Shown here piece by piece: positions 1 to 64,000 of a stretch of 64,000 nucleotides of DNA. Position 1 is the first letter of the stretch. Each line of letters starts with the position of its first letter. A model generated the notes under the pieces. That model saw nothing but the letters and a program-made list of their open reading frames with translations, did no database searches and was not told the DNA's origin. The position numbers were made by a program, and so were the translations under genes. Source of the DNA: Caldilineaceae bacterium (GTDB taxonomy: Bacteria; Chloroflexota; Anaerolineae; Caldilineales; Caldilineaceae); contig OY282376.1 in the NCBI GenBank assembly GCA_958295845.1, positions 4,291,022 through 4,355,021 on the forward strand, written 5' to 3'.

Positions 1-1028
1 ACCGGTTTGTCGCCGCCGATGTCGAGCAGGCGCACGGTGAGGGAGTGGGTGTTGGTGTAGGAATGCACATCCTGGTAGGCAGCCAACTGCTCGGAAACGG
101 ACGGCGGGCTGGTGCGGTGCTGGAAGAGGTTTTCGGTGCGGAGAAGACCGATACCTTCGGCGCCGTTGGCGTGGATGTGCAGGAGATCTTCACGGCTGTT
201 GACGTTCACGCGTACGGGGATGCGTTCGCCATCCGGGGTCAGAGCGGGTTCATGGGAGTGCGAGAGCGCCTCGGCCTGGAAGCGTCTGAGGCGAGAGCGG
301 GTCAACTCGTACTGTTCGAGCGTCTCCTCATCAGGGTCGACGAGGAGGCGGCCGCGGATTCCGTCGACCACGGCGAACATGCCGCTGTGGAGCTGCAGGA
401 TTTCAGCACCGGCGCTGCAGACGAGGGGAATGCCCAAGCTGCGAGCCAGAATGGCGGTGTGGGCTGTGGGCGTGCTGGCGGCGAGGGCGATGCCGACGAC
501 GTGGGCCTGGTCGAGGTGCGTGGTATCGAAAGCGGTTAAGTCTTCGGCGAGCAGGATTGTATTGTCGGGCAACGGGGTCAGCTGGCGGGCGGAGGTGATT
601 CCACCTAAGCGGAAGACGAGACGTTGACCTACGTCACGGATATCGGTGGCGCGGCTGGCGAAATACTGGTCGCTGAGATCCTGGAAGATTCGGACTAGTT
701 CGCCGGTGGCCTGGCGGGTGGCGCGGGTGGCGTCTGCGCCGGAATCGATGGCGGCGCGCACAGCGTCGGTTAAGGTGCTGTCATGGAGGATTTCGCGGTG
801 AACGAGAAATATCTCTGCGGTCGCTGTCTGCCCGATCTGGGCCAAGCGTGCCAGTTCCTCATCGACCAAGAGACGGGCTGCGAGAAAACGCTCCCATTCG
901 TCTTCGGGATTGCCGGCAGCGTGCGTGGTCGTCGCGCCGGGATCGTCGGCGGCGACTGGGGCATACTTGTATATATTGCCGATACCGACCCCAGGTGCGG
1001 CTGAGAGGCCGTGAAAAAGCTGTTGCAC
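1..1028 (-). CDS. ptsI: PTS enzyme I (phosphoenolpyruvate-protein phosphotransferase), partial
   Basis: Enzyme I takes phosphate from PEP and passes it to HPr in the cytoplasm. About 342 codons are visible; the C-terminal PEP-binding half lies beyond the left edge. Reading down from a GTG at 1028, the product starts VQQLFHGLSAAPGVGIG, as enzyme I does, and has the phospho-histidine loop TAHTAILAR with the active His near residue 190, where E. coli EI has His189. It leaves the window at LLDIGGDKP, a conserved motif at the start of the PEP-binding barrel. It lies 19 nt after the HPr gene and is last visible in the dha operon, so its likely job is to feed DhaM/DhaL/DhaK. The GTG has only a weak Shine-Dalgarno, so the exact start is uncertain. 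A general sugar-PTS role cannot be excluded, but no EIIB/EIIC gene is in view. Confidence 0.9.
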   Translation of the reverse strand, partial: MQQLFHGLSAAPGVGIGNIYKYAPVAADDPGATTTHAAGNPEDEWERFLAARLLVDEELARLAQIGQTATAEIFLVHREILHDSTLTDAVRAAIDSGADATRATRQATGELVRIFQDLSDQYFASRATDIRDVGQRLVFRLGGITSARQLTPLPDNTILLAEDLTAFDTTHLDQAHVVGIALAASTPTAHTAILARSLGIPLVCSAGAEILQLHSGMFAVVDGIRGRLLVDPDEETLEQYELTRSRLRRFQAEALSHSHEPALTPDGERIPVRVNVNSREDLLHIHANGAEGIGLLRTENLFQHRTSPPSVSEQLAAYQDVHSYTNTHSLTVRLLDIGGDKP

Positions 1029-1047
1029 AGGTATTATCCGTTGGTGT

Positions 1048-1491
1048 TTAGAAGAGGGAGCAGAGCGCCTCGATGGCTGCGTCAGCGTCGGGTCCATTTG
1101 CCGCCAGTTGCAGGTCGTGCCCCTGACGGGCCTGAAGCTGCATCAGCTGAATAATACTTTTCAGATCGACGGCGTTGCTGTTGCGGCTGAGGTTGGCGGC
1201 TGTGATCCGGGCCTGGAACAGGCTGGCGGTGCGGACCACGTCTCTGCCGGAGCGGAGGTGGAGGCCGCGAGGATCAGTGACAGTGACCACGGCGCTCTTA
1301 TGCTGCTGAGCCGGCGACTCGGGTATCGCGGGGTGATCGTCAAGCAGAGGGGAGTGGGTGTTGTTGCTCAACCCACTCTCCTGGTGCTGTTCTTTGCCCT
1401 CAATCCTTCCATCTGGAGGGCCTGCCTGTGAAGATCGATTCTCCATCTCAGAGTTCCACGACTTTGTTTGTCCGTTCTGCTCAGCCCGCAT
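1048..1491 (-). CDS. ptsH: HPr-family phosphocarrier protein with N-terminal extension
   Basis: This is the phosphocarrier between enzyme I and the DhaM EIIA domain. The last ~80 of 147 residues are an HPr domain with the motif GLHLRSG. The phosphorylated His and following Arg of GLHARPA are kept, while Ala and Pro are replaced by Leu and Ser. HPr is usually 85-90 residues; here about 65 extra hydrophilic residues precede it. The ATG at 1491 overlaps the dhaM stop by 11 nt, suggesting translational coupling. An internal ATG at 1446 (MENRSS) or a GTG just before the domain are alternative starts. In E. coli this domain is fused inside DhaM, and the neighbours on both sides here are the other two DhaM modules. 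The family is clear; the start is uncertain. Confidence 0.85.
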   Translation of the reverse strand: MRAEQNGQTKSWNSEMENRSSQAGPPDGRIEGKEQHQESGLSNNTHSPLLDDHPAIPESPAQQHKSAVVTVTDPRGLHLRSGRDVVRTASLFQARITAANLSRNSNAVDLKSIIQLMQLQARQGHDLQLAANGPDADAAIEALCSLF

Positions 1492-1891
1492 TTGCCAATT
1501 TTGGCGTTGACAGCGCGGCCTCTGCGACTTTATTCACCGCCTGTAAAGGCTCGCCCAGGCTGGCATGAAGCGCCGCAACGATGGCGCCCTCTACCAAGGG
1601 CGCGTTGCTGAGGAGACAGTTCTGCCGTTGCTGCTCGGGCAGCATTTCGAGAGCCATTTCAGCCGACATGACAGAACTACCTAAATCCATCAACAACAGG
1701 ACTCCGTCTTCACACCAGACTTCCTCGATGGCCGATAAAATCTTGAATGCGTCCGTTCCGAGCGTCTCACCGTCATCGGAGAGTCCTCCGGCCTGACTTA
1801 TGCCAACCTGTTCTCCCGCCATCTGCGCCGCCAATTCCTGGACGCCTTCGGCAAGTTTGGCGCTATGGGAGACGATGACCAGACCGATCAC
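1481..1891 (-). CDS. dhaM: DhaM EIIA domain (PTS phosphotransferase subunit of dihydroxyacetone kinase)
   Basis: This protein of about 136 residues accepts phosphate from HPr and rephosphorylates the ADP held by DhaL. The start is VIGLVIVSHSAKLAEGV, with the active His in the VSHS motif typical of EIIA-Dha (EIIA-mannose fold), followed by LMDLGSSVMSAEMA. Its length fits a stand-alone EIIA-Dha, unlike the three-domain DhaM of E. coli. The open frame extends further upstream, but the GTG at 1891 has a GGAGAG Shine-Dalgarno and matches the family N-terminus, so it is preferred. The gene starts 49 nt after glpK and overlaps the HPr gene. Confidence 0.9.
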   Translation of the reverse strand: MIGLVIVSHSAKLAEGVQELAAQMAGEQVGISQAGGLSDDGETLGTDAFKILSAIEEVWCEDGVLLLMDLGSSVMSAEMALEMLPEQQRQNCLLSNAPLVEGAIVAALHASLGEPLQAVNKVAEAALSTPKLANAG

Positions 1892-1940
1892 GACTGACTC
1901 TCCACTGGACCAGAGCGGAGTCTGGCAGACACGGCGGCGT

Positions 1941-3446
1941 TCAATCCGCCCACGCGAGCGTGCGTTCGACGGCCTTCTGCCAACCGGCATAACCGTGGTC
2001 CCGTTCGGTTTCGTCGATCTGCGGCTGCCAGACCTTGTCCTCGCGCCATTGCGCACGAAGTGCATCCAATTCCGGCCAGAAACCGACAGCCAGGCCAGCT
2101 GCATAGGCGGCGCCGAGGCTGGTCGTCTCGGCGATACGGGGCCGGATCACGGTCGTTCCCAGAATATCGGCCTGCATCTGCATCAGCTTGTTGTTGACTG
2201 TTGCGCCGCCGTCCACCTTGAGCTGGCGCAGGGGCACGCCACTGTCGGCGTTCATCGCGTCCAGCACTTCCCGCGTCTGGTAGCAGATGGATTCGAGGGC
2301 GGCGCGCACGATGTGCGCCCGGTTGACGTAGCGGGTGAGACCGACGATGACCCCGCGGGCGTCGCTACGCCAATGGGGCGCGAAGAGCCCGCTGAAGGCG
2401 GGTACCAGATAGCAGCCGCCGGTGTCGTTGACGCTTTGGGCGATCTCTTCAGTCTCGGCGGCCGAACTGATCAGTTGCAGTTCGTCGCGCAGCCATTGCA
2501 CTGTAGCACCGGCCATGGCAATTGAACCTTCGAGTGCGTAGACCGGCGCCGATTCGCCCATCTGGTAGCAGACGGTGGTCAGAAGCCCGTTGCGGCTATA
2601 GACGATCTCTTCACCGGTGTTCAGGATCATAAAGCAACCGGTGCCGTAGGTGTTCTTTGCCTCGCCAGGGCTGAAACAGGTCTGGCCGACGGTCGCTGCC
2701 TGCTGGTCTCCCAGATTGCCGCAGATTGGAATAGCGGCGCCGAATGGGCCATCTGCGGCGGTCTTGCCGTAGTAGGAAGGTTCGCTGCTGGGCCGGATTT
2801 CCGGCAGCATCGAGGACGGAATCGTCAGAATATCGAGCAGCTCTTCATCCCAGGCCAAGGATTCCAGGTCCATCAGCATGGTACGGCTGGCGTTTGTGGG
2901 ATCGGTGACATGCACGCGGTCGCTGCCGGTGAGCTGCCAGATGAGCCAGCTGTCAACTGTGCCGCAGATCAGTTCACCGGATTCGGCTTTGTTTTGGGCG
3001 CCTTCAACGTTTTCCAGGATCCAGCGGAATTTGGGGCCGGCGAAGTAGGTTGCCAGAGGCAGACCGGCTTTGCGCTGGAAAGTAGGGGCGTGACCGGCTT
3101 CCTCCAGGCGGCGGCAGATACGGTCGGTGCGGGTGTCCTGCCAGACGATGGCGTTGCAGACCGGCTGACCGGTGCGGCGGTCCCACACGACCGCTGTTTC
3201 GCGTTGATTGGTAATGCCGATGGCGGCGATCTGTTCGGGCTGTAGGTTACATTTAGAGAGGGTCGCCCGAATCACGGCCTGGGTCCGCTGCCAGATTTCG
3301 AGCGGATCGTGCTCGACCCAACCGCTGCGGGGGAAGATCTGTTCGTGTTCCTGCTGTTCAAATCCGACGACGGCGCCCGTCTGATCAAAGAGCATGAAGC
3401 GGGTGCTGGTGGTCCCGGAATCGATGGCACCGATCAGATGGGGCAT
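1941..3446 (-). CDS. glpK: Glycerol kinase
   Basis: ATP-dependent phosphorylation of glycerol to sn-glycerol 3-phosphate in the cytoplasm. At 501 residues this is full length for the FGGY family. Visible motifs are the phosphate-binding loop IDSGTTSTR (residues 8-16), [24 protein letters not shown] with the substrate-contacting region, AIVWQDTRT, and the C-terminal [13 protein letters not shown]. The usual DQGTTSSR loop is DSGTTSTR here. The ATG at 3446 shares one base with the dhaL stop (TGATG), so it is translationally coupled to dhaL. A glycerol kinase inside a PTS-type dihydroxyacetone kinase operon gives the cell both C3 routes from one transcript: glycerol to G3P, and dihydroxyacetone to DHAP. 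No glycerol facilitator or glpD is nearby. Confidence 0.93.
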
Positions 3447-4099
3447 CAGTCAGCACCGGTTATTGTGAGGACCTCGGCGGCGGTCTCGAACAGGAAGTAG
3501 GCGCTGGTGGCACCGGGATCCTGATGACCGATGGAGTGGGGGCCAAGGTAACTGGCGCGTCCTTTTCGGGCCTCAATTTCGATCGTATGCTTCATACCGA
3601 GATGGGCGGCCTGGCGGGCGGCAGCCAAGGCGACTGCGGCGCTCTGTTGGGCTGCAACCGCTGCCTCCAATGCTTCGACGGCGGGCTGAATTGTATCGAT
3701 CATGGTCTTGTCGTCGGCCTGGGCTTTGCCCCGCTGCTGGAGTCCATCCAGGCCGTAGCGAAACATCTGGGTCAACTGTGCCAGATCGATCGAGCTGCCG
3801 TTGGTGGGGCTGGTGGCGGCGCGCAGGAAGAAGGTCCCGTACAGGGGGCCGGCAGCCCCGCCAACGCCGCTGATGAGGGTCATGGCGACGGAACGGAGGA
3901 ATGCGCTGATCTCTTCAGCTTGCTCCTTTTCCTGCAGGCGTTTCTGTAGTATGTCCATACCGCGACGCATATTTACACCGTGGTCGGCGTCACCGATGGC
4001 GGTATCCAACTCGGTGAGCTGGGCTTCGTTCTCGATGATGCGAGTAGCGTAAGCCAATAGCCATTTGCGAAGTTGCTTTGTTGTGATCTCCTGGGCCAT
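3446..4099 (-). CDS. dhaL: Dihydroxyacetone kinase ADP-binding subunit DhaL
   Basis: DhaL holds ADP as a permanent cofactor, is rephosphorylated by DhaM, and passes phosphate to dihydroxyacetone bound on DhaK. The product of about 217 residues has the Mg-nucleotide motif [10 protein letters not shown] (residues 35-44) close to the N-terminus, then the glycine-rich [13 protein letters not shown] and a C-terminal HPGATS-like segment ([11 protein letters not shown]). The start is placed at the ATG at 4099 because homologues begin close to this point; the open frame extends 19 codons further into dhaK. It sits 17 nt after dhaK and overlaps glpK by one base. Confidence 0.93.
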
Positions 4100-4116
4100 T
4101 TGCGTAATCCGTTTCG

Positions 4117-5100
4117 TTACCAGTGCAGGACGGGCGTATGCACGGGGGCGTCCCACAGTTGCATAAGCTCGTCGTCCAATCGCATCAGCGTCATCGTATA
4201 CCCGCCGCGGCCGAGGCAGGTAAGGTAGTTTCCGATCAGTTGGCGTTCTACGCGAAGCTGATGGGCCCCGAGCAACTCATGAATCGCCTCGGAGAAAAGG
4301 TACAACTCCAGAGGCGGCGTACCGCCCATCCCGCTAATCAGGAGCAGGACGCGATCGCCGGAAGCAAAGGGCAGGTCATGGAGAATAGGGTGTACTATCA
4401 GGTCGACGATCTCCGGCATTCCCTTACTGACCGAACGCACTTTGCCGGGTTCGCCGTGTATGCCTATTCCCACTTCGATTGAATCATCGGCTAGATTGTC
4501 GCCGGGCCCGTTGCGAGGGAGCGTGTTGACGTTGGTTCCTATTCCCATGCTTCGGGAGGCGGAGACGGCCCGCCGCGTCACTTCCTCGGCCTCTTCGAGC
4601 GTATAGCCGGATTCGGCGGCGGCGCCGGCGATCTTGCAGGCCAGAGTCGCTGCGCCGAGCCCGCGGCGATTGGCGACATTCGGGATCGCGACGTCGTCAT
4701 TGACGAGCACATAGCGGGCGTCTATTCCCTCCTGCAAGGCTATTTCGATGGTCAGCTCGGTGTTGAGGACGCCTCCGGCATAGTTCTTTACGACGAAGAG
4801 GACACCTCCGCCGTGGTCGACCGAATGGACGGCCGCCAGCAACTGTACCGGGGAGGGGCTGGTAAAGATGGGGCCGGGACAGGCGGCATCGAGCATGCCA
4901 AGACCGACGTAACCGATGGGCAGGGGTTCGTGTCCGCTGCCGCTGCCGCTGATCACGGCGACCTTCCCGGAAGGGGAGGGGGCCAGTCGCTCGACATAGT
5001 CCGGGTCGAAATGTACTTTGATTGTGTCCGGGTGACTCAGCGCCATGCCACGCAGGCTTTGCGTGATGGCACTGCCCGGCTTATTTGTTAGGCTTTGCAT
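4117..5100 (-). CDS. dhaK: Dihydroxyacetone kinase substrate-binding subunit DhaK
   Basis: DhaK binds dihydroxyacetone covalently through a histidine and receives phosphate from DhaL, making DHAP for glycolysis. The 327 residues match the PTS-type subunit rather than the ~580-residue ATP-dependent fusion kinases. Key motifs are SGSGSGHEPLPIGYVG (near 51-66), the KNYAGG loop (near 105), and GIGIHGEPG with the substrate-binding His near 215. It is the first gene of a six-gene minus-strand operon (dhaK-dhaL-glpK-dhaM-HPr-ptsI), and a good promoter lies just upstream at 5136-5164. No DhaR or DhaS regulator gene is adjacent. Confidence 0.95.
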   Translation of the reverse strand: MQSLTNKPGSAITQSLRGMALSHPDTIKVHFDPDYVERLAPSPSGKVAVISGSGSGHEPLPIGYVGLGMLDAACPGPIFTSPSPVQLLAAVHSVDHGGGVLFVVKNYAGGVLNTELTIEIALQEGIDARYVLVNDDVAIPNVANRRGLGAATLACKIAGAAAESGYTLEEAEEVTRRAVSASRSMGIGTNVNTLPRNGPGDNLADDSIEVGIGIHGEPGKVRSVSKGMPEIVDLIVHPILHDLPFASGDRVLLLISGMGGTPPLELYLFSEAIHELLGAHQLRVERQLIGNYLTCLGRGGYTMTLMRLDDELMQLWDAPVHTPVLHW

Positions 5101-5135
5101 CGTTCATTTTGGGTAATGCTCGGCACTCCAGGGCC

Positions 5136-5164
5136 ATTGTAGCCTGAAGTGCGGCTTTTTCCAA
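5136..5164 (-). promoter_or_regulatory. Putative sigma-70-type promoter of the dhaK operon
   Basis: Read on the minus strand, TTGGAA (5159-5164) and TACAAT (5136-5141) are separated by 17 nt. The -10 lies about 35 nt upstream of the dhaK ATG in the 105-nt gap after the Ldh-family gene, so the dha operon can be transcribed separately from it. Confidence 0.6.
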
Positions 5165-5205
5165 CGCTGCGGGCAATTCGCGGTACACGGCGAGTGCGTT
5201 TTTGG

Positions 5206-6270
5206 TCACTGGCCGCCGGTATCAGAAGAAAAGTCCTCGTCGACGCCAAGTTCGCCGGCCAAGTCGGCAAGACTCTGCCAGGTCCTCTCTTCAACGTAGA
5301 TGCCATCAACGCGGCCTGTCTGGGTCCGCAGGAATTCCAGCTCGCCGGGGTAGTAGACGCGTTCGATACCCTCGGCAGGCGGTGTCGCTGTAAGGTAGCG
5401 GGCGAATTCGGTGACTTCCTGCTTAAAGCCCTCCAGGGGGCGGAAGGCATCGACCTGGAAGACAGCCATGAAGCAGCCGTCGTTGTGGCGGCCCGACGGT
5501 TCGATGCCGAATCCAAGGCCGGTCAACAGTCCTGACAGAATTTCGACCATGGCAGACAGACCGTAGCCTTTGTGGCCTTCGGATCCGCCAAGGGGCAGCA
5601 TGGCCCCGCCGTTGCGGGCGGCGGTAGGGTCTGTGGAGGCGCGGCCTTCGCTGTCGATCACCCAGCCGGTAGGTATTGACTGCCCGCGCTGGATGGCAAC
5701 CCCCAATTTGCCACCGGCGACGGCTGAGGTCGCGATGTCGATGTAGAAGGGGCCGTCCAGATTGGAGGGGACGGCAATGCAGATTGGGTTGGTACCAAGG
5801 CGCGGTTCCCGGCCGCCGAAAGGGGCGACGCTCTTGGGCCCGCGACCGGAATCGGCGGTCATCAGCCCGATCATGCCGGCTTCGGCGGCCATGAGCGGGT
5901 AGTCGGTCAGCCGGCCGACATGGCCCTGACGCACGACGGTGGCGGCGGCGACGTTTTCGCGGCGCGCCTTGTCGATGGTCAGCTGCATGGCCCGTTCGGA
6001 GACGGTGAAACCGAAGCCCCAGTTGCCGTCTATGACGGTTGTGGCGCGGCTCTCCTGGGTGATAGTGAAGGGAGCGCCGGGCTGCAGATGGCCCTTTCGG
6101 ATTGAGGCGATGTAGCCGGGAACGTGAATGACACCGTGGGAGTCGTGGCCGGCGAGGTTGGCGGTGATCAGGTGGCGCGAGATGGTAGCGGCTTCGGCAG
6201 AGGAGGCGCCGGCGGCCTGCATGAGCCGGCCTGCGATCCGTTCGAGTCGGTCGGCGGCAATCTTTGGCAT
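5206..6270 (-). CDS. Ldh-family (type 2 malate/L-lactate/L-sulfolactate) dehydrogenase
   Basis: A NAD(P)-dependent 2-hydroxyacid or related dehydrogenase of the malate/L-lactate dehydrogenase type 2 family, about 354 residues. Visible motifs are the N-terminal GHDSHGVIHVPGY with the family DSHG (43-46), GHVGRL, TNPICIAVPS, and a glycine-rich GGSEGHKGYGLS near the C-terminal third. The start at 6270 (MPKIAADRL) fits the family. Substrate cannot be read from sequence: relatives act on malate, L-lactate, ureidoglycolate, sulfolactate or delta-1-piperideine carboxylate. It lies 72 nt after the sulfatase-like gene, which is compatible with co-transcription, and upstream of the dha promoter. Confidence 0.85.
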   Translation of the reverse strand: MPKIAADRLERIAGRLMQAAGASSAEAATISRHLITANLAGHDSHGVIHVPGYIASIRKGHLQPGAPFTITQESRATTVIDGNWGFGFTVSERAMQLTIDKARRENVAAATVVRQGHVGRLTDYPLMAAEAGMIGLMTADSGRGPKSVAPFGGREPRLGTNPICIAVPSNLDGPFYIDIATSAVAGGKLGVAIQRGQSIPTGWVIDSEGRASTDPTAARNGGAMLPLGGSEGHKGYGLSAMVEILSGLLTGLGFGIEPSGRHNDGCFMAVFQVDAFRPLEGFKQEVTEFARYLTATPPAEGIERVYYPGELEFLRTQTGRVDGIYVEERTWQSLADLAGELGVDEDFSSDTGGQ

Positions 6271-6342
6271 CAGGCTAACTCCAGTTGCTTGCGGACGGTT
6301 GGCGGGGCAGCCAGAGAGCACCGACCCCAGGTGACTCGCATT

Positions 6343-7803
6343 TTACCTGCTGGAAAACTCCGGACGTCCGAGAGCGTCGGTGGAGTCGTGACGCTCGTAG
6401 TAGTTGAGATGACCGCCGGCGTCGGCGAGGATTCGTTGGCGTGCCAAGGCGACACGCTCAGGGTTATGATCGGCGATGTTCACCTGGCAGTCGGGGTCGG
6501 TTGCGAGGTCGAACAGCCGCGTGATCGTTTGGCGCCCATTGGACGAGGTCTGGTTCGGGGGCGTCTGCCAGTCCACGGAGTCGAAGAACCAGTTGCGGTC
6601 ATCCCGATACCAGACAGAGTTGCCATAGCGGCAGGTCAGATAATCACGACGAGCGAATCCGCCGCCATCTTCGAGCAGAGGCAGTAGACTCTGACCTTCG
6701 ACCGGGTCGGCCGACTGTTGGCGGGTGGCGGCAAGAATTGTGGCGGGCACGTCCAAGGTGTAGACCAGTTCGTCGCGTACCTGACCTGCTCCCGTGCCGG
6801 CGGGATGGCGCATAAGCAGGGGTATGTCCATGGTGCCGGGGTACATGTAGTCGGCGGGTTTCCCCATGATCCTGTCCGGATTATCGCCGAAGTTGGTACC
6901 GTGATCGCTGGCGAAGAAGATCAGGGTGTTTTCTCGCAGTCCCAGCCGGTCGACGGTGTCGAGGAGACGGCCGAACCAGGTGTCGACCATGGTGACGAGG
7001 CCGGCGTAGTTGGCGCGGATGCTGGGGATGCGGTCGTCGTACTGGTCGGCGAAGGGCCCGTAGGCGGCGGACAGGCAGATTGGTTCGCGTTGGGCGCGGC
7101 TGCCGTAGAGGTCATAGTAGTGCAGGGGCGCTTCCCATGTTTCATGGGGGGTAAAGCTGTCTACATAGAGATAGAAAGGGGAGGTGTCCTGGCTGCGACC
7201 GGGCGGGTGGTTGGCGCGCAGAAAATCGATGGCCCATTGGAAGGTGCGGGCGGTGGGCCAATCTTCCTCGGGGCGTTGGGGCCGCACATTTACCAGGTGC
7301 GCGGCGATGCGTTCGGCGGCGCTGGCGCGATAGCGGTCAAAAATTGCCGGGTCTGCGTCGGCGACAGCATGCCAGCGGTCTTCGGCCTGTCCGCGGACGA
7401 ACTCCCACTGGCGGAAGCCGCGGGTGAAGTTCATACCGGGCACGAAGTAGTGGGGCACATCGGCGACGAAACCTGTGTGGTAGCCGGCCTGCTGTAAGGT
7501 TTCGGCGATAGTGCTTTCCTCAGCGTTCATCGGTTGCCAGCCGGGCAGGTAGACGTTATCCCACGGGACCGGTCGGTAGTCGTTGAAGGGAAATGCACGG
7601 CGGCCGCTATGCAAGGTGCGCCTGGTGGGAATTGTGGGCAGACATTCGGGATGGGCGCGAGTAAAGCGGACGCTCTGCTGGGCAAAGCGGTCGATCGAGG
7701 GCGTGGAGATCCAGTCGTTTCCGTAGCAGCCGAGAAACGCAGTACGCAGGGTATCGGCGACGACTACGATCACGTTGGGTTGGGTTTGCTCGTCTTTGGT
7801 CAT
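6343..7803 (-). CDS. Sulfatase-like hydrolase of the alkaline phosphatase superfamily, Thr at the formylglycine position
   Basis: A 486-residue protein with the sulfatase fold: N-terminal VIVVVADTLR (metal Asp near 17), an FTRAHPECLPTIPTRRTLHSGR block (47-68), and FFASDHGTNFGDN supplying the Asp-His metal ligands. When the block is aligned to the usual F-T-x-A-(x)6-C-x-P-x-R signature, the Cys or Ser that becomes formylglycine is Thr57, while Pro59, Arg61 and the Gly-Arg end are kept. The second metal-binding Asp of the usual DD pair is also Thr18. Thr is the nucleophile in phosphodiesterase-type superfamily members, so a phosphatase or phosphodiesterase activity is possible. No signal peptide is seen, so it is probably cytoplasmic. 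The substrate is unknown. Confidence 0.8.
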   Translation of the reverse strand: MTKDEQTQPNVIVVVADTLRTAFLGCYGNDWISTPSIDRFAQQSVRFTRAHPECLPTIPTRRTLHSGRRAFPFNDYRPVPWDNVYLPGWQPMNAEESTIAETLQQAGYHTGFVADVPHYFVPGMNFTRGFRQWEFVRGQAEDRWHAVADADPAIFDRYRASAAERIAAHLVNVRPQRPEEDWPTARTFQWAIDFLRANHPPGRSQDTSPFYLYVDSFTPHETWEAPLHYYDLYGSRAQREPICLSAAYGPFADQYDDRIPSIRANYAGLVTMVDTWFGRLLDTVDRLGLRENTLIFFASDHGTNFGDNPDRIMGKPADYMYPGTMDIPLLMRHPAGTGAGQVRDELVYTLDVPATILAATRQQSADPVEGQSLLPLLEDGGGFARRDYLTCRYGNSVWYRDDRNWFFDSVDWQTPPNQTSSNGRQTITRLFDLATDPDCQVNIADHNPERVALARQRILADAGGHLNYYERHDSTDALGRPEFSSR

Positions 7804-7829
7804 TTTCGGCGTGGCCAGACTTGTAGGGC

Positions 7830-8663
7830 TTATTGGGAGAAAGGTTCCAAGAGAGTCAGTTCACTTGTATTGGCCGGCACCCAGCCTTCTGCACCGTTAT
7901 CAACGCGCACATACCACCAGACGATGGTATCGCTGTTGCCTTCCAGCCATACCGGGCCGTTGAGAATTGTCATGGGATCGGCGTCTTGCAGGTGGGTAAC
8001 GATGACACCGGCCTGCGCGCCGGCTTCGGAGCGCAGTGAGATTTTGTACTCGGGCAGCAGCCGGATACGATCGCCCACGTTCATTGGGATTGCATTTCGG
8101 CTGGGAGTCAGACCGTTGGTTTCGACGATGAGAACATCCGGTCCGGCGGCCCCTGACGAGGCGCCGGCGGAAATCGAGGCGGGCGTACCGGACCGGGTCA
8201 GGTCGCCTGTAAGCCATTCGTTGAGGAACCAGCCGCTGAAGAGGGCGGAGATCGCGAGGAGCAGTGCGCCGACCAGAAGCAGGGGGTTGCCGGAGGCCGG
8301 GGCCGGCGCGATGCCGGCAGTTGGGGCGCTGCCCCTGGGTTGAACCGAGAGCGGGTCGCTATTCAATTGCATCCGGAGCGGGTAAAGACGAACGGGACGG
8401 TCGCTTTTGTAACGGTCTTCGATGAGGCGGAGGCTCTGGCGCAAGGCAATTTCGTAGAGCGCGTCAGCGGTGTTGTTGTTCATATGGATTTCGGCGCGCA
8501 CGGGCCGTCCGCGCCGGTCCATCAGCACAAGGAGTCCGGCCAAGGGCTGGCCCTGGAGGTCGGTAAGGTTGTAATAGTCGGCGCGAATTCCCTGGAGGTC
8601 GGCGTGTGGTCTGAACCTTCGAATCACACTCAACATACCTGGGTTGGTCACAGCCTCAACCAT
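7830..8663 (-). CDS. Single-pass membrane protein with C-terminal SH3-like domain
   Basis: A predicted protein of about 277 residues that I cannot name. It has a cytoplasmic region of ~115 residues (MVEAVTNPGMLSVIRRF...), a proline-rich linker, one transmembrane helix near 127-147 (PLLLVGALLLAISALF), and an external part ending in an SH3b-like segment (WWYVRVDNGAEGWVPANTS). SH3b domains often bind cell-wall peptides or mediate protein contacts. The ATG at 8663 is preferred over an upstream GTG at 8705 because GGAGAAAATACG precedes it at good spacing. The gene ends 26 nt before the sulfatase-like gene and may be co-transcribed with it. Confidence 0.6.
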   Translation of the reverse strand: MVEAVTNPGMLSVIRRFRPHADLQGIRADYYNLTDLQGQPLAGLLVLMDRRGRPVRAEIHMNNNTADALYEIALRQSLRLIEDRYKSDRPVRLYPLRMQLNSDPLSVQPRGSAPTAGIAPAPASGNPLLLVGALLLAISALFSGWFLNEWLTGDLTRSGTPASISAGASSGAAGPDVLIVETNGLTPSRNAIPMNVGDRIRLLPEYKISLRSEAGAQAGVIVTHLQDADPMTILNGPVWLEGNSDTIVWWYVRVDNGAEGWVPANTSELTLLEPFSQ

Positions 8664-8806
8664 CGTATTTTCTCCAACACTTCTGAACTCTTCTACGCTT
8701 TCCACCCTCTGTTCTTTGCTTCACTGCAGGGTCTCAGGTCAAGCATTCCTGTGTGAAGACATCCTCTCTTGGTGAAATTGGCTGTGCAGCCATGTAGTTG
8801 ACTACC

Positions 8807-8842
8807 AAGAGGATCTAATCGGGCAAGAGGATCTAATCGGGA
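8807..8842. repeat. 18-bp direct tandem duplication at the 3' end of the lipoprotein gene
   Basis: AAGAGGATCTAATCGGG(C/A) occurs twice head to tail (8807-8824 and 8825-8842). It duplicates the last codons of the adjacent lipoprotein gene together with its stop codon, so a second copy of the gene end lies just downstream. Confidence 0.85.
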
Positions 8843-9717
8843 AGTTGCAGAGAGACGATCCCTGCCACCTGGACTGAACTCTCGCCGTAATTGATGATGC
8901 GCAGGTCAAACTGGCTGGGCAGATCCGGACGCAGCATGCCCTGCCATCGCAGACTATCACCGGTCTTACGAAAGGGAAAATCGCCGGCAGGGATTCCACT
9001 GATTTCGGCGCCTCGTTCTCCGTGCCCGATGTAACCGAACGTGGTTCCTTTGAGCTGATCGCCGGGGCCGACCGAACCTGTGTAGGGAATCTTGAGTGTG
9101 TTTTCCTGCAGGGCCATTGCCGGCTGATGTATAGGTTGGATGCCCTCGATCACCATGCGATGGACACCGGCCGCCCGAACGTACTCTTCGGTCACTTGAT
9201 AGACGCGGAGTCGCAGCAGGTAGTCGACGCCGCCGATATTTGGCCACGGGCCGTCAAAGTCGAGCGAATCACCGGCGATGCGCTCTGCGCGCAGGCCGGA
9301 GAAGAGGAATTCGGCACGGCCGTCGACGACCTCGGTCAGTTGAATATCGGTGCCGCGAATGAATTCGCCGATTTCAATGCGCATTTCGGTCGGGCCGGTG
9401 AATGCGATGGCGTTTTCTGCGACATCGACGATGGGGAGGTCGACGAGCTGCGGCAGGTCGGCGATATCGCTCAGGTCGGGGAGGTCCAGTTCGTCCAGCA
9501 GATCCAGGTCGAAGCCGGGAAGTTGGTCCAGCAGTTCGTCGACGCCGGGTAGGTTACGCGGCGAGGGCAGTTTGGGCATTTGGGGCGCGCCGGGCAGGTC
9601 CGGGCCGAAGCAGGCGGACAGGAGCGGGAGGGCTATGAGCAAGGAAAGGCTCATGCGGAGCAGTTTCACAGGCAGTACTCTAGGATTGACCGTTCGCACT
9701 ATTTCTCGGTTCCTCAT
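8833..9717 (-). CDS. Predicted lipoprotein of unknown function
   Basis: A 294-residue protein with a lipoprotein signal (LLIALPLLSAC, Cys near 36) after an unusually long basic N-terminus; an internal ATG (MSLSLL) could be the real start. The mature part begins with a low-complexity stretch rich in Leu, Pro and Asp (repeats of LPDL, LDLLDELDLPDL), then a beta-rich region without a recognised motif. It is probably anchored on the outer face of the membrane. It lies between the SDR gene and the SH3-like membrane protein on the same strand. No function is proposed. Confidence 0.6.
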   Translation of the reverse strand: MRNREIVRTVNPRVLPVKLLRMSLSLLIALPLLSACFGPDLPGAPQMPKLPSPRNLPGVDELLDQLPGFDLDLLDELDLPDLSDIADLPQLVDLPIVDVAENAIAFTGPTEMRIEIGEFIRGTDIQLTEVVDGRAEFLFSGLRAERIAGDSLDFDGPWPNIGGVDYLLRLRVYQVTEEYVRAAGVHRMVIEGIQPIHQPAMALQENTLKIPYTGSVGPGDQLKGTTFGYIGHGERGAEISGIPAGDFPFRKTGDSLRWQGMLRPDLPSQFDLRIINYGESSVQVAGIVSLQLPD

Positions 9718-9780
9718 CTATATATTGTCTTCGCCGGCAAGACAACGTACCTATTGTTCGTATCGCGCTGGCACATTAGG

Positions 9781-10548
9781 CTATGCAGGGCGATCGACGT
9801 CGTAAATTCGATAGCCGTTGACCAACATGCCGCCATCGACGGCTATGCGTTCCCCGGTGATGAAACTGGACTCATCCGACGCCAAAAAGACGGCTGCTGC
9901 TGCGATTTCGTGCGGCAGGCCGTTGCGACGAAGCAGGGTATCTTCGGTCTTGCGCGGTGTTTCCAGATGCGGCGGGCGGGTCTCGATGGGACCTGGAGCG
10001 ATGGTGTTTACGCGGATATTGTAAGGGGCCAATTCGTTGGCCGCAATGCGGGTCAAGGACTCGACCGCGCTCTTGGCAGTGACATAGGCTGCGCAGCGGG
10101 GCAGAGGGACGGCGCCATTTATGGAGGAGATGTTGATGATATTTCCCCTGCCGGCCTTCGCCATAACGCGGCCCGCCAGTTGTGAACAGACAAAAACCGC
10201 CGTCTGATTGACGCTGACCACGTGATCCCAGACTGACTGGGATATTTCGAGGAAATGGCCGTTTTCGCCGAGGACAGCGGCATTGTTGACCAGGATGTCG
10301 ATACGGCCAAAACGCCGCACCGTCTTGTCAACCAACCGTTCTACGTCAGGACGGCTGGAGACATCGGTCGTGACAAAGACGGCTGTGCCGCCGACACTTT
10401 GCAACTCGGCATGGACACGGCGTCCGGATTCGATGTCCTGCTCGGCGATGACAACGGTTGCCCCTTCTTCAACAAAACGTCTGGCGATCGTACGGCCTAG
10501 CCCGCGGCCGGCACCGGTAACGATGGCGACTTTCTCTTTCAGCCGCAT
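9781..10548 (-). CDS. SDR-family oxidoreductase
   Basis: A short-chain dehydrogenase/reductase of about 255 residues acting in the cytoplasm with NAD(H) or NADP(H). Visible features are the dinucleotide-binding TGAGRGLG (11-18), VNNAA (87-91), the catalytic Ser near 142 (NISSINGA), Tyr155-x3-Lys159 (YVTAK), and a C-terminal GERIAVDGG. The start at 10548 (MRLKEKVAIV) is used, as SDRs begin shortly before the glycine-rich loop; the frame adds five codons upstream. Substrate cannot be assigned. It is preceded by 1.4 kb of non-coding DNA, so it probably begins its own transcript. Confidence 0.85.
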   Translation of the reverse strand: MRLKEKVAIVTGAGRGLGRTIARRFVEEGATVVIAEQDIESGRRVHAELQSVGGTAVFVTTDVSSRPDVERLVDKTVRRFGRIDILVNNAAVLGENGHFLEISQSVWDHVVSVNQTAVFVCSQLAGRVMAKAGRGNIINISSINGAVPLPRCAAYVTAKSAVESLTRIAANELAPYNIRVNTIAPGPIETRPPHLETPRKTEDTLLRRNGLPHEIAAAAVFLASDESSFITGERIAVDGGMLVNGYRIYDVDRPA

Positions 10549-11150
10549 ATTTCTTCCTTCCACTCCGAACTTTCAGTTTACAGTAATCACCCCCGCTTGG
10601 CAACTGAAGGAGAAAATTCTCATCTGATTTGCGTTCGATTTGAAGACGCGGTTATTGGGTACGGCGTATTGCGTATTGCGTAGGAGCGGGCAGGACAGAC
10701 GCGACTCCTTTCGGTAACCCGTGCGGGAGGTCCTGGTGTCAACCGGGACTCACATTAGATGCAAGGGCCCTGGGACTTATGCCCGGGGCAATCGCACTCA
10801 GTTTCGAAGATTAGCGTAGCCATCAGAGGGCGTCCACTTATGTTAAACCTTCCCTATGCGAGGAACGAACTGAGGCTGAGGTTCAGTTGCCCGTTGGCAA
10901 GGCGGCGCAGCGATGAGCGGAAACGGAAAGCCGGCAGAACTGCCGGGGATTTTCTCGCTTGCGTTTTGCAGTAGGCAGAGCCAGTCAATCGGCGAAGGGC
11001 GGCGAAGAACACCGGAGGCGTAACGGATTCTCAATGGGCGGCTGTGCGGCCCTTGGCGGAAGAGCATTTTCTCCCGCGAATTGCTATTGTGGCAAAGGTC
11101 AACGGGCACTCGTTATTGCTGGATTCATTTGCTTGTGTTCAGGCCGTGAA

Positions 11151-11200
11151 ATGTATACAAATGTCGCGAAATGTATACGTATGTATACGTATGTCGCGCC
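11151..11200. repeat. Five consecutive 10-bp ATGT units (helically phased array)
   Basis: Positions 11151, 11161, 11171, 11181 and 11191 each begin a 10-mer starting with ATGT: ATGTATACAA, ATGTCGCGAA, ATGTATACGT, ATGTATACGT, ATGTCGCGCC. GTATAC and CGCG are self-complementary. Ten-base spacing puts every unit on the same DNA face, as expected of a cooperative operator array. The binding protein is unknown. Confidence 0.7.
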
Positions 11201-11208
11201 ATTTTCAG

Positions 11209-11648
11209 TTTTTTTGGACGCTATTTTGCGTCTTATCGAATAGATCCTCGCCGCCCCTGATGGATACCGAGAGGACGTTTTGGGGGCATTTCACAGCGTT
11301 TCAGCTGACGGCTTTCGCCTTCAGGTTTTCTTTGGGCGAGAGCGGTAGCTATTCAACTTCGTGCGCCTCGATTGTCCATAGAGCGGGCCCGCCAAGGGTA
11401 CCTTTTCGACTCAGGTAGCCTTTCGAGGCCTTGTCCGAATTCGATGCAATTGTCTTAGGTTAGGTCGATCCAGGTCGACGCGAGTCGACCTAAGTCGACG
11501 GGAATACTTTTTTTTGGACTTTTCTCTTGATTTCGCAGGCGGTTCCTCGCCGTCTTCAATAGGTATCGGAAGATGAAGAGTCGGCGACTCACAGACTTAC
11601 AGCGGCCCTCCTTCGGCTTCATATATTCTTTTGGCGAGAGTCATGGCT
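11209..11648. repeat. Two diverged ~140-bp direct repeat copies, about 299 bp apart
   Basis: Copy 1 (about 11209-11350) and copy 2 (about 11508-11648) both start with a T-run and TTTTGGAC, share CCTCGCCG after ~35 nt, and end with TTCTTT(G/T)GGCGAGAG followed by ...GCT. The matching blocks are interrupted by diverged stretches. No coding capacity was seen. Confidence 0.55.
11472..11491. repeat. Perfect 8-bp inverted repeat with GCGA loop
   Basis: AGGTCGAC (11472-11479), GCGA loop, GTCGACCT (11484-11491). More GTCGAC copies flank it, and a run of eight T lies 16 nt downstream (11508-11515). The T-run is too far away for a classical terminator, so a protein-binding site is equally possible. 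Confidence 0.5.
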
Positions 11649-11839
11649 TCTCAGGGTCAGAGGAAACGCAACTCATTTCGGACACTATTATAGCACACGA
11701 TTTGGGCTCGCGAGGGGCAACTTTACCCGAATCTGCAGGGCATATGCATCTTATTGGGTAAGGACTTTCAGGAGGTAGTCAGTTTTTCAACCCAATTTAG
11801 ATGGGGAACTGCAGGGGATAGTGGATAGTGGATAGTGAG

Positions 11840-11934
11840 AGGGCGATTTTTCGGGGATGGAAGTGGGGACTGGACACGGGCTAGTCGATACCAGAGGTAT
11901 ATGAGAGTTCACTCCCGCTTTGGGATGCACCCTC
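11840..11934. repeat. Dispersed repeat A, copy 1
   Basis: About 95 bp, closely similar to 35323-35416: both contain GGGCG..TTC.GGGATGG, TAGTCGATACC, GAGAGTTCAC and CTTTGGGATG(C/T)ACCCT in the same order and spacing. Both copies follow a run of GTGGnnA heptamers. It is non-coding, with a short internal hairpin (ATACC..GGTAT). Confidence 0.75.
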
Positions 11935-11944
11935 AGAGTCAGCA

Positions 11945-12907
11945 TCAGAAGATACCGGGCAGGTCCAGGCGTTTGGCTAAGCGGTCGGCAAGGAGGACGA
12001 GCACCATACCCACCAGACCGTTGAAGAGGCCGGCGGCGGTCGTAAAGTCGAAGCGGGCCTGGCGGATGCCGACACGGTAGATGAACGTTTCTATCACGTC
12101 AGCGGTCATTAGCACCATATTGTTCTGCAGGATAAATATCTGTTCGAAACCGACGTTAAGGAAGAATCCAATCTGCAGGATGAAGAGAGTAACGATGGTC
12201 ATGGCGAGGCCGGGCAGAGTCACGTATCGCATGAGCTGCCAGCGGTTGGCGCCGTCGATGATGGCGGCCTCGTACAGAGTAAGGTCGATTGTTGCGATGG
12301 TGGCAAGATAGATGATGGCGGCCCAACCGGTCTCTTTGAGCAATGATGAGATTATGACAATAGGTTGGAAGTAACCCGGCTTTTGGAAGAAAGCGACTTT
12401 TTCCAAGCCGAATGCGGCGACGACGTTGTTTACGATGCCGTTTGCCGGCGACAACACGATATAGAGGATTGCGCCGTAGATTACCCAGGAAAGAAAATGG
12501 GGCACGTAGACGACGGTTTGAACAAACCGCTTATAGGCCATGTGGCGGACTTCGTTGATGAACAGCGCCAGAAGAATCGGGGCAGGGAAGGTAAAGACCA
12601 GTTTGAATACGGCAATGGAGACGGTGTTGCGCAGAACGCGCATGAAGGCGGGATCGTCGAATAGTGTGTTGAAGTGCTTGAATCCAACCCACTCGCTGCC
12701 CCAAATCCCGTGCATCAACTGGTACTTTTTGAAGGCGATGATGTTGCCCCACATGGGGTAGAAGCGGAAGATGATGAAGAAGACGAAGGGGAAGACCAGC
12801 ATCAGGTAGAGATAGCGGTATGTCCAGGCGTTGAAGAGAAACTGCGCCCAGAAGGTCCTGCGGCGGCCCGAGGTCGCGGTGGAATTGGATACGGCTGATG
12901 TTGCCAC
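11945..12907 (-). CDS. ABC sugar transporter permease, LplB type
   Basis: One of two inner-membrane channel subunits of a carbohydrate importer (CUT1/LplB-like), about 320 residues with six predicted membrane helices. The EAA loop that contacts the ATPase is seen as YEAAIIDGANRWQ, and the family N-terminal signature FYPMWGNIIAFKKYQ is present, as in LplB-type permeases. The open frame extends into the upstream gene, but the GTG at 12907 is preceded by GAGGTTGACAAA and gives a normal N-terminus. It follows the binding-protein gene after a hairpin-containing spacer. No ATPase gene is nearby, so a shared MsmK/UgpC-type ATPase elsewhere must energise it. Confidence 0.88.
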   Translation of the reverse strand: MATSAVSNSTATSGRRRTFWAQFLFNAWTYRYLYLMLVFPFVFFIIFRFYPMWGNIIAFKKYQLMHGIWGSEWVGFKHFNTLFDDPAFMRVLRNTVSIAVFKLVFTFPAPILLALFINEVRHMAYKRFVQTVVYVPHFLSWVIYGAILYIVLSPANGIVNNVVAAFGLEKVAFFQKPGYFQPIVIISSLLKETGWAAIIYLATIATIDLTLYEAAIIDGANRWQLMRYVTLPGLAMTIVTLFILQIGFFLNVGFEQIFILQNNMVLMTADVIETFIYRVGIRQARFDFTTAAGLFNGLVGMVLVLLADRLAKRLDLPGIF

Positions 12908-12930
12908 TTTGTCAACCTCATCTGGCTTTG

Positions 12931-12962
12931 GTCGGAGGCCAGTTTCTATCCCGGCCTCCGAC
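12931..12962 (-). promoter_or_regulatory. Intercistronic hairpin between binding-protein and permease genes
   Basis: GTCGGAGGCC (12931-12940) and GGCCTCCGAC (12953-12962) form a perfect 10-bp stem with a 12-nt loop in the 71-nt gap. No T-run follows, so it is more likely an RNA-stabilising or attenuating structure than a full terminator. Confidence 0.7.
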
Positions 12963-12978
12963 CACTGATGTCTGACTG

Positions 12979-14583
12979 CTAGATCTCGTTGACCTGCTCG
13001 GTGAGTAGAGGGCCACCGTTCTTTTCGAAGAAGTCGAGCCACTCTGACCAGCCCTGGTCGATATCGATGGTGCCGGCTACTGCCTGCGAGATGAACTCGC
13101 CGAAACGGGTCTGCAGGCCGGGCCAGAACTCTTTGTCGGCCTGGACGGGGCGAGGCTTCTCAGTAATCTTGAGATATTCCTGCGAGATTACCTGGGCGGC
13201 AAGCGCTTCGTCGGAGTATTTGGCTGCGAGCATGTCATCGAAGTGTTTCTTCATATCGGGCGGGAAGGTGGGGAAGGCCTGCACACCGCCCAACGTCCCG
13301 ATCGTCAGCCAGAGACCCCAGAAGACGCTGATGTCCTGGACCTCGTTTTGTTTCTGCGACCATTCTTCGCCCATGGCCTTTTTCTCTTCGGGGGTGAATT
13401 CGACACACCATCCGTTCTCGTTGAGGCCTTTGTTGGTTACGCCGAGGACGCCTTCGCAGATGATCTGGGCGGCGATGTCGGGCGTGAAGAACCAGTCGAT
13501 TACGCGCACACAGTCTTCGGGATGCTCGGCAGTGATCGGAATGACGAAGCACCAGGGCCAGCCTTCGCCGGTATAGCCGCGGCCGCCAGGTCCTTCGGGG
13601 GCCGGGCCGGCCACGACGGTGGCTTCGGGGGCAACTGTTCTGATCTGTTCCTGGGCGAAGTCGACTGCGCTCCAGGCAGTATAGACGTTGCCGGCGATTC
13701 CGGCACGGAAGGCGTTGTCTTTCTGGCCGAGAGGAATGCTGATCGAATCGGGATGGTATCCGCCGTCGGCCCAGACGGAGCTCATCCAGGCAAGCGCGTC
13801 CTTCATTCCCGGCTGGACCCAGTCCAGTTCCAGGCGGCCGTCGCGCTGACGCCAGAAGCCATTGAGGTGGTGACCGACGGCGACGCCAAAGGCATGGAAG
13901 AAGTCGTCGTCGAAGCGGACGGAGTTGTAGAGCAGGCGGCCATAGGTGTCGTCCTGGCCGTTGCCGTCGGGGTCGCTGTTGGTGAAGGCGCGCAGTACCT
14001 CGCCATACTCATCGATCGTTTCGGGGATGCCCATGCCGAGCGACTCAAGCCAGTCGCCGCGATACTGGCTGCACCAGATATTGAGGTCGTAGATATTGTG
14101 GGTGACGGCGACCTGTCTGCCGTCGTAGACGGTGGAGGCCCAAGCCGCCTCAGGCGTGACGGCGAGGATGTTCTGGCCGAACTGCTCCAGGAGCGGCCCG
14201 GTTTCGATGATGACCTCGTTCTCCATCATCAGGGGAATGTCGTTGAAGGCGTTACAGAACTGAAGGTCGGCGAGGTCACCGCTGGCGATCTGGACGGGTA
14301 TTTTGTCCAGGTAGGCTGCGTAGCTGACCCAGCGGTTCTCAAACTCGATGTCGGGGAAGCCGGCGCGCAGGAGCTTCATACGGTTTGACTTCTCCGAGGC
14401 CTCCACGCTGCCGCCGCCGATGTGAGAGATAGAGATCTTCTTCTTTTCGCCGGCGGGCATCTCAGAGTCGTCCATTTCGGACGTGCCAGCGGGCGCGGCG
14501 CAGGCTGCCAGATAGGCGCTGAATGTGCCGACTCCCATCAGTTTAAGGGCTTGTCGGCGGGTGAGTTTTGATTGTGCAGACAT
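12979..14583 (-). CDS. Extracellular sugar-binding lipoprotein of an LplABC-type ABC transporter
   Basis: A 534-residue solute-binding protein, the large LplA-like kind that pairs with LplB/LplC permeases. The N-terminus LTRRQALKLMGVGTFSAYLAAC has a twin-arginine-like motif and a lipobox, so it is probably exported folded and lipid-anchored outside. A Thr/Ser/Met-rich linker follows, then the typical large two-lobed binding protein with many Trp residues, fitting an oligosaccharide ligand. AGGAGGGAATCAAGC precedes the ATG. It lies between the two permease genes in a three-gene operon. The ligand is unknown. Confidence 0.88.
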   Translation of the reverse strand: MSAQSKLTRRQALKLMGVGTFSAYLAACAAPAGTSEMDDSEMPAGEKKKISISHIGGGSVEASEKSNRMKLLRAGFPDIEFENRWVSYAAYLDKIPVQIASGDLADLQFCNAFNDIPLMMENEVIIETGPLLEQFGQNILAVTPEAAWASTVYDGRQVAVTHNIYDLNIWCSQYRGDWLESLGMGIPETIDEYGEVLRAFTNSDPDGNGQDDTYGRLLYNSVRFDDDFFHAFGVAVGHHLNGFWRQRDGRLELDWVQPGMKDALAWMSSVWADGGYHPDSISIPLGQKDNAFRAGIAGNVYTAWSAVDFAQEQIRTVAPEATVVAGPAPEGPGGRGYTGEGWPWCFVIPITAEHPEDCVRVIDWFFTPDIAAQIICEGVLGVTNKGLNENGWCVEFTPEEKKAMGEEWSQKQNEVQDISVFWGLWLTIGTLGGVQAFPTFPPDMKKHFDDMLAAKYSDEALAAQVISQEYLKITEKPRPVQADKEFWPGLQTRFGEFISQAVAGTIDIDQGWSEWLDFFEKNGGPLLTEQVNEI

Positions 14584-14715
14584 GCTTGATTCCCTCCTGT
14601 GGAAACTGGACGTTGAATCACACTAGAGACGAAAATCGCTTCACGTCAACTACAACGGTTGAATACTTCAAACACGGTTGAAGGACGGCCAAGGGGAAAC
14701 CGGCTCTCGCGACAT

Positions 14716-15594
14716 CTACCCCTTGATCGCGCCGAGAAGGATGCCTTTAATGAAGAAACGTTGGAAGAACGGGTAAGCGACCAGCATTGGGATTGCGGCA
14801 ATTATGACGCTGGAGGCTTTGAGGGCTTCCATGCCGGCCAGCCTTTCGAAATCGTCGGCGCTGGCGGTTTGGGTGGCGAGTTGCATGGACCAGATCATGT
14901 CGCGCAGGATCACCTGGAGCGGCTGCTTATTGCCGTCGTTGATAAAGAAGATGGCCGGCAGGAACAGGTTCCAGTTGGCGACAACGTAGAACAAGGTCAG
15001 AGTCAGGAGCACTGGGACGGAAAGGGGCAGCATGATGTAGATGAGCACTTTGAAATCGTTAGCGCCGTCGATGATGGCCGATTCCTCCAGTTCTCTTGGC
15101 AACGCCTGAAAGTAGCTTTTCAGCACAATCATATTGAAGGTGTTGATGGCGTAGGGCCAGATGAGAGAGCCCCAGCTGTCGATAAGGCCGACCTCGCGCA
15201 CGGTCAGATAGAAAGGTATCAGGCTGGGGGGGAAGATCATCTGGAAGACGATCAGGGTCATGAGAATATTGCGGCCGGGCAGATAGGTGCGCGACAGAGG
15301 ATAAGCGCAGAGTATGGTCATGATCATCTGCACCAGTGTTGCGGAGGTGGTAATGAGGAAGGAGTTGCGGTAGGCCAGCCAGAAGGTGCCGCCGATGATC
15401 AGGCGCTCGTAGGCATCGAAGGAAAAACCCACCGGCCAGATATAGACTTCACCGCGAAGGATTGGGGCTTCGGCGCTGAAGGAGCGGGCGATAGTGTGGA
15501 GGAAGGGCGTTACGGCGATGAACGCGAAGATGCCAAGGCCCAGGTAAATCAGAACTGACTCGAGCCGGAACCGGAAATTGCTGGAAGCGACCAT
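14716..15594 (-). CDS. ABC sugar transporter permease, LplC type
   Basis: The second channel subunit of the importer, 292 residues with six predicted helices. The ATPase-contacting EAA loop reads LEESAIIDGANDFK; the N-terminus RLESVLIYLGLGIFAFIAVTP and the end FIKGILLGAIKG are typical of LplC/YtcP-type permeases. It is the first gene of the operon, upstream of the binding protein, whereas such operons often start with the other permease or the binding protein. An AGGTG Shine-Dalgarno precedes the ATG. A 628-bp non-coding region with a 20-bp tandem array lies upstream. Confidence 0.88.
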   Translation of the reverse strand: MVASSNFRFRLESVLIYLGLGIFAFIAVTPFLHTIARSFSAEAPILRGEVYIWPVGFSFDAYERLIIGGTFWLAYRNSFLITTSATLVQMIMTILCAYPLSRTYLPGRNILMTLIVFQMIFPPSLIPFYLTVREVGLIDSWGSLIWPYAINTFNMIVLKSYFQALPRELEESAIIDGANDFKVLIYIMLPLSVPVLLTLTLFYVVANWNLFLPAIFFINDGNKQPLQVILRDMIWSMQLATQTASADDFERLAGMEALKASSVIIAAIPMLVAYPFFQRFFIKGILLGAIKG

Positions 15595-16222
15595 TTAACA
15601 CCTAGACAGCAGAGGCTGGCGGTCGGCGTGCTCCCTGAAGCCACAGACCAAGTTAGGCAGGGCGCCCGGCGTGTACAGTGTTGGTGCGGCCCTTACTCGG
15701 CAGGTCGCCCGACGCAGGAATGGGGTTCTTGCCGTTCTGGGCTCGACGAGGGTCGGGAAGGGGCGCCCGTTTGGGTTGGCGGGGAACCGTGACGCGTTAT
15801 GAATGCGTTTGCACACGAGAGGTGTGCTGGCAATGACATCGCAAACTATGCAGGAACATCACGATATATGCAGGAACATCACAATATATGCAGGGCATCT
15901 TAGCATAGGCGGCAGGGGTTGCCAATGCACCCGAAAATATGGGGGACGCGACCTGAAACTGGGTCAGCTCTAGTCTAAGAGAGTTGCAGTGAAGGCAACG
16001 AGGAGGGTGCCGCTTGCAGGAGACGCTTGCAGGAACTCGCAAGAGGACGACGAGCGCTTCACGAGCGTCACATGAGAGATCTCGAGAGATCCACAGTTGA
16101 AACTTAAATCAGAAGTGAAATGAAAACAGTGGGCGGCGGTTGAATGGAGACGGTACGCACGGCTGCCAACTGAGGCGACGCTTCAGTCTACGGTTACTAC
16201 AGATTGGACTTGTTTCGCGGTG
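15595..16222. other. Intergenic region upstream of the LplC-type permease operon
   Basis: About 630 bp without a supportable gene. It holds the 20-bp tandem array at 15847-15898 and otherwise unremarkable sequence. It should contain the promoter of the minus-strand ABC operon; I could not identify convincing -35/-10 boxes. Confidence 0.7.
15847..15898. repeat. 20-bp tandem repeat, two and a half units
   Basis: TATGCAGGAACATCACGATA (15847-15866) and TATGCAGGAACATCACAATA (15867-15886) are followed by a partial third unit, TATGCAGGGCAT. The period is two helical turns. It lies about 250-300 bp upstream of the ABC permease start and is a candidate operator array. Confidence 0.75.
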
Positions 16223-16603
16223 TCAGTAGGCGCCGATTTCGACGAGGCGATCGTCGTCGATGCCGAAGTGGTGGGCGATTTCGTGGCGGACTACTCTTTG
16301 CACGAGTTCGCGGACTTCGGGCTCGGTGCGGCAGCGCATGAGAATGGGACGGCGGTAGATGCTGATCTTGTCGGGCATGACCAGATTGTAGCCGTGCGTT
16401 CGATCGGTCTGGGGAATGCCCTGGTAGAGGCCCAGGAGATTGCTGCGCTGGCGCACGCCGACGGACTGGAGGGTGGCACGATCGGGCCATTCCTCGACGA
16501 CGATGGCGACATTCTCCAGGCAGTCAAGAAAGATTTCGGGCAGGTCTTCTATGGCGCTGAGGACCAGCTCATCGAACTGATCCTGATTTCTGATCGATTT
16601 CAT
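16223..16603 (-). CDS. Small zincin-type metallopeptidase family protein
   Basis: A 126-residue cytoplasmic protein with the zinc-binding HEIAHHFGID motif (His107, Glu108, His111) followed by an acidic stretch. Size and layout fit the minimal zincin family (Pfam zincin_1, PF06262), in which the HExxH sits near the C-terminus. No membrane segment or signal peptide is present. Family members are widespread in high-GC bacteria; substrates are not established. It lies 17 nt downstream of the repeat lipoprotein gene on the same strand and may be co-transcribed. Confidence 0.82.
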   Translation of the reverse strand: MKSIRNQDQFDELVLSAIEDLPEIFLDCLENVAIVVEEWPDRATLQSVGVRQRSNLLGLYQGIPQTDRTHGYNLVMPDKISIYRRPILMRCRTEPEVRELVQRVVRHEIAHHFGIDDDRLVEIGAY

Positions 16604-16620
16604 TGGCGTGACCGACCGAG

Positions 16621-18030
16621 CTATTCTTCGCTGTCGGCCTCAAGGTTACACTGTACCAGCGGTCCTTCAGGGTCGGTCCCGGTGTGGTATTTGTAGGTTT
16701 CGCCGCCGGTTTCCAGGACGATCAGGTAGCCCGGTGTGATCATCTGGGCGTACATCGTGTCCGGCTCGGGACAGCCGAGGCTGGAGTCGCTCCACTCCAT
16801 CTCTTCGGTGCTGACAGTTGTGATCTCATCGGACGCGGCGCTGGTCGCCTGCATAAGGTCCTCGGTGGCGCGTTCGACCAGGCGGGACAAGGGGTCGTCC
16901 ATGACCATTTGCGGCGCGACTTCGACCATCGAAGAAGCGGCGGGTGTGCCGTCTTCTGTGCATTGCACCAGTGGTCCATCGGGGTTGATCGTGGTGTGAA
17001 AGTACAATGTGTTGCCTTCGGATTCCAGGACGATCAGGAAGCCCGGTGTGATGACCTGGGCGTACATCGCGTCCGGATCCGGGCAGCCGAGGCTGGAATC
17101 GCTCCATTCAACCTCTTCGGTGCTGACAACGGTGATCGCGTCGGACTCGGCGCCGGTTGCCTGGACCAGGTCATCTTTGGCCCGTTCGATCAGGAGGGTC
17201 AGCGCGTCTTCGTCCATTATGATTAATCCTACGGATTCGGTTGGGAGGGCGGGAGCCGCGCTTGCGGGCGTCCCTTCTTCGGTGCATTGCACCAGCGGCC
17301 CTTCGGGGTCGGCGCCGGTGTGGTAGTTAAATGTGTTGCCGTCGGATTCGAGGACGATCAGGAAGCCCGGCGTGATCATCTGCGCGTACATCTTGTTCGG
17401 CTCCTGGCAGCCGAGGCCGGTGTCGCTCCACTCCATCTCTTCGGTGCTGACAACTGTGATCTCGTCGGAGTCGGCACCGGTTGCCTGGATGAGGTCCTCT
17501 GTTGCCCGTTCGATCAGGCGCGGCAGGGCGTCGTCGGCAACAATCTCGGTCTCTTCTTCGAGCTCCTCCGGGGGGGCGAGCGCTGCGCCTGCGGGCGTCC
17601 CGTCTGCGGTGCACTGCACCAGCGGCCCTTCGGGGTCGGCGCCGGTGTGATAGTCGTAGGTTTCGCCGCCAGATTCGAGGACGATGAAGTAGCCCGGCGT
17701 GATCATCTGCGCGTACATTTCGTCAGGATGGGGGCAGCCGAGGCTTGTGTCACCCCATTCTACTTCCTCGGTACTGACGAGAACGGTATCGTCTGAATCG
17801 GCGCCGGCCGTCTGCACCAAGTCTTCTTTGGCGCGTTCGACCAGCCGGGCCAACGTTTCGTCCGCGGCCGTTGATACAGCGGTCGGCTCTGCCGGCGGCG
17901 AAAAGGGGTTTCGGATATTGCAGGCGCTTAGCGCCAATGAAGCGACTGTCAGCGCAGTGGCGACCTTCATTGCAATCGAGAGCCGCGGCTGCCAGCGGTA
18001 AGCGACTCTGTCCTCTGAAATCTCAGGCAC
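16621..18030 (-). CDS. Lipoprotein built of four tandem ~105-residue repeats, each with a Cys pair
   Basis: A 469-residue protein with a short basic N-terminus, a signal helix and a lipobox (SLALSAC, Cys37). Four repeats follow at about 57-140, 166-249, 275-357 and 378-461. Each has a helical start (LxRLVERAxEDLxQATGADSDxI), then STEExEWSDxSLGCPxPDxMYAQMITPG, IVLExxG, YHTGxDPxGPLVQC. Two Cys per repeat (99/140, 208/249, 316/357, 420/461) could form one disulfide each. Linkers are short and acidic or Ala/Pro-rich. The repeats are also close at DNA level, so they arose by recent in-frame duplication. The GTG at 18030 has a GGGGAG Shine-Dalgarno. I cannot name a function; an extracytoplasmic binding or inhibitor-like module is one possibility. 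Confidence 0.75.
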   Translation of the reverse strand: MPEISEDRVAYRWQPRLSIAMKVATALTVASLALSACNIRNPFSPPAEPTAVSTAADETLARLVERAKEDLVQTAGADSDDTVLVSTEEVEWGDTSLGCPHPDEMYAQMITPGYFIVLESGGETYDYHTGADPEGPLVQCTADGTPAGAALAPPEELEEETEIVADDALPRLIERATEDLIQATGADSDEITVVSTEEMEWSDTGLGCQEPNKMYAQMITPGFLIVLESDGNTFNYHTGADPEGPLVQCTEEGTPASAAPALPTESVGLIIMDEDALTLLIERAKDDLVQATGAESDAITVVSTEEVEWSDSSLGCPDPDAMYAQVITPGFLIVLESEGNTLYFHTTINPDGPLVQCTEDGTPAASSMVEVAPQMVMDDPLSRLVERATEDLMQATSAASDEITTVSTEEMEWSDSSLGCPEPDTMYAQMITPGYLIVLETGGETYKYHTGTDPEGPLVQCNLEADSEE

Positions 18031-18117
18031 AGTTTCTCCCCGTGTCGTGATCGTAGGTAGGAAGTGCCTTTTCTCCCATTGTACTGGAGAAAAGACTCTT
18101 CATGCTACGGACTGATT

Positions 18118-18369
18118 CTATCTGGCGAGCTGTACCAATAGATCCTGCAAGATTCCCAAGACGATGAAGACGACAATCGGAGAGATGTCGATCATGCCGA
18201 TTGAGGGGATGAGCTTGCGGGCCGGTTCCAGTACGGGTTCCGTCACCTGAAAGAGAAGCTGCACAATCGGGTGATGAGGGTCCAGGTTCGGGATCCACGT
18301 GATCAGGATTCGAATCAAGAGGATGAAAGTGTAGATCTGAAGTACACGGGCCAAGAGCAAGAAGATCAC
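18118..18369 (-). CDS. yggT: YggT family membrane protein
   Basis: An 83-residue membrane protein with two hydrophobic helices around a conserved loop: ILLIRILITWIPNLDPHHPIVQLLFQVTEPVLEP, where the W-P and TEP-LxP pattern is typical of the YggT/CCB3 family. Members are linked to osmotic tolerance or cytochrome b6 haem attachment in other organisms; the role here is not known. It lies 84 nt downstream of proC, in the common bacterial order yggS-proC-yggT. Confidence 0.88.
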   Translation of the reverse strand: MIFLLLARVLQIYTFILLIRILITWIPNLDPHHPIVQLLFQVTEPVLEPARKLIPSIGMIDISPIVVFIVLGILQDLLVQLAR

Positions 18370-18453
18370 GGCTACTCCTAACGTTTAACCAACTATACGA
18401 ACGAATATACGAACGAATCACCTATGTCCAGCAGCCGGCAAATGCGCCAGCGG

Positions 18454-19284
18454 CTAGGCATTGCTAATGTTGCCACCCAATTCCTTGCTGCGCCGGTAGG
18501 CAGCATCCACGGCATCGATCAGGGCAGAGCGCACGCCGGCGCGCTCCAAGAGCAGCGTTCCGGCGGCGGTTGTTCCGGCGGGGCTGGTTACGCGATTGCG
18601 CAGGTCAGCGGGATGGAGACCGCTCTGGCGCATCAACTCGACGCTACCCTCTACGGTTTGTAACACCATCTGTTGGGCTTGGTCGCGACTGAAACCGATG
18701 TGAACGCCGGCATCGATGAGGGCCTCGAGCAGGAGATAGACGAAGCCGGGCCCGGAGCCGCTCAAGCCGGTGGCCATATCGAGGTAGTGTTCGTCTGCCA
18801 CGTAGATGGCCTGGCCCATTGCCTCAAGAATGGCCTGGGCAGCGGCGCGATCTGCCTCGGTTACGTCGTCCGTGTCGGTCCAGACGGTCATGCCCTTGCC
18901 AACCTGCGCGGGCGTGTTGGGCATGGAGCGAACGATTTTGTTGTGGTCGAGACCGGACTCGAGCGTGTTGATGCGCACACCGGCCATGATACTGACAACG
19001 AGGGCATCCTGGGGTAAGTTTCCTTCCAGATCTGCCATAACCAGGCCAAGGACCTGGGGCTTGACGGCCAGAACGACGACAGAAGCGCCGGCCACGGCCT
19101 GGGCGTTGTTGGTTTCTGTTTTGACGCCGTACGTGCTGTCAAGGAATTCGCGGCGGGCGGCGACGGGCTCGGAAACACAGATTTGGGCAGGGTCGAGCAG
19201 TTGATTGCCGATCAGTGAGCCGATTATGGCCTCACCCATTGCGCCGCCGCCGATAAAGGTCGTTTTGCCGTCTAACTGATTCAT
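18454..19284 (-). CDS. proC: Pyrroline-5-carboxylate reductase
   Basis: The last step of proline synthesis: NADPH-dependent reduction of 1-pyrroline-5-carboxylate to proline. The 276 residues match the usual length. It has an N-terminal Rossmann loop ([16 protein letters not shown]), [11 protein letters not shown], the [19 protein letters not shown] motif, and [12 protein letters not shown] near the C-terminus, which is the family signature. It overlaps the yggS stop by 4 nt, so the two are translationally coupled. Confidence 0.95.
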
Positions 19285-20030
19285 TCGTACTCCCTGTGGC
19301 CGAAGATCGCGGTGCCGACGCGCACGATTGTGGCCCCCTCTTCGATTGCGACTTCGAAGTCGCTTGTCATGCCCATAGACAGATGCTGCCAGGTTGCCTG
19401 TTGAAACTGTGCGGGCGGGAATGTGTGCCGCAACTCCTGAAGCAGGCAGCGCAGTTGGCGGAAAAGCGGCCTAACCTCTTCGGCATCGTCAACAAACGGG
19501 GCCATTGTCATCAGCCCGCAGTAACGCAGCGCGGGCAGGTCCAGCAGCGATGGCAGGTCGTCGGCCAGGCCGGCAGGGGAGAAGCCGTGTTTGCTGGCTT
19601 CGCCGCTGACGTTGACTTCGAGGAGGACGTCGAGCGGTTGGTTGTTTTCAGCGGCCAGCCGGCTGAGACGCCGGGCGATTTTGGGCCGGTCGACCGCATG
19701 GATCAGGCAGATTGCTGCGCTGCCAGACTGGCGCTCGGCGGCTGGCGGCGCCAGGGCCAGTTTCGCCTTACGGCTTTGAATCGTGCCGATCGCATGCCAG
19801 CGAATTGGGTTCAAGCCGGCGGCGGCCGCGGCATCGGCTTTGGGCCAGAGTTCTTCCAGCCGGTTTTCGCCGAAATCAACCTGGCCGGCGGCGGCGGTCT
19901 CTGCGACCAGCGCCAGCGGTTTTGTCTTGCTCACGGCTACGAGCGTGATTTCGTCCGGGGACCGCTGCGCGCGCCTTGCGGCCTCGGCCATGCGAGCGCG
20001 TACTTGGCGCAAGTTGTCAGCAATCGTCAT
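19281..20030 (-). CDS. yggS: YggS family pyridoxal phosphate-binding protein
   Basis: A PLP homeostasis protein (PLPBP family) of 249 residues, with a TIM-barrel fold like alanine racemase N-domain but without racemase activity. Motifs: [10 protein letters not shown] with the PLP-binding Lys, [65 protein letters not shown]. It is first in the yggS-proC-yggT cluster, an arrangement found in many phyla. Confidence 0.94.
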
Positions 20031-20098
20031 GGCAGATGGTCACAGTCAGCGTACCAGGGCGATGCGGAGGCGCATCGCTGATCATCAGAATACCAAAT

Positions 20099-20126
20099 AG
20101 GTGCCCATCGAGAGAGGAGGGCACCT
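20099..20126 (-). terminator. Inverted repeat after the M20 hydrolase gene, possible weak terminator
   Basis: AGGTGCCC (20099-20106) and GGGCACCT (20119-20126) form an 8-bp stem with a 12-nt loop between the M20 gene (stop at 20234) and yggS (start at 20030). Only a short T-stretch follows on the minus strand, so terminator function is uncertain. Confidence 0.4.
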
Positions 20127-20233
20127 CTAAGACACCCTATTGTCGCTAATTGTTCAGATTTCGTCCAATTCGGTTATTTGGATGCGGCCGGCTGCTCGGC
20201 GTCGTGGAGAATGCGGCTCAAGGAAAAGGGACC

Positions 20234-21439
20234 TTACTTGATAATTGCGGGCAGCAGGGCGTAGAACTCGGTGGATTTGACGACGTCGGCCAGTGGGACG
20301 CTGTCGAGCACGGTGTGCGCGGTGACTTCATCTCCGGGGGCGAAACCGATACTGGGGATGCCGGCTTTGCCGCGCCAGTAGATGCCGTTGGTGCTGAAAT
20401 CCCACTTGCTGGTGGGCGCGTCAGGAAGGCCGATGAGTTTGCGGGTCTCCTGGCCTGCCTGGACGAGGGGCTCATCATCTTCGAGCGCCCAGGCGGGGAA
20501 GTATTTTTCGACAGGGAAGACGAAGCCGGTATAGCTGGGCTCGTCGTAGTAGAGCATTTCCAGGGTCACGTCTCCGGCCTGTTGATTTGCCAGTGGGATG
20601 AGGCCGCGCACCTGCTCGATGACGGCTTCCAGATCCTCGCCGAAGGTGACGCGGCGGTCGATGTAGACGGTGCACTGGTTGGGGACGGCGTTAAGACTGG
20701 GCGTTTCGACTTCGATATCGGTGGCGGTGATCTTGCCGGGCCCGAGGAAGGGATGGTCACCCAGTTGCGGCTCGAGGCGGCTGATGCCTTCGACAAGGGG
20801 GAGGGCCTTGTAGATGGCGTTGTCGCCGAGATGATTGCTGGCGGCGTGGGCGCTGCGGCCTTTGGCGACCGCTTTCAGCTCGACGCGGCCTTTGTGACCG
20901 CGATAGATCTGCATTTTGGTGGGTTCGCCGATGACGACGAAGTCGGGGCGGATGCCTTCGTGTTCAACGAAAGCGTGGGGCGCGATACCGTCGCACCACT
21001 CCTCCATATTGCCGAAGTAGTAGGCGGTCCAACCATCGAGCAGGCCCAGGGTGCGGGCGATGGCGAGACCGTAGATCATGCCGGGTGTGCTGCCTTTTTC
21101 GTCGCATGCGCCGCGGGCGTAGAAGACGCCGTCCTCGACTTTGCCCTCGAAGGGGTCCCACTCCCACTCGTCTGCGGCACCGATGCCGACTGTATCGATG
21201 TGGCTGTCGTAGACGAGGATGCGTTCACCGTTGCCGATTCTGCCGACGGTGTTGCCCATGGAGTCGAACCAGACTTCGTCGAAGCCGAGTTTGCGCATTT
21301 CTTCCTGGACGCGTTCGCCGACGGGGCCGATCTGCGAATCGATGGAGGGGATGGCGCAGATCTGGCGGAGGAAGGTGATGATGTCGTCGCCGTACTCTTG
21401 CACGGCGGACTGGATTGCGGGGACGTGAGTTTCGTGCAT
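20234..21439 (-). CDS. M20 family metallohydrolase, YgeY-like
   Basis: A 401-residue ArgE/DapE/M20-type dinuclear zinc hydrolase. Metal-binding segments are VYDSHIDTV (His, Asp), RGACDEKGS (bridging Asp), MEEWCDG (catalytic Glu and metal Glu) and a C-terminal TAHTVLDSVP (His). Sequence pattern and length resemble the YgeY group of deacylases/carbamoyl hydrolases linked to purine or amino-acid degradation in other bacteria. Substrate is unknown. It is the last gene of the ABC-importer cluster, 35 nt after the second permease, suggesting it acts on something imported or formed in that pathway. Confidence 0.85.
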   Translation of the reverse strand: MHETHVPAIQSAVQEYGDDIITFLRQICAIPSIDSQIGPVGERVQEEMRKLGFDEVWFDSMGNTVGRIGNGERILVYDSHIDTVGIGAADEWEWDPFEGKVEDGVFYARGACDEKGSTPGMIYGLAIARTLGLLDGWTAYYFGNMEEWCDGIAPHAFVEHEGIRPDFVVIGEPTKMQIYRGHKGRVELKAVAKGRSAHAASNHLGDNAIYKALPLVEGISRLEPQLGDHPFLGPGKITATDIEVETPSLNAVPNQCTVYIDRRVTFGEDLEAVIEQVRGLIPLANQQAGDVTLEMLYYDEPSYTGFVFPVEKYFPAWALEDDEPLVQAGQETRKLIGLPDAPTSKWDFSTNGIYWRGKAGIPSIGFAPGDEVTAHTVLDSVPLADVVKSTEFYALLPAIIK

Positions 21440-21474
21440 GGATAGACTCCCAGAACGCAGAAAGGTATCTGCAA

Positions 21475-22353
21475 TCAGCCTTTGAGCGCGCCGGCCATTA
21501 TGCCTTCGATGAAGTAGCGCTGCATGGCGAAGAAGATAATGATAATTGGGATAACGGCGATAACGGCGCCGCCGAGGACAAGGCCGTACTGGTCATTATA
21601 GGGGCCGCGCAGCGTGGGCAGGGCCAGGTTGATCACGTACATGGTCGAATCATTAAGGACGATCAGGGGCCAGAGAAAGTCGTTCCAGGAAGACTGGAAA
21701 AAGATAATGCCCATCACGGCCAAGGCCGGACGCAGGTTGGGAATTGCGATGCGGAAGAAGATGCCCAGTTCGCTGGAGCCGTCGATGCGGGCGGCCTCCA
21801 TCAGTTCGGTGGGCAGGGCCAGCGCGTACTGCCGGGCCAGGAATATTCCGAAGGCGCTGGCGGCGAAGGGAACGATGAGCACCCAGTAGGTGTTGAGCCA
21901 GCCCAGTCTGACCATCATGGTATAGAGGGGGATAAGCACCACTTCGAATGGAAGCGTAAAACTGGCCAAGACCATCACGAAGAGGACGCGTCGGAAAGGA
22001 AAGTCATATTTGGCGAAGGCGAACCCGGCCAACATGCACAGGAAAAGAGAGAGCGTAGTACGCCCGACAGCGACGATTGCCGTGTTCAAGAACCAGCGAA
22101 GGTACAGGGTTTCTCCGAATAAGGTTGTGTAGTTGTCGAAGAACGGCTCTTTGGGAATGATCTGGACCGGAAAGGTGAAGATTTCATTCTGTGGCTTGAA
22201 TGAGGCCGAAATCATGTATATGAAGGGGATGGCAGCAAGCAGTACGCCAATTAGCAAGAAAAAGTTTGCCAGGCTCACAAGAGCTCCGTTACGAATTTTT
22301 ATGCCGGAGAATCTCGGCCCAGATGCAGGCGTGGTCTGAACAGTTGTTGTCAT
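21475..22353 (-). CDS. ABC sugar transporter permease, MalG/UgpE type
   Basis: An inner-membrane channel subunit, 292 residues and six predicted helices. The EAA loop is MEAARIDGSSELGIFFRIAIP and the C-terminus FIEGIMAGALKG is typical of CUT1 MalG-like permeases. GAGGG precedes the ATG. It pairs with the permease immediately upstream and the binding protein beyond it. No ATPase gene is in the cluster. Confidence 0.9.
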   Translation of the reverse strand: MTTTVQTTPASGPRFSGIKIRNGALVSLANFFLLIGVLLAAIPFIYMISASFKPQNEIFTFPVQIIPKEPFFDNYTTLFGETLYLRWFLNTAIVAVGRTTLSLFLCMLAGFAFAKYDFPFRRVLFVMVLASFTLPFEVVLIPLYTMMVRLGWLNTYWVLIVPFAASAFGIFLARQYALALPTELMEAARIDGSSELGIFFRIAIPNLRPALAVMGIIFFQSSWNDFLWPLIVLNDSTMYVINLALPTLRGPYNDQYGLVLGGAVIAVIPIIIIFFAMQRYFIEGIMAGALKG

Positions 22354-22459
22354 GAAGTCCCTCAGGTCTGATCGGTATGAATCAGCTCAGGCAGGCGGGG
22401 CGCGCTATGTGAATATGCCCGGAAGTTCATATTGGCCCAGTGTTGGCCCAGCGGTTGTC

Positions 22460-23425
22460 CTATTGATCCTCGCGAAAAGCGCCAAAGAAGCGCAGGTTGA
22501 GAATGGCCAGGATGACGATGATTGTGACCAACGTATATCCAATCGCGGATGCATAGCCCAGATTAAAGTAGGAGAAGCCGGTATTGTAGAGATACTGAAC
22601 GATACTTAAGGACTGGTCCCGGGGGCCGCCGCCGGTAAGCAGATATGGCTCGGCGAAAATCTGGTAGGAGCCGTTAATTGCGGTTACCGTCACAAAAAGG
22701 ATTACGGGGCGCATCAAGGGAATGGTAATGCCGGTCAGTACCTGCCACCAATTGGCCCCGTCGATAGAGGCCGCCTCCTCCAACTCTTTGGGGATATTTT
22801 GCAGGCCCGCGACAAAATAAAGAGAGTTGATACCGGTAAAACGCCAGACCAGCAGCAGAATGATGGAGACTTTCACCACGCTTGCATTGCGAACCCAGCC
22901 CACTTTGGCCTCTTCACCAAACAACCCCACCAGATAGCTGTTTATCAGGCCGGAGTTATAGTCGTAAAGAATGCTGAACATGAGGCTGGCGATGACGGCA
23001 GACGTCAGCAGCGGCACAAAGTAGGAGAGGCGATAGAAGCTTTTCGCATTTGCCCAGGGAACGAGCTTGGAGTTGACAACGGCTGCCAGTATGAATGCAA
23101 GTGGGATCTGCACGAAAAGGCTTCCCAACGCATAGACTGTCGTATTGAGCAGTGACTGTTTGAATCGAGGGTCGGCAACGAGGTTGAAGTAGTTGTCGAG
23201 GCCGATAAACGAAGGCGTGCTGATGCCTTGTTGTTTATGAAAACTCAGGTAGAAGCTGCGAACAACCGGCCAAGCCAGGAAGATAGCAAACAGGATGAAG
23301 AAGGGAGCGATGTAGAAATAGGGGATAATCGTCAGGCGGTGACGGTGCCACCACAGTCTGAAACCTGTGGGCGTTCCAGGCGCGTAACGGCGACCGGTTG
23401 GGGAAAATTCGCTTGACGATGCCAT
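22460..23425 (-). CDS. ABC sugar transporter permease, MalF/UgpA type
   Basis: The second channel subunit, 321 residues, with a basic cytoplasmic N-terminus (HRHRLTIIPYFYIAPFF) and six predicted helices. The EAA loop is LEEAASIDGANWWQVLTGITIP. GGAGATATGC precedes the ATG at 23425. It lies between the binding-protein gene, separated by 211 nt with a strong hairpin, and the MalG-type permease. Confidence 0.9.
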   Translation of the reverse strand: MASSSEFSPTGRRYAPGTPTGFRLWWHRHRLTIIPYFYIAPFFILFAIFLAWPVVRSFYLSFHKQQGISTPSFIGLDNYFNLVADPRFKQSLLNTTVYALGSLFVQIPLAFILAAVVNSKLVPWANAKSFYRLSYFVPLLTSAVIASLMFSILYDYNSGLINSYLVGLFGEEAKVGWVRNASVVKVSIILLLVWRFTGINSLYFVAGLQNIPKELEEAASIDGANWWQVLTGITIPLMRPVILFVTVTAINGSYQIFAEPYLLTGGGPRDQSLSIVQYLYNTGFSYFNLGYASAIGYTLVTIIVILAILNLRFFGAFREDQ

Positions 23426-23527
23426 GCATATCTCCGTGGTTTACGACTCAATTTCCAGAGATGGGCGGCGTAGACGCCCAAAAGGGATCATGCCGATATC
23501 TGTACTGTGAAACAGCAATCTGAAATG

Positions 23528-23555
23528 AAAGGGAGAGGCGCCGGCCCCTCCCTTT
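23528..23555 (-). promoter_or_regulatory. Intercistronic hairpin between binding-protein and permease genes
   Basis: AAAGGGAGAGGC (23528-23539) and GCCCCTCCCTTT (23544-23555) pair over 12 bp with one imperfect pair and a 4-nt loop. Only a weak T-bias follows on the minus strand. Position and strength match a transcript-processing or partial-termination site that lowers permease expression relative to the binding protein. Confidence 0.7.
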
Positions 23556-23636
23556 TCAATGCAGAAGTACTGCTAAGTTCCCTACTTTCAATGCCTTCAA
23601 GTACGAGCAGTACTGGCAGTGTATTGCCGAGTACTA

Positions 23637-24998
23637 CTAGAGCGACTTGATGCGTTCCAGCTCGGGTTCCAGTTCAGAGAAGGCTGCATCGATGTCAGCC
23701 GAGTCCTGCAGGACCGGCGTAATCACGAAGTTGTTGATGGCCGTGTGGAATTCGGGCGCCCACGGCGACTGGAAGATGCGAGGCATCTGCAGAGCGAGAT
23801 CTTTGTACAGCTCACCGATGACCTGGCCTTCGTAGTAGTCGTACGGCTCGTTAAGTACCGGATCGTCCAGCACGGGGATGTAGGAGGGCCAGATACCGCG
23901 CTCGATGGAGTCCTGGAGAACGGCGTCTGTCAGGTGTGTGAATTCGATGATCTGCCATGCTTCTTCGGGATGCTGAGCCTGCTTGGGGATGCTGACACTG
24001 GTACCGCCATGTGTGGCGGTGGGTCCGCTATCACCGAAGCCGCCGGGGATCCGCTGCAGGCGCCATTCGTTCTCCTGGCCGGGGCCGATCTTGTCCTCGC
24101 GGCCCAATTTGCCATTGTGCCAGGGAGCGCCAAGGGTGCAGGCGATCTGGTCCTGGCGGAATGATTCCCAGTAGATGGGCGGCGACCAGGTCGAATCGCC
24201 GGTAACCGGCGCGCCGATGGCGATGCCAAGATCGTGGATGGTCATGCGCTGGAACTCGAGGATCTCTTTGCCCAGGTCATTGATGCCGCCGAAGTCGCCG
24301 TTTTCGTCGAACATTTCACCACCGGCAGCGAAGAGCATGATCTGGAAGTCGCCGTCATGCAGGTCGTGCCAGGAGATCACAGCCATGTCCTTGGCTTCTT
24401 TGAGGACAACGCCGGCTTCCATCAGGTCGTTCCAGGTCTCGAACGGAGTTTCGATGCCGATTTCGTCGAATACGCTCTTGCGGTAGGCGAGGGAACAGGC
24501 GTTGACTTCGTTGCCGATGCCATAGACGCTGCCCTTCCAGGACCAGTAGTCGACTGCAGAACCGAGCACGAGGTCGTCCATGCGTTCGCCGATGCGGTCG
24601 GTCAGATCGATAAAGCAGATTTCCTCGCCTTTGAAGAAGGCAGCCATGCGGCCCTGCTCGACGCGCATGACGTCGGGGACGCCTACGCCTGAGGCGCATG
24701 CGGCCAGCATTTTGTCGTGGATCTCGCCGAAGGGGGCCACGACCGGGTTCCACGTGATATGTGGGTTCTCTTCTGAGAAGCCATAGTTATCCATGGCGTT
24801 CTGAATCCAACCGAGGCCCTGTTCCCAGTGCGCCCAGGCTTCGACGACCACTTCCATGTCCTCGGAAGGGGCGGCAGAAGCATCGCCGCCAGCAGGGGCG
24901 GCGGGCGGCGCGCAGGCGGCCAAGGTGGCTGCGCCGGCAGCCATGCCACTCCAGCGGACAAAGTCGCGCCGGGAGAGGCTTGCATTTGCTTTTGTCAT
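23637..24998 (-). CDS. Extracellular sugar-binding lipoprotein (family 1 solute-binding protein)
   Basis: A 453-residue substrate-binding protein. The N-terminus has a twin-arginine motif (LSRRDFVRWSG) and lipobox (ATLAAC), then an Ala/Gly/Pro linker, so it is a predicted Tat-exported lipoprotein. The mature part has the two-lobed CUT1-binding layout, with Trp-rich segments for stacking on sugar rings and a typical GGTSVSIPKQAQHPEEAW near the hinge. AAGGAGGAAATGCA precedes the ATG. It is followed by two permease genes. The ligand is unknown; flanking dehydrogenase and lactonase genes suggest a sugar that is oxidised after import. Confidence 0.9.
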   Translation of the reverse strand: MTKANASLSRRDFVRWSGMAAGAATLAACAPPAAPAGGDASAAPSEDMEVVVEAWAHWEQGLGWIQNAMDNYGFSEENPHITWNPVVAPFGEIHDKMLAACASGVGVPDVMRVEQGRMAAFFKGEEICFIDLTDRIGERMDDLVLGSAVDYWSWKGSVYGIGNEVNACSLAYRKSVFDEIGIETPFETWNDLMEAGVVLKEAKDMAVISWHDLHDGDFQIMLFAAGGEMFDENGDFGGINDLGKEILEFQRMTIHDLGIAIGAPVTGDSTWSPPIYWESFRQDQIACTLGAPWHNGKLGREDKIGPGQENEWRLQRIPGGFGDSGPTATHGGTSVSIPKQAQHPEEAWQIIEFTHLTDAVLQDSIERGIWPSYIPVLDDPVLNEPYDYYEGQVIGELYKDLALQMPRIFQSPWAPEFHTAINNFVITPVLQDSADIDAAFSELEPELERIKSL

Positions 24999-25209
24999 TG
25001 CATTTCCTCCTTAAGGAAAATACGAGATGCGAAAAAGTGGTACTTCAAATACACAGACAAAGGACTGCAAGTGTGCATTGAAAGAAGGGAAGCTCTTGCG
25101 AGCATGCGGGCGCCGAGAGGGGGACAGGACAACCCGACCGGGCGCTAAAGATAACCACCTATACCTGATCTGTCAAATTTTGACCCTTGTGCGATTTCGA
25201 CTTGGAAAA

Positions 25210-26286
25210 TCAGGATGCGGCGCTGGCCAGCATTTCCATGAGCGGCGAGTCATTGATTTCCAAGGGCAGATCTACGCGGCCGCGTATACGGCTGGATTCG
25301 TAGGTGGCAAATGTCAGCTCGGCGTTTCGCAGCGCGCGGCGGGCGGACATCTCCGGTTCTCGCTGGTCGCGCAGCGCATCGATCAGATCGATAACGCCCT
25401 TGCTTACTGCCTCAAAGTCATGGATGGAGCCGGCCTCTTTGCGGTGTTCCCATCCGGATGTTTGCGGGTTGAAGAGGAGCAGTCCCTGGTCGGGGCGCAT
25501 GGGCAGGTCGATGATGCCTTCACTGCCTTGTAGGCGAATGCCGAAGGGGGCGTTGAAGATATCCTGGGCGGTGATGAGCAGCCCTTCGACACCGTTTTGG
25601 AAGTGGACCTGGCTGATGCCCTGGTTTTCGTGCGGCACGCCGTAGACGTCCTCGACTTCTGAGGTGTCGATTTGGCCCAGCACCCACTCGGCAGGGGATT
25701 CGTCATTGCAGAAGTGCATGATGTCGAACCAGTGCGTGCCCCAGTCATTCATATTGGGGCAGTAGCACTCCACGCGTTGTAACGTGCCGATAGCGCCCTC
25801 TTGCACCATATCGCGAGCGGCACAGATTGGCGGCGCAAAGCGACGCTGGTGGTTGAAAGTGAGCTGGACGCCATTGCTTTCACAGACTTCGGCCATGCGT
25901 TTGGCCTCGCCGAAGGTGGGCGCCATGGGCTTTTCGCAGTGGACGGCCTTGACGCCGGCCTCGGCGGCTGCGATGACCATTTCTGCGTGGAGATGGGGCC
26001 AGACGCAGACTGAAACAATGTCGAGGTCCGTTTCTGTGAGCATTTGGCGATAGTCCTCGAATATCATGTCTCCGCCATGGGTTTCCTGAAACGCCAGCGC
26101 ATTTTCGCGGCTGATGTCGGAGAGAGCAACCAGCTGTGTATACCCCGTGGCCGCATAGCCCATGGCATGGCGATGGGCCATGCCCATACCGGTGGCCTCT
26201 TCGGTCCTCCAAGGGCGGCCGCAGCCGATGATGCCGACGCGATAGGCGGCAGATTGGTCCGCACTGGCCTTACTATTGGATGTCAT
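25210..26286 (-). CDS. Gfo/Idh/MocA family oxidoreductase
   Basis: A 358-residue NAD(P)-dependent dehydrogenase of the sugar/inositol type. N-terminal Rossmann fold with YRVGIIGCGRPWR, and the HCEKPMAPT motif whose Lys is a conserved active-site residue. The GWGTHWFDIMHF-like segment (NDWGTHWFDIMH) corresponds to the catalytic region with a conserved Asp and His. AAGGAACGAGA precedes the ATG. It forms a run with SMP-30 lactonase and another Gfo/Idh enzyme. No Tat signal is seen, so it is cytoplasmic. The exact sugar cannot be read from sequence. Confidence 0.88.
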   Translation of the reverse strand: MTSNSKASADQSAAYRVGIIGCGRPWRTEEATGMGMAHRHAMGYAATGYTQLVALSDISRENALAFQETHGGDMIFEDYRQMLTETDLDIVSVCVWPHLHAEMVIAAAEAGVKAVHCEKPMAPTFGEAKRMAEVCESNGVQLTFNHQRRFAPPICAARDMVQEGAIGTLQRVECYCPNMNDWGTHWFDIMHFCNDESPAEWVLGQIDTSEVEDVYGVPHENQGISQVHFQNGVEGLLITAQDIFNAPFGIRLQGSEGIIDLPMRPDQGLLLFNPQTSGWEHRKEAGSIHDFEAVSKGVIDLIDALRDQREPEMSARRALRNAELTFATYESSRIRGRVDLPLEINDSPLMEMLASAAS

Positions 26287-26409
26287 TCTCGTTCCTTTCG
26301 ACGAAGTCGATGTATTGAATTTGTAGGGGGAGAGTCCCCAAAAGTAAACGAAATTCTGAAACTCATCCTCCGGCGGCGGCCGCGCGCGCTTCAGGAGGCG
26401 GGCATGGGT

Positions 26410-27273
26410 CTAAACTTTGATGTGCGAGCGAAACGGGGGCTTGCCTTTCACGCCCAGACGGACTCGATAGAGCGTTCCGGCCTGCGGGCCGTCGGTCTCC
26501 CTGATGTTGCCGCCGGCGGTGGTGACGTAGAGATCGGTGTAGTCAGGGCCGCCGAAGGTGGCGCTGGAGACTTTGGGAACGGGGAAGTTGAGGCGCTGAA
26601 TTTCGCGGCCGTTGGGCATGTGATGGACGAGAGCGTAGCCGTCCCAGCGGGCCGACCAGAAGCAGTTGGCTGCGTCCATGGTCATACCGTCGGGGCGGCC
26701 GTTTGAGGCAGCGCCTTCACGCACGGCGAATTCCGGGTTGCTGATCTGCCCGCTTTCGATGTCGTAGTCGTAGCGGGTGATGCCGCGCCTGGTGTTGGTG
26801 TGGTAGAAGGTCTTGAGGTCCTGTGTAAAGCCCATGCCGTTGGAAGTCCCGGCGTCTTCGATGACGATGGTGAGGCTGCCGTCGGTGTCAAGGCGGTAGA
26901 GGACGCCGTTGCTGGCGCCGCGGGGCATTGTGCCGCAGAAGACGCGGCCGGCCGGGTCGGCGATGACGTCGTTGAAACGTCCTTCGCGCTCGGCTGGAAT
27001 TTCGTCTACAAGATTTTCGAGGGGCTGGCCTTCGCGCCAGAGGGCAATGCGGCCGCGGGCCATGAAGAGGAGCAGCGCGCCGTCCTCCTGGATGGTATAG
27101 CCGCCGATGGCTTCGCCGGCGTCGAGGACAAGGCCGTGCGCGCCGGTGGCGGGGTCGTAGCGGTAGAGCTTGCCTGGTGGTATGTCGACCCAGTAGAGGC
27201 GGCCTTCATCGGGATGCCAAAGCGGGCCTTCGCCAGTCTCGCATGCGTAGTCGGCGATGGGTTCAATAATCAT
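26410..27273 (-). CDS. SMP-30/gluconolactonase/LRE family protein
   Basis: A 287-residue six-bladed beta-propeller lactonase that opens sugar lactones with a divalent metal. Metal-ligand motifs are visible: Glu in CETGEGPLWH (near 15), Asn in GRFNDVIADPAGR, Asn in TSNGMGFT, and Asp in SNGRPDGMTMD. It lies between two Gfo/Idh dehydrogenase genes. Together these suggest oxidation of an aldose to a lactone followed by hydrolysis to the aldonate, as in non-phosphorylating galactose, arabinose or fucose routes (inference). Confidence 0.9.
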   Translation of the reverse strand: MIIEPIADYACETGEGPLWHPDEGRLYWVDIPPGKLYRYDPATGAHGLVLDAGEAIGGYTIQEDGALLLFMARGRIALWREGQPLENLVDEIPAEREGRFNDVIADPAGRVFCGTMPRGASNGVLYRLDTDGSLTIVIEDAGTSNGMGFTQDLKTFYHTNTRRGITRYDYDIESGQISNPEFAVREGAASNGRPDGMTMDAANCFWSARWDGYALVHHMPNGREIQRLNFPVPKVSSATFGGPDYTDLYVTTAGGNIRETDGPQAGTLYRVRLGVKGKPPFRSHIKV

Positions 27274-27379
27274 TGGATTTTCCTTTAGACGTCAAAGTCA
27301 GTAGCTGGGGTGCATGTAGCCAATGGTAAAGTTGGCGGCCGCCAAAGTTGGACGCGCCAGCCGCGGCAGACATGAACCA

Positions 27380-28438
27380 TTACAGTTCTATAGTTACCTC
27401 GCGGCCTTCGGCCTGGCTGCGGTAGATGCCGTCGAGAATGGCGAGCACCTGCAGGGACTGTTCGGCGGGCACCGGTGATGGCGCGCCGGCGGCGATGGCT
27501 TTGGCGAATTCGACACATTCGAGCGCGTGGGGTTCCATCTTGTCCTGGGTAAGCTGGAGGGTACGGTTGTTGAACTGACGTGTGGTGTAGTTGGTGTCCA
27601 GAAATTGGGCGGAAGGCCAGTGGCAGCCGCCCTGGTCGCCGTAGATCCAGGCCTGCATGTCTTCACCGCTAATGTCGTGATGGAGTAGCCAGCTTACTTC
27701 CAACACGAGTGTGGCGCCGTTCTCAAAGCGTACGAATGCGGCTGCGTAGTCCTCGACGTCGAAGCTGCTGGGAATGGCCCCTTCGCGCCAGGTGGCGAAT
27801 GCGCCGGGAAGGTGGGCGAGGCGGGCGTCGGCGACGCCGGAGACTGTGACCGGGCGGGGATTGCCCATCATCCACAGGGTGAGGTCGAGGATATGGACAC
27901 CGATGTCGATGCAGGGGCCGCCGCCGCTGTGTTTCTTTTCGATGAAGGTCGCGGTCGGGATCAGACCGTTGCGGCGCAGCATCCAGCCGCGGGCGTGATA
28001 GACATCGCCGAGAGTGCCGGTATCGATCTCCGCCTTCATGGCCTGGGATACGCCGGCGAAGCGGAAGTGCTGCGCGGTCATGAGCTGCTTGCCGGATTTG
28101 TCGCGTGCGGCGATCATCCGCTGGATGTCCTGGGGCGTGGGCGCGAGAGGTTTCTCGCAGATCACGTGTTTGCCGGCTTCGAGGGCGGCGATGGCGAGGG
28201 GTGCGTGGTACATGTTGGGCACACAGAGATCGATGATGTCGATGTCGGGGTCGGAGAAGAGTTCGTCGGCGTTGGTTGTCAGCTTCTTGATATTGTGGAG
28301 CGCGCCCCATTCTTCGAGTGCTTCAGGGCTGATGTCGCTGCCGGCCACGACTTCGGCTTCCTCGGAGGCGGTCCAGCCGGGCATATGGGTGCGGGAGATG
28401 CCGCCGACGCCGACGAGGCCAACTTTCAGAGAGCTCAT
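27380..28438 (-). CDS. Gfo/Idh/MocA family oxidoreductase
   Basis: A 352-residue NAD(P)-dependent sugar dehydrogenase. N-terminal LKVGLVGVGGISRTHMPGW, VICEKPLAPTPQDI with the active-site Lys, and GGGPCIDIGVHILDLTLW with the catalytic Asp and His. AAGGACCTGC precedes the ATG. It is first in a minus-strand run (Gfo/Idh, SMP-30, Gfo/Idh, ABC importer, M20 hydrolase) and diverges from the plus-strand ABC-fucosidase operon across a 444-bp region. Confidence 0.9.
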   Translation of the reverse strand: MSSLKVGLVGVGGISRTHMPGWTASEEAEVVAGSDISPEALEEWGALHNIKKLTTNADELFSDPDIDIIDLCVPNMYHAPLAIAALEAGKHVICEKPLAPTPQDIQRMIAARDKSGKQLMTAQHFRFAGVSQAMKAEIDTGTLGDVYHARGWMLRRNGLIPTATFIEKKHSGGGPCIDIGVHILDLTLWMMGNPRPVTVSGVADARLAHLPGAFATWREGAIPSSFDVEDYAAAFVRFENGATLVLEVSWLLHHDISGEDMQAWIYGDQGGCHWPSAQFLDTNYTTRQFNNRTLQLTQDKMEPHALECVEFAKAIAAGAPSPVPAEQSLQVLAILDGIYRSQAEGREVTIEL

Positions 28439-28882
28439 TGCAGGTCCTTTCAGGATGGGTGATTGGCGCCGCTTCAGCGGCGGTTTACCTGGTGCAGGTT
28501 ACAGCAGTTCGGCCATTTGACCGGGGGCTAACAGGCGGTACGGCCAGTCCGCGTCTCGTTTCGAAATTGGCAAACATAATGAGGCCGTCAAGGGGACGAA
28601 ACCCAGAGATCTGATGTGCATGGCGATACTGATGCGGACTAAATGTATTGGCGTGCACATAGCGGAGAGCAGTTGGGGGCATCCGGCCCCCGGGGGCAGC
28701 CCAGATGACTGCCCCGCCCTGCACCGGTCTCCGACCGGAAAACCGAACCGCACCGACAGGCGTTATTTTACCCCAACGGGTGTCCAAATTTGGTGGTAGG
28801 ACTCGATTTTGCAATAATGGCATACCACTAATTCCAAAGAACCCCAAAATCCCAACCACATACACACATTCGGGAGAGATCA
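28439..28882. other. Divergent intergenic region between two sugar-utilisation operons
   Basis: About 440 bp with no supportable gene. It must hold promoters for both directions. For the plus-strand operon a possible pair is TTTGGT (28789-28794) and AATAAT (28813-28818), spacer 18. An inverted repeat GTGGTA (28793-28798) ... TACCAC (28823-28828) brackets that -10 and could be an operator. A GC-rich inverted stretch (GGGGGC.../GCCCCC...) lies near 28675-28700. Confidence 0.5.
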
Positions 28883-30253
28883 ATGTCCAAGCAGAATTTG
28901 CAGAGTTTACAGACAGTTACCCGTCGCGGGTTCCTCAAGACGGCGGCGGCGGTCAGCGGCACGGCGGCGCTGGCTGCGTGCGCGCCGGTGGCGGCACCGC
29001 AAGGCGGAGAGGGAGCCATGGCTGATGAACCGGTCGAGCTGGAGATTTCCATCCTTGCCGGGGCACCTGTCGAGCCGGTGAATGAGCTGATCAAAGCGTC
29101 GTTCAACGAGAAGCACGCGGACGTTACGGTTACGTTCAATATGGTTTCCGGCGACCTGGCGGAGAAGTATTACACGGCGGCGGCCGCGGGCACGCTGTCC
29201 GATGTTTTCTTCAGCGCGGATCTGTTCGTGGTTCCGTTTGCCAACAACGGCGTTACGCTGGACTTGACGCCGTACACAGAAGGGGACCCCGACGTCGACA
29301 TTGACGACGTTTTCCCCAATATGCTCGGGCTTGGCGTTTTTGACGGTAAGATCCAGATGCTGCCTTCGGCGCTGGATGTGGTGACGTTGTATTACAACAA
29401 GTCCCTCTTTGATGAGGCGGGCGCCGAGGTTCCGAACGCCGAATGGACCTGGGACGATTTCATCGTCAACTGCCAGAAGATTACGGCTCTCGAGACGGAG
29501 GACGACGGTACGCCCAAATATTGGGGCCTCTCCAACGCCACCTGGAATTGGTGGGCCACGGTTTACCCCTGGGTTGTCGGGTACGGCGGCAAGATTCTCG
29601 ATATTGAGAACAATCAGTCCACCTGGTCGGACCCGAATACGGTTCAGGCCTTGAGTGCCTATGCTTCGCTCTGGAATGAGCACAACATTGCCCAGCCCCT
29701 GGGCCTTGATGTGGGCGGAAACGCTTTCATGCTTGGGCGGGCCGCAACCTTCTGCCACATCCAGAGTCTGCGCGGCCCCGTGCGGGAAGCCGCCGCGGAT
29801 AAGTTTGAGTGGGATGTTCAGGTTATGCCTCTGATGCCGGACGGCCGTCATCGAACCGGTATGGGTACCTGGGGTATGTCGGCCTACGCGGGTGGCAATA
29901 ACCTGGATACGGCGTACGAGTACATTAAGCAGTTGATCCGGCCGACGGTGCAGCTTGAGGCCGCCAAGGCCGAACTGGGAGTGCCGCTGCTGCGATCGGT
30001 GGCCAGCGACCCCAGTTGGATGGAGGGTCTGCCGACGCCGCCAGAAAACCTGATGGCGTTCATCAACGGTGCGGACGATGCGATTCTGCCGGTCATCGAG
30101 CATCCGGGCGATTGCGGCAGCTTTTACGCCGGCATGGTGAGTGACAGCTACAAGCAGGCGCTGGAAGCGGTGATTCGCGGAGACGCAGACGCAGCAGATG
30201 CGTTTGCCGAGACGGATGCAACGATCCAGTCATGCCTGGACCAGAACGCATAA
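28883..30253 (+). CDS. Extracellular sugar-binding lipoprotein (family 1 solute-binding protein)
   Basis: A 456-residue binding protein of a CUT1 importer. The N-terminus has a twin-arginine motif (VTRRGFLKTAA) and lipobox (AALAAC), so it is a predicted Tat-exported lipoprotein. The mature part has binding-protein features such as YYNKSLFDEAGAEVPN and WTWDDF, common in sugar-binding proteins. GGAGAGATCA precedes the ATG. It begins a plus-strand operon with two permeases and a GH29 fucosidase, so a fucose-containing oligosaccharide is a reasonable ligand guess. Confidence 0.92.
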   Translation: MSKQNLQSLQTVTRRGFLKTAAAVSGTAALAACAPVAAPQGGEGAMADEPVELEISILAGAPVEPVNELIKASFNEKHADVTVTFNMVSGDLAEKYYTAAAAGTLSDVFFSADLFVVPFANNGVTLDLTPYTEGDPDVDIDDVFPNMLGLGVFDGKIQMLPSALDVVTLYYNKSLFDEAGAEVPNAEWTWDDFIVNCQKITALETEDDGTPKYWGLSNATWNWWATVYPWVVGYGGKILDIENNQSTWSDPNTVQALSAYASLWNEHNIAQPLGLDVGGNAFMLGRAATFCHIQSLRGPVREAAADKFEWDVQVMPLMPDGRHRTGMGTWGMSAYAGGNNLDTAYEYIKQLIRPTVQLEAAKAELGVPLLRSVASDPSWMEGLPTPPENLMAFINGADDAILPVIEHPGDCGSFYAGMVSDSYKQALEAVIRGDADAADAFAETDATIQSCLDQNA

Positions 30254-30258
30254 CTGTA

Positions 30259-30322
30259 GTGGATAGTGATTGGTGGATAGTGGTTGGTGGTCTTCGCGGC
30301 CGCCGGCCACTATCCGCCGGCG
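30259..30322. repeat. GTGGATA/GTGGTTG repeats followed by GC-rich hairpin between binding-protein and permease genes
   Basis: Heptamer-like GTGGATAGTG units occur at 30259-30290. CGCCGGC (30301-30307) and GCCGGCG (30316-30322) then form a 7-bp stem with an 8-nt loop. This lies in the same place, after the binding-protein gene, as the hairpins of the other two ABC operons. Confidence 0.55.
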
Positions 30323-30420
30323 CGGTAAGCGGCTGCCGGAATGATCTACATGTCGGGCACCCACAAAGTTAGTTTGACCCTCCCATCGCTCAATTGCAAT
30401 TCGCAGGACAAACCAGGCTC

Positions 30421-31308
30421 ATGAACAGTCGCATGCGGGACACAGTCCAGGGCTATCTCTTTATCAGCCCTGTTGTACTCGGGCTGCTGATTTTCACAAT
30501 TGGCCCGATGCTGGCCTCCTTTTACATGAGCTTCACCAAGTTTCCCCTCTTGCGCGCGCCGGAATGGATAGGTTTGCGCAACTACGTCGTGATGTTCACA
30601 TCGGACAGGAATTTCTGGCAGGCCTGCAAGGTTACTCTCATCTACGCCGGAACTTCGGTGCCTCTTGGTCTTGTGGGGGCTTTTGTCCTCGCGATGCTCC
30701 TGAACCAGCGCGTCAAGGGCATTGCATTCTTCCGCACCAGTTTCTATATGCCTGCGATCGTTCCGGCCATTGCGAGCCTCATCCTTTGGGGATGGTTGAT
30801 GAACCGCGATTACGGCCTGATCAATGCCGTTCTTGTGCGCCTGGGCATCCCCAAGTTTTCATTCTTTGCCGAACCGGAGACGGCGCTCGCGTCGATGGTA
30901 ATGATGAGCCTGTGGGGGGTCGGCGCGGGCATGATCATCTACCTGGCCGGGCTGCAAGGCATCCCCGAATCTCTGTATGAGGCGGGCAAGCTGGACGGCG
31001 CGAACGAACTGCAGCTTTTTCGCAACATCACGATCCCGATGATGACCCCCACGATCTTTTTCAACCTGGTCATGGGACTGATCGCCGCTTCGCAGACTTT
31101 TGTGAACGCCTTTGTTCTCACATCGGGCGGCCCGTTGAAGGCGACCTATTTCTATAACCTGATGCTGTACGAGCGCGCGTTCAACTGGACGCAGATGGGC
31201 ATGGCTTCGGCGATGGCCTGGTTCCTGCTGTTTGTCGTATTGATACTGACCCTCCTGGTTTTTCGATCTTCGGGTCTGTGGGTCTTTTATGAGGTAGAGG
31301 TCAAATGA
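30421..31308 (+). CDS. ABC sugar transporter permease, MalF/UgpA type
   Basis: A channel subunit of about 295 residues with six predicted helices. N-terminal MRDTVQGYLFISPVVLGLLIFTIGP, EAA loop LYEAGKLDGANELQLFRNITIP. The ATG at 30421 (MNSRMRD) is preferred; the frame continues to a TTG at 30394 without a clear Shine-Dalgarno at either. It overlaps the next permease by 4 nt. Confidence 0.9.
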   Translation: MNSRMRDTVQGYLFISPVVLGLLIFTIGPMLASFYMSFTKFPLLRAPEWIGLRNYVVMFTSDRNFWQACKVTLIYAGTSVPLGLVGAFVLAMLLNQRVKGIAFFRTSFYMPAIVPAIASLILWGWLMNRDYGLINAVLVRLGIPKFSFFAEPETALASMVMMSLWGVGAGMIIYLAGLQGIPESLYEAGKLDGANELQLFRNITIPMMTPTIFFNLVMGLIAASQTFVNAFVLTSGGPLKATYFYNLMLYERAFNWTQMGMASAMAWFLLFVVLILTLLVFRSSGLWVFYEVEVK

Positions 31309-32198
31309 CAGTCAGCGAGAAGGATGTTCACGTCGGCATACTGGATCTGGACTGGCGGCGACGGCCGAAGCAGGGTTTTCGCATTCTGCTAATCTATTTG
31401 ATATTGGGCGTTAGCGCAGTCGTATTTCTCTTACCCCTCCTATGGATGGTCACGACGTCGCTGAAGACCCAGGCCGAAATTTACGTCTTTCCTCCCACGT
31501 TCTTCCCTGAGACATATCGCTGGCAGAACTTCCCGGAAGGGTGGACCTATGAGAGCATGCAGTGGACGCGCTGGTTGATGAACACACTGGCGATCACGGC
31601 GTCGGTCATGGTGGGCACCCTGATATCGGCCACGCTGTGCGGCTATGGATTCGCGCGCATCAGTTTCCCGGGGCGAGACCTGTGGTTCATCCTTGTCCTG
31701 GCGTCGATTATGTTGCCCGGAACGGTTACGTTGATTCCGCTTTTCGTTGGTTTTCATCGCGTTGGCTGGCTGGACACCTTACTGCCTCTGACCGTTCCCG
31801 CCTTTTTCGGCGGCGGGGCTTTTAACATTTTCCTGATGCGTCAGTTTTTCAAAGGAATACCCGTTGAACTGGAGGAGGCGGCTCTAATAGACGGGGCGGG
31901 CCGCTTGCGCATTCTCTGGCAGATATTCGTGCCACTTTCGGGACCGGTCATCGCGGCCACCTCGGTGTTTACTTTTCAGGCCGTGTGGAATGATTACTTC
32001 GGGCCGCTGATATTTCTCACCAGCCAGGAGAACTACACGCTCGCGCTGGGCATCACCTTCTTCAAGGGGCTGTACAACACTCAGATCCCCTACATGATGG
32101 CCATGTCTTTCCTGATGGTCATCCCGATAATTATTGTTTTCTTCTTCGCCCAAAAGTTGATGATCCGCGGGGTGATTTTATCCGGGATCCAAGCATAA
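31305..32198 (+). CDS. ABC sugar transporter permease, MalG/UgpE type
   Basis: The second channel subunit, 297 residues with six predicted helices. EAA loop LEEAALIDGAGRLRILWQIFVP; C-terminal end MIRGVILSGIQA. The start overlaps the upstream permease stop (ATGA), showing translational coupling. It is followed after 104 nt by the fucosidase gene. The operon has no ATPase gene. Confidence 0.92.
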   Translation: MTVSEKDVHVGILDLDWRRRPKQGFRILLIYLILGVSAVVFLLPLLWMVTTSLKTQAEIYVFPPTFFPETYRWQNFPEGWTYESMQWTRWLMNTLAITASVMVGTLISATLCGYGFARISFPGRDLWFILVLASIMLPGTVTLIPLFVGFHRVGWLDTLLPLTVPAFFGGGAFNIFLMRQFFKGIPVELEEAALIDGAGRLRILWQIFVPLSGPVIAATSVFTFQAVWNDYFGPLIFLTSQENYTLALGITFFKGLYNTQIPYMMAMSFLMVIPIIIVFFFAQKLMIRGVILSGIQA

Positions 32199-32202
32199 CT
32201 TC

Positions 32203-32275
32203 GGCGGTCAGTGGCTAGCAGCCAGTGGCCTGTTCCTCAACGATGCGGCCACTCGCCGCCGGCCAGTGGCTGCTG
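32203..32275. repeat. Degenerate inverted/tandem CAGTGGC-type repeat before the fucosidase gene
   Basis: GTCAGTGGCTAGCAGCCAGTGGC and CGGCCAGTGGCTGCTGC are related copies around a CCACTCGCCGCC segment. The sequence resembles the GTGGTCA/GTGGTTA heptamer family seen at other intergenic sites in the window and the GC-rich stretch at 30295-30322. Confidence 0.45.
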
Positions 32276-32302
32276 CAGACAACATCCGGCAGGAGGAAAA
32301 CC

Positions 32303-33667
32303 GTGCCAGAAGTCACCATCAACGTCCCCTCGACATTTGTGCAGCGCATTGAGCGTCTGGCCGCTGAAGAGAATGAGTCAGTGAATGACATGGCCCTGCT
32401 GCTCTTGAGGCGGGGATACGATTTCGAGGTCACCCGGCCGGAAGTGGAGCCGGACCGGAGCCAGCGGCCGGGGGCGCGCAGCGACGCGCGCCTGGACTGG
32501 TGGCGCGAGGCCAGGTTCGGACTTTTCATTCACTGGGGGCTGTACTCGATTCCTGCCGGTGTCTGGAACGGGCGCGACTGGCCCGGCATTGCCGAGTGGC
32601 TTATGTACCGGGCGGAAATCCCTGTTCAGGAGTATGAGAAGCTGGCAGCGCAGTTCAACCCTGTCAAGTTTGATGCCCAGGCGTGGGTCTCGCTGGCAAA
32701 GCGGGCCGGCCAGAAGTACTTGGTGATCACTTCCAAACACCACGATGGCTTCTGTATATTCGATTCGGCTGTTACGGACTACGATATGGTCGATGCTACT
32801 CCGTTTAAGCGAGATGTGCTTAAGGAGTTGGCGGAAGAGTGTGCCGCGCAGGACATTAAATTGGGATTCTACTATTCTCAGACGCAGGACTGGCATCACC
32901 CGGACGGGGACGGCAATGATTGGGACTTCGACCCGGCGGAGAAGGATTTCGACGGTTACATCGAAGACTATGTGAAACCGCACGTGCGGGAACTGTTGAC
33001 CAATTACGGGCCGATCGGCATTATCTGGTTCGACACGCCAAAGGGGATCTCCGAGGCGCAGAGCCGGTCTTTGCTGGCGTTGTGCAACGAACTGCAACCG
33101 GACTGTTTGGTTTGCGGGCGGCTGGGGAATGCGCTGGGGGATTATGCTACTGCCGGGGATAACCGTATTCCCGAAACGGTCCTGGATTTAGACTGGGAGA
33201 CGCCGGCCACGATCAACGACAGCTGGTCGTATAAGCTCAACGATCACAACTGGAAGTCGAGCGTAGATCTGATCCGCAAACTGGTCGACATTGTGAGCAA
33301 GGGCGGCAACTACCTGTTGAATGTGGGCCCCACCGGTGAGGGTGACATTCCCCAGCCGAGCGTTGAGCGCCTGGAGGCGATGGGGCGCTGGCTGGAGGTA
33401 AACGGCGAGGCGGTCTACAGGACGCAGCCGGGGCCGATCCAGGGACGGGCTGACCTGCGTTCAACCAGTGGAGAAGGCGTTGTTTACCTGCATGTATTCG
33501 ACTGGCCGGACGACGGGCAGATTCAGGTCGAAGGGTTGACTGCGCGGGAGGCACGGCTGGTTGCGGGAGGCGAAGCGCTGCCCGTTGAGGAGAGCGGCGG
33601 CGCGCTTGTCATCAGTGTTCCGGACAGTCCACCGGACGAAGCTGCATCGGTGATCGCGTTGCGCTAG
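32303..33667 (+). CDS. Alpha-L-fucosidase (GH29) with ribbon-helix-helix-like N-terminus
   Basis: A retaining glycosidase releasing alpha-L-fucose, about 454 residues. GH29 motifs: ARFGLFIHWGLYSIPAGVW (70s-80s), TSKHHDGFCIFDS with the conserved His pair (near 146-147), FYYSQTQDWHHP, and GIIWFDT with the catalytic nucleophile Asp near 244; NYLLNVGPTGEGDIP follows. There is no signal peptide, so it acts in the cytoplasm on imported oligosaccharides. The GTG at 32303 has AGGAGGAAAACC upstream and is the best start. Residues 1-43 (PEVTINVPSTFVQRIERLA...) look like a beta strand plus two helices of the ribbon-helix-helix fold, which is not usual for GH29. It follows the ABC importer in the same operon. 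Confidence 0.9.
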   Translation: MPEVTINVPSTFVQRIERLAAEENESVNDMALLLLRRGYDFEVTRPEVEPDRSQRPGARSDARLDWWREARFGLFIHWGLYSIPAGVWNGRDWPGIAEWLMYRAEIPVQEYEKLAAQFNPVKFDAQAWVSLAKRAGQKYLVITSKHHDGFCIFDSAVTDYDMVDATPFKRDVLKELAEECAAQDIKLGFYYSQTQDWHHPDGDGNDWDFDPAEKDFDGYIEDYVKPHVRELLTNYGPIGIIWFDTPKGISEAQSRSLLALCNELQPDCLVCGRLGNALGDYATAGDNRIPETVLDLDWETPATINDSWSYKLNDHNWKSSVDLIRKLVDIVSKGGNYLLNVGPTGEGDIPQPSVERLEAMGRWLEVNGEAVYRTQPGPIQGRADLRSTSGEGVVYLHVFDWPDDGQIQVEGLTAREARLVAGGEALPVEESGGALVISVPDSPPDEAASVIALR

Positions 33668-33724
33668 CGAAACAGACCACTCCGCTTTTTACGCCCAATT
33701 TGCTATCTTTATCCGAGTACGGGT

Positions 33725-34381
33725 CTACCTGGTTCCGAACTGACGGTCGCCTGCGTCGCCGAGGCCGGGCCAGATGAAGCCGGGCGGGAATCCGGCGGCG
33801 GCGTCACCGGCATCTGTGAGGCGTTCGTCGACGGCGGCGACATGCACGGCGACGTCGGGATGGGAGCCTTGCAGCGCGGCGACCCCTTCGGGCGCGGCCA
33901 GCAGACCGACGAACTTTACGCGGGTGACGCCGCGGCGCTTGAGAATGTCGACGGCCATCAGTGCAGAGCCGCCTGTGGCGAGCATGGGGTCGAGCACGAA
34001 ACAGGTGTGGGTAGAGAGATCTTCGGGGAGTTTATTGTAGTAGATTACCGGTTGCAGCGTCTCCTCGTCGCGGTAGAAGCCCAGGTGCCAGACTTCGGCC
34101 TGGGGTATGAGGCTGAGCATGCCGTCAACCATTCCCAGACCGGCGCGCAGGATCGGGACCAAGCCGACGCGTTCGTCGAATTTGCTTCCGGTGGTGGTTG
34201 AGAGCGGAGTCTGAACTTCCACCTCCTTTGTGACCAGGTCGGCGGTGGCTTCGTAGGCCAGGATCATTGACAGCTCTGCGACGATGGAACGGAACTGACG
34301 GAAGTCGGTTTTGGTGTCCCGAAGTTGTGTTATCTTGTGCTCTACCAGTGGATGGCGGGAAACATACAGTTTGGTTGACAT
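33725..34381 (-). CDS. upp: Uracil phosphoribosyltransferase
   Basis: Pyrimidine salvage: uracil plus PRPP gives UMP. The 218 residues fit the family. PRPP-binding loop [13 protein letters not shown] and the C-terminal uracil-binding [18 protein letters not shown] are clear. It lies 53 nt downstream of the DksA/TraR-type gene on the minus strand and converges with the fucosidase gene. Confidence 0.95.
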
Positions 34382-34434
34382 ACGGGTTCCTTGCCGGACC
34401 GGATTTCCTCAGCTGCCACCCAGGCGGTTTATTG

Positions 34435-34812
34435 CTACCAGCGGGCCGGCGCGGTGCGCGGTGCGCGGTTGCGGCGGTTGAAAGATTCAACTTCGCGCTG
34501 GCAGTCCATACACAGGGTTGCATCGGGCTTAACTTCGAGGCGGGCCGGTGGGATCTTGTCGCCGCAGCGTTCACAGATACCGTACTGCCCCATTTCGAAT
34601 ACGCGCAGGGCGTGTTCAATGTCCTTCTGGCGACGTTCCAGAACTACGATGAGAGCGGCGGTCTTCTCTCGTTCGACAATTTCGGTGTCGCCTTCGTCCA
34701 GTTCAACGTCTACTTCGCCTTGCATCAAAATACGTAGATGTTCCAGCTCTTCGTTCACTTGTTCCAAATTTACCAACAGTCGTTTGCGGTCTTTAGTTGC
34801 CTTCTTTGGCAT
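34435..34812 (-). CDS. DksA/TraR-family C4 zinc-finger protein
   Basis: A 125-residue protein with a predicted N-terminal coiled coil (residues ~1-75, rich in Glu/Leu/Arg with EEGDTEIVE-like acidic tip DVELDEGDTE) and a C-terminal four-Cys zinc finger (CERCGDKIPPARLEVKPDATLCMDC, given here as its Cys pattern CxxC-17-CxxC). This layout is that of DksA-like RNA polymerase secondary-channel factors. The basic C-tail (RRNRAPRTAPARW) is unusual. It is upstream of upp in a likely two-gene unit. Direct action on RNA polymerase is inferred, not shown. Confidence 0.85.
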   Translation of the reverse strand: MPKKATKDRKRLLVNLEQVNEELEHLRILMQGEVDVELDEGDTEIVEREKTAALIVVLERRQKDIEHALRVFEMGQYGICERCGDKIPPARLEVKPDATLCMDCQREVESFNRRNRAPRTAPARW

Positions 34813-34904
34813 GACAGTTTCCTATGAATGGCGGTCAACGCAGAAAATGTGGGGAATGTTATATCAGCTTTTTCGCATTCCGTCAAGAGGATCTGCACAC
34901 AAGG

Positions 34905-35290
34905 GTGCAGCCCAGATTTGGGGGCGGGAACAGTGTGGTGGGGAGGCTACGCCGGAGGCGGTTGGAATTGTTTGCGGGCTCTAGGAGAGATGCAGGGCAG
35001 TCGCCAGACTTGGCTTGGACGGTGGGCCGTTGATTTGGGGCGAACTGGGCAGGCACAAGGCCTGCCCCTACTGGACTGGTTGGGGGATGGCGACCACGGT
35101 GCGTGAGACGCGCGAGGGCAGGCACAAGGCCTGCCCCTACTGGAGCGTTTGGGGGAAATCTGTTGGCTGGACACTTTTCTCTAGACACGTTGCTGGGGAA
35201 GAATGAGCACGGTGGTCTAGCAAGGGCGGGGCGTTGCGGGGGCGCAGCCCCCGCACAAGAGAGGGCCGAAGGCCCGAACGCCAAACTGCA
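34905..35290. repeat. Dispersed repeat B, copy 1 (hairpin-rich, with 69-bp internal duplication)
   Basis: Matches 54795-55110 over its length. Ordered shared blocks are GATTTGG, GCCGG.GG.GG.TTG, GGCTCT.GGAGA, CCGTTGAT, the hairpin GGGCAGGC-ACAAG-GCCTGCCC, TTGGCT.GACAC, TTGCTGGGGAAGA, GCGTTGCGGG and GGAAGGCCCG. In this copy the GGGCAGGC hairpin unit occurs twice (35047-35072 and 35116-35141), 69 bp apart. A further perfect stem TGCGGGGGC-GCA-GCCCCCGCA is at 35235-35255. It lies 5' of ruvB. Confidence 0.8.
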
Positions 35291-35318
35291 GTGGTTAGTG
35301 GTCAGTGGTTAGTGGTCA
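35291..35318. repeat. Four tandem heptamers GTGGTTA/GTGGTCA
   Basis: GTGGTTA and GTGGTCA alternate perfectly: 35291-35297, 35298-35304, 35305-35311, 35312-35318. Related heptamers occur at 11816-11838, 30259-30290 and 55109-55165. They resemble the short tandemly repeated repetitive (STRR) sequences known from cyanobacteria. Confidence 0.85.
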
Positions 35319-35322
35319 GTGA

Positions 35323-35416
35323 AGGGGCGTTTCTTCGGGATGGTTGTGAGGACGGGACGAGGCTTAGTCGATACCGGGGGTATACGAGAGTTCACCCCCT
35401 CTTTGGGATGTACCCT
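35323..35416. repeat. Dispersed repeat A, copy 2
   Basis: The partner of 11840-11934, in the same orientation, again directly after GTGG heptamers. Internal hairpin ATACC..GGTAT. Ends about 30 nt before the ruvB promoter. Confidence 0.75.
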
Positions 35417-35446
35417 GCAAAGTATGCGGCAGGGCAATTCCGGCTG

Positions 35447-35475
35447 TTTTGATCCCATTGGCGCTCTGGTATACT
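35447..35475 (+). promoter_or_regulatory. Putative ruvB promoter
   Basis: Extended -10 TGGTATACT (TATACT at 35470-35475), with TTTTGA (35447-35452) 17 nt upstream or TTGATC (35449-35454) 15 nt upstream. It lies between repeat A and the 13-bp repeats preceding ruvB. Confidence 0.55.
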
Positions 35476-35511
35476 ATGTGTAGCACAATCGTTCTTTCAT
35501 TCACAATGTGT

Positions 35512-35563
35512 GATGAGCATGGGTGATGAGCATGGGTGATGAGCATGGGTGATGGGCATGGCT
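35512..35563. repeat. 13-bp tandem repeat, four units, across the ruvB start
   Basis: GATGAGCATGGGT occurs three times perfectly (35512-35524, 35525-35537, 35538-35550), and a fourth unit differs at two bases (GATGGGCATGGCT, 35551-35563). Every unit has two ATGs. Because 13 is not a multiple of three, a copy-number change would shift the frame of any start codon within it. Confidence 0.9.
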
Positions 35564-36646
35564 GATGAACGCAGTGTGACGCAGAAAAACGTCCAGAGGG
35601 CTTCCGGGCCGAACAGAAGGGAGATTTCGGGCGAAAGACAGGCCGAGGACGGCCGCGTCGATTATGCGTTGCGGCCCAAAAGCCTGGACGAAATGGTGGG
35701 CCAGGAGAAGCTGCGCGAGAAGATGCGAATTCTGGTTGAGGCGGCGCGTCAGCGGGGCGAGGCTTTGGACCATGTGCTCCTGTATGGGCCGCCGGGGCTG
35801 GGCAAGACTACGCTCAGCCACATTCTGGCACATGAGATGCAGGGCAATCTTAAGCCGACATCAGGACCTGCGATCGAAAAGGCGGGGGATCTGGCGGCGA
35901 TACTCACAAATCTGCGCAAGGGAGACATCCTTTTTATTGATGAAATCCACCGTTTGGGACGTGTGGTTGAGGAGATCCTGTACCCGGCGATGGAGGATTT
36001 TGTGCTGGACATCACGGTCGGCAGCGGGCCGAGCGCGCGAAGCATTCGGCTGAAGCTGCCAAGATTTACCGTCATCGGCGCGACGACGCGACTGGCGTTG
36101 ATGACGGCGCCGCTGCGGGCCCGATTCGGTGTTGTGGAGCGATTTGACTTCTACAGCCGGGAGGCGTTGGAGACGATCATTTTGCGGGCGGCGGGGATGC
36201 TGGAGACGGAAATTGCCGGCGACGGCGCCGCAGAGATCGCACGGCGGTCCAGGGGGACGCCGCGGGTGGCGCTGCGGCTGCTGCGGCGCGTGCGGGACTA
36301 CGCCCAGGTGCGTGGGGATGGGACCATAAGCGTGGCGCTGGCCGGTGATGCGCTGGCTGTAAATGAGATTGACCATCTGGGGCTGGACGATCTGGACCGG
36401 CGGGTGCTGGATGCGATTGTCAGCAAGTTCAGCGGGGGTCCGGTCGGGCTGGGGACGCTGGCGGCCAGCATCAGTGAAGAGGACGACACGATTATGGATG
36501 TGGTGGAGCCGTATCTTCTCCAGCTGGGTTTTCTGGACCGCACGCCGCGTGGGCGCACGGCGACGAAGGCAGCTTACGAGCACATCGGCGCGACTTATCC
36601 GGAGTCTGCTGAGCAGAGGAGTCTGTTCAGCGGCGGGTCGGAGTGA
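35558..36646 (+). CDS. ruvB: Holliday junction branch migration helicase RuvB
   Basis: The AAA+ motor that, with RuvA, moves Holliday junctions during recombinational repair. About 362 residues. Walker [10 protein letters not shown], Walker B LFIDEIHR, sensor 1 GATTR, RuvB-specific [12 protein letters not shown], arginine-finger region, and the C-terminal winged-helix domain ([23 protein letters not shown]). The start falls inside the 13-bp tandem repeat; candidates are ATG 35558 (MADERSV), ATG 35552 and GTG 35549, all in one frame, none with a strong Shine-Dalgarno. ruvA and ruvC are not adjacent. Confidence 0.95.
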
Positions 36647-36753
36647 TGGGATCCGCTGGGCGGCACAGGATGTAGATTGGTACAGCGATGGTGTGGCGCG
36701 GATGGAGAGAATGTCGCCGCCAGGTTGATTGTGCGGGGCAGGGAGATGAGAAG

Positions 36754-37089
36754 ATGGCCCAAGTGTCCGATGCGCTTTTGGATCAGATGGTAGAGAGAAT
36801 TGTGCAGGAGGTCGATCCCGACCAGATCATCCTGTTTGGCTCGCGCGCCCGCGGTGACGCGCGGGCGGGGTCTGATGTAGACCTGGTGGTCGTGGAATCA
36901 GAGCCGTTTGGGCAGGAGAGGAGCCGGCGCCTGGAAACGGCGCGATTGTACCGAACGCTTTCAGGACTCGGGGTTGCCAAAGACATCTTGCTCTATAGCC
37001 GCGACGAGGTTGAATATTGGCGCGATGCCATCAACCATGTGCTGGCCCGGGCGCTGCGAGAAGGACGTGTTCTTTATGAGCGAGGGTAG
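36754..37089 (+). CDS. MNT-type nucleotidyltransferase domain protein, apparently without a HEPN partner
   Basis: About 111 residues with the minimal nucleotidyltransferase signature IILFGSRARGDARAGSDVDLVVV (GSRARG and DVD metal ligands), the core of MNT antitoxin-like proteins. GGGAGATGAGAAG precedes the ATG. Such genes normally overlap or precede a HEPN-domain gene. Here an ATGAGCGAG start overlaps the end of this gene as expected, but it meets a TAG after four codons, and the next gene is on the other strand. It may be a remnant of a HEPN/MNT toxin-antitoxin pair or act alone. Confidence 0.82.
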   Translation: MAQVSDALLDQMVERIVQEVDPDQIILFGSRARGDARAGSDVDLVVVESEPFGQERSRRLETARLYRTLSGLGVAKDILLYSRDEVEYWRDAINHVLARALREGRVLYERG

Positions 37090-37129
37090 GGGCGCCGGTT
37101 TCTTGATAGCGGCATCGTAGCAGGAGGAG

Positions 37130-37816
37130 TCACGCCAGAATTGCGTTATAGAGGCGCTCGATGTTTTGGCGGTGGGTTGTTACGGCGATGGAAGTGCGGC
37201 GATTTTCGGGCAGGAGTATTTCGGTTATCTGTTCTGACTGGCTCCAGAATTCATTTTCGGCAACCGCTAGGGAGATGGTTCGACGCAGTCCGTGGATGTA
37301 GCTGACATCTTCAGCCAGCCGTCCCATCACTTCTACATTGTCGGACGAGACGGAACCTGTGCGGGGGATGTATAGCTGCAGGCGACGTCCTTTCACCAGA
37401 CGCGCCAGAAGGCGCAGGCTCTCGATCTCATCCTCGCCGTCAGAGCCGTCCCCGAGTTCAGGCAATGCCAGATCGCTGCCGAAACATCCCCCACATATTA
37501 TCCCCATAGCTGGAAAGCAAATCAGATTGGCGTGCTGCTGGGAGTAGATATCCAGCAGATGCTGGCCGACGTTGATGTGGGCGACGCCGCCGGGCTGAGT
37601 CTGGACGAGCGGCAGGCCGACGTCGCGTGCGGCGGAGGTAAAGAGTGTGGCTGTATCGTCCGCCACATCGAAGCGCGCGCCGACGTCGTCGGGCGGATCG
37701 ATGATCAGGAGTCTGTCGGGCGTGCCGAGGAGGCGGGCGAGGACGAAGAGTGCGTGGGAAGGGGGGTCGCCATCGCTATACATTTCCAACTGGTCGTAGA
37801 GCTGAGAGATCTTCAT
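37130..37816 (-). CDS. Conserved-looking protein of unknown function
   Basis: A 228-residue, mostly acidic soluble protein I do not recognise. It has no signal peptide or membrane segment. A central stretch with HINVGQHLLDIYSQQH and ICFPAMGIICGGCFGSD has two Cys in a Gly-rich loop, and the C-terminal part ends in a helix-like TTHRQNIERLYNAIL. The ATG at 37816 overlaps the stop of the upstream phosphorylase-like gene by 4 nt, so the two are translationally coupled and probably functionally linked. Confidence 0.6.
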   Translation of the reverse strand: MKISQLYDQLEMYSDGDPPSHALFVLARLLGTPDRLLIIDPPDDVGARFDVADDTATLFTSAARDVGLPLVQTQPGGVAHINVGQHLLDIYSQQHANLICFPAMGIICGGCFGSDLALPELGDGSDGEDEIESLRLLARLVKGRRLQLYIPRTGSVSSDNVEVMGRLAEDVSYIHGLRRTISLAVAENEFWSQSEQITEILLPENRRTSIAVTTHRQNIERLYNAILA

Positions 37817-38610
37817 TGGCGGGGTTGTCGGGCGGGACGGCTTTCTGCGGAGCCAGGGCCGTCAGCCTGACCGGGGTCAATACGCCCCCCGCAGTTGCAG
37901 GGGGTGTTGGGGTCCAGTGAATGGGAGAGTTCGGAAAGCGCCAGGACCACGGCTTCCAGCCCTCTGGAGTCGTCGGCTTGGGCCGTTGGGGTTGAGCGTT
38001 CGGCGCTGATATCCTCAACGATTCCCAGTCCGGCAAAGCAGAGTCCCAACTCTCTGGCGAGGGCGATTTCCGGCACGAGATTCTGGCCGATGACGTCGGC
38101 GCCCCAGCTGCGGAACATGCGGGCCTCGGCAGCGGTCTCGCGCCTGGGGCCGTCCACGCCCAGGTAGACGCCGCCTGGCGCCATGGGCAGGATGTGCGAC
38201 AGCGCGTCGGTGAGGCGGGGGCAAACGGCGGGGGTCTGGCTGAGGCCGCCGGTGCCCTCGTTTTCGTAGAATGTCTGGGGCTGATGGCGAGTGAAGTCGA
38301 TATAGTCGGTGATCAGGAGCGGGTGGCCGGGGCCCAAGACAGGATTGACAGCGACGACGCTATCGCAGGCGACAATCTGGCTGACGTGAAGCTGTTGCGC
38401 GGCCTGGAGCGTGGCCCTGGGATCGGTGCGTGAGGGCAGGCCGTAGTAGGGCTGAATCCAGACTGAGGGCGTTTCCGGGAGGCCGCGGCGAGCGAGGGGG
38501 CCGACGGGTCCGTAGCGGGTCTCGACCTGGCGTTCTTCGATGAGAGGACCGATGGCCTCCAGCGATTGTGGTGGAAGCGGAACGGCCAGCAGAAGCAGCA
38601 GTGAATTCAA
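37813..38610 (-). CDS. Purine nucleoside / methylthioadenosine phosphorylase-like protein
   Basis: A 265-residue protein resembling MTAP/PNP-type phosphorylases: IVACDSVVAVNPVLGPGHPLLITDYIDFTRHQPQ, VDGPRRETAAEARMFRSWGADVIGQN (family GPRxETxAE.R...GAD..G) and VPEIALARELGLCFAGLGIVED. The N-terminal phosphate-binding Gly/Ser segment typical of the family is not obvious, and the methionine of the usual GMT is Gln-Asn, so activity or specificity may differ. The TTG start at 38610 has a GGGGAG Shine-Dalgarno. The C-terminal ~30 residues are low-complexity. It is coupled to the unknown gene downstream. Confidence 0.78.
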   Translation of the reverse strand: MNSLLLLLAVPLPPQSLEAIGPLIEERQVETRYGPVGPLARRGLPETPSVWIQPYYGLPSRTDPRATLQAAQQLHVSQIVACDSVVAVNPVLGPGHPLLITDYIDFTRHQPQTFYENEGTGGLSQTPAVCPRLTDALSHILPMAPGGVYLGVDGPRRETAAEARMFRSWGADVIGQNLVPEIALARELGLCFAGLGIVEDISAERSTPTAQADDSRGLEAVVLALSELSHSLDPNTPCNCGGRIDPGQADGPGSAESRPARQPRQ

Positions 38611-38639
38611 CTGACTCCCCGGGCGCAGTGTGATATAAT
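38611..38639 (+). promoter_or_regulatory. Putative promoter of the Gfo/Idh-ppgK-tal-pgi-rpiA operon
   Basis: CTGACT (38611-38616) and TATAAT (38634-38639) with a 17-nt spacer and an extended TG (TGaTATAAT). It is about 115 nt upstream of the Gfo/Idh ATG, in the divergent gap with the phosphorylase-like gene. Confidence 0.6.
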
Positions 38640-38757
38640 GTGGCTAGTTTATCCTCGAAATGCGGTCGTCTTTATCCGCGTCCACGATAGCATCAGTTGC
38701 CAGCGTTAGCAAAACGGATGGAGATATCGGAATCGTTAACGTGATCGGAGAGAGTCG

Positions 38758-39762
38758 ATGGGCAGACCAGTTCGAATTGCTCTGATCGGAGCCGGTGTGT
38801 TTGTGCGCAAAGCGCATGCGCCGTCTTTGCTGGAGCTAGGCGACGCGGTGCAGATTGCTGCCGTTTGCAGCCGCACGCGACGTTCTGCCGAGACGGTGGC
38901 GGAATCGATCCCCTACGACGTTGACATTTATACGGATATTGGCGCGCTGCTGGCTGACGGGAGCATTGAGGCAGTCGACATTGTTCTGCCGATTTCGATG
39001 TTGCCAGAGGTCGTGACTCAGGCGCTGGCGGCGGGGAAGCATGTTTTCAGCGAAAAGCCGATTGCGCCCACTGTTGCCGATGCGAAGGCGTTGATCGCGG
39101 CCAGCCGGTCCTATGGTGATCGGGTGTGGATGGTGGGCGAGAATTGGCGCTACGAGGAGGCCTTTCAGACGGCGGCGCGGGCGGTGCAGGACGGGCGGAT
39201 CGGGCAGCCCATGTTCTGCGATCTGTCTCTGCAGTTGCCGATCAAGGCCGACGTAATGGGGTCCACCTGGCGAAATTCGGGCGAGGTGCCGGGAGGCTAT
39301 CTGCTGGACGGCGGCGTGCATCATGTGGCCGGTCTGCGCGTGGTGCTGGGAGAGATAGATAGTGTGTGCGCGTTGACGACGGCGCACCGGGAGGACCTGC
39401 CGCCGGCGGATACAATGGGCGCGGCGCTGCGCTTTGCCAGCGGCGCAGTCGGCACGTATACGATCACGTATGCAGTGGGCAGCAGGCAGGGTACGGATGC
39501 GGTCCATATTGGCGGGAGTGAAGGCAGTTTGCGGGTCTCGCGCGGAGAGCTTGTGCTGGAGCGGGACGGGGAGAGCGAGCGCCAGACGTTCAATGTGCTG
39601 ATCAGCGTGCGGGAGGAGCTGGCTGCGTTTGTGGCGGCGGTACGGGATGGCTCCGCGCATCGCAATTCGCCGCAGGAGGCGTTACAGGACCTGGCGGTTG
39701 TGGAGGCGATGTTGGAATCGGCGCGGAGGGGGACTTCGCAGCGAGTAGAGCGATACGTGTGA
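38758..39762 (+). CDS. Gfo/Idh/MocA family oxidoreductase
   Basis: A 334-residue NAD(P)-dependent dehydrogenase: N-terminal VRIALIGAGVFVRKAHAPS, HVFSEKPIAPTVADAKAL with the active-site Lys, and GGYLLDGGVHHVAGLR with the catalytic Asp/His region. GGAGAGAGTCG precedes the ATG. It is first in an operon with polyphosphate glucokinase, transaldolase, glucose-6-phosphate isomerase and ribose-5-phosphate isomerase. This position is compatible with a role as a glucose or glucose-6-phosphate-level dehydrogenase feeding the pentose phosphate route, but the substrate is not readable. Confidence 0.88.
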   Translation: MGRPVRIALIGAGVFVRKAHAPSLLELGDAVQIAAVCSRTRRSAETVAESIPYDVDIYTDIGALLADGSIEAVDIVLPISMLPEVVTQALAAGKHVFSEKPIAPTVADAKALIAASRSYGDRVWMVGENWRYEEAFQTAARAVQDGRIGQPMFCDLSLQLPIKADVMGSTWRNSGEVPGGYLLDGGVHHVAGLRVVLGEIDSVCALTTAHREDLPPADTMGAALRFASGAVGTYTITYAVGSRQGTDAVHIGGSEGSLRVSRGELVLERDGESERQTFNVLISVREELAAFVAAVRDGSAHRNSPQEALQDLAVVEAMLESARRGTSQRVERYV

Positions 39763-39866
39763 CGCGGCGAAAGAACGGCGTTGCGGATCAGATATACGGC
39801 TTATGCAACCTAGCCACTACCGAGTAGGACGAGGACCTGTCAGTTCCCCCGCCCAAGGAGGACCAG

Positions 39867-40655
39867 ATGGACATTTTAGGTATTGATATTGGCGGCAGCG
39901 GCATCAAGGGGGCGGTGGTTGACGCGGAGACGGGCGATCTGCTCACCAAGCGGCGACGCATTGCGACGCCGGAGCCGTCAACGCCGGAGGCGGTTGCCGA
40001 GGTGGTGTTGGAGATCGTCCAGCACTTCGGATGGGTAGGCCCGATGGGTTGCACGTTCCCGGCTGTGATTCGCAATGGCATTGTGTGTACGGCCGCGAAT
40101 GTGGACGACTCCTGGATCGGGACGGATGCCCCGGCGCTGTTCGAGCGGGTGACGGGTTGCCCGGCCTCTATAGTAAATGATGCGGACGCGGCCGGTATCG
40201 CGGAGATGGTCTTTGGTGCGGGCAGGGACCAGCCCGGCGTCGTCGTGTTGCTCACATTGGGCACAGGGATAGGTTCTGCTCTTTTTGTCGACGGTCATCT
40301 GGCCCCGAATACGGAGTTCGGTCATCTGGAGATTGACGGGTACAACGCAGAGAGCCGGGCGGCGAGCAGCGCCAGAGACCGGGAAAACCTGAGTTGGAAG
40401 AAGTGGGGGAAACGCCTAAACAGGTATTTTCAGACTGTTGAATTTCTGCTTTCGCCCGATCTGTTTATCATAGGTGGAGGCGTAAGCAAGAGAAGCCAAA
40501 AGTATGTCAAATATATAGACGTCCGCGCGCCGATTGTGGCGGCGCAGATGCGCAATCATGCTGGCCTGATCGGGGGTGCGATGGCGGCACTCGCCCTGAT
40601 TCAGGGGGAAGGGGACGCGGAGCTGGATCTTGCCAACATCTATGTGCCGAAATGA
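39867..40655 (+). CDS. ppgK: Polyphosphate glucokinase (ROK family)
   Basis: Phosphorylates glucose using inorganic polyphosphate (and often ATP) in the cytoplasm. The 262 residues match PPGK. Motifs: [42 protein letters not shown] (a PPGK hallmark), [13 protein letters not shown] with the catalytic Asp, [15 protein letters not shown], and [26 protein letters not shown] precedes the ATG. Downstream tal, pgi and rpiA would take glucose-6-phosphate into central metabolism. Confidence 0.93.
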
Positions 40656-40824
40656 GTCTGCGTGCCCAAGCCATATACCAATGTTTCAGTGGTCGAAATC
40701 ATCAGCCGGCAAGGGACTGGTTTCTGACGCGGCACAGTTTTGAATTGGCCCCATCAGGGGAGAAATACTGGGCGCGTTCGAATCACATCTTAACGCAGGG
40801 ACGATCTTCAGGAGAAGAGTAATC

Positions 40825-41976
40825 ATGACAAGAATGAAAGAAGCGGCGGCAGTCGGTCAGTCGATCTGGTTGGACTTCATCAGGCGCTCATTCCTGGATT
40901 CCGGGGAGTTGGGCGAAATGGCTGCCCAGGGACTTCGGGGCGTTACATCCAACCCATCGATTTTTCAGAAGGCGATCACGGCCAGTACCGACTATGATGC
41001 CGCGGTTGAACGGCTGGTCGGTGAAGGCAGATCGGTCAATGACATATACGAGGCGCTCGCTATCCAGGACATTCGCCGCGCGTGTGACATCATGCAGCCG
41101 GTCTATGTGAGCACGGACGGGCTGGACGGCTATGTCAGCCTGGAAGTGAATCCAAAGCTGGCCTATGACACGGAAGGCACGGTAATGGAAGCCCGCCGCC
41201 TGTCGTCTCTGGTGGACCGGCCGAATGTGATGATCAAGGTACCGGCGACGCCGGAAGGCATACCGGCGATCGAGACCCTCACGGGCGAGGGCATCAACAT
41301 CAATGTCACGCTTATCTTCTCTTTGCAGCAGTACGAAGACAGCGCGATGGCCTATATTCACGGCCTGGAGAAGCTGGCTGCAGCGAACGTTGACTTCAGC
41401 CGGATGGCGTCGGTCGCGTCTTTCTTCGTGAGCCGGGTGGACGGAATGGTTGACCCCAAGTTGGTTGAACTCGGGAACAGCGAGCTTCAAGGAAAGATCG
41501 CTATCGCGAATGCAAAGATGGCCTATCACCGTTTCAGCGAACTGTTCAGCGGCCCGCGCTGGGACAGGCTGGCAGCGCAGGGCGCGCGGGTACAGCGTCC
41601 TCTGTGGGGAAGTACGAGTACCAAGAATCCCGACTACCCTGACACGCTCTACGTGGACACTTTGATCGGGCCGCACACGGTCAATACGGTGCCGCCTGAG
41701 ACCCTGGACGCATTTCTGGACCATGGCACCGCGGCCCGTACGGTGGACGCCGATGTGGAGCAGTCCCGGCAGCATTTGGCGCAGCTGGCTGAAGTTGGCA
41801 TCGACCTTGACGAGGTCACCACGCAGTTGATGGGCGACGGTGTAGACGCCTTCGCGGACTCATTTGATGAACTGATGTCGGGCATTGCGCAAAAGGTGGC
41901 CGACATCGCGGGCGGGGACGACAATCAGACAAGAGAGCGCGCCGATTTTTTTACGGTGCCCTCCGGAGCCAAGTAG
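40825..41976 (+). CDS. tal: Transaldolase (N-terminal half of a Tal-Pgi pair)
   Basis: Moves dihydroxyacetone units between sugar phosphates in the pentose phosphate pathway. 383 residues, the larger actinobacterial/cyanobacterial-type subfamily. Motifs: GVTSNPSIFQKAI, VMIKVPATPEGIPAIE with the Schiff-base Lys near 138, GININVTLIFSLQQY, and VASFFVSRVD. AGGAGAAGAGTAATC precedes the ATG. The frame ends (TAG at 41974) 24 nt after a T7 run at 41946-41952; in the -1 frame translation would continue without a stop into pgi. In many Cyanobacteria, Actinobacteria and Chloroflexi, tal and pgi are one fused gene. Confidence 0.93.
   Translation: MTRMKEAAAVGQSIWLDFIRRSFLDSGELGEMAAQGLRGVTSNPSIFQKAITASTDYDAAVERLVGEGRSVNDIYEALAIQDIRRACDIMQPVYVSTDGLDGYVSLEVNPKLAYDTEGTVMEARRLSSLVDRPNVMIKVPATPEGIPAIETLTGEGININVTLIFSLQQYEDSAMAYIHGLEKLAAANVDFSRMASVASFFVSRVDGMVDPKLVELGNSELQGKIAIANAKMAYHRFSELFSGPRWDRLAAQGARVQRPLWGSTSTKNPDYPDTLYVDTLIGPHTVNTVPPETLDAFLDHGTAARTVDADVEQSRQHLAQLAEVGIDLDEVTTQLMGDGVDAFADSFDELMSGIAQKVADIAGGDDNQTRERADFFTVPSGAK
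41946..41952 (+). promoter_or_regulatory. T7 homopolymer, candidate -1 frameshift site joining tal and pgi
   Basis: The tal frame reads GAT TTT TTT ACG here. Slipping back one base gives TTT TTT TAC GGT GCC and an open frame that runs straight into pgi (YGALRSQVEGALEAIDRERI, then VTRIWARSHSVW). There is no stop between the T-run and the annotated pgi start. A programmed frameshift, a real indel, or a homopolymer sequencing error would all look like this. Confidence 0.6.
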
Positions 41977-42041
41977 AAGGCGCTCTGGAGGCGATCGACA
42001 GGGAACGGATCGTTACACGCATCTGGGCCAGGAGCCACAGT

Positions 42042-43637
42042 GTGTGGAGCGACAGGCCTGACGAGATCGTAAACCGTCTGGGCTGGCTGGATATTGCCGT
42101 CAGAATGGAGGATGAGCGGCATTGCATCAGCGCCCTGTTGCAGGACTTGCAGCAGGAGGGCTACACGCAGGCGGTTCTGCTGGGCATGGGGGGATCCAGC
42201 CTGGCGCCGGAGGTGTTTGCGCGTACATTCGACAGCGGCCCGATGGCGCTGCGGATATTGGACAGCACGCATCCTGCGGCTGTCCAGAGCCTGGCAGACA
42301 GTTTGGATCCGGCGCGAACGCTTTTCATCGTCGCCACCAAGTCGGGTACCACGGCTGAAACGCTGTCCCTCTTCAAGTATTTCTACAATCTTCTTCAGGA
42401 CACGCTGGGCGAAGCGGAGGCGGGCGCGCACTTTGTCGCGATAACGGATGCTGGCAGCGAGCTTTTCAAACTGGGTACTGCATGCAACTTCCGCTCGGTC
42501 TTTGTCAACGATCCCAACATCGGCGGCCGCTACTCGGCGCTGTCCCACTTTGGTTTGCTTCCGGCGGCCCTGGTGGGGGTCAATCTGCGACGTCTGCTGC
42601 GGCGGGCGCAAGAGGCGAAAAACGATTGCGGACGGCATATCACCGGTTCTGCCAATCCCGGCGCCCAGATAGGCGTGATGATGGCCGAGATGGCCAAGGC
42701 GGGGAGAGACAAACTGACAGTTATCGCGGACGAGGAGGTTGCTTCGTTCGCGGACTGGCTGGAGCAGCTGATTGCCGAGAGCACCGGCAAATCAGGGACG
42801 GGAATTGTGCCGGTGGTTGGTGAAGCGGCGGCTTCACCGGAGGCGTACGGATCGGACCGGTTGTTCGTTCACCTGCAGTGGAGCGACACAGGCGCACAGG
42901 ATGCGAAGATGCAGGCGCTAATAGACGCCGGTCATCCGGTGATCCGCGTGCGCTTCCGCGATAGGTACGACCTCGGGGCACAGTTCTTCCTGTGGGAGTA
43001 TGCCACGGCGGTTGCGGGGGCGCGGTTAGGCATCCACCCCTTCGATCAGCCGGATGTTGAGTCGGCGAAACAGCAGTCACGGCAGATGATGTCGGCCTAT
43101 ATGGAGAGCGGAAGCCTGCCTGCGCCGAAACCGTCGCTGGAAGCCGCCGGCGTTAAGGTCTATATTGGGGGCGGGGATGGAGACAGGCCGCCCAGCAGTG
43201 CGGACGAAGCGCTGGCAGCCTTTGTGGATCAGGCCCAGGCGGGGGATTACATCAGTATACAGGCATACATGCAGCCGTGTTCGTCCGTGGGCGGATTGCT
43301 CAAGACCATGCAGGGACGTCTGCGGGACCGGACAAAGCTGGCGGCGACAACGGGCTACGGTCCCCGCTTTCTTCACTCTACGGGCCAACTGCATAAAGGG
43401 GATCGCGGAAACGGTCTCTTTATCCAACTTACTGACAGGCCTTCTTCAGAAGCAGACATTCCCGACGAGCCCGGTTCGCCGGAGTCGGCGGTGCCGTTCG
43501 GCGTCCTGATCCAGGCCCAGTCGTTGGGGGACCGGCAGGCGCTGTTAGATGCAGGGCGGCGCGTGTTACGGATCGACCTTGGAGAAGCAGCAGAGTCGGA
43601 ACTGGAGCGGCTGGTCGATTCGCTGGCGACGGCGTGA
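42042..43637 (+). CDS. pgi: Glucose-6-phosphate isomerase (C-terminal half of a Tal-Pgi pair)
   Basis: Interconverts glucose-6-phosphate and fructose-6-phosphate. As annotated from GTG 42042, 531 residues: AVLLGMGGSSLAPEVFAR and VATKSGTTAETLSLFKYF (SIS-domain sugar-phosphate sites), then a second SIS domain and YGPRFLHSTGQLHKGD near the C-terminus, typical of the Pgi half of bifunctional Tal-Pgi. GGAG lies 7 nt before the GTG, so independent initiation is possible. However, about 30 codons upstream in this frame (…RIVTRIWARSHSVW) also read like the homologous Pgi N-terminus, so the true protein probably begins inside or is fused to tal. Confidence 0.9.
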   Translation: MWSDRPDEIVNRLGWLDIAVRMEDERHCISALLQDLQQEGYTQAVLLGMGGSSLAPEVFARTFDSGPMALRILDSTHPAAVQSLADSLDPARTLFIVATKSGTTAETLSLFKYFYNLLQDTLGEAEAGAHFVAITDAGSELFKLGTACNFRSVFVNDPNIGGRYSALSHFGLLPAALVGVNLRRLLRRAQEAKNDCGRHITGSANPGAQIGVMMAEMAKAGRDKLTVIADEEVASFADWLEQLIAESTGKSGTGIVPVVGEAAASPEAYGSDRLFVHLQWSDTGAQDAKMQALIDAGHPVIRVRFRDRYDLGAQFFLWEYATAVAGARLGIHPFDQPDVESAKQQSRQMMSAYMESGSLPAPKPSLEAAGVKVYIGGGDGDRPPSSADEALAAFVDQAQAGDYISIQAYMQPCSSVGGLLKTMQGRLRDRTKLAATTGYGPRFLHSTGQLHKGDRGNGLFIQLTDRPSSEADIPDEPGSPESAVPFGVLIQAQSLGDRQALLDAGRRVLRIDLGEAAESELERLVDSLATA

Positions 43638-43710
43638 GGGAGGCTGCGTACGCGTGCGGGGAATGGGCACTATGTCAGTAAGTGCGTGCACTGGCGCCGG
43701 CTGCGTTCAC

Positions 43711-43764
43711 AGTGCAAAGCGGTAACGAAGTGCCAAGCGGTAACGAAATGCAAAGCGGTAACGA
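43711..43764. repeat. 18-bp tandem repeat, three units, just before rpiA
   Basis: AGTGCAAAGCGGTAACGA (43711-43728), AGTGCCAAGCGGTAACGA (43729-43746), AATGCAAAGCGGTAACGA (43747-43764). The rpiA ATG (43771) lies 6 nt after the last unit, and the sequence after it (ATGCAAAACG) continues the pattern imperfectly. Confidence 0.88.
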
Positions 43765-43770
43765 ATCCAG

Positions 43771-44460
43771 ATGCAAAACGTAGATGCTCTGAAGCGGCAG
43801 GCCGCCGAAGCCGCGGTGGCGCATGTTGAGTCCGGGATGATCGTGGGGCTGGGCGCCGGGAGTACGGCGCTGAAGGCGCTCGAATGTATTGCGGAGCGCC
43901 TGGCAGTGGGCAGGCTCACAGGGATTCTCGGTGTCCCCAGTTCGGAACAGGTGGCCGCGGACGCGCGGCGGCTGGCCATTCCGCTGACGACTCTTGACTG
44001 TCATCCACGCATCGACCTGACGATTGACGGCGCTGACGAGGTGGACCCCCAGCTTCGTGTCATCAAAGGCGGGGGCGGCGCGCTGCTGCGGGAGAAGATC
44101 GTTGCCCAGGCCAGCGAGCGGGAGATGATCGTCGTCGATGAGCGCAAGCTTTCTGCGCAACTGGGCGCGCAGTGGGCGCTGCCGGTGGAGGTGCTAGCCT
44201 TTGGTCTGCGGGCCCATGCGGAGTACATCGAACGGCTAGGCGCGGCAGTGCAGGTGCGAACGAGGCCGGACGGCAGTCATTTTCGGACGGACAGCGGCAA
44301 TTTAATCCTCGACTGTCAGTTCGGCCCTATAGAAGACCCGGAGTGCATTGCCGGCGCTTTGGAGAGACGGGCCGGAATCGTTGAGCACGGCCTATTTATC
44401 GACCTGGTGACGGACTTGATCGTCGCCAGCCCCACTGGCACACAGCATCGATCCCGATAA
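43771..44460 (+). CDS. rpiA: Ribose-5-phosphate isomerase A
   Basis: Interconverts ribose-5-phosphate and ribulose-5-phosphate. 229 residues with [12 protein letters not shown] near the N-terminus, [31 protein letters not shown] with the active-site Asp/Lys residues, and [12 protein letters not shown]. There is no convincing Shine-Dalgarno; the 5' end is occupied by the 18-bp triplicate repeat, whose units contain only GCGG. It is the last gene of the ppgK-tal-pgi operon and converges with the LysM gene. Confidence 0.94.
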
Positions 44461-44607
44461 CTGAATACAGTATTGAAACGGGCGGGTGACAGGCCTTGGC
44501 GCTCTGTGGCGCTGGGCGCGTTCCGTGTACCTCTTGCTCATTGCAAGCGGGCGCGGCTGCATTCCCGCGATCAGATGGCGGGCGGGAGGCAGCCAGGCGA
44601 GAAGGAC

Positions 44608-45594
44608 TCAGGGATCTGTTTGTGGGATGATCAGTTGATCGCCGACGCGGAGCAGGTCGGCGTTAGAGATGTTGTTGGCCGCCATGAGCGCGTCTACAGA
44701 CACGTCAAACTGTTGGGCGATGCCGAGGAGGGAGTCCCCTTCCTGCACGGTGTAGAGCGTCTGGTTCAAGACGCTGACGTCGGCGGCGGACAGGCCGGGG
44801 ATGAGAAGAACTGTATCTACTCTCACGACATGTGGATTGGTGATCGTGTTGCTGTTGAAGGCGATCAGTTCGGGGACGGTAACGTTGTATCGGTCGGCGA
44901 TGGATGCCAGGGTTTCGCCGGGGCGAACGGTGTGGGTGCCCACCCTCCTGGACAGTGCGGGATCGGCGGCGCCCGTCTGTGCGCCCGGCTGTTCGGCGGA
45001 AGCGCTGGCACTGGGAATCAATAGCTCCTGGCCAATGGTGATGCTGTGCTCGTCGCGCAGGTTGTTGAGACTGAGGATTTGGTTCAAGGATATGTCGTAG
45101 CGAAGCGCGATGGAGAGTAGCGTATCGCCCTCTTGAACCGTGTATTGGAACGGCTCAGGGGTGGGCGTGGGGATGCCTTCCGGCGTTGTCAGGCCGGGCA
45201 CATAGGGCATACGAAGCACTTGACCCACTTGGAGCGCGTCGGTCGTGAGCAGATTCATCTCGCGAATTCTCTGGATCTCCGTACCGAATTTATCTGCAAT
45301 TGTGGAGAGCGTATCTCCCGGTCTGACTTCATAGGTGACAGTGGTCGGCACCGGTGTGTCTTCAGGTGTCGGCAGTGGTGTTTCGGTCGCCGCTGGTTGC
45401 GGGGTATCCGGTTGCATAACGACCGGTTCTTCTTGCGGCGGCCCCAAGGAGTTGCCAACCTCCTCGGCCACGCGCTCACGGGTACATGCGGAGAGCAGGA
45501 GAATTGCTGCCAGCGTCAGAATGACGCCTGAGATCCGCACCGGGTTTATTGATTGCGTTGCTGCTCTGTCATGTGAGCGCGACTGCGTGCCCAT
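44608..45594 (-). CDS. Lipoprotein with four LysM domains
   Basis: A 328-residue predicted lipoprotein (ILLLSAC, Cys37) with a Pro/Thr/Glu-rich linker (about 50-86) and four LysM peptidoglycan-binding domains at about 88-131, 150-194, 221-266 and 280-324. Each starts Y(T/E)V(R/Q)xGD(T/S)L and ends in a VGQ-xLxIP type motif. No catalytic domain is attached, so it probably anchors or organises other envelope proteins on peptidoglycan or a related glycan. A TTGCCG-N17-TATCAT promoter lies upstream. Confidence 0.9.
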   Translation of the reverse strand: MGTQSRSHDRAATQSINPVRISGVILTLAAILLLSACTRERVAEEVGNSLGPPQEEPVVMQPDTPQPAATETPLPTPEDTPVPTTVTYEVRPGDTLSTIADKFGTEIQRIREMNLLTTDALQVGQVLRMPYVPGLTTPEGIPTPTPEPFQYTVQEGDTLLSIALRYDISLNQILSLNNLRDEHSITIGQELLIPSASASAEQPGAQTGAADPALSRRVGTHTVRPGETLASIADRYNVTVPELIAFNSNTITNPHVVRVDTVLLIPGLSAADVSVLNQTLYTVQEGDSLLGIAQQFDVSVDALMAANNISNADLLRVGDQLIIPQTDP

Positions 45595-46070
45595 CGATTT
45601 TCTCCACTCCTGGAAACAAACTGCCCGACTTGTGCGGGCGGAATTCTGGAATCCCGAGCCCAGAGGGCCTCTGCAACTGCCACTGGGCTCTATTTTGTGT
45701 TTTCTGCCTACGGGGAACGGACAGAATACTGCATGAAGTCAGACAAAATGCCAGTGCAAGTTAATTGGCATATTGAATGATAGCACACGCAAAAAGGCAC
45801 GGCAAGCAGTTTTGAGTTTTGGTGCATAGCAGATTGGGGGAGGGCATGGTCAGGTGCGGATTCAATGACAGGCGGTGTCAGAAGCTATTTGCTTTTCTTT
45901 GGAGGCGATGAGCAGGTACAGGGCCTGCCAGTCTCGGAAGTTTGGGGAGAGACGAACCCATCGTAAGAGAATGGTCCGAAAACGTTCCGACAGAAGGCCG
46001 GAAGACTGTACGGGAACAAAGTACAATCATGGCATCGAAAGTGTGAGACGACGGTTGAGGAGGACGGGCC
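45595..46070. other. Divergent intergenic region, LysM lipoprotein / beta-propeller gene
   Basis: About 475 bp with no supportable gene. It holds the minus-strand promoter at 45777-45805 for the LysM gene. For the plus strand only a TACAAT at 46022-46027, without a matching -35, was seen. Confidence 0.65.
45777..45805 (-). promoter_or_regulatory. Putative promoter of the LysM lipoprotein gene
   Basis: Minus-strand TTGCCG (45800-45805) and TATCAT (45777-45782), spacer 17, with an extended TG before the -10. The leader to the ATG at 45594 is about 175 nt. Confidence 0.55.
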
Positions 46071-47291
46071 ATGATTTTGAGAATACTTTTGACAGGAACG
46101 ACGCTGTTGTTGCTGGCCCTGGTGGCTTCAGTTGGCGCGGCAGCGGGTTCTGGACAGAGTAGCGTCTCGATCACAGATTTGGAGAATGTTCGCGCCTATG
46201 CGGCGGCTGCGCAGGTGGACGGGCGCAGCTATGCGGTAGATGACGGACGGCTCTATGCCGGGGTCAACGGGGCCTGGGCGCGGCTGTCGACGCCGCGCGG
46301 CGTGATCGTCAACGCAGTCGCCGTGGACAAGTTGGACCCGGACACGGTGTTTATCGGCGCGGCCAACGGGCCGAGTGTCTACGTCTCCCGCGACGGCGGT
46401 GAGAGGTGGAAGGGTTACACCCTGAATGGGAATTCCATCGGCGGCGTTACGGCTGTGGCCTTTGACGCGTTCAACCGGCTGTTGTATGCGGGCACGGTCT
46501 CCGATGGGGTCTACCGGCTGCGGGACATCGGGGCCGGGCCGGGACAGGGCCTGGCAGCGAGCGGGCACCTGTTGTTGGCGGAGCCGGTATTGGAGATCGC
46601 AGCTGACAGCACAGGTGCGGGGCTGGCCTTTGTTCGCACGTCGGAGAGGCTGTACCGGGCGGAGGCTTACGGTCTGCGGTGGGTCGTTGTAGACGGTCTG
46701 CCAGGTTCGCCGACTGCCGTTGCGGTTAGCGACACGTCGCCGCCGCGGGTCTATGCAGGCACGGCAGGCGGAGGCGTGCTTGTGAGCCGGGACGGCGCGG
46801 CATGGCGGCCGGTCAATCAGGGGCTAGGCGGCATGGATGGCGGCCAGCTTGTGATCAGCGACGTGGTGGTGGACCCGGCGCAGCCGGAGGTCCTGTATGC
46901 CGCGACGGGGGTCTCTGACATGAACGAACTACAGGGGTTGTCCGGCATGGTAGCAGTGAGCACTGACGGCGGCAGTCATTGGGAGCGGTTGGCGGCGCTG
47001 GAGAACGCGCAGGTAGCGGAGCTGTTGCCTGTGACGGGGCGGCGTGGGCAGGTCTACGTACTTACGACTGCCAGCCGGACACCGCTTGCGGTAGGCAAGG
47101 CGCCACAGCTGGCGATGCAGGAAGGCGGCAATTTGACAGATAGAGGCCTCAGAAGCCCCGGGGTGCTGGCCTGGATCCTGGCGGGGCATGCCAGCGCTGC
47201 GCTCGTAATTCTGGGTGTTAGCGAATTCAGAGCCAGTGGCCGACGGCGAGTCGGAACGGCTTATGGGATGCGCGCCGTTCAGGCCGGGTGA
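46071..47291 (+). CDS. Exported beta-propeller (BNR/sortilin-like) protein with C-terminal membrane helix
   Basis: A 406-residue protein with a signal helix (LLLTGTTLLLLALVASVGAAA type, residues 4-26), then repeated short blocks typical of BNR/Asp-box and YCF48-like propellers: VYVSRDGGERWKG, VLVSRDGAAWRPV and VAVSTDGGSHWERL, each with S-x-D-G-x-x-W. LYAGT/VYAGT strands precede them. One helix near 367-388 (GVLAWILAGHASAALVILG) and a basic tail would anchor it. GAGGAGGACGGGCC precedes the ATG. Function unknown; such propellers usually bind proteins or glycans outside the cell. Confidence 0.75.
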   Translation: MILRILLTGTTLLLLALVASVGAAAGSGQSSVSITDLENVRAYAAAAQVDGRSYAVDDGRLYAGVNGAWARLSTPRGVIVNAVAVDKLDPDTVFIGAANGPSVYVSRDGGERWKGYTLNGNSIGGVTAVAFDAFNRLLYAGTVSDGVYRLRDIGAGPGQGLAASGHLLLAEPVLEIAADSTGAGLAFVRTSERLYRAEAYGLRWVVVDGLPGSPTAVAVSDTSPPRVYAGTAGGGVLVSRDGAAWRPVNQGLGGMDGGQLVISDVVVDPAQPEVLYAATGVSDMNELQGLSGMVAVSTDGGSHWERLAALENAQVAELLPVTGRRGQVYVLTTASRTPLAVGKAPQLAMQEGGNLTDRGLRSPGVLAWILAGHASAALVILGVSEFRASGRRRVGTAYGMRAVQAG

Positions 47292-47573
47292 AGGAGATGG
47301 ACGGCCGGAGTTCAGGTCTGGGGCTTTCGGGCCCTGCGACAGCCGTGCGAAGGCGCCCGCTCCCCCGTGGGCGTCTTCATGATCTGCAATCCTTTGCGGT
47401 ACGGTGGCCTTGCGCCAGAACATGGTCGTTTCCTGCTTTGGACCAGGTCTGGCAAGAGGAGCTTGTTTATCAATGGCAGAGAGTTCTAATGGCCCCGGTT
47501 CAATCCCTGAAATGGGGCCGAGAAGAATCTGCGGACGACTTGGGTTGAAAAAGGGGGGGTTGCCGGGCGTGCG

Positions 47574-48335
47574 TTAGCGCAACTGGGGGAAAGCTGATGC
47601 TATGGTCAGACCGGCAAAGAGGAGCAGCATCAGAAAGGCTCTGCCGCCGGAAAGGAGGAACAGAATTCCCCACGGCGCCACGCCCAGGATGATGCCGGTG
47701 ATGGCCATGTGGGGCAGCCTGCGGCCGCGGCGATTGCCGACTGCGCTGCGAATGATGCGAGCCACAAGTGTTCCGGCGCCTGAGCCGATAATGAAAGCGA
47801 TGAAGAATCCGAAAAAGCCGATGCTGCCGAGAAGAAAGCCAACGATCGGGGCGACGATCAGGGTAAGGACAAAGCCAACGGCGAGGGCGACGATATTATC
47901 GCGGCCCAGGGCATTGAAGTAGATGTTCTGTTGCTCGCGTACACATTGGTTGCAGCGGTAGCCGACGGGGGTGCGCACGGCGCAGGAGAAGCAGATCGGT
48001 TTTCCGCATTTATTGCAGCGCAGGAGCGTTTCCCGATCCGGGTGGTTGGCGCAGGTGAGGGTCTCGGGTTCGCCGTCGGTGCCTACCTGGAGGGGAGCGG
48101 GTCTGCCGTCATAGATGGCGCGGCGGGCGGGATCACCGAGGATTTCGTAGGCTTTTTCGACGGCGGCCAGCTTTTGCTCGGCGTAAGCCCGGTCAGCGGC
48201 GGATTCCAGCGTTTCGGGCTGGAAAAGCTTTTGCAGCCGGTTGTACTGCTGCGCAATCTCCTCCTGATCGGCATCTTCGCGTAGATCGAGGGTACGGTAG
48301 AGCTCCTTGTCGGTTTGGTTGGAATCTTCTAACAT
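47574..48335 (-). CDS. Membrane protein with degenerate J-domain and B-box-type zinc finger
   Basis: A 253-residue protein in three parts. Residues 10-76 resemble a DnaJ J-domain (ELYRTLDL...EDADQEEIAQQYNRLQ ... YEILGDPARRAIYD), but the HPD tripeptide needed to stimulate DnaK is QPE (39-41). Residues ~94-136 hold a Cys/His-rich B-box-like zinc finger (CANHPDR, CNKCGKPICFSCAV, CNQC). The rest has about four membrane helices with a basic loop. With HPD lost, it probably does not act as a normal Hsp70 co-chaperone and may serve as a binding scaffold. It lies 74 nt upstream of the end of nadK on the same strand. Confidence 0.75.
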   Translation of the reverse strand: MLEDSNQTDKELYRTLDLREDADQEEIAQQYNRLQKLFQPETLESAADRAYAEQKLAAVEKAYEILGDPARRAIYDGRPAPLQVGTDGEPETLTCANHPDRETLLRCNKCGKPICFSCAVRTPVGYRCNQCVREQQNIYFNALGRDNIVALAVGFVLTLIVAPIVGFLLGSIGFFGFFIAFIIGSGAGTLVARIIRSAVGNRRGRRLPHMAITGIILGVAPWGILFLLSGGRAFLMLLLFAGLTIASAFPQLR

Positions 48336-48409
48336 CGGAATTCGCTTTCCACTATGTCACGTGCCTTCGGCTATGTCACGGGCCTTCGGCAAGGGGCGCA
48401 GAGTGAGCT

Positions 48410-49285
48410 TCACGCAGATAATTTCAGCTTATCCATCAGCGTCTGGTAGAAGTAGCTGCGCGGACGGAGTCGAATAAAGCGGGCCTGATAGGGGCTGCTG
48501 TCGACAACGATTTCGTCCGAGTCGTCTACCTCGACTTCGAACTGGCCGTCCACAGTGAGCATGGCGGAGTGATCGCTGTAGACGCGCAGTCGCACTTCGG
48601 TGCCTTCGGAGAGGACGACCGCGCGGTCCATGCTCATGTGGGGGGCGACGGGGATCACGAGGATATTACGCAGTTCGGGCGGCAGGATTGGCCCGCCGGC
48701 TGCGAGGGCGTAGGCGGTGCTGCCGGTGGCGGTACTGACGATGAGGCCGTCGCAGGTATAGGTGGTGAGGTAGCCGTCGTCGAGGCTGGCGCTGACGCGG
48801 ACGATGCGGGCGAGGCTGCCGCGGCTGAGAACGACATCGTTGAGGGCATCGAATGTGCAGCGGACGGTGCGTTCGGCGCCGTTGGAGGCGGCCTTTTCGA
48901 CTATGGCTCTCACCATGAGGCGCTCTTCGATCCAATAGTCGCCTTCGAGCAGTTTTTCCAGGGGGGATGACCAGTCCTGGGGAAAGATTTCCGCCAGAAA
49001 GCCGAGCCTGCCCATCTTTACACCCAGCATGGGAACGTTGGAGGCGGCGCCGAGCCGGGCGGCCCGCAGCATTGTGCCGTCGCCGCCGAGGGTTATCAGC
49101 AGGTCGGTGTCGGGGAGTCTGGATTTTATGACTTCGGCATCCCAGGCAGAGTGGCGCCAGGTTTCATTCACGCCGGCGCTGCGCAGGAACTGTTCCATCT
49201 GGCTTGCCAGATCGAGCGATTCCGGTTTGCGCGGGTGGTGCAGGATGCCGATACGTTGAAATGGGCAGCTGGCGTCGTCCGTCAT
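48410..49285 (-). CDS. nadK: NAD kinase
   Basis: Phosphorylates NAD to NADP. 291 residues, with LLITLGGDGTMLRAAR (GGDG nucleotide site), VPMLGVKMGRLGFLAE, ALNDVVLSRG and the CDGLIVSTATGSTAYALAAGGPIL region with the conserved Asp/Ser residues. Its start is on the left of an AT-rich divergent gap with the metallophosphoesterase gene. Confidence 0.95.
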   Translation of the reverse strand: MTDDASCPFQRIGILHHPRKPESLDLASQMEQFLRSAGVNETWRHSAWDAEVIKSRLPDTDLLITLGGDGTMLRAARLGAASNVPMLGVKMGRLGFLAEIFPQDWSSPLEKLLEGDYWIEERLMVRAIVEKAASNGAERTVRCTFDALNDVVLSRGSLARIVRVSASLDDGYLTTYTCDGLIVSTATGSTAYALAAGGPILPPELRNILVIPVAPHMSMDRAVVLSEGTEVRLRVYSDHSAMLTVDGQFEVEVDDSDEIVVDSSPYQARFIRLRPRSYFYQTLMDKLKLSA

Positions 49286-49370
49286 GTCAAGTAATCTTTC
49301 TCGAGCGAATTGGTGCTGTAATGGCTAACAGTATCGATATGCTTAATATTCAAATAATACATGTGACCGT

Positions 49371-49399
49371 TTGAGGTCAAATCCGGCCTGTGTTAATAT
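49371..49399 (+). promoter_or_regulatory. Putative promoter giving a leaderless metallophosphoesterase transcript
   Basis: TTGAGG (49371-49376) and TAATAT (49394-49399) have a 17-nt spacer. The -10 ends 6 nt before the ATG at 49406, so transcription would start at or next to the start codon. No Shine-Dalgarno precedes this ATG. Confidence 0.5.
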
Positions 49400-49405
49400 G
49401 CGAAT

Positions 49406-50200
49406 ATGCGCGTATTGATCATTTCCGACATTCACGCAAACTTTGTCGCCCTGGAAACGGTGATGTCCGATGCTGCGGGCCGTTTCGATGCGATCTGGTG
49501 TTTGGGCGACGTGGTCGGCTACGGGCCGGCGCCGAATGAGTGCGTCGACTTTGTCCGGGCCGAGACGGACCTGTGCGTCGTCGGCAACCATGATTGGGCG
49601 GTGTTGGGGCGTGCGGGCCTGGATATTCAATATTTCAACCCCTTGGCGCGGGCGGCCGTTGAATGGACGCAAGGCGAGCTAAACGAAACAAGTCGTGAAT
49701 TTCTTGACAGTTTACCAGCGAAACCTCTTGAACCCGAAGGTGCGGACAGTCTAATCATCACGCACGCGAGTCCACGCGAACCGGTTTCGGAATATGTGCA
49801 GTCGCCGGAGATCGCCTTGGAAAACTTTGCTCATTTCGAGACAAAGATGTGTCTGGTGGGTCACACGCACAAACCGGCGATCTACCGCTGGCAGCTGAGA
49901 AAGATATTTTCCAGACGTGGCAGTCGGAACGGCATTCCGGTGACTGTCGATTATCTGAGGCCCTATGAAGGGCAAAAAGTGCGCCTGGAATTAACGGACC
50001 TGGAGCGCCTAATCCTCAATCCCGGCAGTGTGGGGCAACCAAGGGATAACGATCCCAGAGCCGCCTACGCTTTGCTGGATTTAGAGGAGCTGACGTGGGA
50101 ACAGCGCCGGGTCGCGTATCCCATCGATTTGACGCAGAGCCAGATGCGTGTTGTCAAGTTGCCGCGCCGATTGATCGACCGCCTGACTTTTGGAAGTTAA
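49406..50200 (+). CDS. Metallophosphoesterase, YfcE-like family
   Basis: A 264-residue calcineurin-like phosphoesterase. Metal-ligand motifs in order: ISDIHANF (D, H), GDVVGYG (D), VVGNHD (N, H), ITHASP (H) and LVGHTHKP (GHTH). The layout fits YfcE/YmdB-like bacterial phosphodiesterases; the substrate is unknown. The gene appears to lack a leader (see promoter). It converges with the cNBD/PH membrane protein gene. Confidence 0.88.
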   Translation: MRVLIISDIHANFVALETVMSDAAGRFDAIWCLGDVVGYGPAPNECVDFVRAETDLCVVGNHDWAVLGRAGLDIQYFNPLARAAVEWTQGELNETSREFLDSLPAKPLEPEGADSLIITHASPREPVSEYVQSPEIALENFAHFETKMCLVGHTHKPAIYRWQLRKIFSRRGSRNGIPVTVDYLRPYEGQKVRLELTDLERLILNPGSVGQPRDNDPRAAYALLDLEELTWEQRRVAYPIDLTQSQMRVVKLPRRLIDRLTFGS

Positions 50201-50292
50201 GGTACGTTTAGACAGCAATTGGCGTAGGTAGAGTAGACCAAAACGGCTTCCCTCCCTTTGCCGTAGCTTCTCATCGTTCTTCTGTCAGTTCC

Positions 50293-52815
50293 TCAATCCT
50301 CATTTCTGGCTTGTCCCGTTTCCAACCGATTGTACATTTCGAACCAGTCGGGCAGGTCCCTGCTCCGGTCATGGGCTTTGCGCCGTTCATCCTCCCGCCG
50401 CCAAGCGATCATCCTGCGGGTGATTTCTTCTTTGACGATTCTGGGATTAGGAACGTGGTCGAAGGTGAACGCGCCTTCACCGGCAGCAGTCTGAACGATG
50501 ATGTTGCCGAAATTCAGCATAACCTTCAGCGGCGAGTTCATTTCAAGGCGGATGTCCTGGATGTCGCTGAGCTGGGCTTCACGGCGTTGCTCGCTGAGAA
50601 AGAGCGGTAGTTTTTCGATGTCGATAATTCTGTCTTCGGTGACCGTGTAGGTGTCATTCCACCAATCGGCCGCGGCCCAGAGGATCCAGCCCAGGGTAGC
50701 GAGGGTCACCAGTCCACCGGACAGTAGGAGAGTCTGCGCGTCCAAGCTGGACTGGAGCTGCTGCAAAAGGGCGACTGAAGAGAAGCCACCAGCGAGAAAC
50801 AGGAGCTCAAACAGAAGCAGCAGCCCGGGAAGAGCAATCTGGGCAAAGAGTATCCACCAGTGCTTGTGCCAGACGATGCGTTCTGTCGACTCCCAATCGA
50901 GTGAGCTGTCGATGGAGATCATGCGGCGCAGTTTTTGCCACAGCCCTGGGCCCTCAGCGGTGTCATCGGGGGTGGAGGGCGCCAGGTCGGTGTACACCCG
51001 GCTTGGCAGGTCGACGGACAGACCGAGACGATTTTCAAGGGCGTTCTGGATGTCGAGCTTGTTTTCGGCGCTGGACCGTTGCTGGGACAGGCTTCGGTGG
51101 TGAAAGATTGCTGTTCGGAGGCTGTCGGGGTGGGCGACGTAGTCGAAGTCGATGGAGCCGGTTGTGCCGGCGGTGTAGACGGAAAGGGTTCCGAAGTTGA
51201 AGAGGTTGCCCCAGAATGTTGTGGCCACGTCTACGCGCTGGATCTGTTCGAGCAAGGCTTCCTGGCGATGTTCACTGAAAAAGATGACTTTTTCCTGTTG
51301 AATGACCCTGCGGTTGGTAACGATAAAGTAGTCGTTCAGGTAGTTGAGAAAACCCCAGATTAGTGACAGGACGAAGAGGGGCGCGCCGATTCCCAGACCG
51401 ACCCAGAGGGGGAAACCAAGGAAGGAGAGCAGCCAAATCAGACCGGCGCTGGCGAGGATGGCGATGGCAGCGGCCTTGGCCTGTCCAATGAGCGCCAGCC
51501 AGTGACGAAGATGCAGATTGACCAGGAGTTCGTCTTTGCGCAGCCAGGGGTAGTCCTGCCGCTGCTCGTGATCGGTGTCGTCTGTCTGGGCGGGCAGGCG
51601 GGCAGTGACTTTATCCACCGTTTCTGGGCCGCAGAATTGGCCGAAACGTTGGTAGTCCTGCCGGTGGAGCCGCAACCAGAGGCTGCCGGGTTCGGATTCT
51701 ACGGTCAACTCGACGGGCGTTGGGGCCAGGAGCGCGGATTCGTTAAAGGTTACGATGCCGCGCACCGGTGCACGCGGCAAGGCACGGTTTTCTTCGTCAA
51801 GCGCGCTGAGGACGGCACGGCTGTTTTCCAGCAGGATCCACATGCTGTCAGCGCTGTCCCCCTGCTGCATAACCGGATGGAATTGGGGGATGCGGTGGAA
51901 GCTAAAGAAGCCGGCCAGTTGGATCTGTTCTTGGGGCGTCAGCCCGGCGAAGATGGAGACTGCGCTGATGGTTTTAGCGGGCAGGAGCTGTATTTCCGGG
52001 TCCATCGCCTGCGGGAAGCGACGGCCGACCTGCCGGACGGTTTTCCAGGGCAGCTCATACATGGTCGTCTCGGTTTTTGCTTCGGCCCAATGGCCGTATT
52101 TGTCCGGGGCGGCGTTGTTAGTCACGCCGACACTGCCTGGAAACCCAAAGGAGCCGCCGGTGCCCAACAGCAGGCGGTTATCGGCCCTGCGAGGATGGTA
52201 GAGTTCAATCTGACCCTGGGCGATGAGATAAAGCGTGCTCGGGACCTGGTTCTGCGTATAGAGGACAGTGCCCGCGCTGACTGTCTGGCTGCGGAGTTCG
52301 TCGGCCAGGAAGCCGAGAATGACCATATCGACATCGGCCAACAGGGGCATGGTTCGCAGACGATTGACCATGGCCTGGAAGGCCGTCTGCTGGTGGGCGG
52401 TCGGATAGCGGTAGAGGAGCCGTTCGACCGTTGCCCGTTCGATACACAGTGCCGAGACGGCGTTCTCGGCGGTGGCAGTGCTTATGTAGGTTAGGCTGAA
52501 GGTCAATTCGTAGCGGCCAAGAATATCGCCGGCGATGGCGACGCGGGCGAGCGTGTCTTCTACGCCGGCTTCGGTCGTGTCCCGCCGGGTGACGCGGACG
52601 GAGCCGCTAAGGATGAAGAAGAGGTATTCAGCGGCATCATCCTGCCGGGTCAGTTCGTCGCCGGGGGAAAAGTCGATGACGAGGGAGTTGGATTGGAGGA
52701 GTTCGGCGATTTCCTCCAAAGGCAGCCCTTTCAGATAGAGAAGAGATTGAAGCAACGCCATGGTAGGAGGCGTGCCGACAAAGCGGGCGAGGCCGGCGTG
52801 GCTGCCGCGGGTCAT
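50293..52815 (-). CDS. Large membrane protein: three cyclic-nucleotide-binding-like domains and two membrane-anchored PH domains
   Basis: An 840-residue protein. Three cNMP-binding-like beta-barrels lie at about 22-150, 158-265 and 285-395. A helix pair (445-495) leads into a bacterial PH domain (YFIVTNRRVIQQEKVIFF, about 495-575); a second helix pair (~665-725) leads into another PH domain (YTVTEDRIIDIEKLPLFLSEQRREAQLSDIQDI, about 730-800). The first cNBD has GDILGRYELTF where cAMP binders have GE, with no phosphate-binding Arg, so nucleotide binding is doubtful. AAGGAGCACCTGCA, formed by a tandem repeat of the uvrC end, precedes the ATG. An alternative start is ATG at residue 19. The role is unknown; a signal-responsive membrane-domain organiser is one guess. 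Confidence 0.82.
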   Translation of the reverse strand: MTRGSHAGLARFVGTPPTMALLQSLLYLKGLPLEEIAELLQSNSLVIDFSPGDELTRQDDAAEYLFFILSGSVRVTRRDTTEAGVEDTLARVAIAGDILGRYELTFSLTYISTATAENAVSALCIERATVERLLYRYPTAHQQTAFQAMVNRLRTMPLLADVDMVILGFLADELRSQTVSAGTVLYTQNQVPSTLYLIAQGQIELYHPRRADNRLLLGTGGSFGFPGSVGVTNNAAPDKYGHWAEAKTETTMYELPWKTVRQVGRRFPQAMDPEIQLLPAKTISAVSIFAGLTPQEQIQLAGFFSFHRIPQFHPVMQQGDSADSMWILLENSRAVLSALDEENRALPRAPVRGIVTFNESALLAPTPVELTVESEPGSLWLRLHRQDYQRFGQFCGPETVDKVTARLPAQTDDTDHEQRQDYPWLRKDELLVNLHLRHWLALIGQAKAAAIAILASAGLIWLLSFLGFPLWVGLGIGAPLFVLSLIWGFLNYLNDYFIVTNRRVIQQEKVIFFSEHRQEALLEQIQRVDVATTFWGNLFNFGTLSVYTAGTTGSIDFDYVAHPDSLRTAIFHHRSLSQQRSSAENKLDIQNALENRLGLSVDLPSRVYTDLAPSTPDDTAEGPGLWQKLRRMISIDSSLDWESTERIVWHKHWWILFAQIALPGLLLLFELLFLAGGFSSVALLQQLQSSLDAQTLLLSGGLVTLATLGWILWAAADWWNDTYTVTEDRIIDIEKLPLFLSEQRREAQLSDIQDIRLEMNSPLKVMLNFGNIIVQTAAGEGAFTFDHVPNPRIVKEEITRRMIAWRREDERRKAHDRSRDLPDWFEMYNRLETGQARNED

Positions 52816-52818
52816 TGC

Positions 52819-52860
52819 AGGTGCTCCTTCACAGGTGCTCCCTCACAGGTGCTCCTTGAC
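52819..52860. repeat. 14-bp tandem repeat, three units, spanning the uvrC stop and next gene's ribosome binding site
   Basis: AGGTGCTCCTTCAC (52819-52832), AGGTGCTCCCTCAC (52833-52846), AGGTGCTCCTTGAC (52847-52860). On the minus strand these are GTCAAGGAGCACCT-like units that encode the last residues of UvrC (KEHL) and, when duplicated, place AAGGAG in front of the following ATG. Confidence 0.9.
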
Positions 52861-54738
52861 CGTTTGCGCGGCTCTGCGGTTCATGCCCGGCACGGTCCGC
52901 AGCTCGTCGAGGGTTGCTTGGCGGATTTTATCGAGGTCGCCGTTGAAGTATTGGAGAAGAGAACGCCGCCTTCTGGGGCCGATGCCGGGCAGGGTGTCGA
53001 GCACGGTGGTAGTCTGCCCCTTGCGGCGCAGATTGCGATGGTAGGTAATGGCGAAGCGGTGGGCCTCATCGCGAATACGCTGCACCATATAGAAGGCATG
53101 GCTGCCGCGGCGCAGATGGATGGGATTGCGCCGTTGGGGGAGGAAGATTTCCTCTTCCCGTTTTGCGAGGGCGACGACAGGCACTTTTTCGGCGAGATCG
53201 AATTCATCCAACACTTCGTTGGCAACGCCGAGCTGTCCCTTGCCGCCGTCAACGATGACGAGGTCCGGCAACAGTTTCCAATGGGCGGCGCCGGCCGGTT
53301 TGCGGCCGGGCCGGTCCTGGTCCTCTTCAACGGCGCGGCGGAAGCGGCGACGCAGTACTTCACGCATACTGGCGTAGTCGTCGGGTTCGCCGTGGGCGCC
53401 TTTGCCGCGAATCTTGAAGCGTTTGTAGGCGGACTTGAGAGGGGCGCCGCGGGCGAAGACGACCATGGAGCCGACGGTATTGGTACCCTGAAGGGTGCTG
53501 ATGTCGTAGCATTCGATACGGGTCGGGGGCACCTGCAGGCCGAGGCCATCCTGGAGTTCGGCAAGCGCTTCGGTCTGGCGGTTGGTGTCCTCGGCCCATT
53601 GGGCCTTCTGTACGCGCAGGTGCTCCTCGGCATTGGTCTTGGCGAACTCCATGAGTTTGCGCTTTTTGCCCCGCTGCGGCATGCGGATCTCGACCTTGGT
53701 ACCGCGCAGTTTGCTCAGCCAGGCTGCCAGGAGGTCTTTTGTACGGGGCACAAACTGGACGAGCAGGCGGGGGGGAACGTGGGCGGCGTCGTCGTAGAAG
53801 CGCTGGATGAAGATGCCAATCAGGTCGCCCAGGTTTTCGGCGCTTGTCTCGGAGACCTCAACGCCTTGGAGGGCGAAGTTCTCTCTTCCAATCAGTCTAC
53901 CGCGGCGCACCATGAGGATTTGGACGACTGTGTCGTTAGACTTGGCGTCCTGGGCGATGGCGACAACGTCTTCGTCGTCATTCTGAACGCCGACGACCTT
54001 CTGCTGGTGGACGATGCGCTGGGCGGCTTTTATGCGGTCGCGGTAGACGGCGGCGAGCTCGAAGTTGAAGCGGCCGGCGGCGTTGTGCATGCGGGTCTCC
54101 AACTCGTTGATGACTTCTTCGGTGTCGCCTTCGAGGAAGTTGACGAGTTGTCGGATGCCTTCGCGATAGTCGGAGCGGCTCTGGGCATCGATACATGGAC
54201 CGCCGCACAGTTTGAGATGATAGTAGAGGCAGGGGCTTTCGTCGTTGCCGGTGATGGCGCGGTCACAGTCGAGATAGGGGAAGACTTTGCGGACCGATTC
54301 GAGCGTGCGGCTCACGGCCCAGCTGCTGGTAAAGGGGCCGAAGTAGCGGGCACCGTCGCCCTTGATCTGGCGCACGCGCTCCACTTTGGGGAAGTCATCC
54401 TGCCAGTTGACCTTGATATAGGGGTACCCCTTGTCATCCTTGAGCATGACGTTGTAGTGGGGCTGGTGACGCTTGATCAGGTCGTTTTCGAGGATCAGCG
54501 CTTCCATCTCGGTTCCGGTGACCCACCAGGTGATGTCCCGCACCTTGCCGACCATTTCGTCGATGCGGGGAGAGTGTTTGGCGGACCTTTGGAAGTAGCT
54601 GCGCACGCGAGGGCGGAGGACGAGCGCTTTGCCCACATAGAGAGGCTTGGCGTGCTCGTCCCACATGAGATAGCAGCCGGGTTTGCTGGGCAGTTTTTCG
54701 AGTTTTCGGCGTACCTGTTGCGGAAGTCGCGCTTTCAT
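52843..54738 (-). CDS. uvrC: Excinuclease ABC subunit C
   Basis: The nuclease that makes both incisions in nucleotide excision repair with UvrA and UvrB. About 631 residues with the N-terminal GIY-YIG domain (PGCYLMWDEHAKPLYVGKA, then RVRSYF), a UVR motif near 205-240 (NELETRMHNAAGRFNFELAAVYRD), the RNase H-like C-terminal nuclease (IECYDISTLQGTNTVGSMVVF with catalytic Asp; LPDLVIVDGGKGQL), and helix-hairpin-helix (LPGIGPRRRRSLLQYF, MNRRAAQTVKEHL). The start at 54738 (MKARLPQQ) gives the normal N-terminus; the frame extends 68 codons upstream through repeat DNA. Confidence 0.96.
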   Translation of the reverse strand: MKARLPQQVRRKLEKLPSKPGCYLMWDEHAKPLYVGKALVLRPRVRSYFQRSAKHSPRIDEMVGKVRDITWWVTGTEMEALILENDLIKRHQPHYNVMLKDDKGYPYIKVNWQDDFPKVERVRQIKGDGARYFGPFTSSWAVSRTLESVRKVFPYLDCDRAITGNDESPCLYYHLKLCGGPCIDAQSRSDYREGIRQLVNFLEGDTEEVINELETRMHNAAGRFNFELAAVYRDRIKAAQRIVHQQKVVGVQNDDEDVVAIAQDAKSNDTVVQILMVRRGRLIGRENFALQGVEVSETSAENLGDLIGIFIQRFYDDAAHVPPRLLVQFVPRTKDLLAAWLSKLRGTKVEIRMPQRGKKRKLMEFAKTNAEEHLRVQKAQWAEDTNRQTEALAELQDGLGLQVPPTRIECYDISTLQGTNTVGSMVVFARGAPLKSAYKRFKIRGKGAHGEPDDYASMREVLRRRFRRAVEEDQDRPGRKPAGAAHWKLLPDLVIVDGGKGQLGVANEVLDEFDLAEKVPVVALAKREEEIFLPQRRNPIHLRRGSHAFYMVQRIRDEAHRFAITYHRNLRRKGQTTTVLDTLPGIGPRRRRSLLQYFNGDLDKIRQATLDELRTVPGMNRRAAQTVKEHL

Positions 54739-54794
54739 ATATTTGATTGTATCACGACTGTTTGGCCGGTTCAATCGAATGGCATTTGGGGGTG

Positions 54795-55110
54795 CATCCG
54801 GGATTTGGTGTGGGACCAGTCTTGCGGTGAGATTGTGCCGGCGGTGGCTGGGCTTGTTTACCGGCTCTTGGAGAAACGCAGGGGAGACACCAGGCTTCGC
54901 GTCACCGGGGGCCCGTTGATACAGGGGGGCCAGGGCAGGCACAAGGCCTGCCCCTACTTAAACGGTTGGGGGGATATTGTTGGCTAGACACCTTGCACTA
55001 GACACCTTGCACTAGACACTTTGCTGGGGAAGATTGGACACGGTTGCTAGCCAGGGCGTTGCGGGTGCGCAGCCCCTGCACAAGGGAGGGCGGAAGGCCC
55101 GGAACTGCGG
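54795..55110. repeat. Dispersed repeat B, copy 2
   Basis: The homologue of 34905-35290 with one hairpin unit instead of two (GGGCAGGC-ACAAG-GCCTGCCC at 54933-54953). The TGCGGG hairpin is degenerate here (TGCGGGTGC..GCAGCCCCTGCA). It lies directly 5' of uvrC. Confidence 0.8.
54984..55025. repeat. 14-bp tandem repeat inside repeat B copy 2, three units
   Basis: CTAGACACCTTGCA (54984-54997), CTAGACACCTTGCA (54998-55011), CTAGACACTTTGCT (55012-55025). Copy 1 of the element has only one such unit (near 35181-35196), so this expansion is specific to copy 2. Confidence 0.85.
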
Positions 55111-55400
55111 TTTTTAGTGGTAGGTTTTTAGTATTTAGTGAACTGCGAACTGCAGTGGTCAGAGACTGCGGAGGTTTGTGGTGAATGTGTAAGGTGGGTG
55201 GCGCATCGGGCTGTGGCTGAGCAGTTACAAGCCGAGTTTGAAACTTACATCTGTTGGGCCTGTTGACTCTTGTGGATTCTGGTCTACTCTCGTACAGCGT
55301 CTGGGACGTGTTGGGCGAGGGTCCTGAAGTCATTGGGAGAGGAGATCTTTGGTGGTGAAAGAAGGTGAAGAAACGTATAGTGAATTGGAGGTATTCAGAT

Positions 55401-55428
55401 TTGACCAGCACTTTGAATGTGCTATAAT
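55401..55428 (+). promoter_or_regulatory. Promoter of the tRNA-tuf operon
   Basis: TTGACC (55401-55406) and TATAAT (55423-55428) with a 16-nt spacer and an extended TGC before the -10, about 25 nt upstream of the first tRNA. It is the closest match to sigma-70 consensus seen in the window. Confidence 0.8.
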
Positions 55429-55452
55429 CACTCAGGTGTCGTCTGAGCACGC

Positions 55453-55527
<75 letters not shown>

Positions 55528-55623
55528 TCGGTTCAGGCGTATTGACCGTGGCCGACTCGGGAGTTTTTGAACGTTAGCGGCGGCTGGGCAGACGAGGCAC
55601 ATTAATAGAAGCGCTATAAGAAT

Positions 55624-55707
<84 letters not shown>

Positions 55708-55742
55708 TTCAGAGGTAGTGCGATTTCGCAGTCGAATGATCT

Positions 55743-55822
<80 letters not shown>

Positions 55823-55912
55823 GGAGAGGTTGGCACGCCGACTTAGGGCGAGCTTGAACCTTCAGGTTTATCGCGTTTTTGACAATTGAGAGTAGGAGCC
55901 GCAGGATCAATG

Positions 55913-55938
55913 CCGCCCACCTAATTGCTGGTGGGCGG
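55913..55938 (+). promoter_or_regulatory. Hairpin in the tuf leader
   Basis: CCGCCCACC (55913-55921) and GGTGGGCGG (55930-55938) form a perfect 9-bp stem with an 8-nt loop, followed by TTTGC. It lies between tRNA-Thr(GGU) and tuf and could attenuate read-through or act as an RNA-processing site. A TTGACA at 55879-55884 lacks a good -10. Confidence 0.5.
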
Positions 55939-56048
55939 TTTGCAGCAGTTACTGATGGTTACGTTCTTTTCGCGCTTCGAAGTTTTCGCTCAGATTGGAG
56001 CGAGGCAGCGGATCAGACCATTAAACAAGAGCAGGAGGCAGCAACCAA

Positions 56049-57248
56049 ATGGCGAAGGCAGTATTTGAGAGGACGAAGCCCCATGTGAACGTGGGGACGA
56101 TTGGGCATGTGGATCACGGCAAGACGACGCTGACGGCGGCGATCACGAAGGTGTTGGCGCTGCGCGGGATGGCTGATTTCAGTGCGTTTGAGGCGATCGA
56201 CAATGCGCCGGAAGAGAAGGCTCGCGGCATTACCATCGCCATTGCGCATGTAGAGTATGAGACGGAAAACCGCCACTATGCGCACGTGGACTGTCCTGGA
56301 CATGCCGACTATATCAAGAACATGATTACCGGTGCGGCGCAGATGGACGGTGCGATTCTGGTGGTGGCTGCGCCGGACGGCGCCATGCCGCAGACGCGCG
56401 AACACATTCTGCTGGCCAGGCAGGTGGAAGTGCCGGCGATGGTCGTCTTTCTCAACAAGGTCGACATGATGGAGGATGAGGAGTTGCTGGAGCTGGTGGA
56501 GATGGAGTTGCGAGAGCTGCTCGACACCTACGAGTTCCCCGGCGATGACATCCCCTTTGTGCGCGGCAGTGCGTTGCATGCCCTGGAGAGCAGTTCGGAC
56601 GACCCGGATGCGCCGGAGTATGAGCCGATCTGGGAGCTGATGCGTGCGGTGGATGAGTATATTCCCACCCCGGTGCGTGAGATCGACAAGCCCTTCCTGA
56701 TGCCGATTGAGGATGTCTTTTCGATCAAGGGGCGCGGCACGGTCGTGACCGGTCGCGTCGAGCGCGGTGTCATCCATCCGATGGAAGAGGTGGAGATCGT
56801 GGGTGTGAAGCCGACGCACACGACCACCGTGACCGGTGTCGAGATGTTCCGCAAGCTGCTGGATGAGGGACAGGCGGGCGACAACGTCGGTTGTCTGCTG
56901 CGCGGTATCGACCGTGAAGAGGTGGACCGCGGGCAGGTGCTGGCCAAGCCCGGCAGCATCTTGCCGCACACGCGCTTCAAGTCCGAGGTCTATGTGCTGC
57001 GCAAGGAGGAGGGCGGACGACACACTCCCTTCTTCAAGGGCTACAGGCCGCAGTTCTACATTCGCACCATGGACATCACCGGTTCGATCGACCTGCCCGC
57101 AGGCGTGGAGATGGTGATGCCCGGCGACAATGTGACGATGGAGGTCGAGTTGATTTCGCCTGTTGCCATCGAGACCGGCGGCCGTTTTGCCATCCGCGAG
57201 GGCGGTCGCACCGTCGCCGCAGGCGCAATTACCGAGATCATCCAATAG
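56049..57248 (+). CDS. tuf: Translation elongation factor Tu
   Basis: Delivers aminoacyl-tRNA to the ribosome as a GTPase. 399 residues, full length. G1 GHVDHGKT, switch [15 protein letters not shown]4 NKVD, domain 2 [21 protein letters not shown], and domain 3 ending [10 protein letters not shown]-like ([11 protein letters not shown]). AGGAGGCAGCAACCAA precedes the ATG. It is co-transcribed with three tRNAs upstream, as E. coli tufB is, and followed by a hairpin and then the S10 operon. Confidence 0.98.
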
Positions 57249-57261
57249 TATAGAGTAGTTC

Positions 57262-57295
57262 GTGGCGAGTGAGTTCACTCGCCACACTTTGTTTC
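57262..57295 (+). terminator. Hairpin after tuf, likely terminator or attenuator before the S10 operon
   Basis: GTGGCGAGTG and CACTCGCCAC form a perfect 10-bp stem with loop AGTT (57262-57285), followed by ACTTTGTTTC. It starts 14 nt after the tuf stop and ends 37 nt before rpsJ. Partial read-through would keep the ribosomal genes linked to tuf. Confidence 0.7.
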
Positions 57296-57321
57296 TGGGC
57301 CACGACAAGAGAGACGACTAC

Positions 57322-57630
57322 ATGGCAAAGCAAAAGATCCGAATCAAGCTCAAGGCATACGATCACCGTGTTCTGGATGCGTCGGCCCAGCAGATCGTCA
57401 CTGCTGCTGAGCAGACGGGCGCCCAGGTGGTAGGGCCTGTGCCTCTGCCGACGAGGATCGAGAAGTTCACGGTGATGCGATCGCCGTTCATCGACAAGGA
57501 CAGCCGTGAGCAGTTTGAGATTCGGACTCACAAGCGATTGATCGATGTGGTAGATCCAGGCAACAAGACGATTGAGAATCTCACGCGTCTGAATTTGCCG
57601 GCCGGTGTCGATATCGAAATTAAGCTATAG
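57322..57630 (+). CDS. rpsJ: 30S ribosomal protein S10
   Basis: 102 residues with the S10 core [29 protein letters not shown] and [21 protein letters not shown]. The ATG at 57322 (MAKQKIRI) is chosen because it matches family length; the frame extends 20 codons upstream through the tuf terminator hairpin. First gene of the S10 operon. Confidence 0.97.
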
Positions 57631-57765
57631 GGCTCAACCTAAGGCCAAGGCGGAGAGAGCCGTGCGGGTTGGTTCTGCGCCGGTCGTTCAGGGGTGGGCT
57701 TGGTTTGGCCATGTGACGGCAGGTCGAAGTTTGGTTTGACCGCGCTGTCAGTGCTGGAGGAGCAA

Positions 57766-58395
57766 GTGAAAGGGATTTTGGGCCGCAAGGTAGGGATGAC
57801 CCAGCTGTTTGATGACAGCGGCGCGGTTGTGCCTGTCACAGTAATCGAAGCTGGTCCCTGTTATGTCACGCAGGTAAAGGCCGAAGATACGGACGGTTAC
57901 AACGCCATTCAGGTTGGCTTTGAAGAGGTGGCGGAGCGTAAGTTGACCAAGGGTCAGCTCGGTCATTTGCAGAAGGCCAATGTGCCGAAGCTGCGATTTG
58001 TGCGAGAGTTGCGATTGCCGAGCGAGGCGGGGCATGCGCTGGGAGATGTGATCAAGGCGGATGTGTTTGCCGAGGGCGAGATCGTGGATGTCACCGGTAC
58101 GTCGAAGGGGAAGGGCTTTGCCGGCGCAGTCAAGCGGCACGGATTCCATGGCGGGCCGAAGACCCATGGGCAGTCGGACAGACACCGGGCGCCGGGCGCA
58201 CGGGGCGCCGGCTCGACACCGGGGCACACGTTCCCGGGGATGAAGGGTCCGGGGCAGATGGGTAATGAGCGCGTAACCGTGCAGAATCTTAAGGTGGCTC
58301 TGGTTGATGCTGAGCGCAATTTGATCGCGGTACAGGGCGCGGTACCCGGCCCACGCAATGGGTTGGTCGTCGTACGTACGGCGGTAAAGGCGTAA
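57766..58395 (+). CDS. rplC: 50S ribosomal protein L3
   Basis: 209 residues starting VKGILGRKVGMTQLFDD. Conserved GFAGAVKRHGFHGGPKTHGQS and PGHTFPGMKGPGQMGNERVT loops reach toward the peptidyl-transferase centre. The GTG at 57766 has GGAGG five nt upstream; the open frame begins further up, without support. Confidence 0.96.
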   Translation: MKGILGRKVGMTQLFDDSGAVVPVTVIEAGPCYVTQVKAEDTDGYNAIQVGFEEVAERKLTKGQLGHLQKANVPKLRFVRELRLPSEAGHALGDVIKADVFAEGEIVDVTGTSKGKGFAGAVKRHGFHGGPKTHGQSDRHRAPGARGAGSTPGHTFPGMKGPGQMGNERVTVQNLKVALVDAERNLIAVQGAVPGPRNGLVVVRTAVKA

Positions 58396-58454
58396 GACTG
58401 GGCCACCGGTTCAACTATTGAGGGACCGGCAGCTACTGGTACGGAGGCGAAACG

Positions 58455-59078
58455 GTGGAAGTACCAATTCGAAATATGGCCGGTGAAGAGATCGGTCAGA
58501 TGCAGTTGGAGGAAACGGTATTCGCCGCTCCGATCAATCGGGGGCTGATGCACCAGGCATTGGTGAGGCAGCTGGCGAACGCGCGCACGGGTACGCACAA
58601 GACGAAGTCACGCAGCGAGGTTCGCGGTGGCGGGCGCAAGCCCTGGCGCCAGAAGGGCACCGGGCGGGCGCGGCACGGTTCGATCCGGTCGCCTATTTGG
58701 GTAGGGGGCGGGACGGCATTTGGCCCCGCACCGCGAAAGTATACCCAGAAGATGCCCAAGAAGATGCGCAGGGCTGCATTGCGGAGCGCGTTGAGCGTTA
58801 AGGCAGGGGCTGATGAGATCGTTGTGCTGGAGGCGTTGACGATAGATGCACCGAAGACAAAGGTCTTCAAGCAGACGCTGGCTGATCTGGGTCTAGACAG
58901 CGGTAGCGTACTGGTGATATTGCCGGAGCGGGACCTGGCAGTCGAGAAATCGATTAGCAACCTGCCACAGGCGAAAACGCTTCTGAGCGGAAACCTGAAC
59001 ATTCAGGATCTGCTCAGCCATGACAGGGTTCTTTTGCCGCAGGCCTCGGTCGAATATATTCACGACTGGCTTGCTTGA
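58455..59078 (+). CDS. rplD: 50S ribosomal protein L4
   Basis: 207 residues from a GTG preceded by GGAGGCGAAACG. The exit-tunnel loop [30 protein letters not shown] is conserved. In E. coli L4 also represses its own operon; no equivalent leader element was identified here. Confidence 0.96.
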
Positions 59079-59156
59079 CGGCTGCTAATTCCGGAAACGC
59101 GAATAGTTGGCAGCGGTTAGGAAGAGCAGGTCAGCGACCGATACGAGGAGAACAAG

Positions 59157-59447
59157 ATGCACGTTTATGAAGTGATAAAGCGCCCTGTAATTACGGAAAA
59201 GTCGTACGACGCGGCCGATTTCAACAATCAGTACACTTTTGAGGTCGACACGCGGGCCAATAAGCACCAGATTCGTGATGCAGTGGAGACCGCATTCAGA
59301 GTGAATGTGGAGGACGTGCGGGTCATGATGATGCCGGCCAAGACGGGGATGCGCGGGCGGCGCAAAGTTGTGCGGAAGTCGCCCTGGAAGAAGGCCGTCG
59401 TTACCCTGAGTGAAGGTGATAGCATCCAGTTCTTTGAGGGTGTATAA
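59157..59447 (+). CDS. rplW: 50S ribosomal protein L23
   Basis: 96 residues: VYEVIKRPVITEKSYD, YTFEVDTRANKHQIRDAVE, and GRRKVVRKSPWKKAVVTL. This protein sits at the tunnel exit, where signal recognition particle and trigger factor dock. Separated by 78 nt from rplD. Confidence 0.96.
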   Translation: MHVYEVIKRPVITEKSYDAADFNNQYTFEVDTRANKHQIRDAVETAFRVNVEDVRVMMMPAKTGMRGRRKVVRKSPWKKAVVTLSEGDSIQFFEGV

Positions 59448-59520
59448 CGGTCAGGAGTTGGCAGGAGGAGCGGGAGCGGTTCTTTCCCATCTTTCTCTTC
59501 TCGAACGGAGATAGATTTTT

Positions 59521-60354
59521 ATGCCTGTAAAGATATATCGTCCCACGTCGCCGGGGCGACGGGACATGAGTGTCTCGACATTCGAAACGATTACGCGCAC
59601 CAAGCCGGAGCGGTCGTTGACGGTTGCCCTGAATAGGAAGGGCGGGCGCAACAGCCAGGGGCGGATTACGGTTCGTCACCGCGGCGGGGGACACAAGCGG
59701 CGCTACCGCATCATTGATTTCAAGCGGGAAAGGTTTGGGGCACCGGCGCGGGTCACTTCGATAGAGTACGACCCGAACCGGAGTGCACGCATTGCGCTGC
59801 TCAGCTATGAGGATGGTGAGAAGCGGTATATTGTAGCGCCATTGGGTGTTCAAGTTGGCGACGTCCTGGAGTCGGGCCCGAACGCTGACATTCGACCCGG
59901 AAATGCGCTGCCGATTCGCAACATTCCGCCGGGTACGCAGATACATAACATAGAGTTGTATCCGGGGCGGGGCGCGCAGCTGGTGCGCAGCGCGGGAGTT
60001 TCGGCGCAGTTGGTGGCCAAAGAGGGGCCGCGGGCGCAGGTGCGTCTTCCCAGCGGCGAGGTCCGCTACATTGAGATGGACTGTCTGGCGACGGTTGGTC
60101 AGGTTTCGAATCCGGATCACAGTAATATTTCGTTGGGCAAGGCAGGGCGGCGCCGCTGGCTGGGGATTCGGCCGTCGGTGCGCGGAGTAGCGATGGATCC
60201 TTCATCCCATCCTCACGGTGGTGGAGAGGGGCGGTCGCCGATTGGTATGCCTGGCCCGAAGACGCCTTGGGGGCAGCCGGCGTTGGGTAAGCGAACGCGG
60301 CGCAACAAGAGAACGGGGAAATATATTGTCCGGCGCGGTGGTAAGCGTCGATAG
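59521..60354 (+). CDS. rplB: 50S ribosomal protein L2
   Basis: 277 residues, normal length. [56 protein letters not shown] with the conserved His near the peptidyl-transferase centre, and the basic C-terminus [16 protein letters not shown]. Confidence 0.97.
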
Positions 60355-60384
60355 CAGTGCAGTTGCAGATGTGGAGGGAATTCG

Positions 60385-60666
60385 ATGGGACGCAGCCTGA
60401 AGAAGGGACCGTATGTCGAGCCGCGGTTACTGAAGAAGATTGAGAACATGAACCGGGCCGGTGAGCGGAAGGTGCTCAAGACGTGGTCACGGGCGTCGAC
60501 GATATTTCCGCAGTTTGTCGGACATACGCTGGCGATTCACGACGGCCGCCGCCATGTACCGATTTACATCACGGAAAACATGGTAGGTCACAAGCTGGGT
60601 GAGTTTGCGCCCACACGTTTCTTTCGCGGTCATATCAGGTCGGAAAGAAGCACGCGCCGGGTGTAG
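60385..60666 (+). CDS. rpsS: 30S ribosomal protein S19
   Basis: 93 residues: [45 protein letters not shown], and [16 protein letters not shown], all S19 hallmarks. GGAGGGAATTCG precedes the ATG. Confidence 0.97.
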
Positions 60667-60729
60667 GGATACAGTCTTTAGTCGAAATTAGTTTTCTTCC
60701 TCCATCCTGGAGATTGGGGAGCGCGTACG

Positions 60730-61074
60730 ATGGAAGTTCGAGCAGTAACCAAGTATACAGGGATCAGCCCACAGAAGGCGCGCCTGGTTCTGAATGAAAT
60801 GCGGGGCAGGCAGGCCGAAGAGGCTTTGACTCTGCTGCAGTTCATGCCTCAGCAGGCGGCCAAGGTGGTTGCGAAGACGTTGAAGAGCGCGATCGCGAAC
60901 GGTGTCGAGAATTTCGGTTTGGAGGCTGAAGAGCTTTACATCAGCCAGATTTATGCCGATATGGCGCCGAACCGGCGCTGGCGGCGATTTGGCGCGCGCG
61001 GCCGATTCAAGCCATGGATTCGACGCTCCTCGCACATCACGGTTGTGTTGGAAGAGCGTTTAGACGAGGTGTAG
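60730..61074 (+). CDS. rplV: 50S ribosomal protein L22
   Basis: 114 residues: VTKYTGISPQKARLVL, the long tunnel hairpin and the C-terminal RFKPWIRRSSHITVVLEE. The end matches the conserved R-x-S/T-H-I-T-V-x-x-E of the family. Confidence 0.96.
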   Translation: MEVRAVTKYTGISPQKARLVLNEMRGRQAEEALTLLQFMPQQAAKVVAKTLKSAIANGVENFGLEAEELYISQIYADMAPNRRWRRFGARGRFKPWIRRSSHITVVLEERLDEV

Positions 61075-61131
61075 CGGACGAACAGCGGCGGCTGGTGGTG
61101 TATATGCCACCTGCCTGCACAAGGAGGCCCA

Positions 61132-61806
61132 ATGGGACGCAAAGTACATCCGACCGGTTTTCGCCTGGGCATCATCAAGGAACACAAGAGCCGATGGTAC
61201 GCCACGGGGCCTGAATACGTGGATCAGCTGGCCGAAGATCGGGAGATCCGGGCTATGATTCATCGTGATGCGCCGCGCGCAGGCATCAGCTTCATCGAGA
61301 TCGAACGTCAGCCCAACCAGGTGCACGTGATTATCAACACCGCCAAGCCCGGTATCATCATTGGGCGTAAGGGCGCGAATGTGAACGTGTTGCGAGTGAA
61401 TCTGCAGGAACTGACCAATAAAAAGGTCAAGATCGACGTACGTGAGATAGATAAGCCGGAGACGGATGCCCAGCTGGTTTCTGAGAATGTCGCTGAGCAG
61501 TTGGAGCGCCGCATCAGCTGGAAGCGGGCGATGAAGCAGGCAGCGGGACGTGCGATGCGGACCGGGGCCGAAGGCGTCATGATCCAGGTGGCGGGGCGTT
61601 TGGGCGGCAGCGAGATGGGACGGGTCGATACGATCCGCGACGGTCAGGTTCCGCGCCATACTTTGCGGGCCGAGATCGACTATGGAACGTCCGAGGCGAA
61701 TACGACGTACGGCGTGATAGGCGTGAAGACGTGGGTTTATCACGGTGAAGTACTGCCGGGTGAAGAGTACCATGCCCGCTATGCGGAGATGGCTCTGACC
61801 GAGTAG
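61132..61806 (+). CDS. rpsC: 30S ribosomal protein S3
   Basis: 224 residues: [23 protein letters not shown], the KH domain with [13 protein letters not shown], and the C-terminal [42 protein letters not shown] precedes the ATG. Confidence 0.97.
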
Positions 61807-61864
61807 CGGCTTGCGCCCGACAAGGGTGGAGCCGGACCAAGCGAAGCGGGATGGAGAGTAGAAA

Positions 61865-62278
61865 ATGTTGATGCCAAAGCGGGTAAAATATCGCAAGATG
61901 CACCGCGGTCGGATGCGGGGAAATGCAACGCGGGGCAACCGGATCGATTTTGGTACGTACGGGTTGCAGGCGACTGAGCCGTCGTGGGTAACGAGCCGGC
62001 AGATTGAAGCGGCCCGTCGAGCGGTTACCCGCTATGTGCGGCGCGGCGGAAAATTGTGGATTCGCATTTTCCCGGACAAGCCGGTCACTGAGCGGGCGGC
62101 GGAGACCCGTATGGGTTCGGGCAAGGGGAATGTCGAACACTGGGTGGCGGTAGTAAAGCCGGGCCGAATGGTATTTGAGATTGCCGGTGTAGATGAGGTG
62201 CAGGCGCGAGAAGCATTCCGGCTGGCCTCGCATAAGTTACCGATGGGGACACAGTTTGTCGCCCGGGAGGATGTCTGA
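61865..62278 (+). CDS. rplP: 50S ribosomal protein L16
   Basis: 137 residues: [67 protein letters not shown], and [21 protein letters not shown]. All conserved blocks are present. Confidence 0.97.
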
Positions 62279-62302
62279 CGTGAAGGCGAGGAGGGAAGCA
62301 AG

Positions 62303-62512
62303 ATGAAAGCACATGAATTACGCCCGCTCACGGAGAGTGAACTTTACAGCCGGTTGGACGAGGGTTACCAGGAGCTGTTTAACTTGCGCTTTCAGAAGGC
62401 AACGGGACAGTTGACAAATACGGCACGCAATGGTCAGGTCCGCCGTGAGATCGCGCGGCTTAAGACTGTTTTGCGTGAGCGAGAGTTGATGGCCGAAGAG
62501 GAAGAGGAGTAA
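62303..62512 (+). CDS. rpmC: 50S ribosomal protein L29
   Basis: 69 residues, a two-helix protein: [35 protein letters not shown] and [16 protein letters not shown]. The C-terminal acidic tail AEEEEE is somewhat unusual for an rRNA-binding protein. Confidence 0.95.
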
Positions 62513-62518
62513 GGGGAA

Positions 62519-62776
62519 ATGCAGGAGCGAAGACGCGAGTTGGTTGGCGTGGTCACCAGCGACAAGATGGACAAGACTGTGGTCGTGGAAGTGGGGCGGA
62601 CCGCGCGGCATGCCCTGTATGGCAAGGTCGTCAAGTCACATAAGAAGTACAAAGCGCACGATCCGGACAATGCCTGCCAAGTTGGCGATACGGTCCAGAT
62701 TCGTGAATGCCGGCCGATCAGTAAACACAAGAAGTTTTATGTCTCGAAGATTCTGGACCACGCGGCTGTAGTCTAG
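62519..62776 (+). CDS. rpsQ: 30S ribosomal protein S17
   Basis: 85 residues: RRRELVGVVTSDKMDKTVVVEVGRTARHALYGKVV, KYKAHDPDNACQVGDTVQIRECRPISKHKKFYV. It starts 6 nt after rpmC. Confidence 0.96.
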   Translation: MQERRRELVGVVTSDKMDKTVVVEVGRTARHALYGKVVKSHKKYKAHDPDNACQVGDTVQIRECRPISKHKKFYVSKILDHAAVV

Positions 62777-62812
62777 TTCAGGTCGCGCGGGAAAGAGAAG
62801 AGGTATGGAGTC

Positions 62813-63181
62813 ATGATTCAACAAGAGAGTCGCCTGCGGGTTGCCGACAATACAGGGGCGAAAGAGATACTGACGATTCGTGTCCGTGGTGGGAGTACTC
62901 GGCGTTACGGTGGTATTGGTGACGTGATCGTAGGTACGGTCAAGTCCTCCAGTCCGACGGCGTCGGTGAAAAAGGGAGAGATTGTGCGGGCGGTAATCGT
63001 GCGCACGCGACGTCCGGTGCGGCGCAAGGACGGGAGCTATATTCGGTTCGATGAGAATGCCGCCGTACTGATTGATGACAACAGGAATCCACGCGGCACT
63101 CGAATCTTTGGCCCGGTTGCGCGCGAGTTGCGGGACCACGGGTATATGAAGATCGTGTCCCTGGCTCCGGAGGTTCTTTGA
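62813..63181 (+). CDS. rplN: 50S ribosomal protein L14
   Basis: 122 residues: [80 protein letters not shown]. Normal length; first gene of the spc operon in E. coli, here continuous with S10. Confidence 0.97.
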
Positions 63182-63254
63182 GGCGTACGGGTGGTCAGGC
63201 TTCAATTTTGCGGGCCGGCGGCGGGTATCGTTCAGGATTTGAGGAGAAGAGGGG

Positions 63255-63614
63255 ATGGGCGTAAAGATAAGGAAGGGTGACCTCGTTGAAGTAATTGCCG
63301 GCAATGACAAGGGCCACCGCGGTGAAGTCCAGAGCGTAATACGCAAGAAGGACAAGAAGGGCCGGCACGATCCGAATCGGGTGTACGTTGTTGTGGCGGG
63401 CGCGAATTTTGTTACGAAGCATCAGCGCCGCAGTCCGACTGTGCGTACACAGACCGGGCGCATCGAGTTGGAGGCGCCGGTCCACATCAGCAATGTTGCG
63501 CTGGTGGGGACGGATAATGAAGTGACTCGCGCCGGTTACCGGTTTGAGGGCGAAGACAAGATCCGAGTGGATAGGCGTTCTGGTGAGTCATTGCCAACGG
63601 GAAGTGAGAGTTAA
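63255..63614 (+). CDS. rplX: 50S ribosomal protein L24
   Basis: 119 residues with the KOW motif KIRKGDLVEVIAGNDKGHRGEVQSV and VAGANFVTKHQRRSPTVRTQTGRIELEAPVHISNV. GGAGAAGAGGGG precedes the ATG. Confidence 0.96.
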   Translation: MGVKIRKGDLVEVIAGNDKGHRGEVQSVIRKKDKKGRHDPNRVYVVVAGANFVTKHQRRSPTVRTQTGRIELEAPVHISNVALVGTDNEVTRAGYRFEGEDKIRVDRRSGESLPTGSES

Positions 63615-63680
63615 TTTCAGGGTCAGAATGACGGCCTGATGCCGCCAAGGGCGGAAGTTTTGGGCGAGGAGTGAAGAGCG

Positions 63681-64000
63681 ATGGGTGAAGCAGCCGTAAT
63701 GCCGACGCAGAAGCCCCGGTTGAAGGAACGATTTGACAGTGAGATTGCGCCGGCGCTGATGACGGAATTCGGTTATACCAATATTATGCAGGTGCCGCGG
63801 GTCGAGAAGATCAGCGTAAACATCGGCATGGGAGAGGCGATCACGGATGGCAAGACGATTGACCGTGCCAGCCAGGATCTGACGATCATTACGGGTCAGA
63901 AGCCGATCGTGACGAAGGCTCGCAAGTCGATTGCCACTTTCAAGTTGCGGGAAGGGATGCCGATCGGTGTGAAGGTGACGATGCGGGGCCGGCGCATGTG
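63681..64000 (+). CDS. rplE: 50S ribosomal protein L5, partial
   Basis: The first ~106 codons are visible; the gene continues beyond the right edge. [42 protein letters not shown] and [32 protein letters not shown] are L5 hallmarks. Residues 1-10 ([10 protein letters not shown]) add a short extra N-terminus; ATG at residue 7 is an alternative start. GGCGAGGAGTGAAGAGCG precedes the ATG. Confidence 0.96.

Follow-up and report, generated by a model that had tools for sequence, protein, structure and literature searches.

Few bacterial metabolic genes are known to depend on programmed frameshifting. One of them is chlD (magnesium/cobalt chelatase), which the tal-pgi locus presented here resembles in being a metabolic enzyme gene with two products, predicted in our case, made via -1 frameshifting, and in having in-frame fused homologues elsewhere, Chloroflexus included (PMC3711429, PMC9227772). 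The frameshifting of chlD was measured at 10-63% in E. coli (PMC3711429, PMC9227772). However, chlD has an A-rich A_AAA_AAR site, encodes a different enzyme and shows a broad phylogenetic spread (PMC3711429, PMC9227772). Like tal-pgi, csoS2 and dnaX combine a slippery site with a downstream stem-loop, which sets the ratio of two products (PMC5009743). In csoS2, -1 frameshifting is about 50%, and its site, like that of tal-pgi, apparently lacks a 5' Shine-Dalgarno stimulator (PMC5009743). In csoS2 and dnaX, on the other hand, frameshifting leads to the shorter product, whereas in tal-pgi it would lead to the longer fusion. The predicted tal-pgi frameshift product is matched end to end by the bifunctional transaldolase/phosphoglucose isomerase family (NF007080, PRK09533); the fused relatives examined have one open frame, while in the frameshift genus the frame changes between the Tal and Pgi domains. 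The literature searched, which did not cover the supplementary tables of frameshift surveys, contained no account of frameshifting in either tal or pgi; one of those tables might still list the case without comment. While the mechanism itself is familiar, its use in this gene, for this pair of enzymes and in this clade appears to be new.

The locus lies in a window of 64,000 nucleotides (the whole stretch of DNA analysed) from an uncultured member of the Caldilineaceae (Chloroflexota), and positions are given in that window. Based on comparative evidence, with neither experiment nor expression data, tal and pgi are very likely one recoded gene that uses programmed -1 frameshifting. The first-pass annotation had left three readings open, i.e., programmed frameshifting, a one-base indel that split an ancestral fusion, and a homopolymer error in the assembly. 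The first is supported by the comparison, although slippage in the cell and its frequency are inferred; the other two are rejected below.

Two reading frames and their predicted products

The two frames are arranged as follows.

40825-41976, + strand: tal, transaldolase, zero-frame product of 383 aa ending in the stop codon TAG, a complete Tal domain by profile
41952-43637, + strand: pgi frame, -1 relative to tal, 561 aa; the joined protein matches NF007080

The tal product matched NCBIfam TIGR00876 with 345.7 bits (cut-off 233.75) over profile positions 3-349 of 350, and also Pfam PF00923. Tal alone spans the whole TIGR00876 profile, and reading in the zero frame therefore yields a complete enzyme domain. 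It had been claimed earlier that seven T at 41946-41952 are followed 24 nt on by the tal TAG and that slipping back one base opens an uninterrupted frame into pgi; both claims held. The TAG at 41974-41976 ends 24 nt past the run, and a one-base slip at the run gives YGALRSQVEGALEAIDRERIVTRIWARSHSVW and then a stop-free frame to 43637. The fusion would consist of Tal residues 1-376 plus 561 aa, 937 aa in all, with T41952 read twice. The joined protein matched NF007080 with 1152.2 bits over residues 2-935, against a curated cut-off of 712 bits, while the separate halves reached only 522 and 619.9 bits, both below it. The likely products, inferred without expression data, are a Tal of 383 aa and a Tal-Pgi of 937 aa.

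The flanking genes, which encode a ROK-family protein on the upstream side and ribose-5-phosphate isomerase on the downstream side, are consistent with sugar metabolism. A short repeated motif (GTGCAAAGCGGTAACGAA / GTGCCAAGCGGTAACGAA / ATGCAAAGCGGTAACGAA) at 43713-43766 separates pgi from the ribose-5-phosphate isomerase gene. In a profile search of the whole window genome the pgi of tal-pgi was the only PF00342 match; a second PGI-family gene was sought across that genome and not found, and therefore the supply of Pgi should depend on slippage. The same genome has a second TAL_FSA match, a 245-aa protein far from tal (locus L076, 1408-2145 on the minus strand; G000:C1 near 1637939-1638397). 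The match is weak (63 bits), the similarity is low, and the protein is unlikely to be a standard transaldolase; it leaves the junction unexplained.

Slippery heptamer, hairpin and their conservation

The genus sample comprised 17 genomes, with records including the Caldilineaceae MAGs SB0661_bin_32 and SB0664_bin_27 and the chromosome-level OX638330.1 and OY282381.1. Fifteen of them hold the tal-pgi junction; the others are G003, with only a piece of pgi at a contig end, and G006, with neither gene. G006 is a 94%-complete genome without any tal or pgi match, which could reflect lost genes or a gap. The elements at the junction, all on the + strand, are as follows.

41946-41952, + strand: slippery heptamer T_TTT_TTT, in the right phase for -1 slippage, invariant in 14 of 15 genus genomes
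41953-41959, + strand: 7-nt spacer from the heptamer to the main stem, equal in length in all 15
41960-41969, + strand: 5' arm of the 10-bp stem, CCTCCGGAGC, paired in all 15
41974-41976, + strand: TAG that ends tal, located in the loop of the hairpin; its first base is 22 nt past the last T of the heptamer, and it is invariant in position and codon in all 15
41982-41991, + strand: 3' stem arm, GCTCTGGAGG, which follows the tal TAG and is identical in all 15
41954-41997, + strand: weaker 4-bp lower stem around the main hairpin (41954-41957 with 41994-41997), most pairs of which are retained by G-C/G-U variation

The site and its phase are read directly from the genomes. In the tal frame the seven T are read GAT TTT TTT ACG, and the X_XXY_YYZ heptamer criterion in the zero-frame phase is satisfied in 15/15 genomes (T_TTT_TTT or T_TTT_TTC). 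The run is seven T followed by ACG in 11 of the 15. The finding of eight T, indicating an in-frame fusion, had been named in advance as a refutation; eight T do occur in G008, G009 and G013, yet in these genomes the extra T stands in place of the A that otherwise follows the run, and the frames remain shifted. The deepest-branching genome, G004, has T_TTT_TTC, i.e., six T and then C, which is no longer a seven-base homopolymer but still a slippery heptamer. At the heptamer, 14 genomes use TTT for both Phe residues and only G004 uses TTC for one of them, although over the tal-pgi genes TTC is the commoner Phe codon (339 vs 201 TTT). A run of seven T is by itself ordinary, with 4 observed in the window against 4.7 expected; what goes beyond chance is the conservation of the in-phase run together with the hairpin and the frame layout across 15 genomes.

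In E. coli, U_UUU_UUU is reported to be much less prone to shifting than A_AAA_AAG (PMC5009743), and therefore the efficiency could be modest. An upstream Shine-Dalgarno-like stimulator, an optional feature, was not detected, as anti-SD pairing at the tal-pgi site was no stronger than background.

The hairpin at 41960-41991 had been missed by the first-pass annotation. Its arms, CCTCCGGAGC and GCTCTGGAGG, are separated by twelve nt, and its ten pairs are standard in 150/150 cells (ten pairs in 15 genomes). When the partner was shifted by one to three columns, pairing over the whole structure fell from 98% to 37-51%. Ribosomal stimulators are usually spaced 5-9 nt from the slippery site (PMC5009743), and this criterion is satisfied by the 10-bp stem at 7 nt in 15/15 genomes. 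When 174 segments of 45 nt were compared along the gene, stability was greatest at the junction, whether judged by the mean or by the worst of the 15 genomes; the worst-case energy there was -17.2 kcal/mol, compared with -12.6 kcal/mol for the next best. Single-sequence z-scores at the junction were -0.9 to -4.4 across the genomes (about -2 to -3 in the window genome), and for this reason the support for the hairpin comes chiefly from conservation. No two-sided compensatory changes were found in the stem, which is nearly invariant, so there is little variation to judge by. The 4-bp lower stem is likely to be open while the ribosome occupies the heptamer. Three other readings of the region were set aside. 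A pseudoknot of the H type, in which the spacer GCC would pair with the loop GGC, was dropped on the inference that its connecting loops would be of zero length; an RNAalifold pairing of part of the T run with a downstream GGGA was not relied on, as the heptamer would sit within the ribosome; and an intrinsic terminator was ruled out, as the T run comes before the hairpin.

A single layout was present in 15/15 genomes: the heptamer in phase, the hairpin 7 nt on, TAG at +22 (counted from the heptamer's end) and Pgi encoded in the -1 frame. Synonymous codon identity between same-residue pairs averaged 0.63 (sd 0.09) over 971 tal-pgi codons and reached 0.96, the highest value in tal-pgi, at Pgi codons +3 to +12, where the hairpin lies. 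Part of this peak is due to double coding before the TAG, and the 5' arm is likewise partly constrained by two-frame coding; the 3' arm, however, lies past the TAG. There the Pgi-frame Ala, Leu and Glu are encoded by GCT CTG GAG in 15/15 genomes; a single codon is used at 3/3 fully conserved residues in the 3' arm, compared with 30/287 comparable columns elsewhere in pgi. Pgi is 74-91% identical across the genus, under purifying selection, and both frames are maintained. The conservation criterion, i.e., a conserved site and frame arrangement with raised synonymous conservation, is therefore satisfied at tal-pgi.

Sister genera in the family have one-frame Tal-Pgi fusions, open over about 950-1140 codons. 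When 51 Pgi sequences were placed in a quick tree, the frameshift genomes fell into one clade (support 100) nested among family members that are all fused; most likely, therefore, the fusion is the older state and gave rise to the frameshift a single time. As far as such a tree allows, a single origin of the arrangement from an ancestral in-frame fusion is very likely. In a sample of the class the cassette was present in 14/396 genomes, all from the frameshift genus, once per genome, and no other frameshift case was found at 54 further loci with short or edge-cut pgi frames. Since the class was surveyed selectively, the frameshift could still occur elsewhere in rare cases. In another MAG of the class Anaerolineae (locus L112, G391:C311:1100-3100), the tal match ends at residue 304 and lies in a frame other than that of pgi; this could be a broken fusion or an assembly frameshift, without the conserved cassette.

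The start of pgi and rival explanations

One rival, considered very unlikely, is that two separate proteins are made, with tal ending at the TAG and pgi starting by coupled initiation at the annotated GTG.

42042-42044, + strand: GTG called as the pgi start, GTC in G004, G011 and G012; the 48 nt upstream evolve as Pgi-frame codons

In favour of it, AGGAG is located 7 nt before this GTG (AGGAG-N7-GTG) in the window genome and several relatives. A point against frameshifting is the ATG that G004 carries in the pgi frame, at +42. However, no ATG, GTG or TTG occurs in the pgi frame from the upstream stop to the junction in any of the 15 genomes. Further downstream, 12 genomes have their first start codon at +90 (the GTG at 42042 of the window) and two have it at +153 (ATG), while in G004 it is the ATG at +42; the pgi frame thus lacks a start before +90 in 14/15, and the GTG at +90 is absent from three genomes of two lineages, the deepest branch among them. 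The criterion for independent overlapping genes, a conserved pgi start near the junction, failed across the 15 genomes. Pairwise differences from +42 to +89 at codon positions 1/2/3 were 134/146/543, showing that the segment is translated in frame with Pgi. Pgi-frame residues 1-30 were modelled as confident helices (predicted, pLDDT 88-97), R23 among them is invariant in 25 sequences from several phyla, and unfused Pgi genes elsewhere start upstream of the position homologous to the GTG. Beyond the genus, the nearest relatives have Tal and Pgi fused in frame. A start at the GTG would also leave the conserved heptamer and hairpin unexplained. The GTG is probably an internal Val codon, although a minor truncated product from it is possible. 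At two loci (L099 and L101, in G168 and G337) tal and pgi are unfused with an ATGA stop-start overlap, an alternative coupling of both genes.

Transcriptional slippage would place the event in RNA polymerase, with mRNAs carrying one extra U encoding the fusion. T runs can cause such slippage, and the 7-8 T in 14 genomes are compatible with it. However, it is less likely because G004 retains the cassette with just six T and then C, and the hairpin lies at a spacing within the range usual for ribosomal stimulators; this explanation, too, is considered very unlikely.

Homopolymers are error-prone, but a sequencing or assembly error is all but excluded, as the identical frame relation occurs in assemblies from 15 different species (three of these assemblies are single contigs) and is kept in G004 at a heptamer (TTTTTTC) that is not a homopolymer. 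A neutral one-base indel that split the fusion, now decaying, fits the likely ancestral state of the family but is all but excluded because the slip site, the tal stop and the hairpin have all been conserved and the sequence that follows evolves as coding, with both frames under genus-wide purifying selection and the only PGI-family gene of the window genome at stake.

Proposed mechanism and meaning

In the favoured reading, programmed -1 frameshifting, ribosomes would translate tal up to the T_TTT_TTT heptamer, where the 10-bp hairpin 7 nt downstream, at the mRNA entrance, would delay translocation. Some ribosomes would slip back one base and continue into pgi to give the 937-aa Tal-Pgi fusion; the remaining ones would arrive at the TAG in the hairpin loop and release the 383-aa transaldolase. 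That slippage occurs in vivo, that it is the ribosome rather than RNA polymerase that slips, and how efficiently it does so are inferred from sequence alone.

A plausible purpose, likewise inferred, is an excess of Tal over Pgi in which every Pgi is tethered to a Tal. Such an excess could suit enzymes of unequal speed, or the tethering could serve the passing of fructose-6-phosphate. In a bolder reading, which we consider more doubtful than not, Pgi would be present only as the C-terminal half of the frameshift product, and the efficiency of slippage would set the balance between the pentose-phosphate cycle and glycolysis, possibly in response to conditions that alter translation.

Caution is necessary in annotation, since ORF calling splits tal-pgi and assigns Pgi a false GTG start. 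The case illustrates how recoding can evolve from a fused gene, with a U-rich slippery site and a near-invariant hairpin. An ancestral in-frame fusion apparently became a ratio-setting device once, at the base of the genus, and was then kept, and in the window genome slippage at tal-pgi seems to be the sole route to Pgi.
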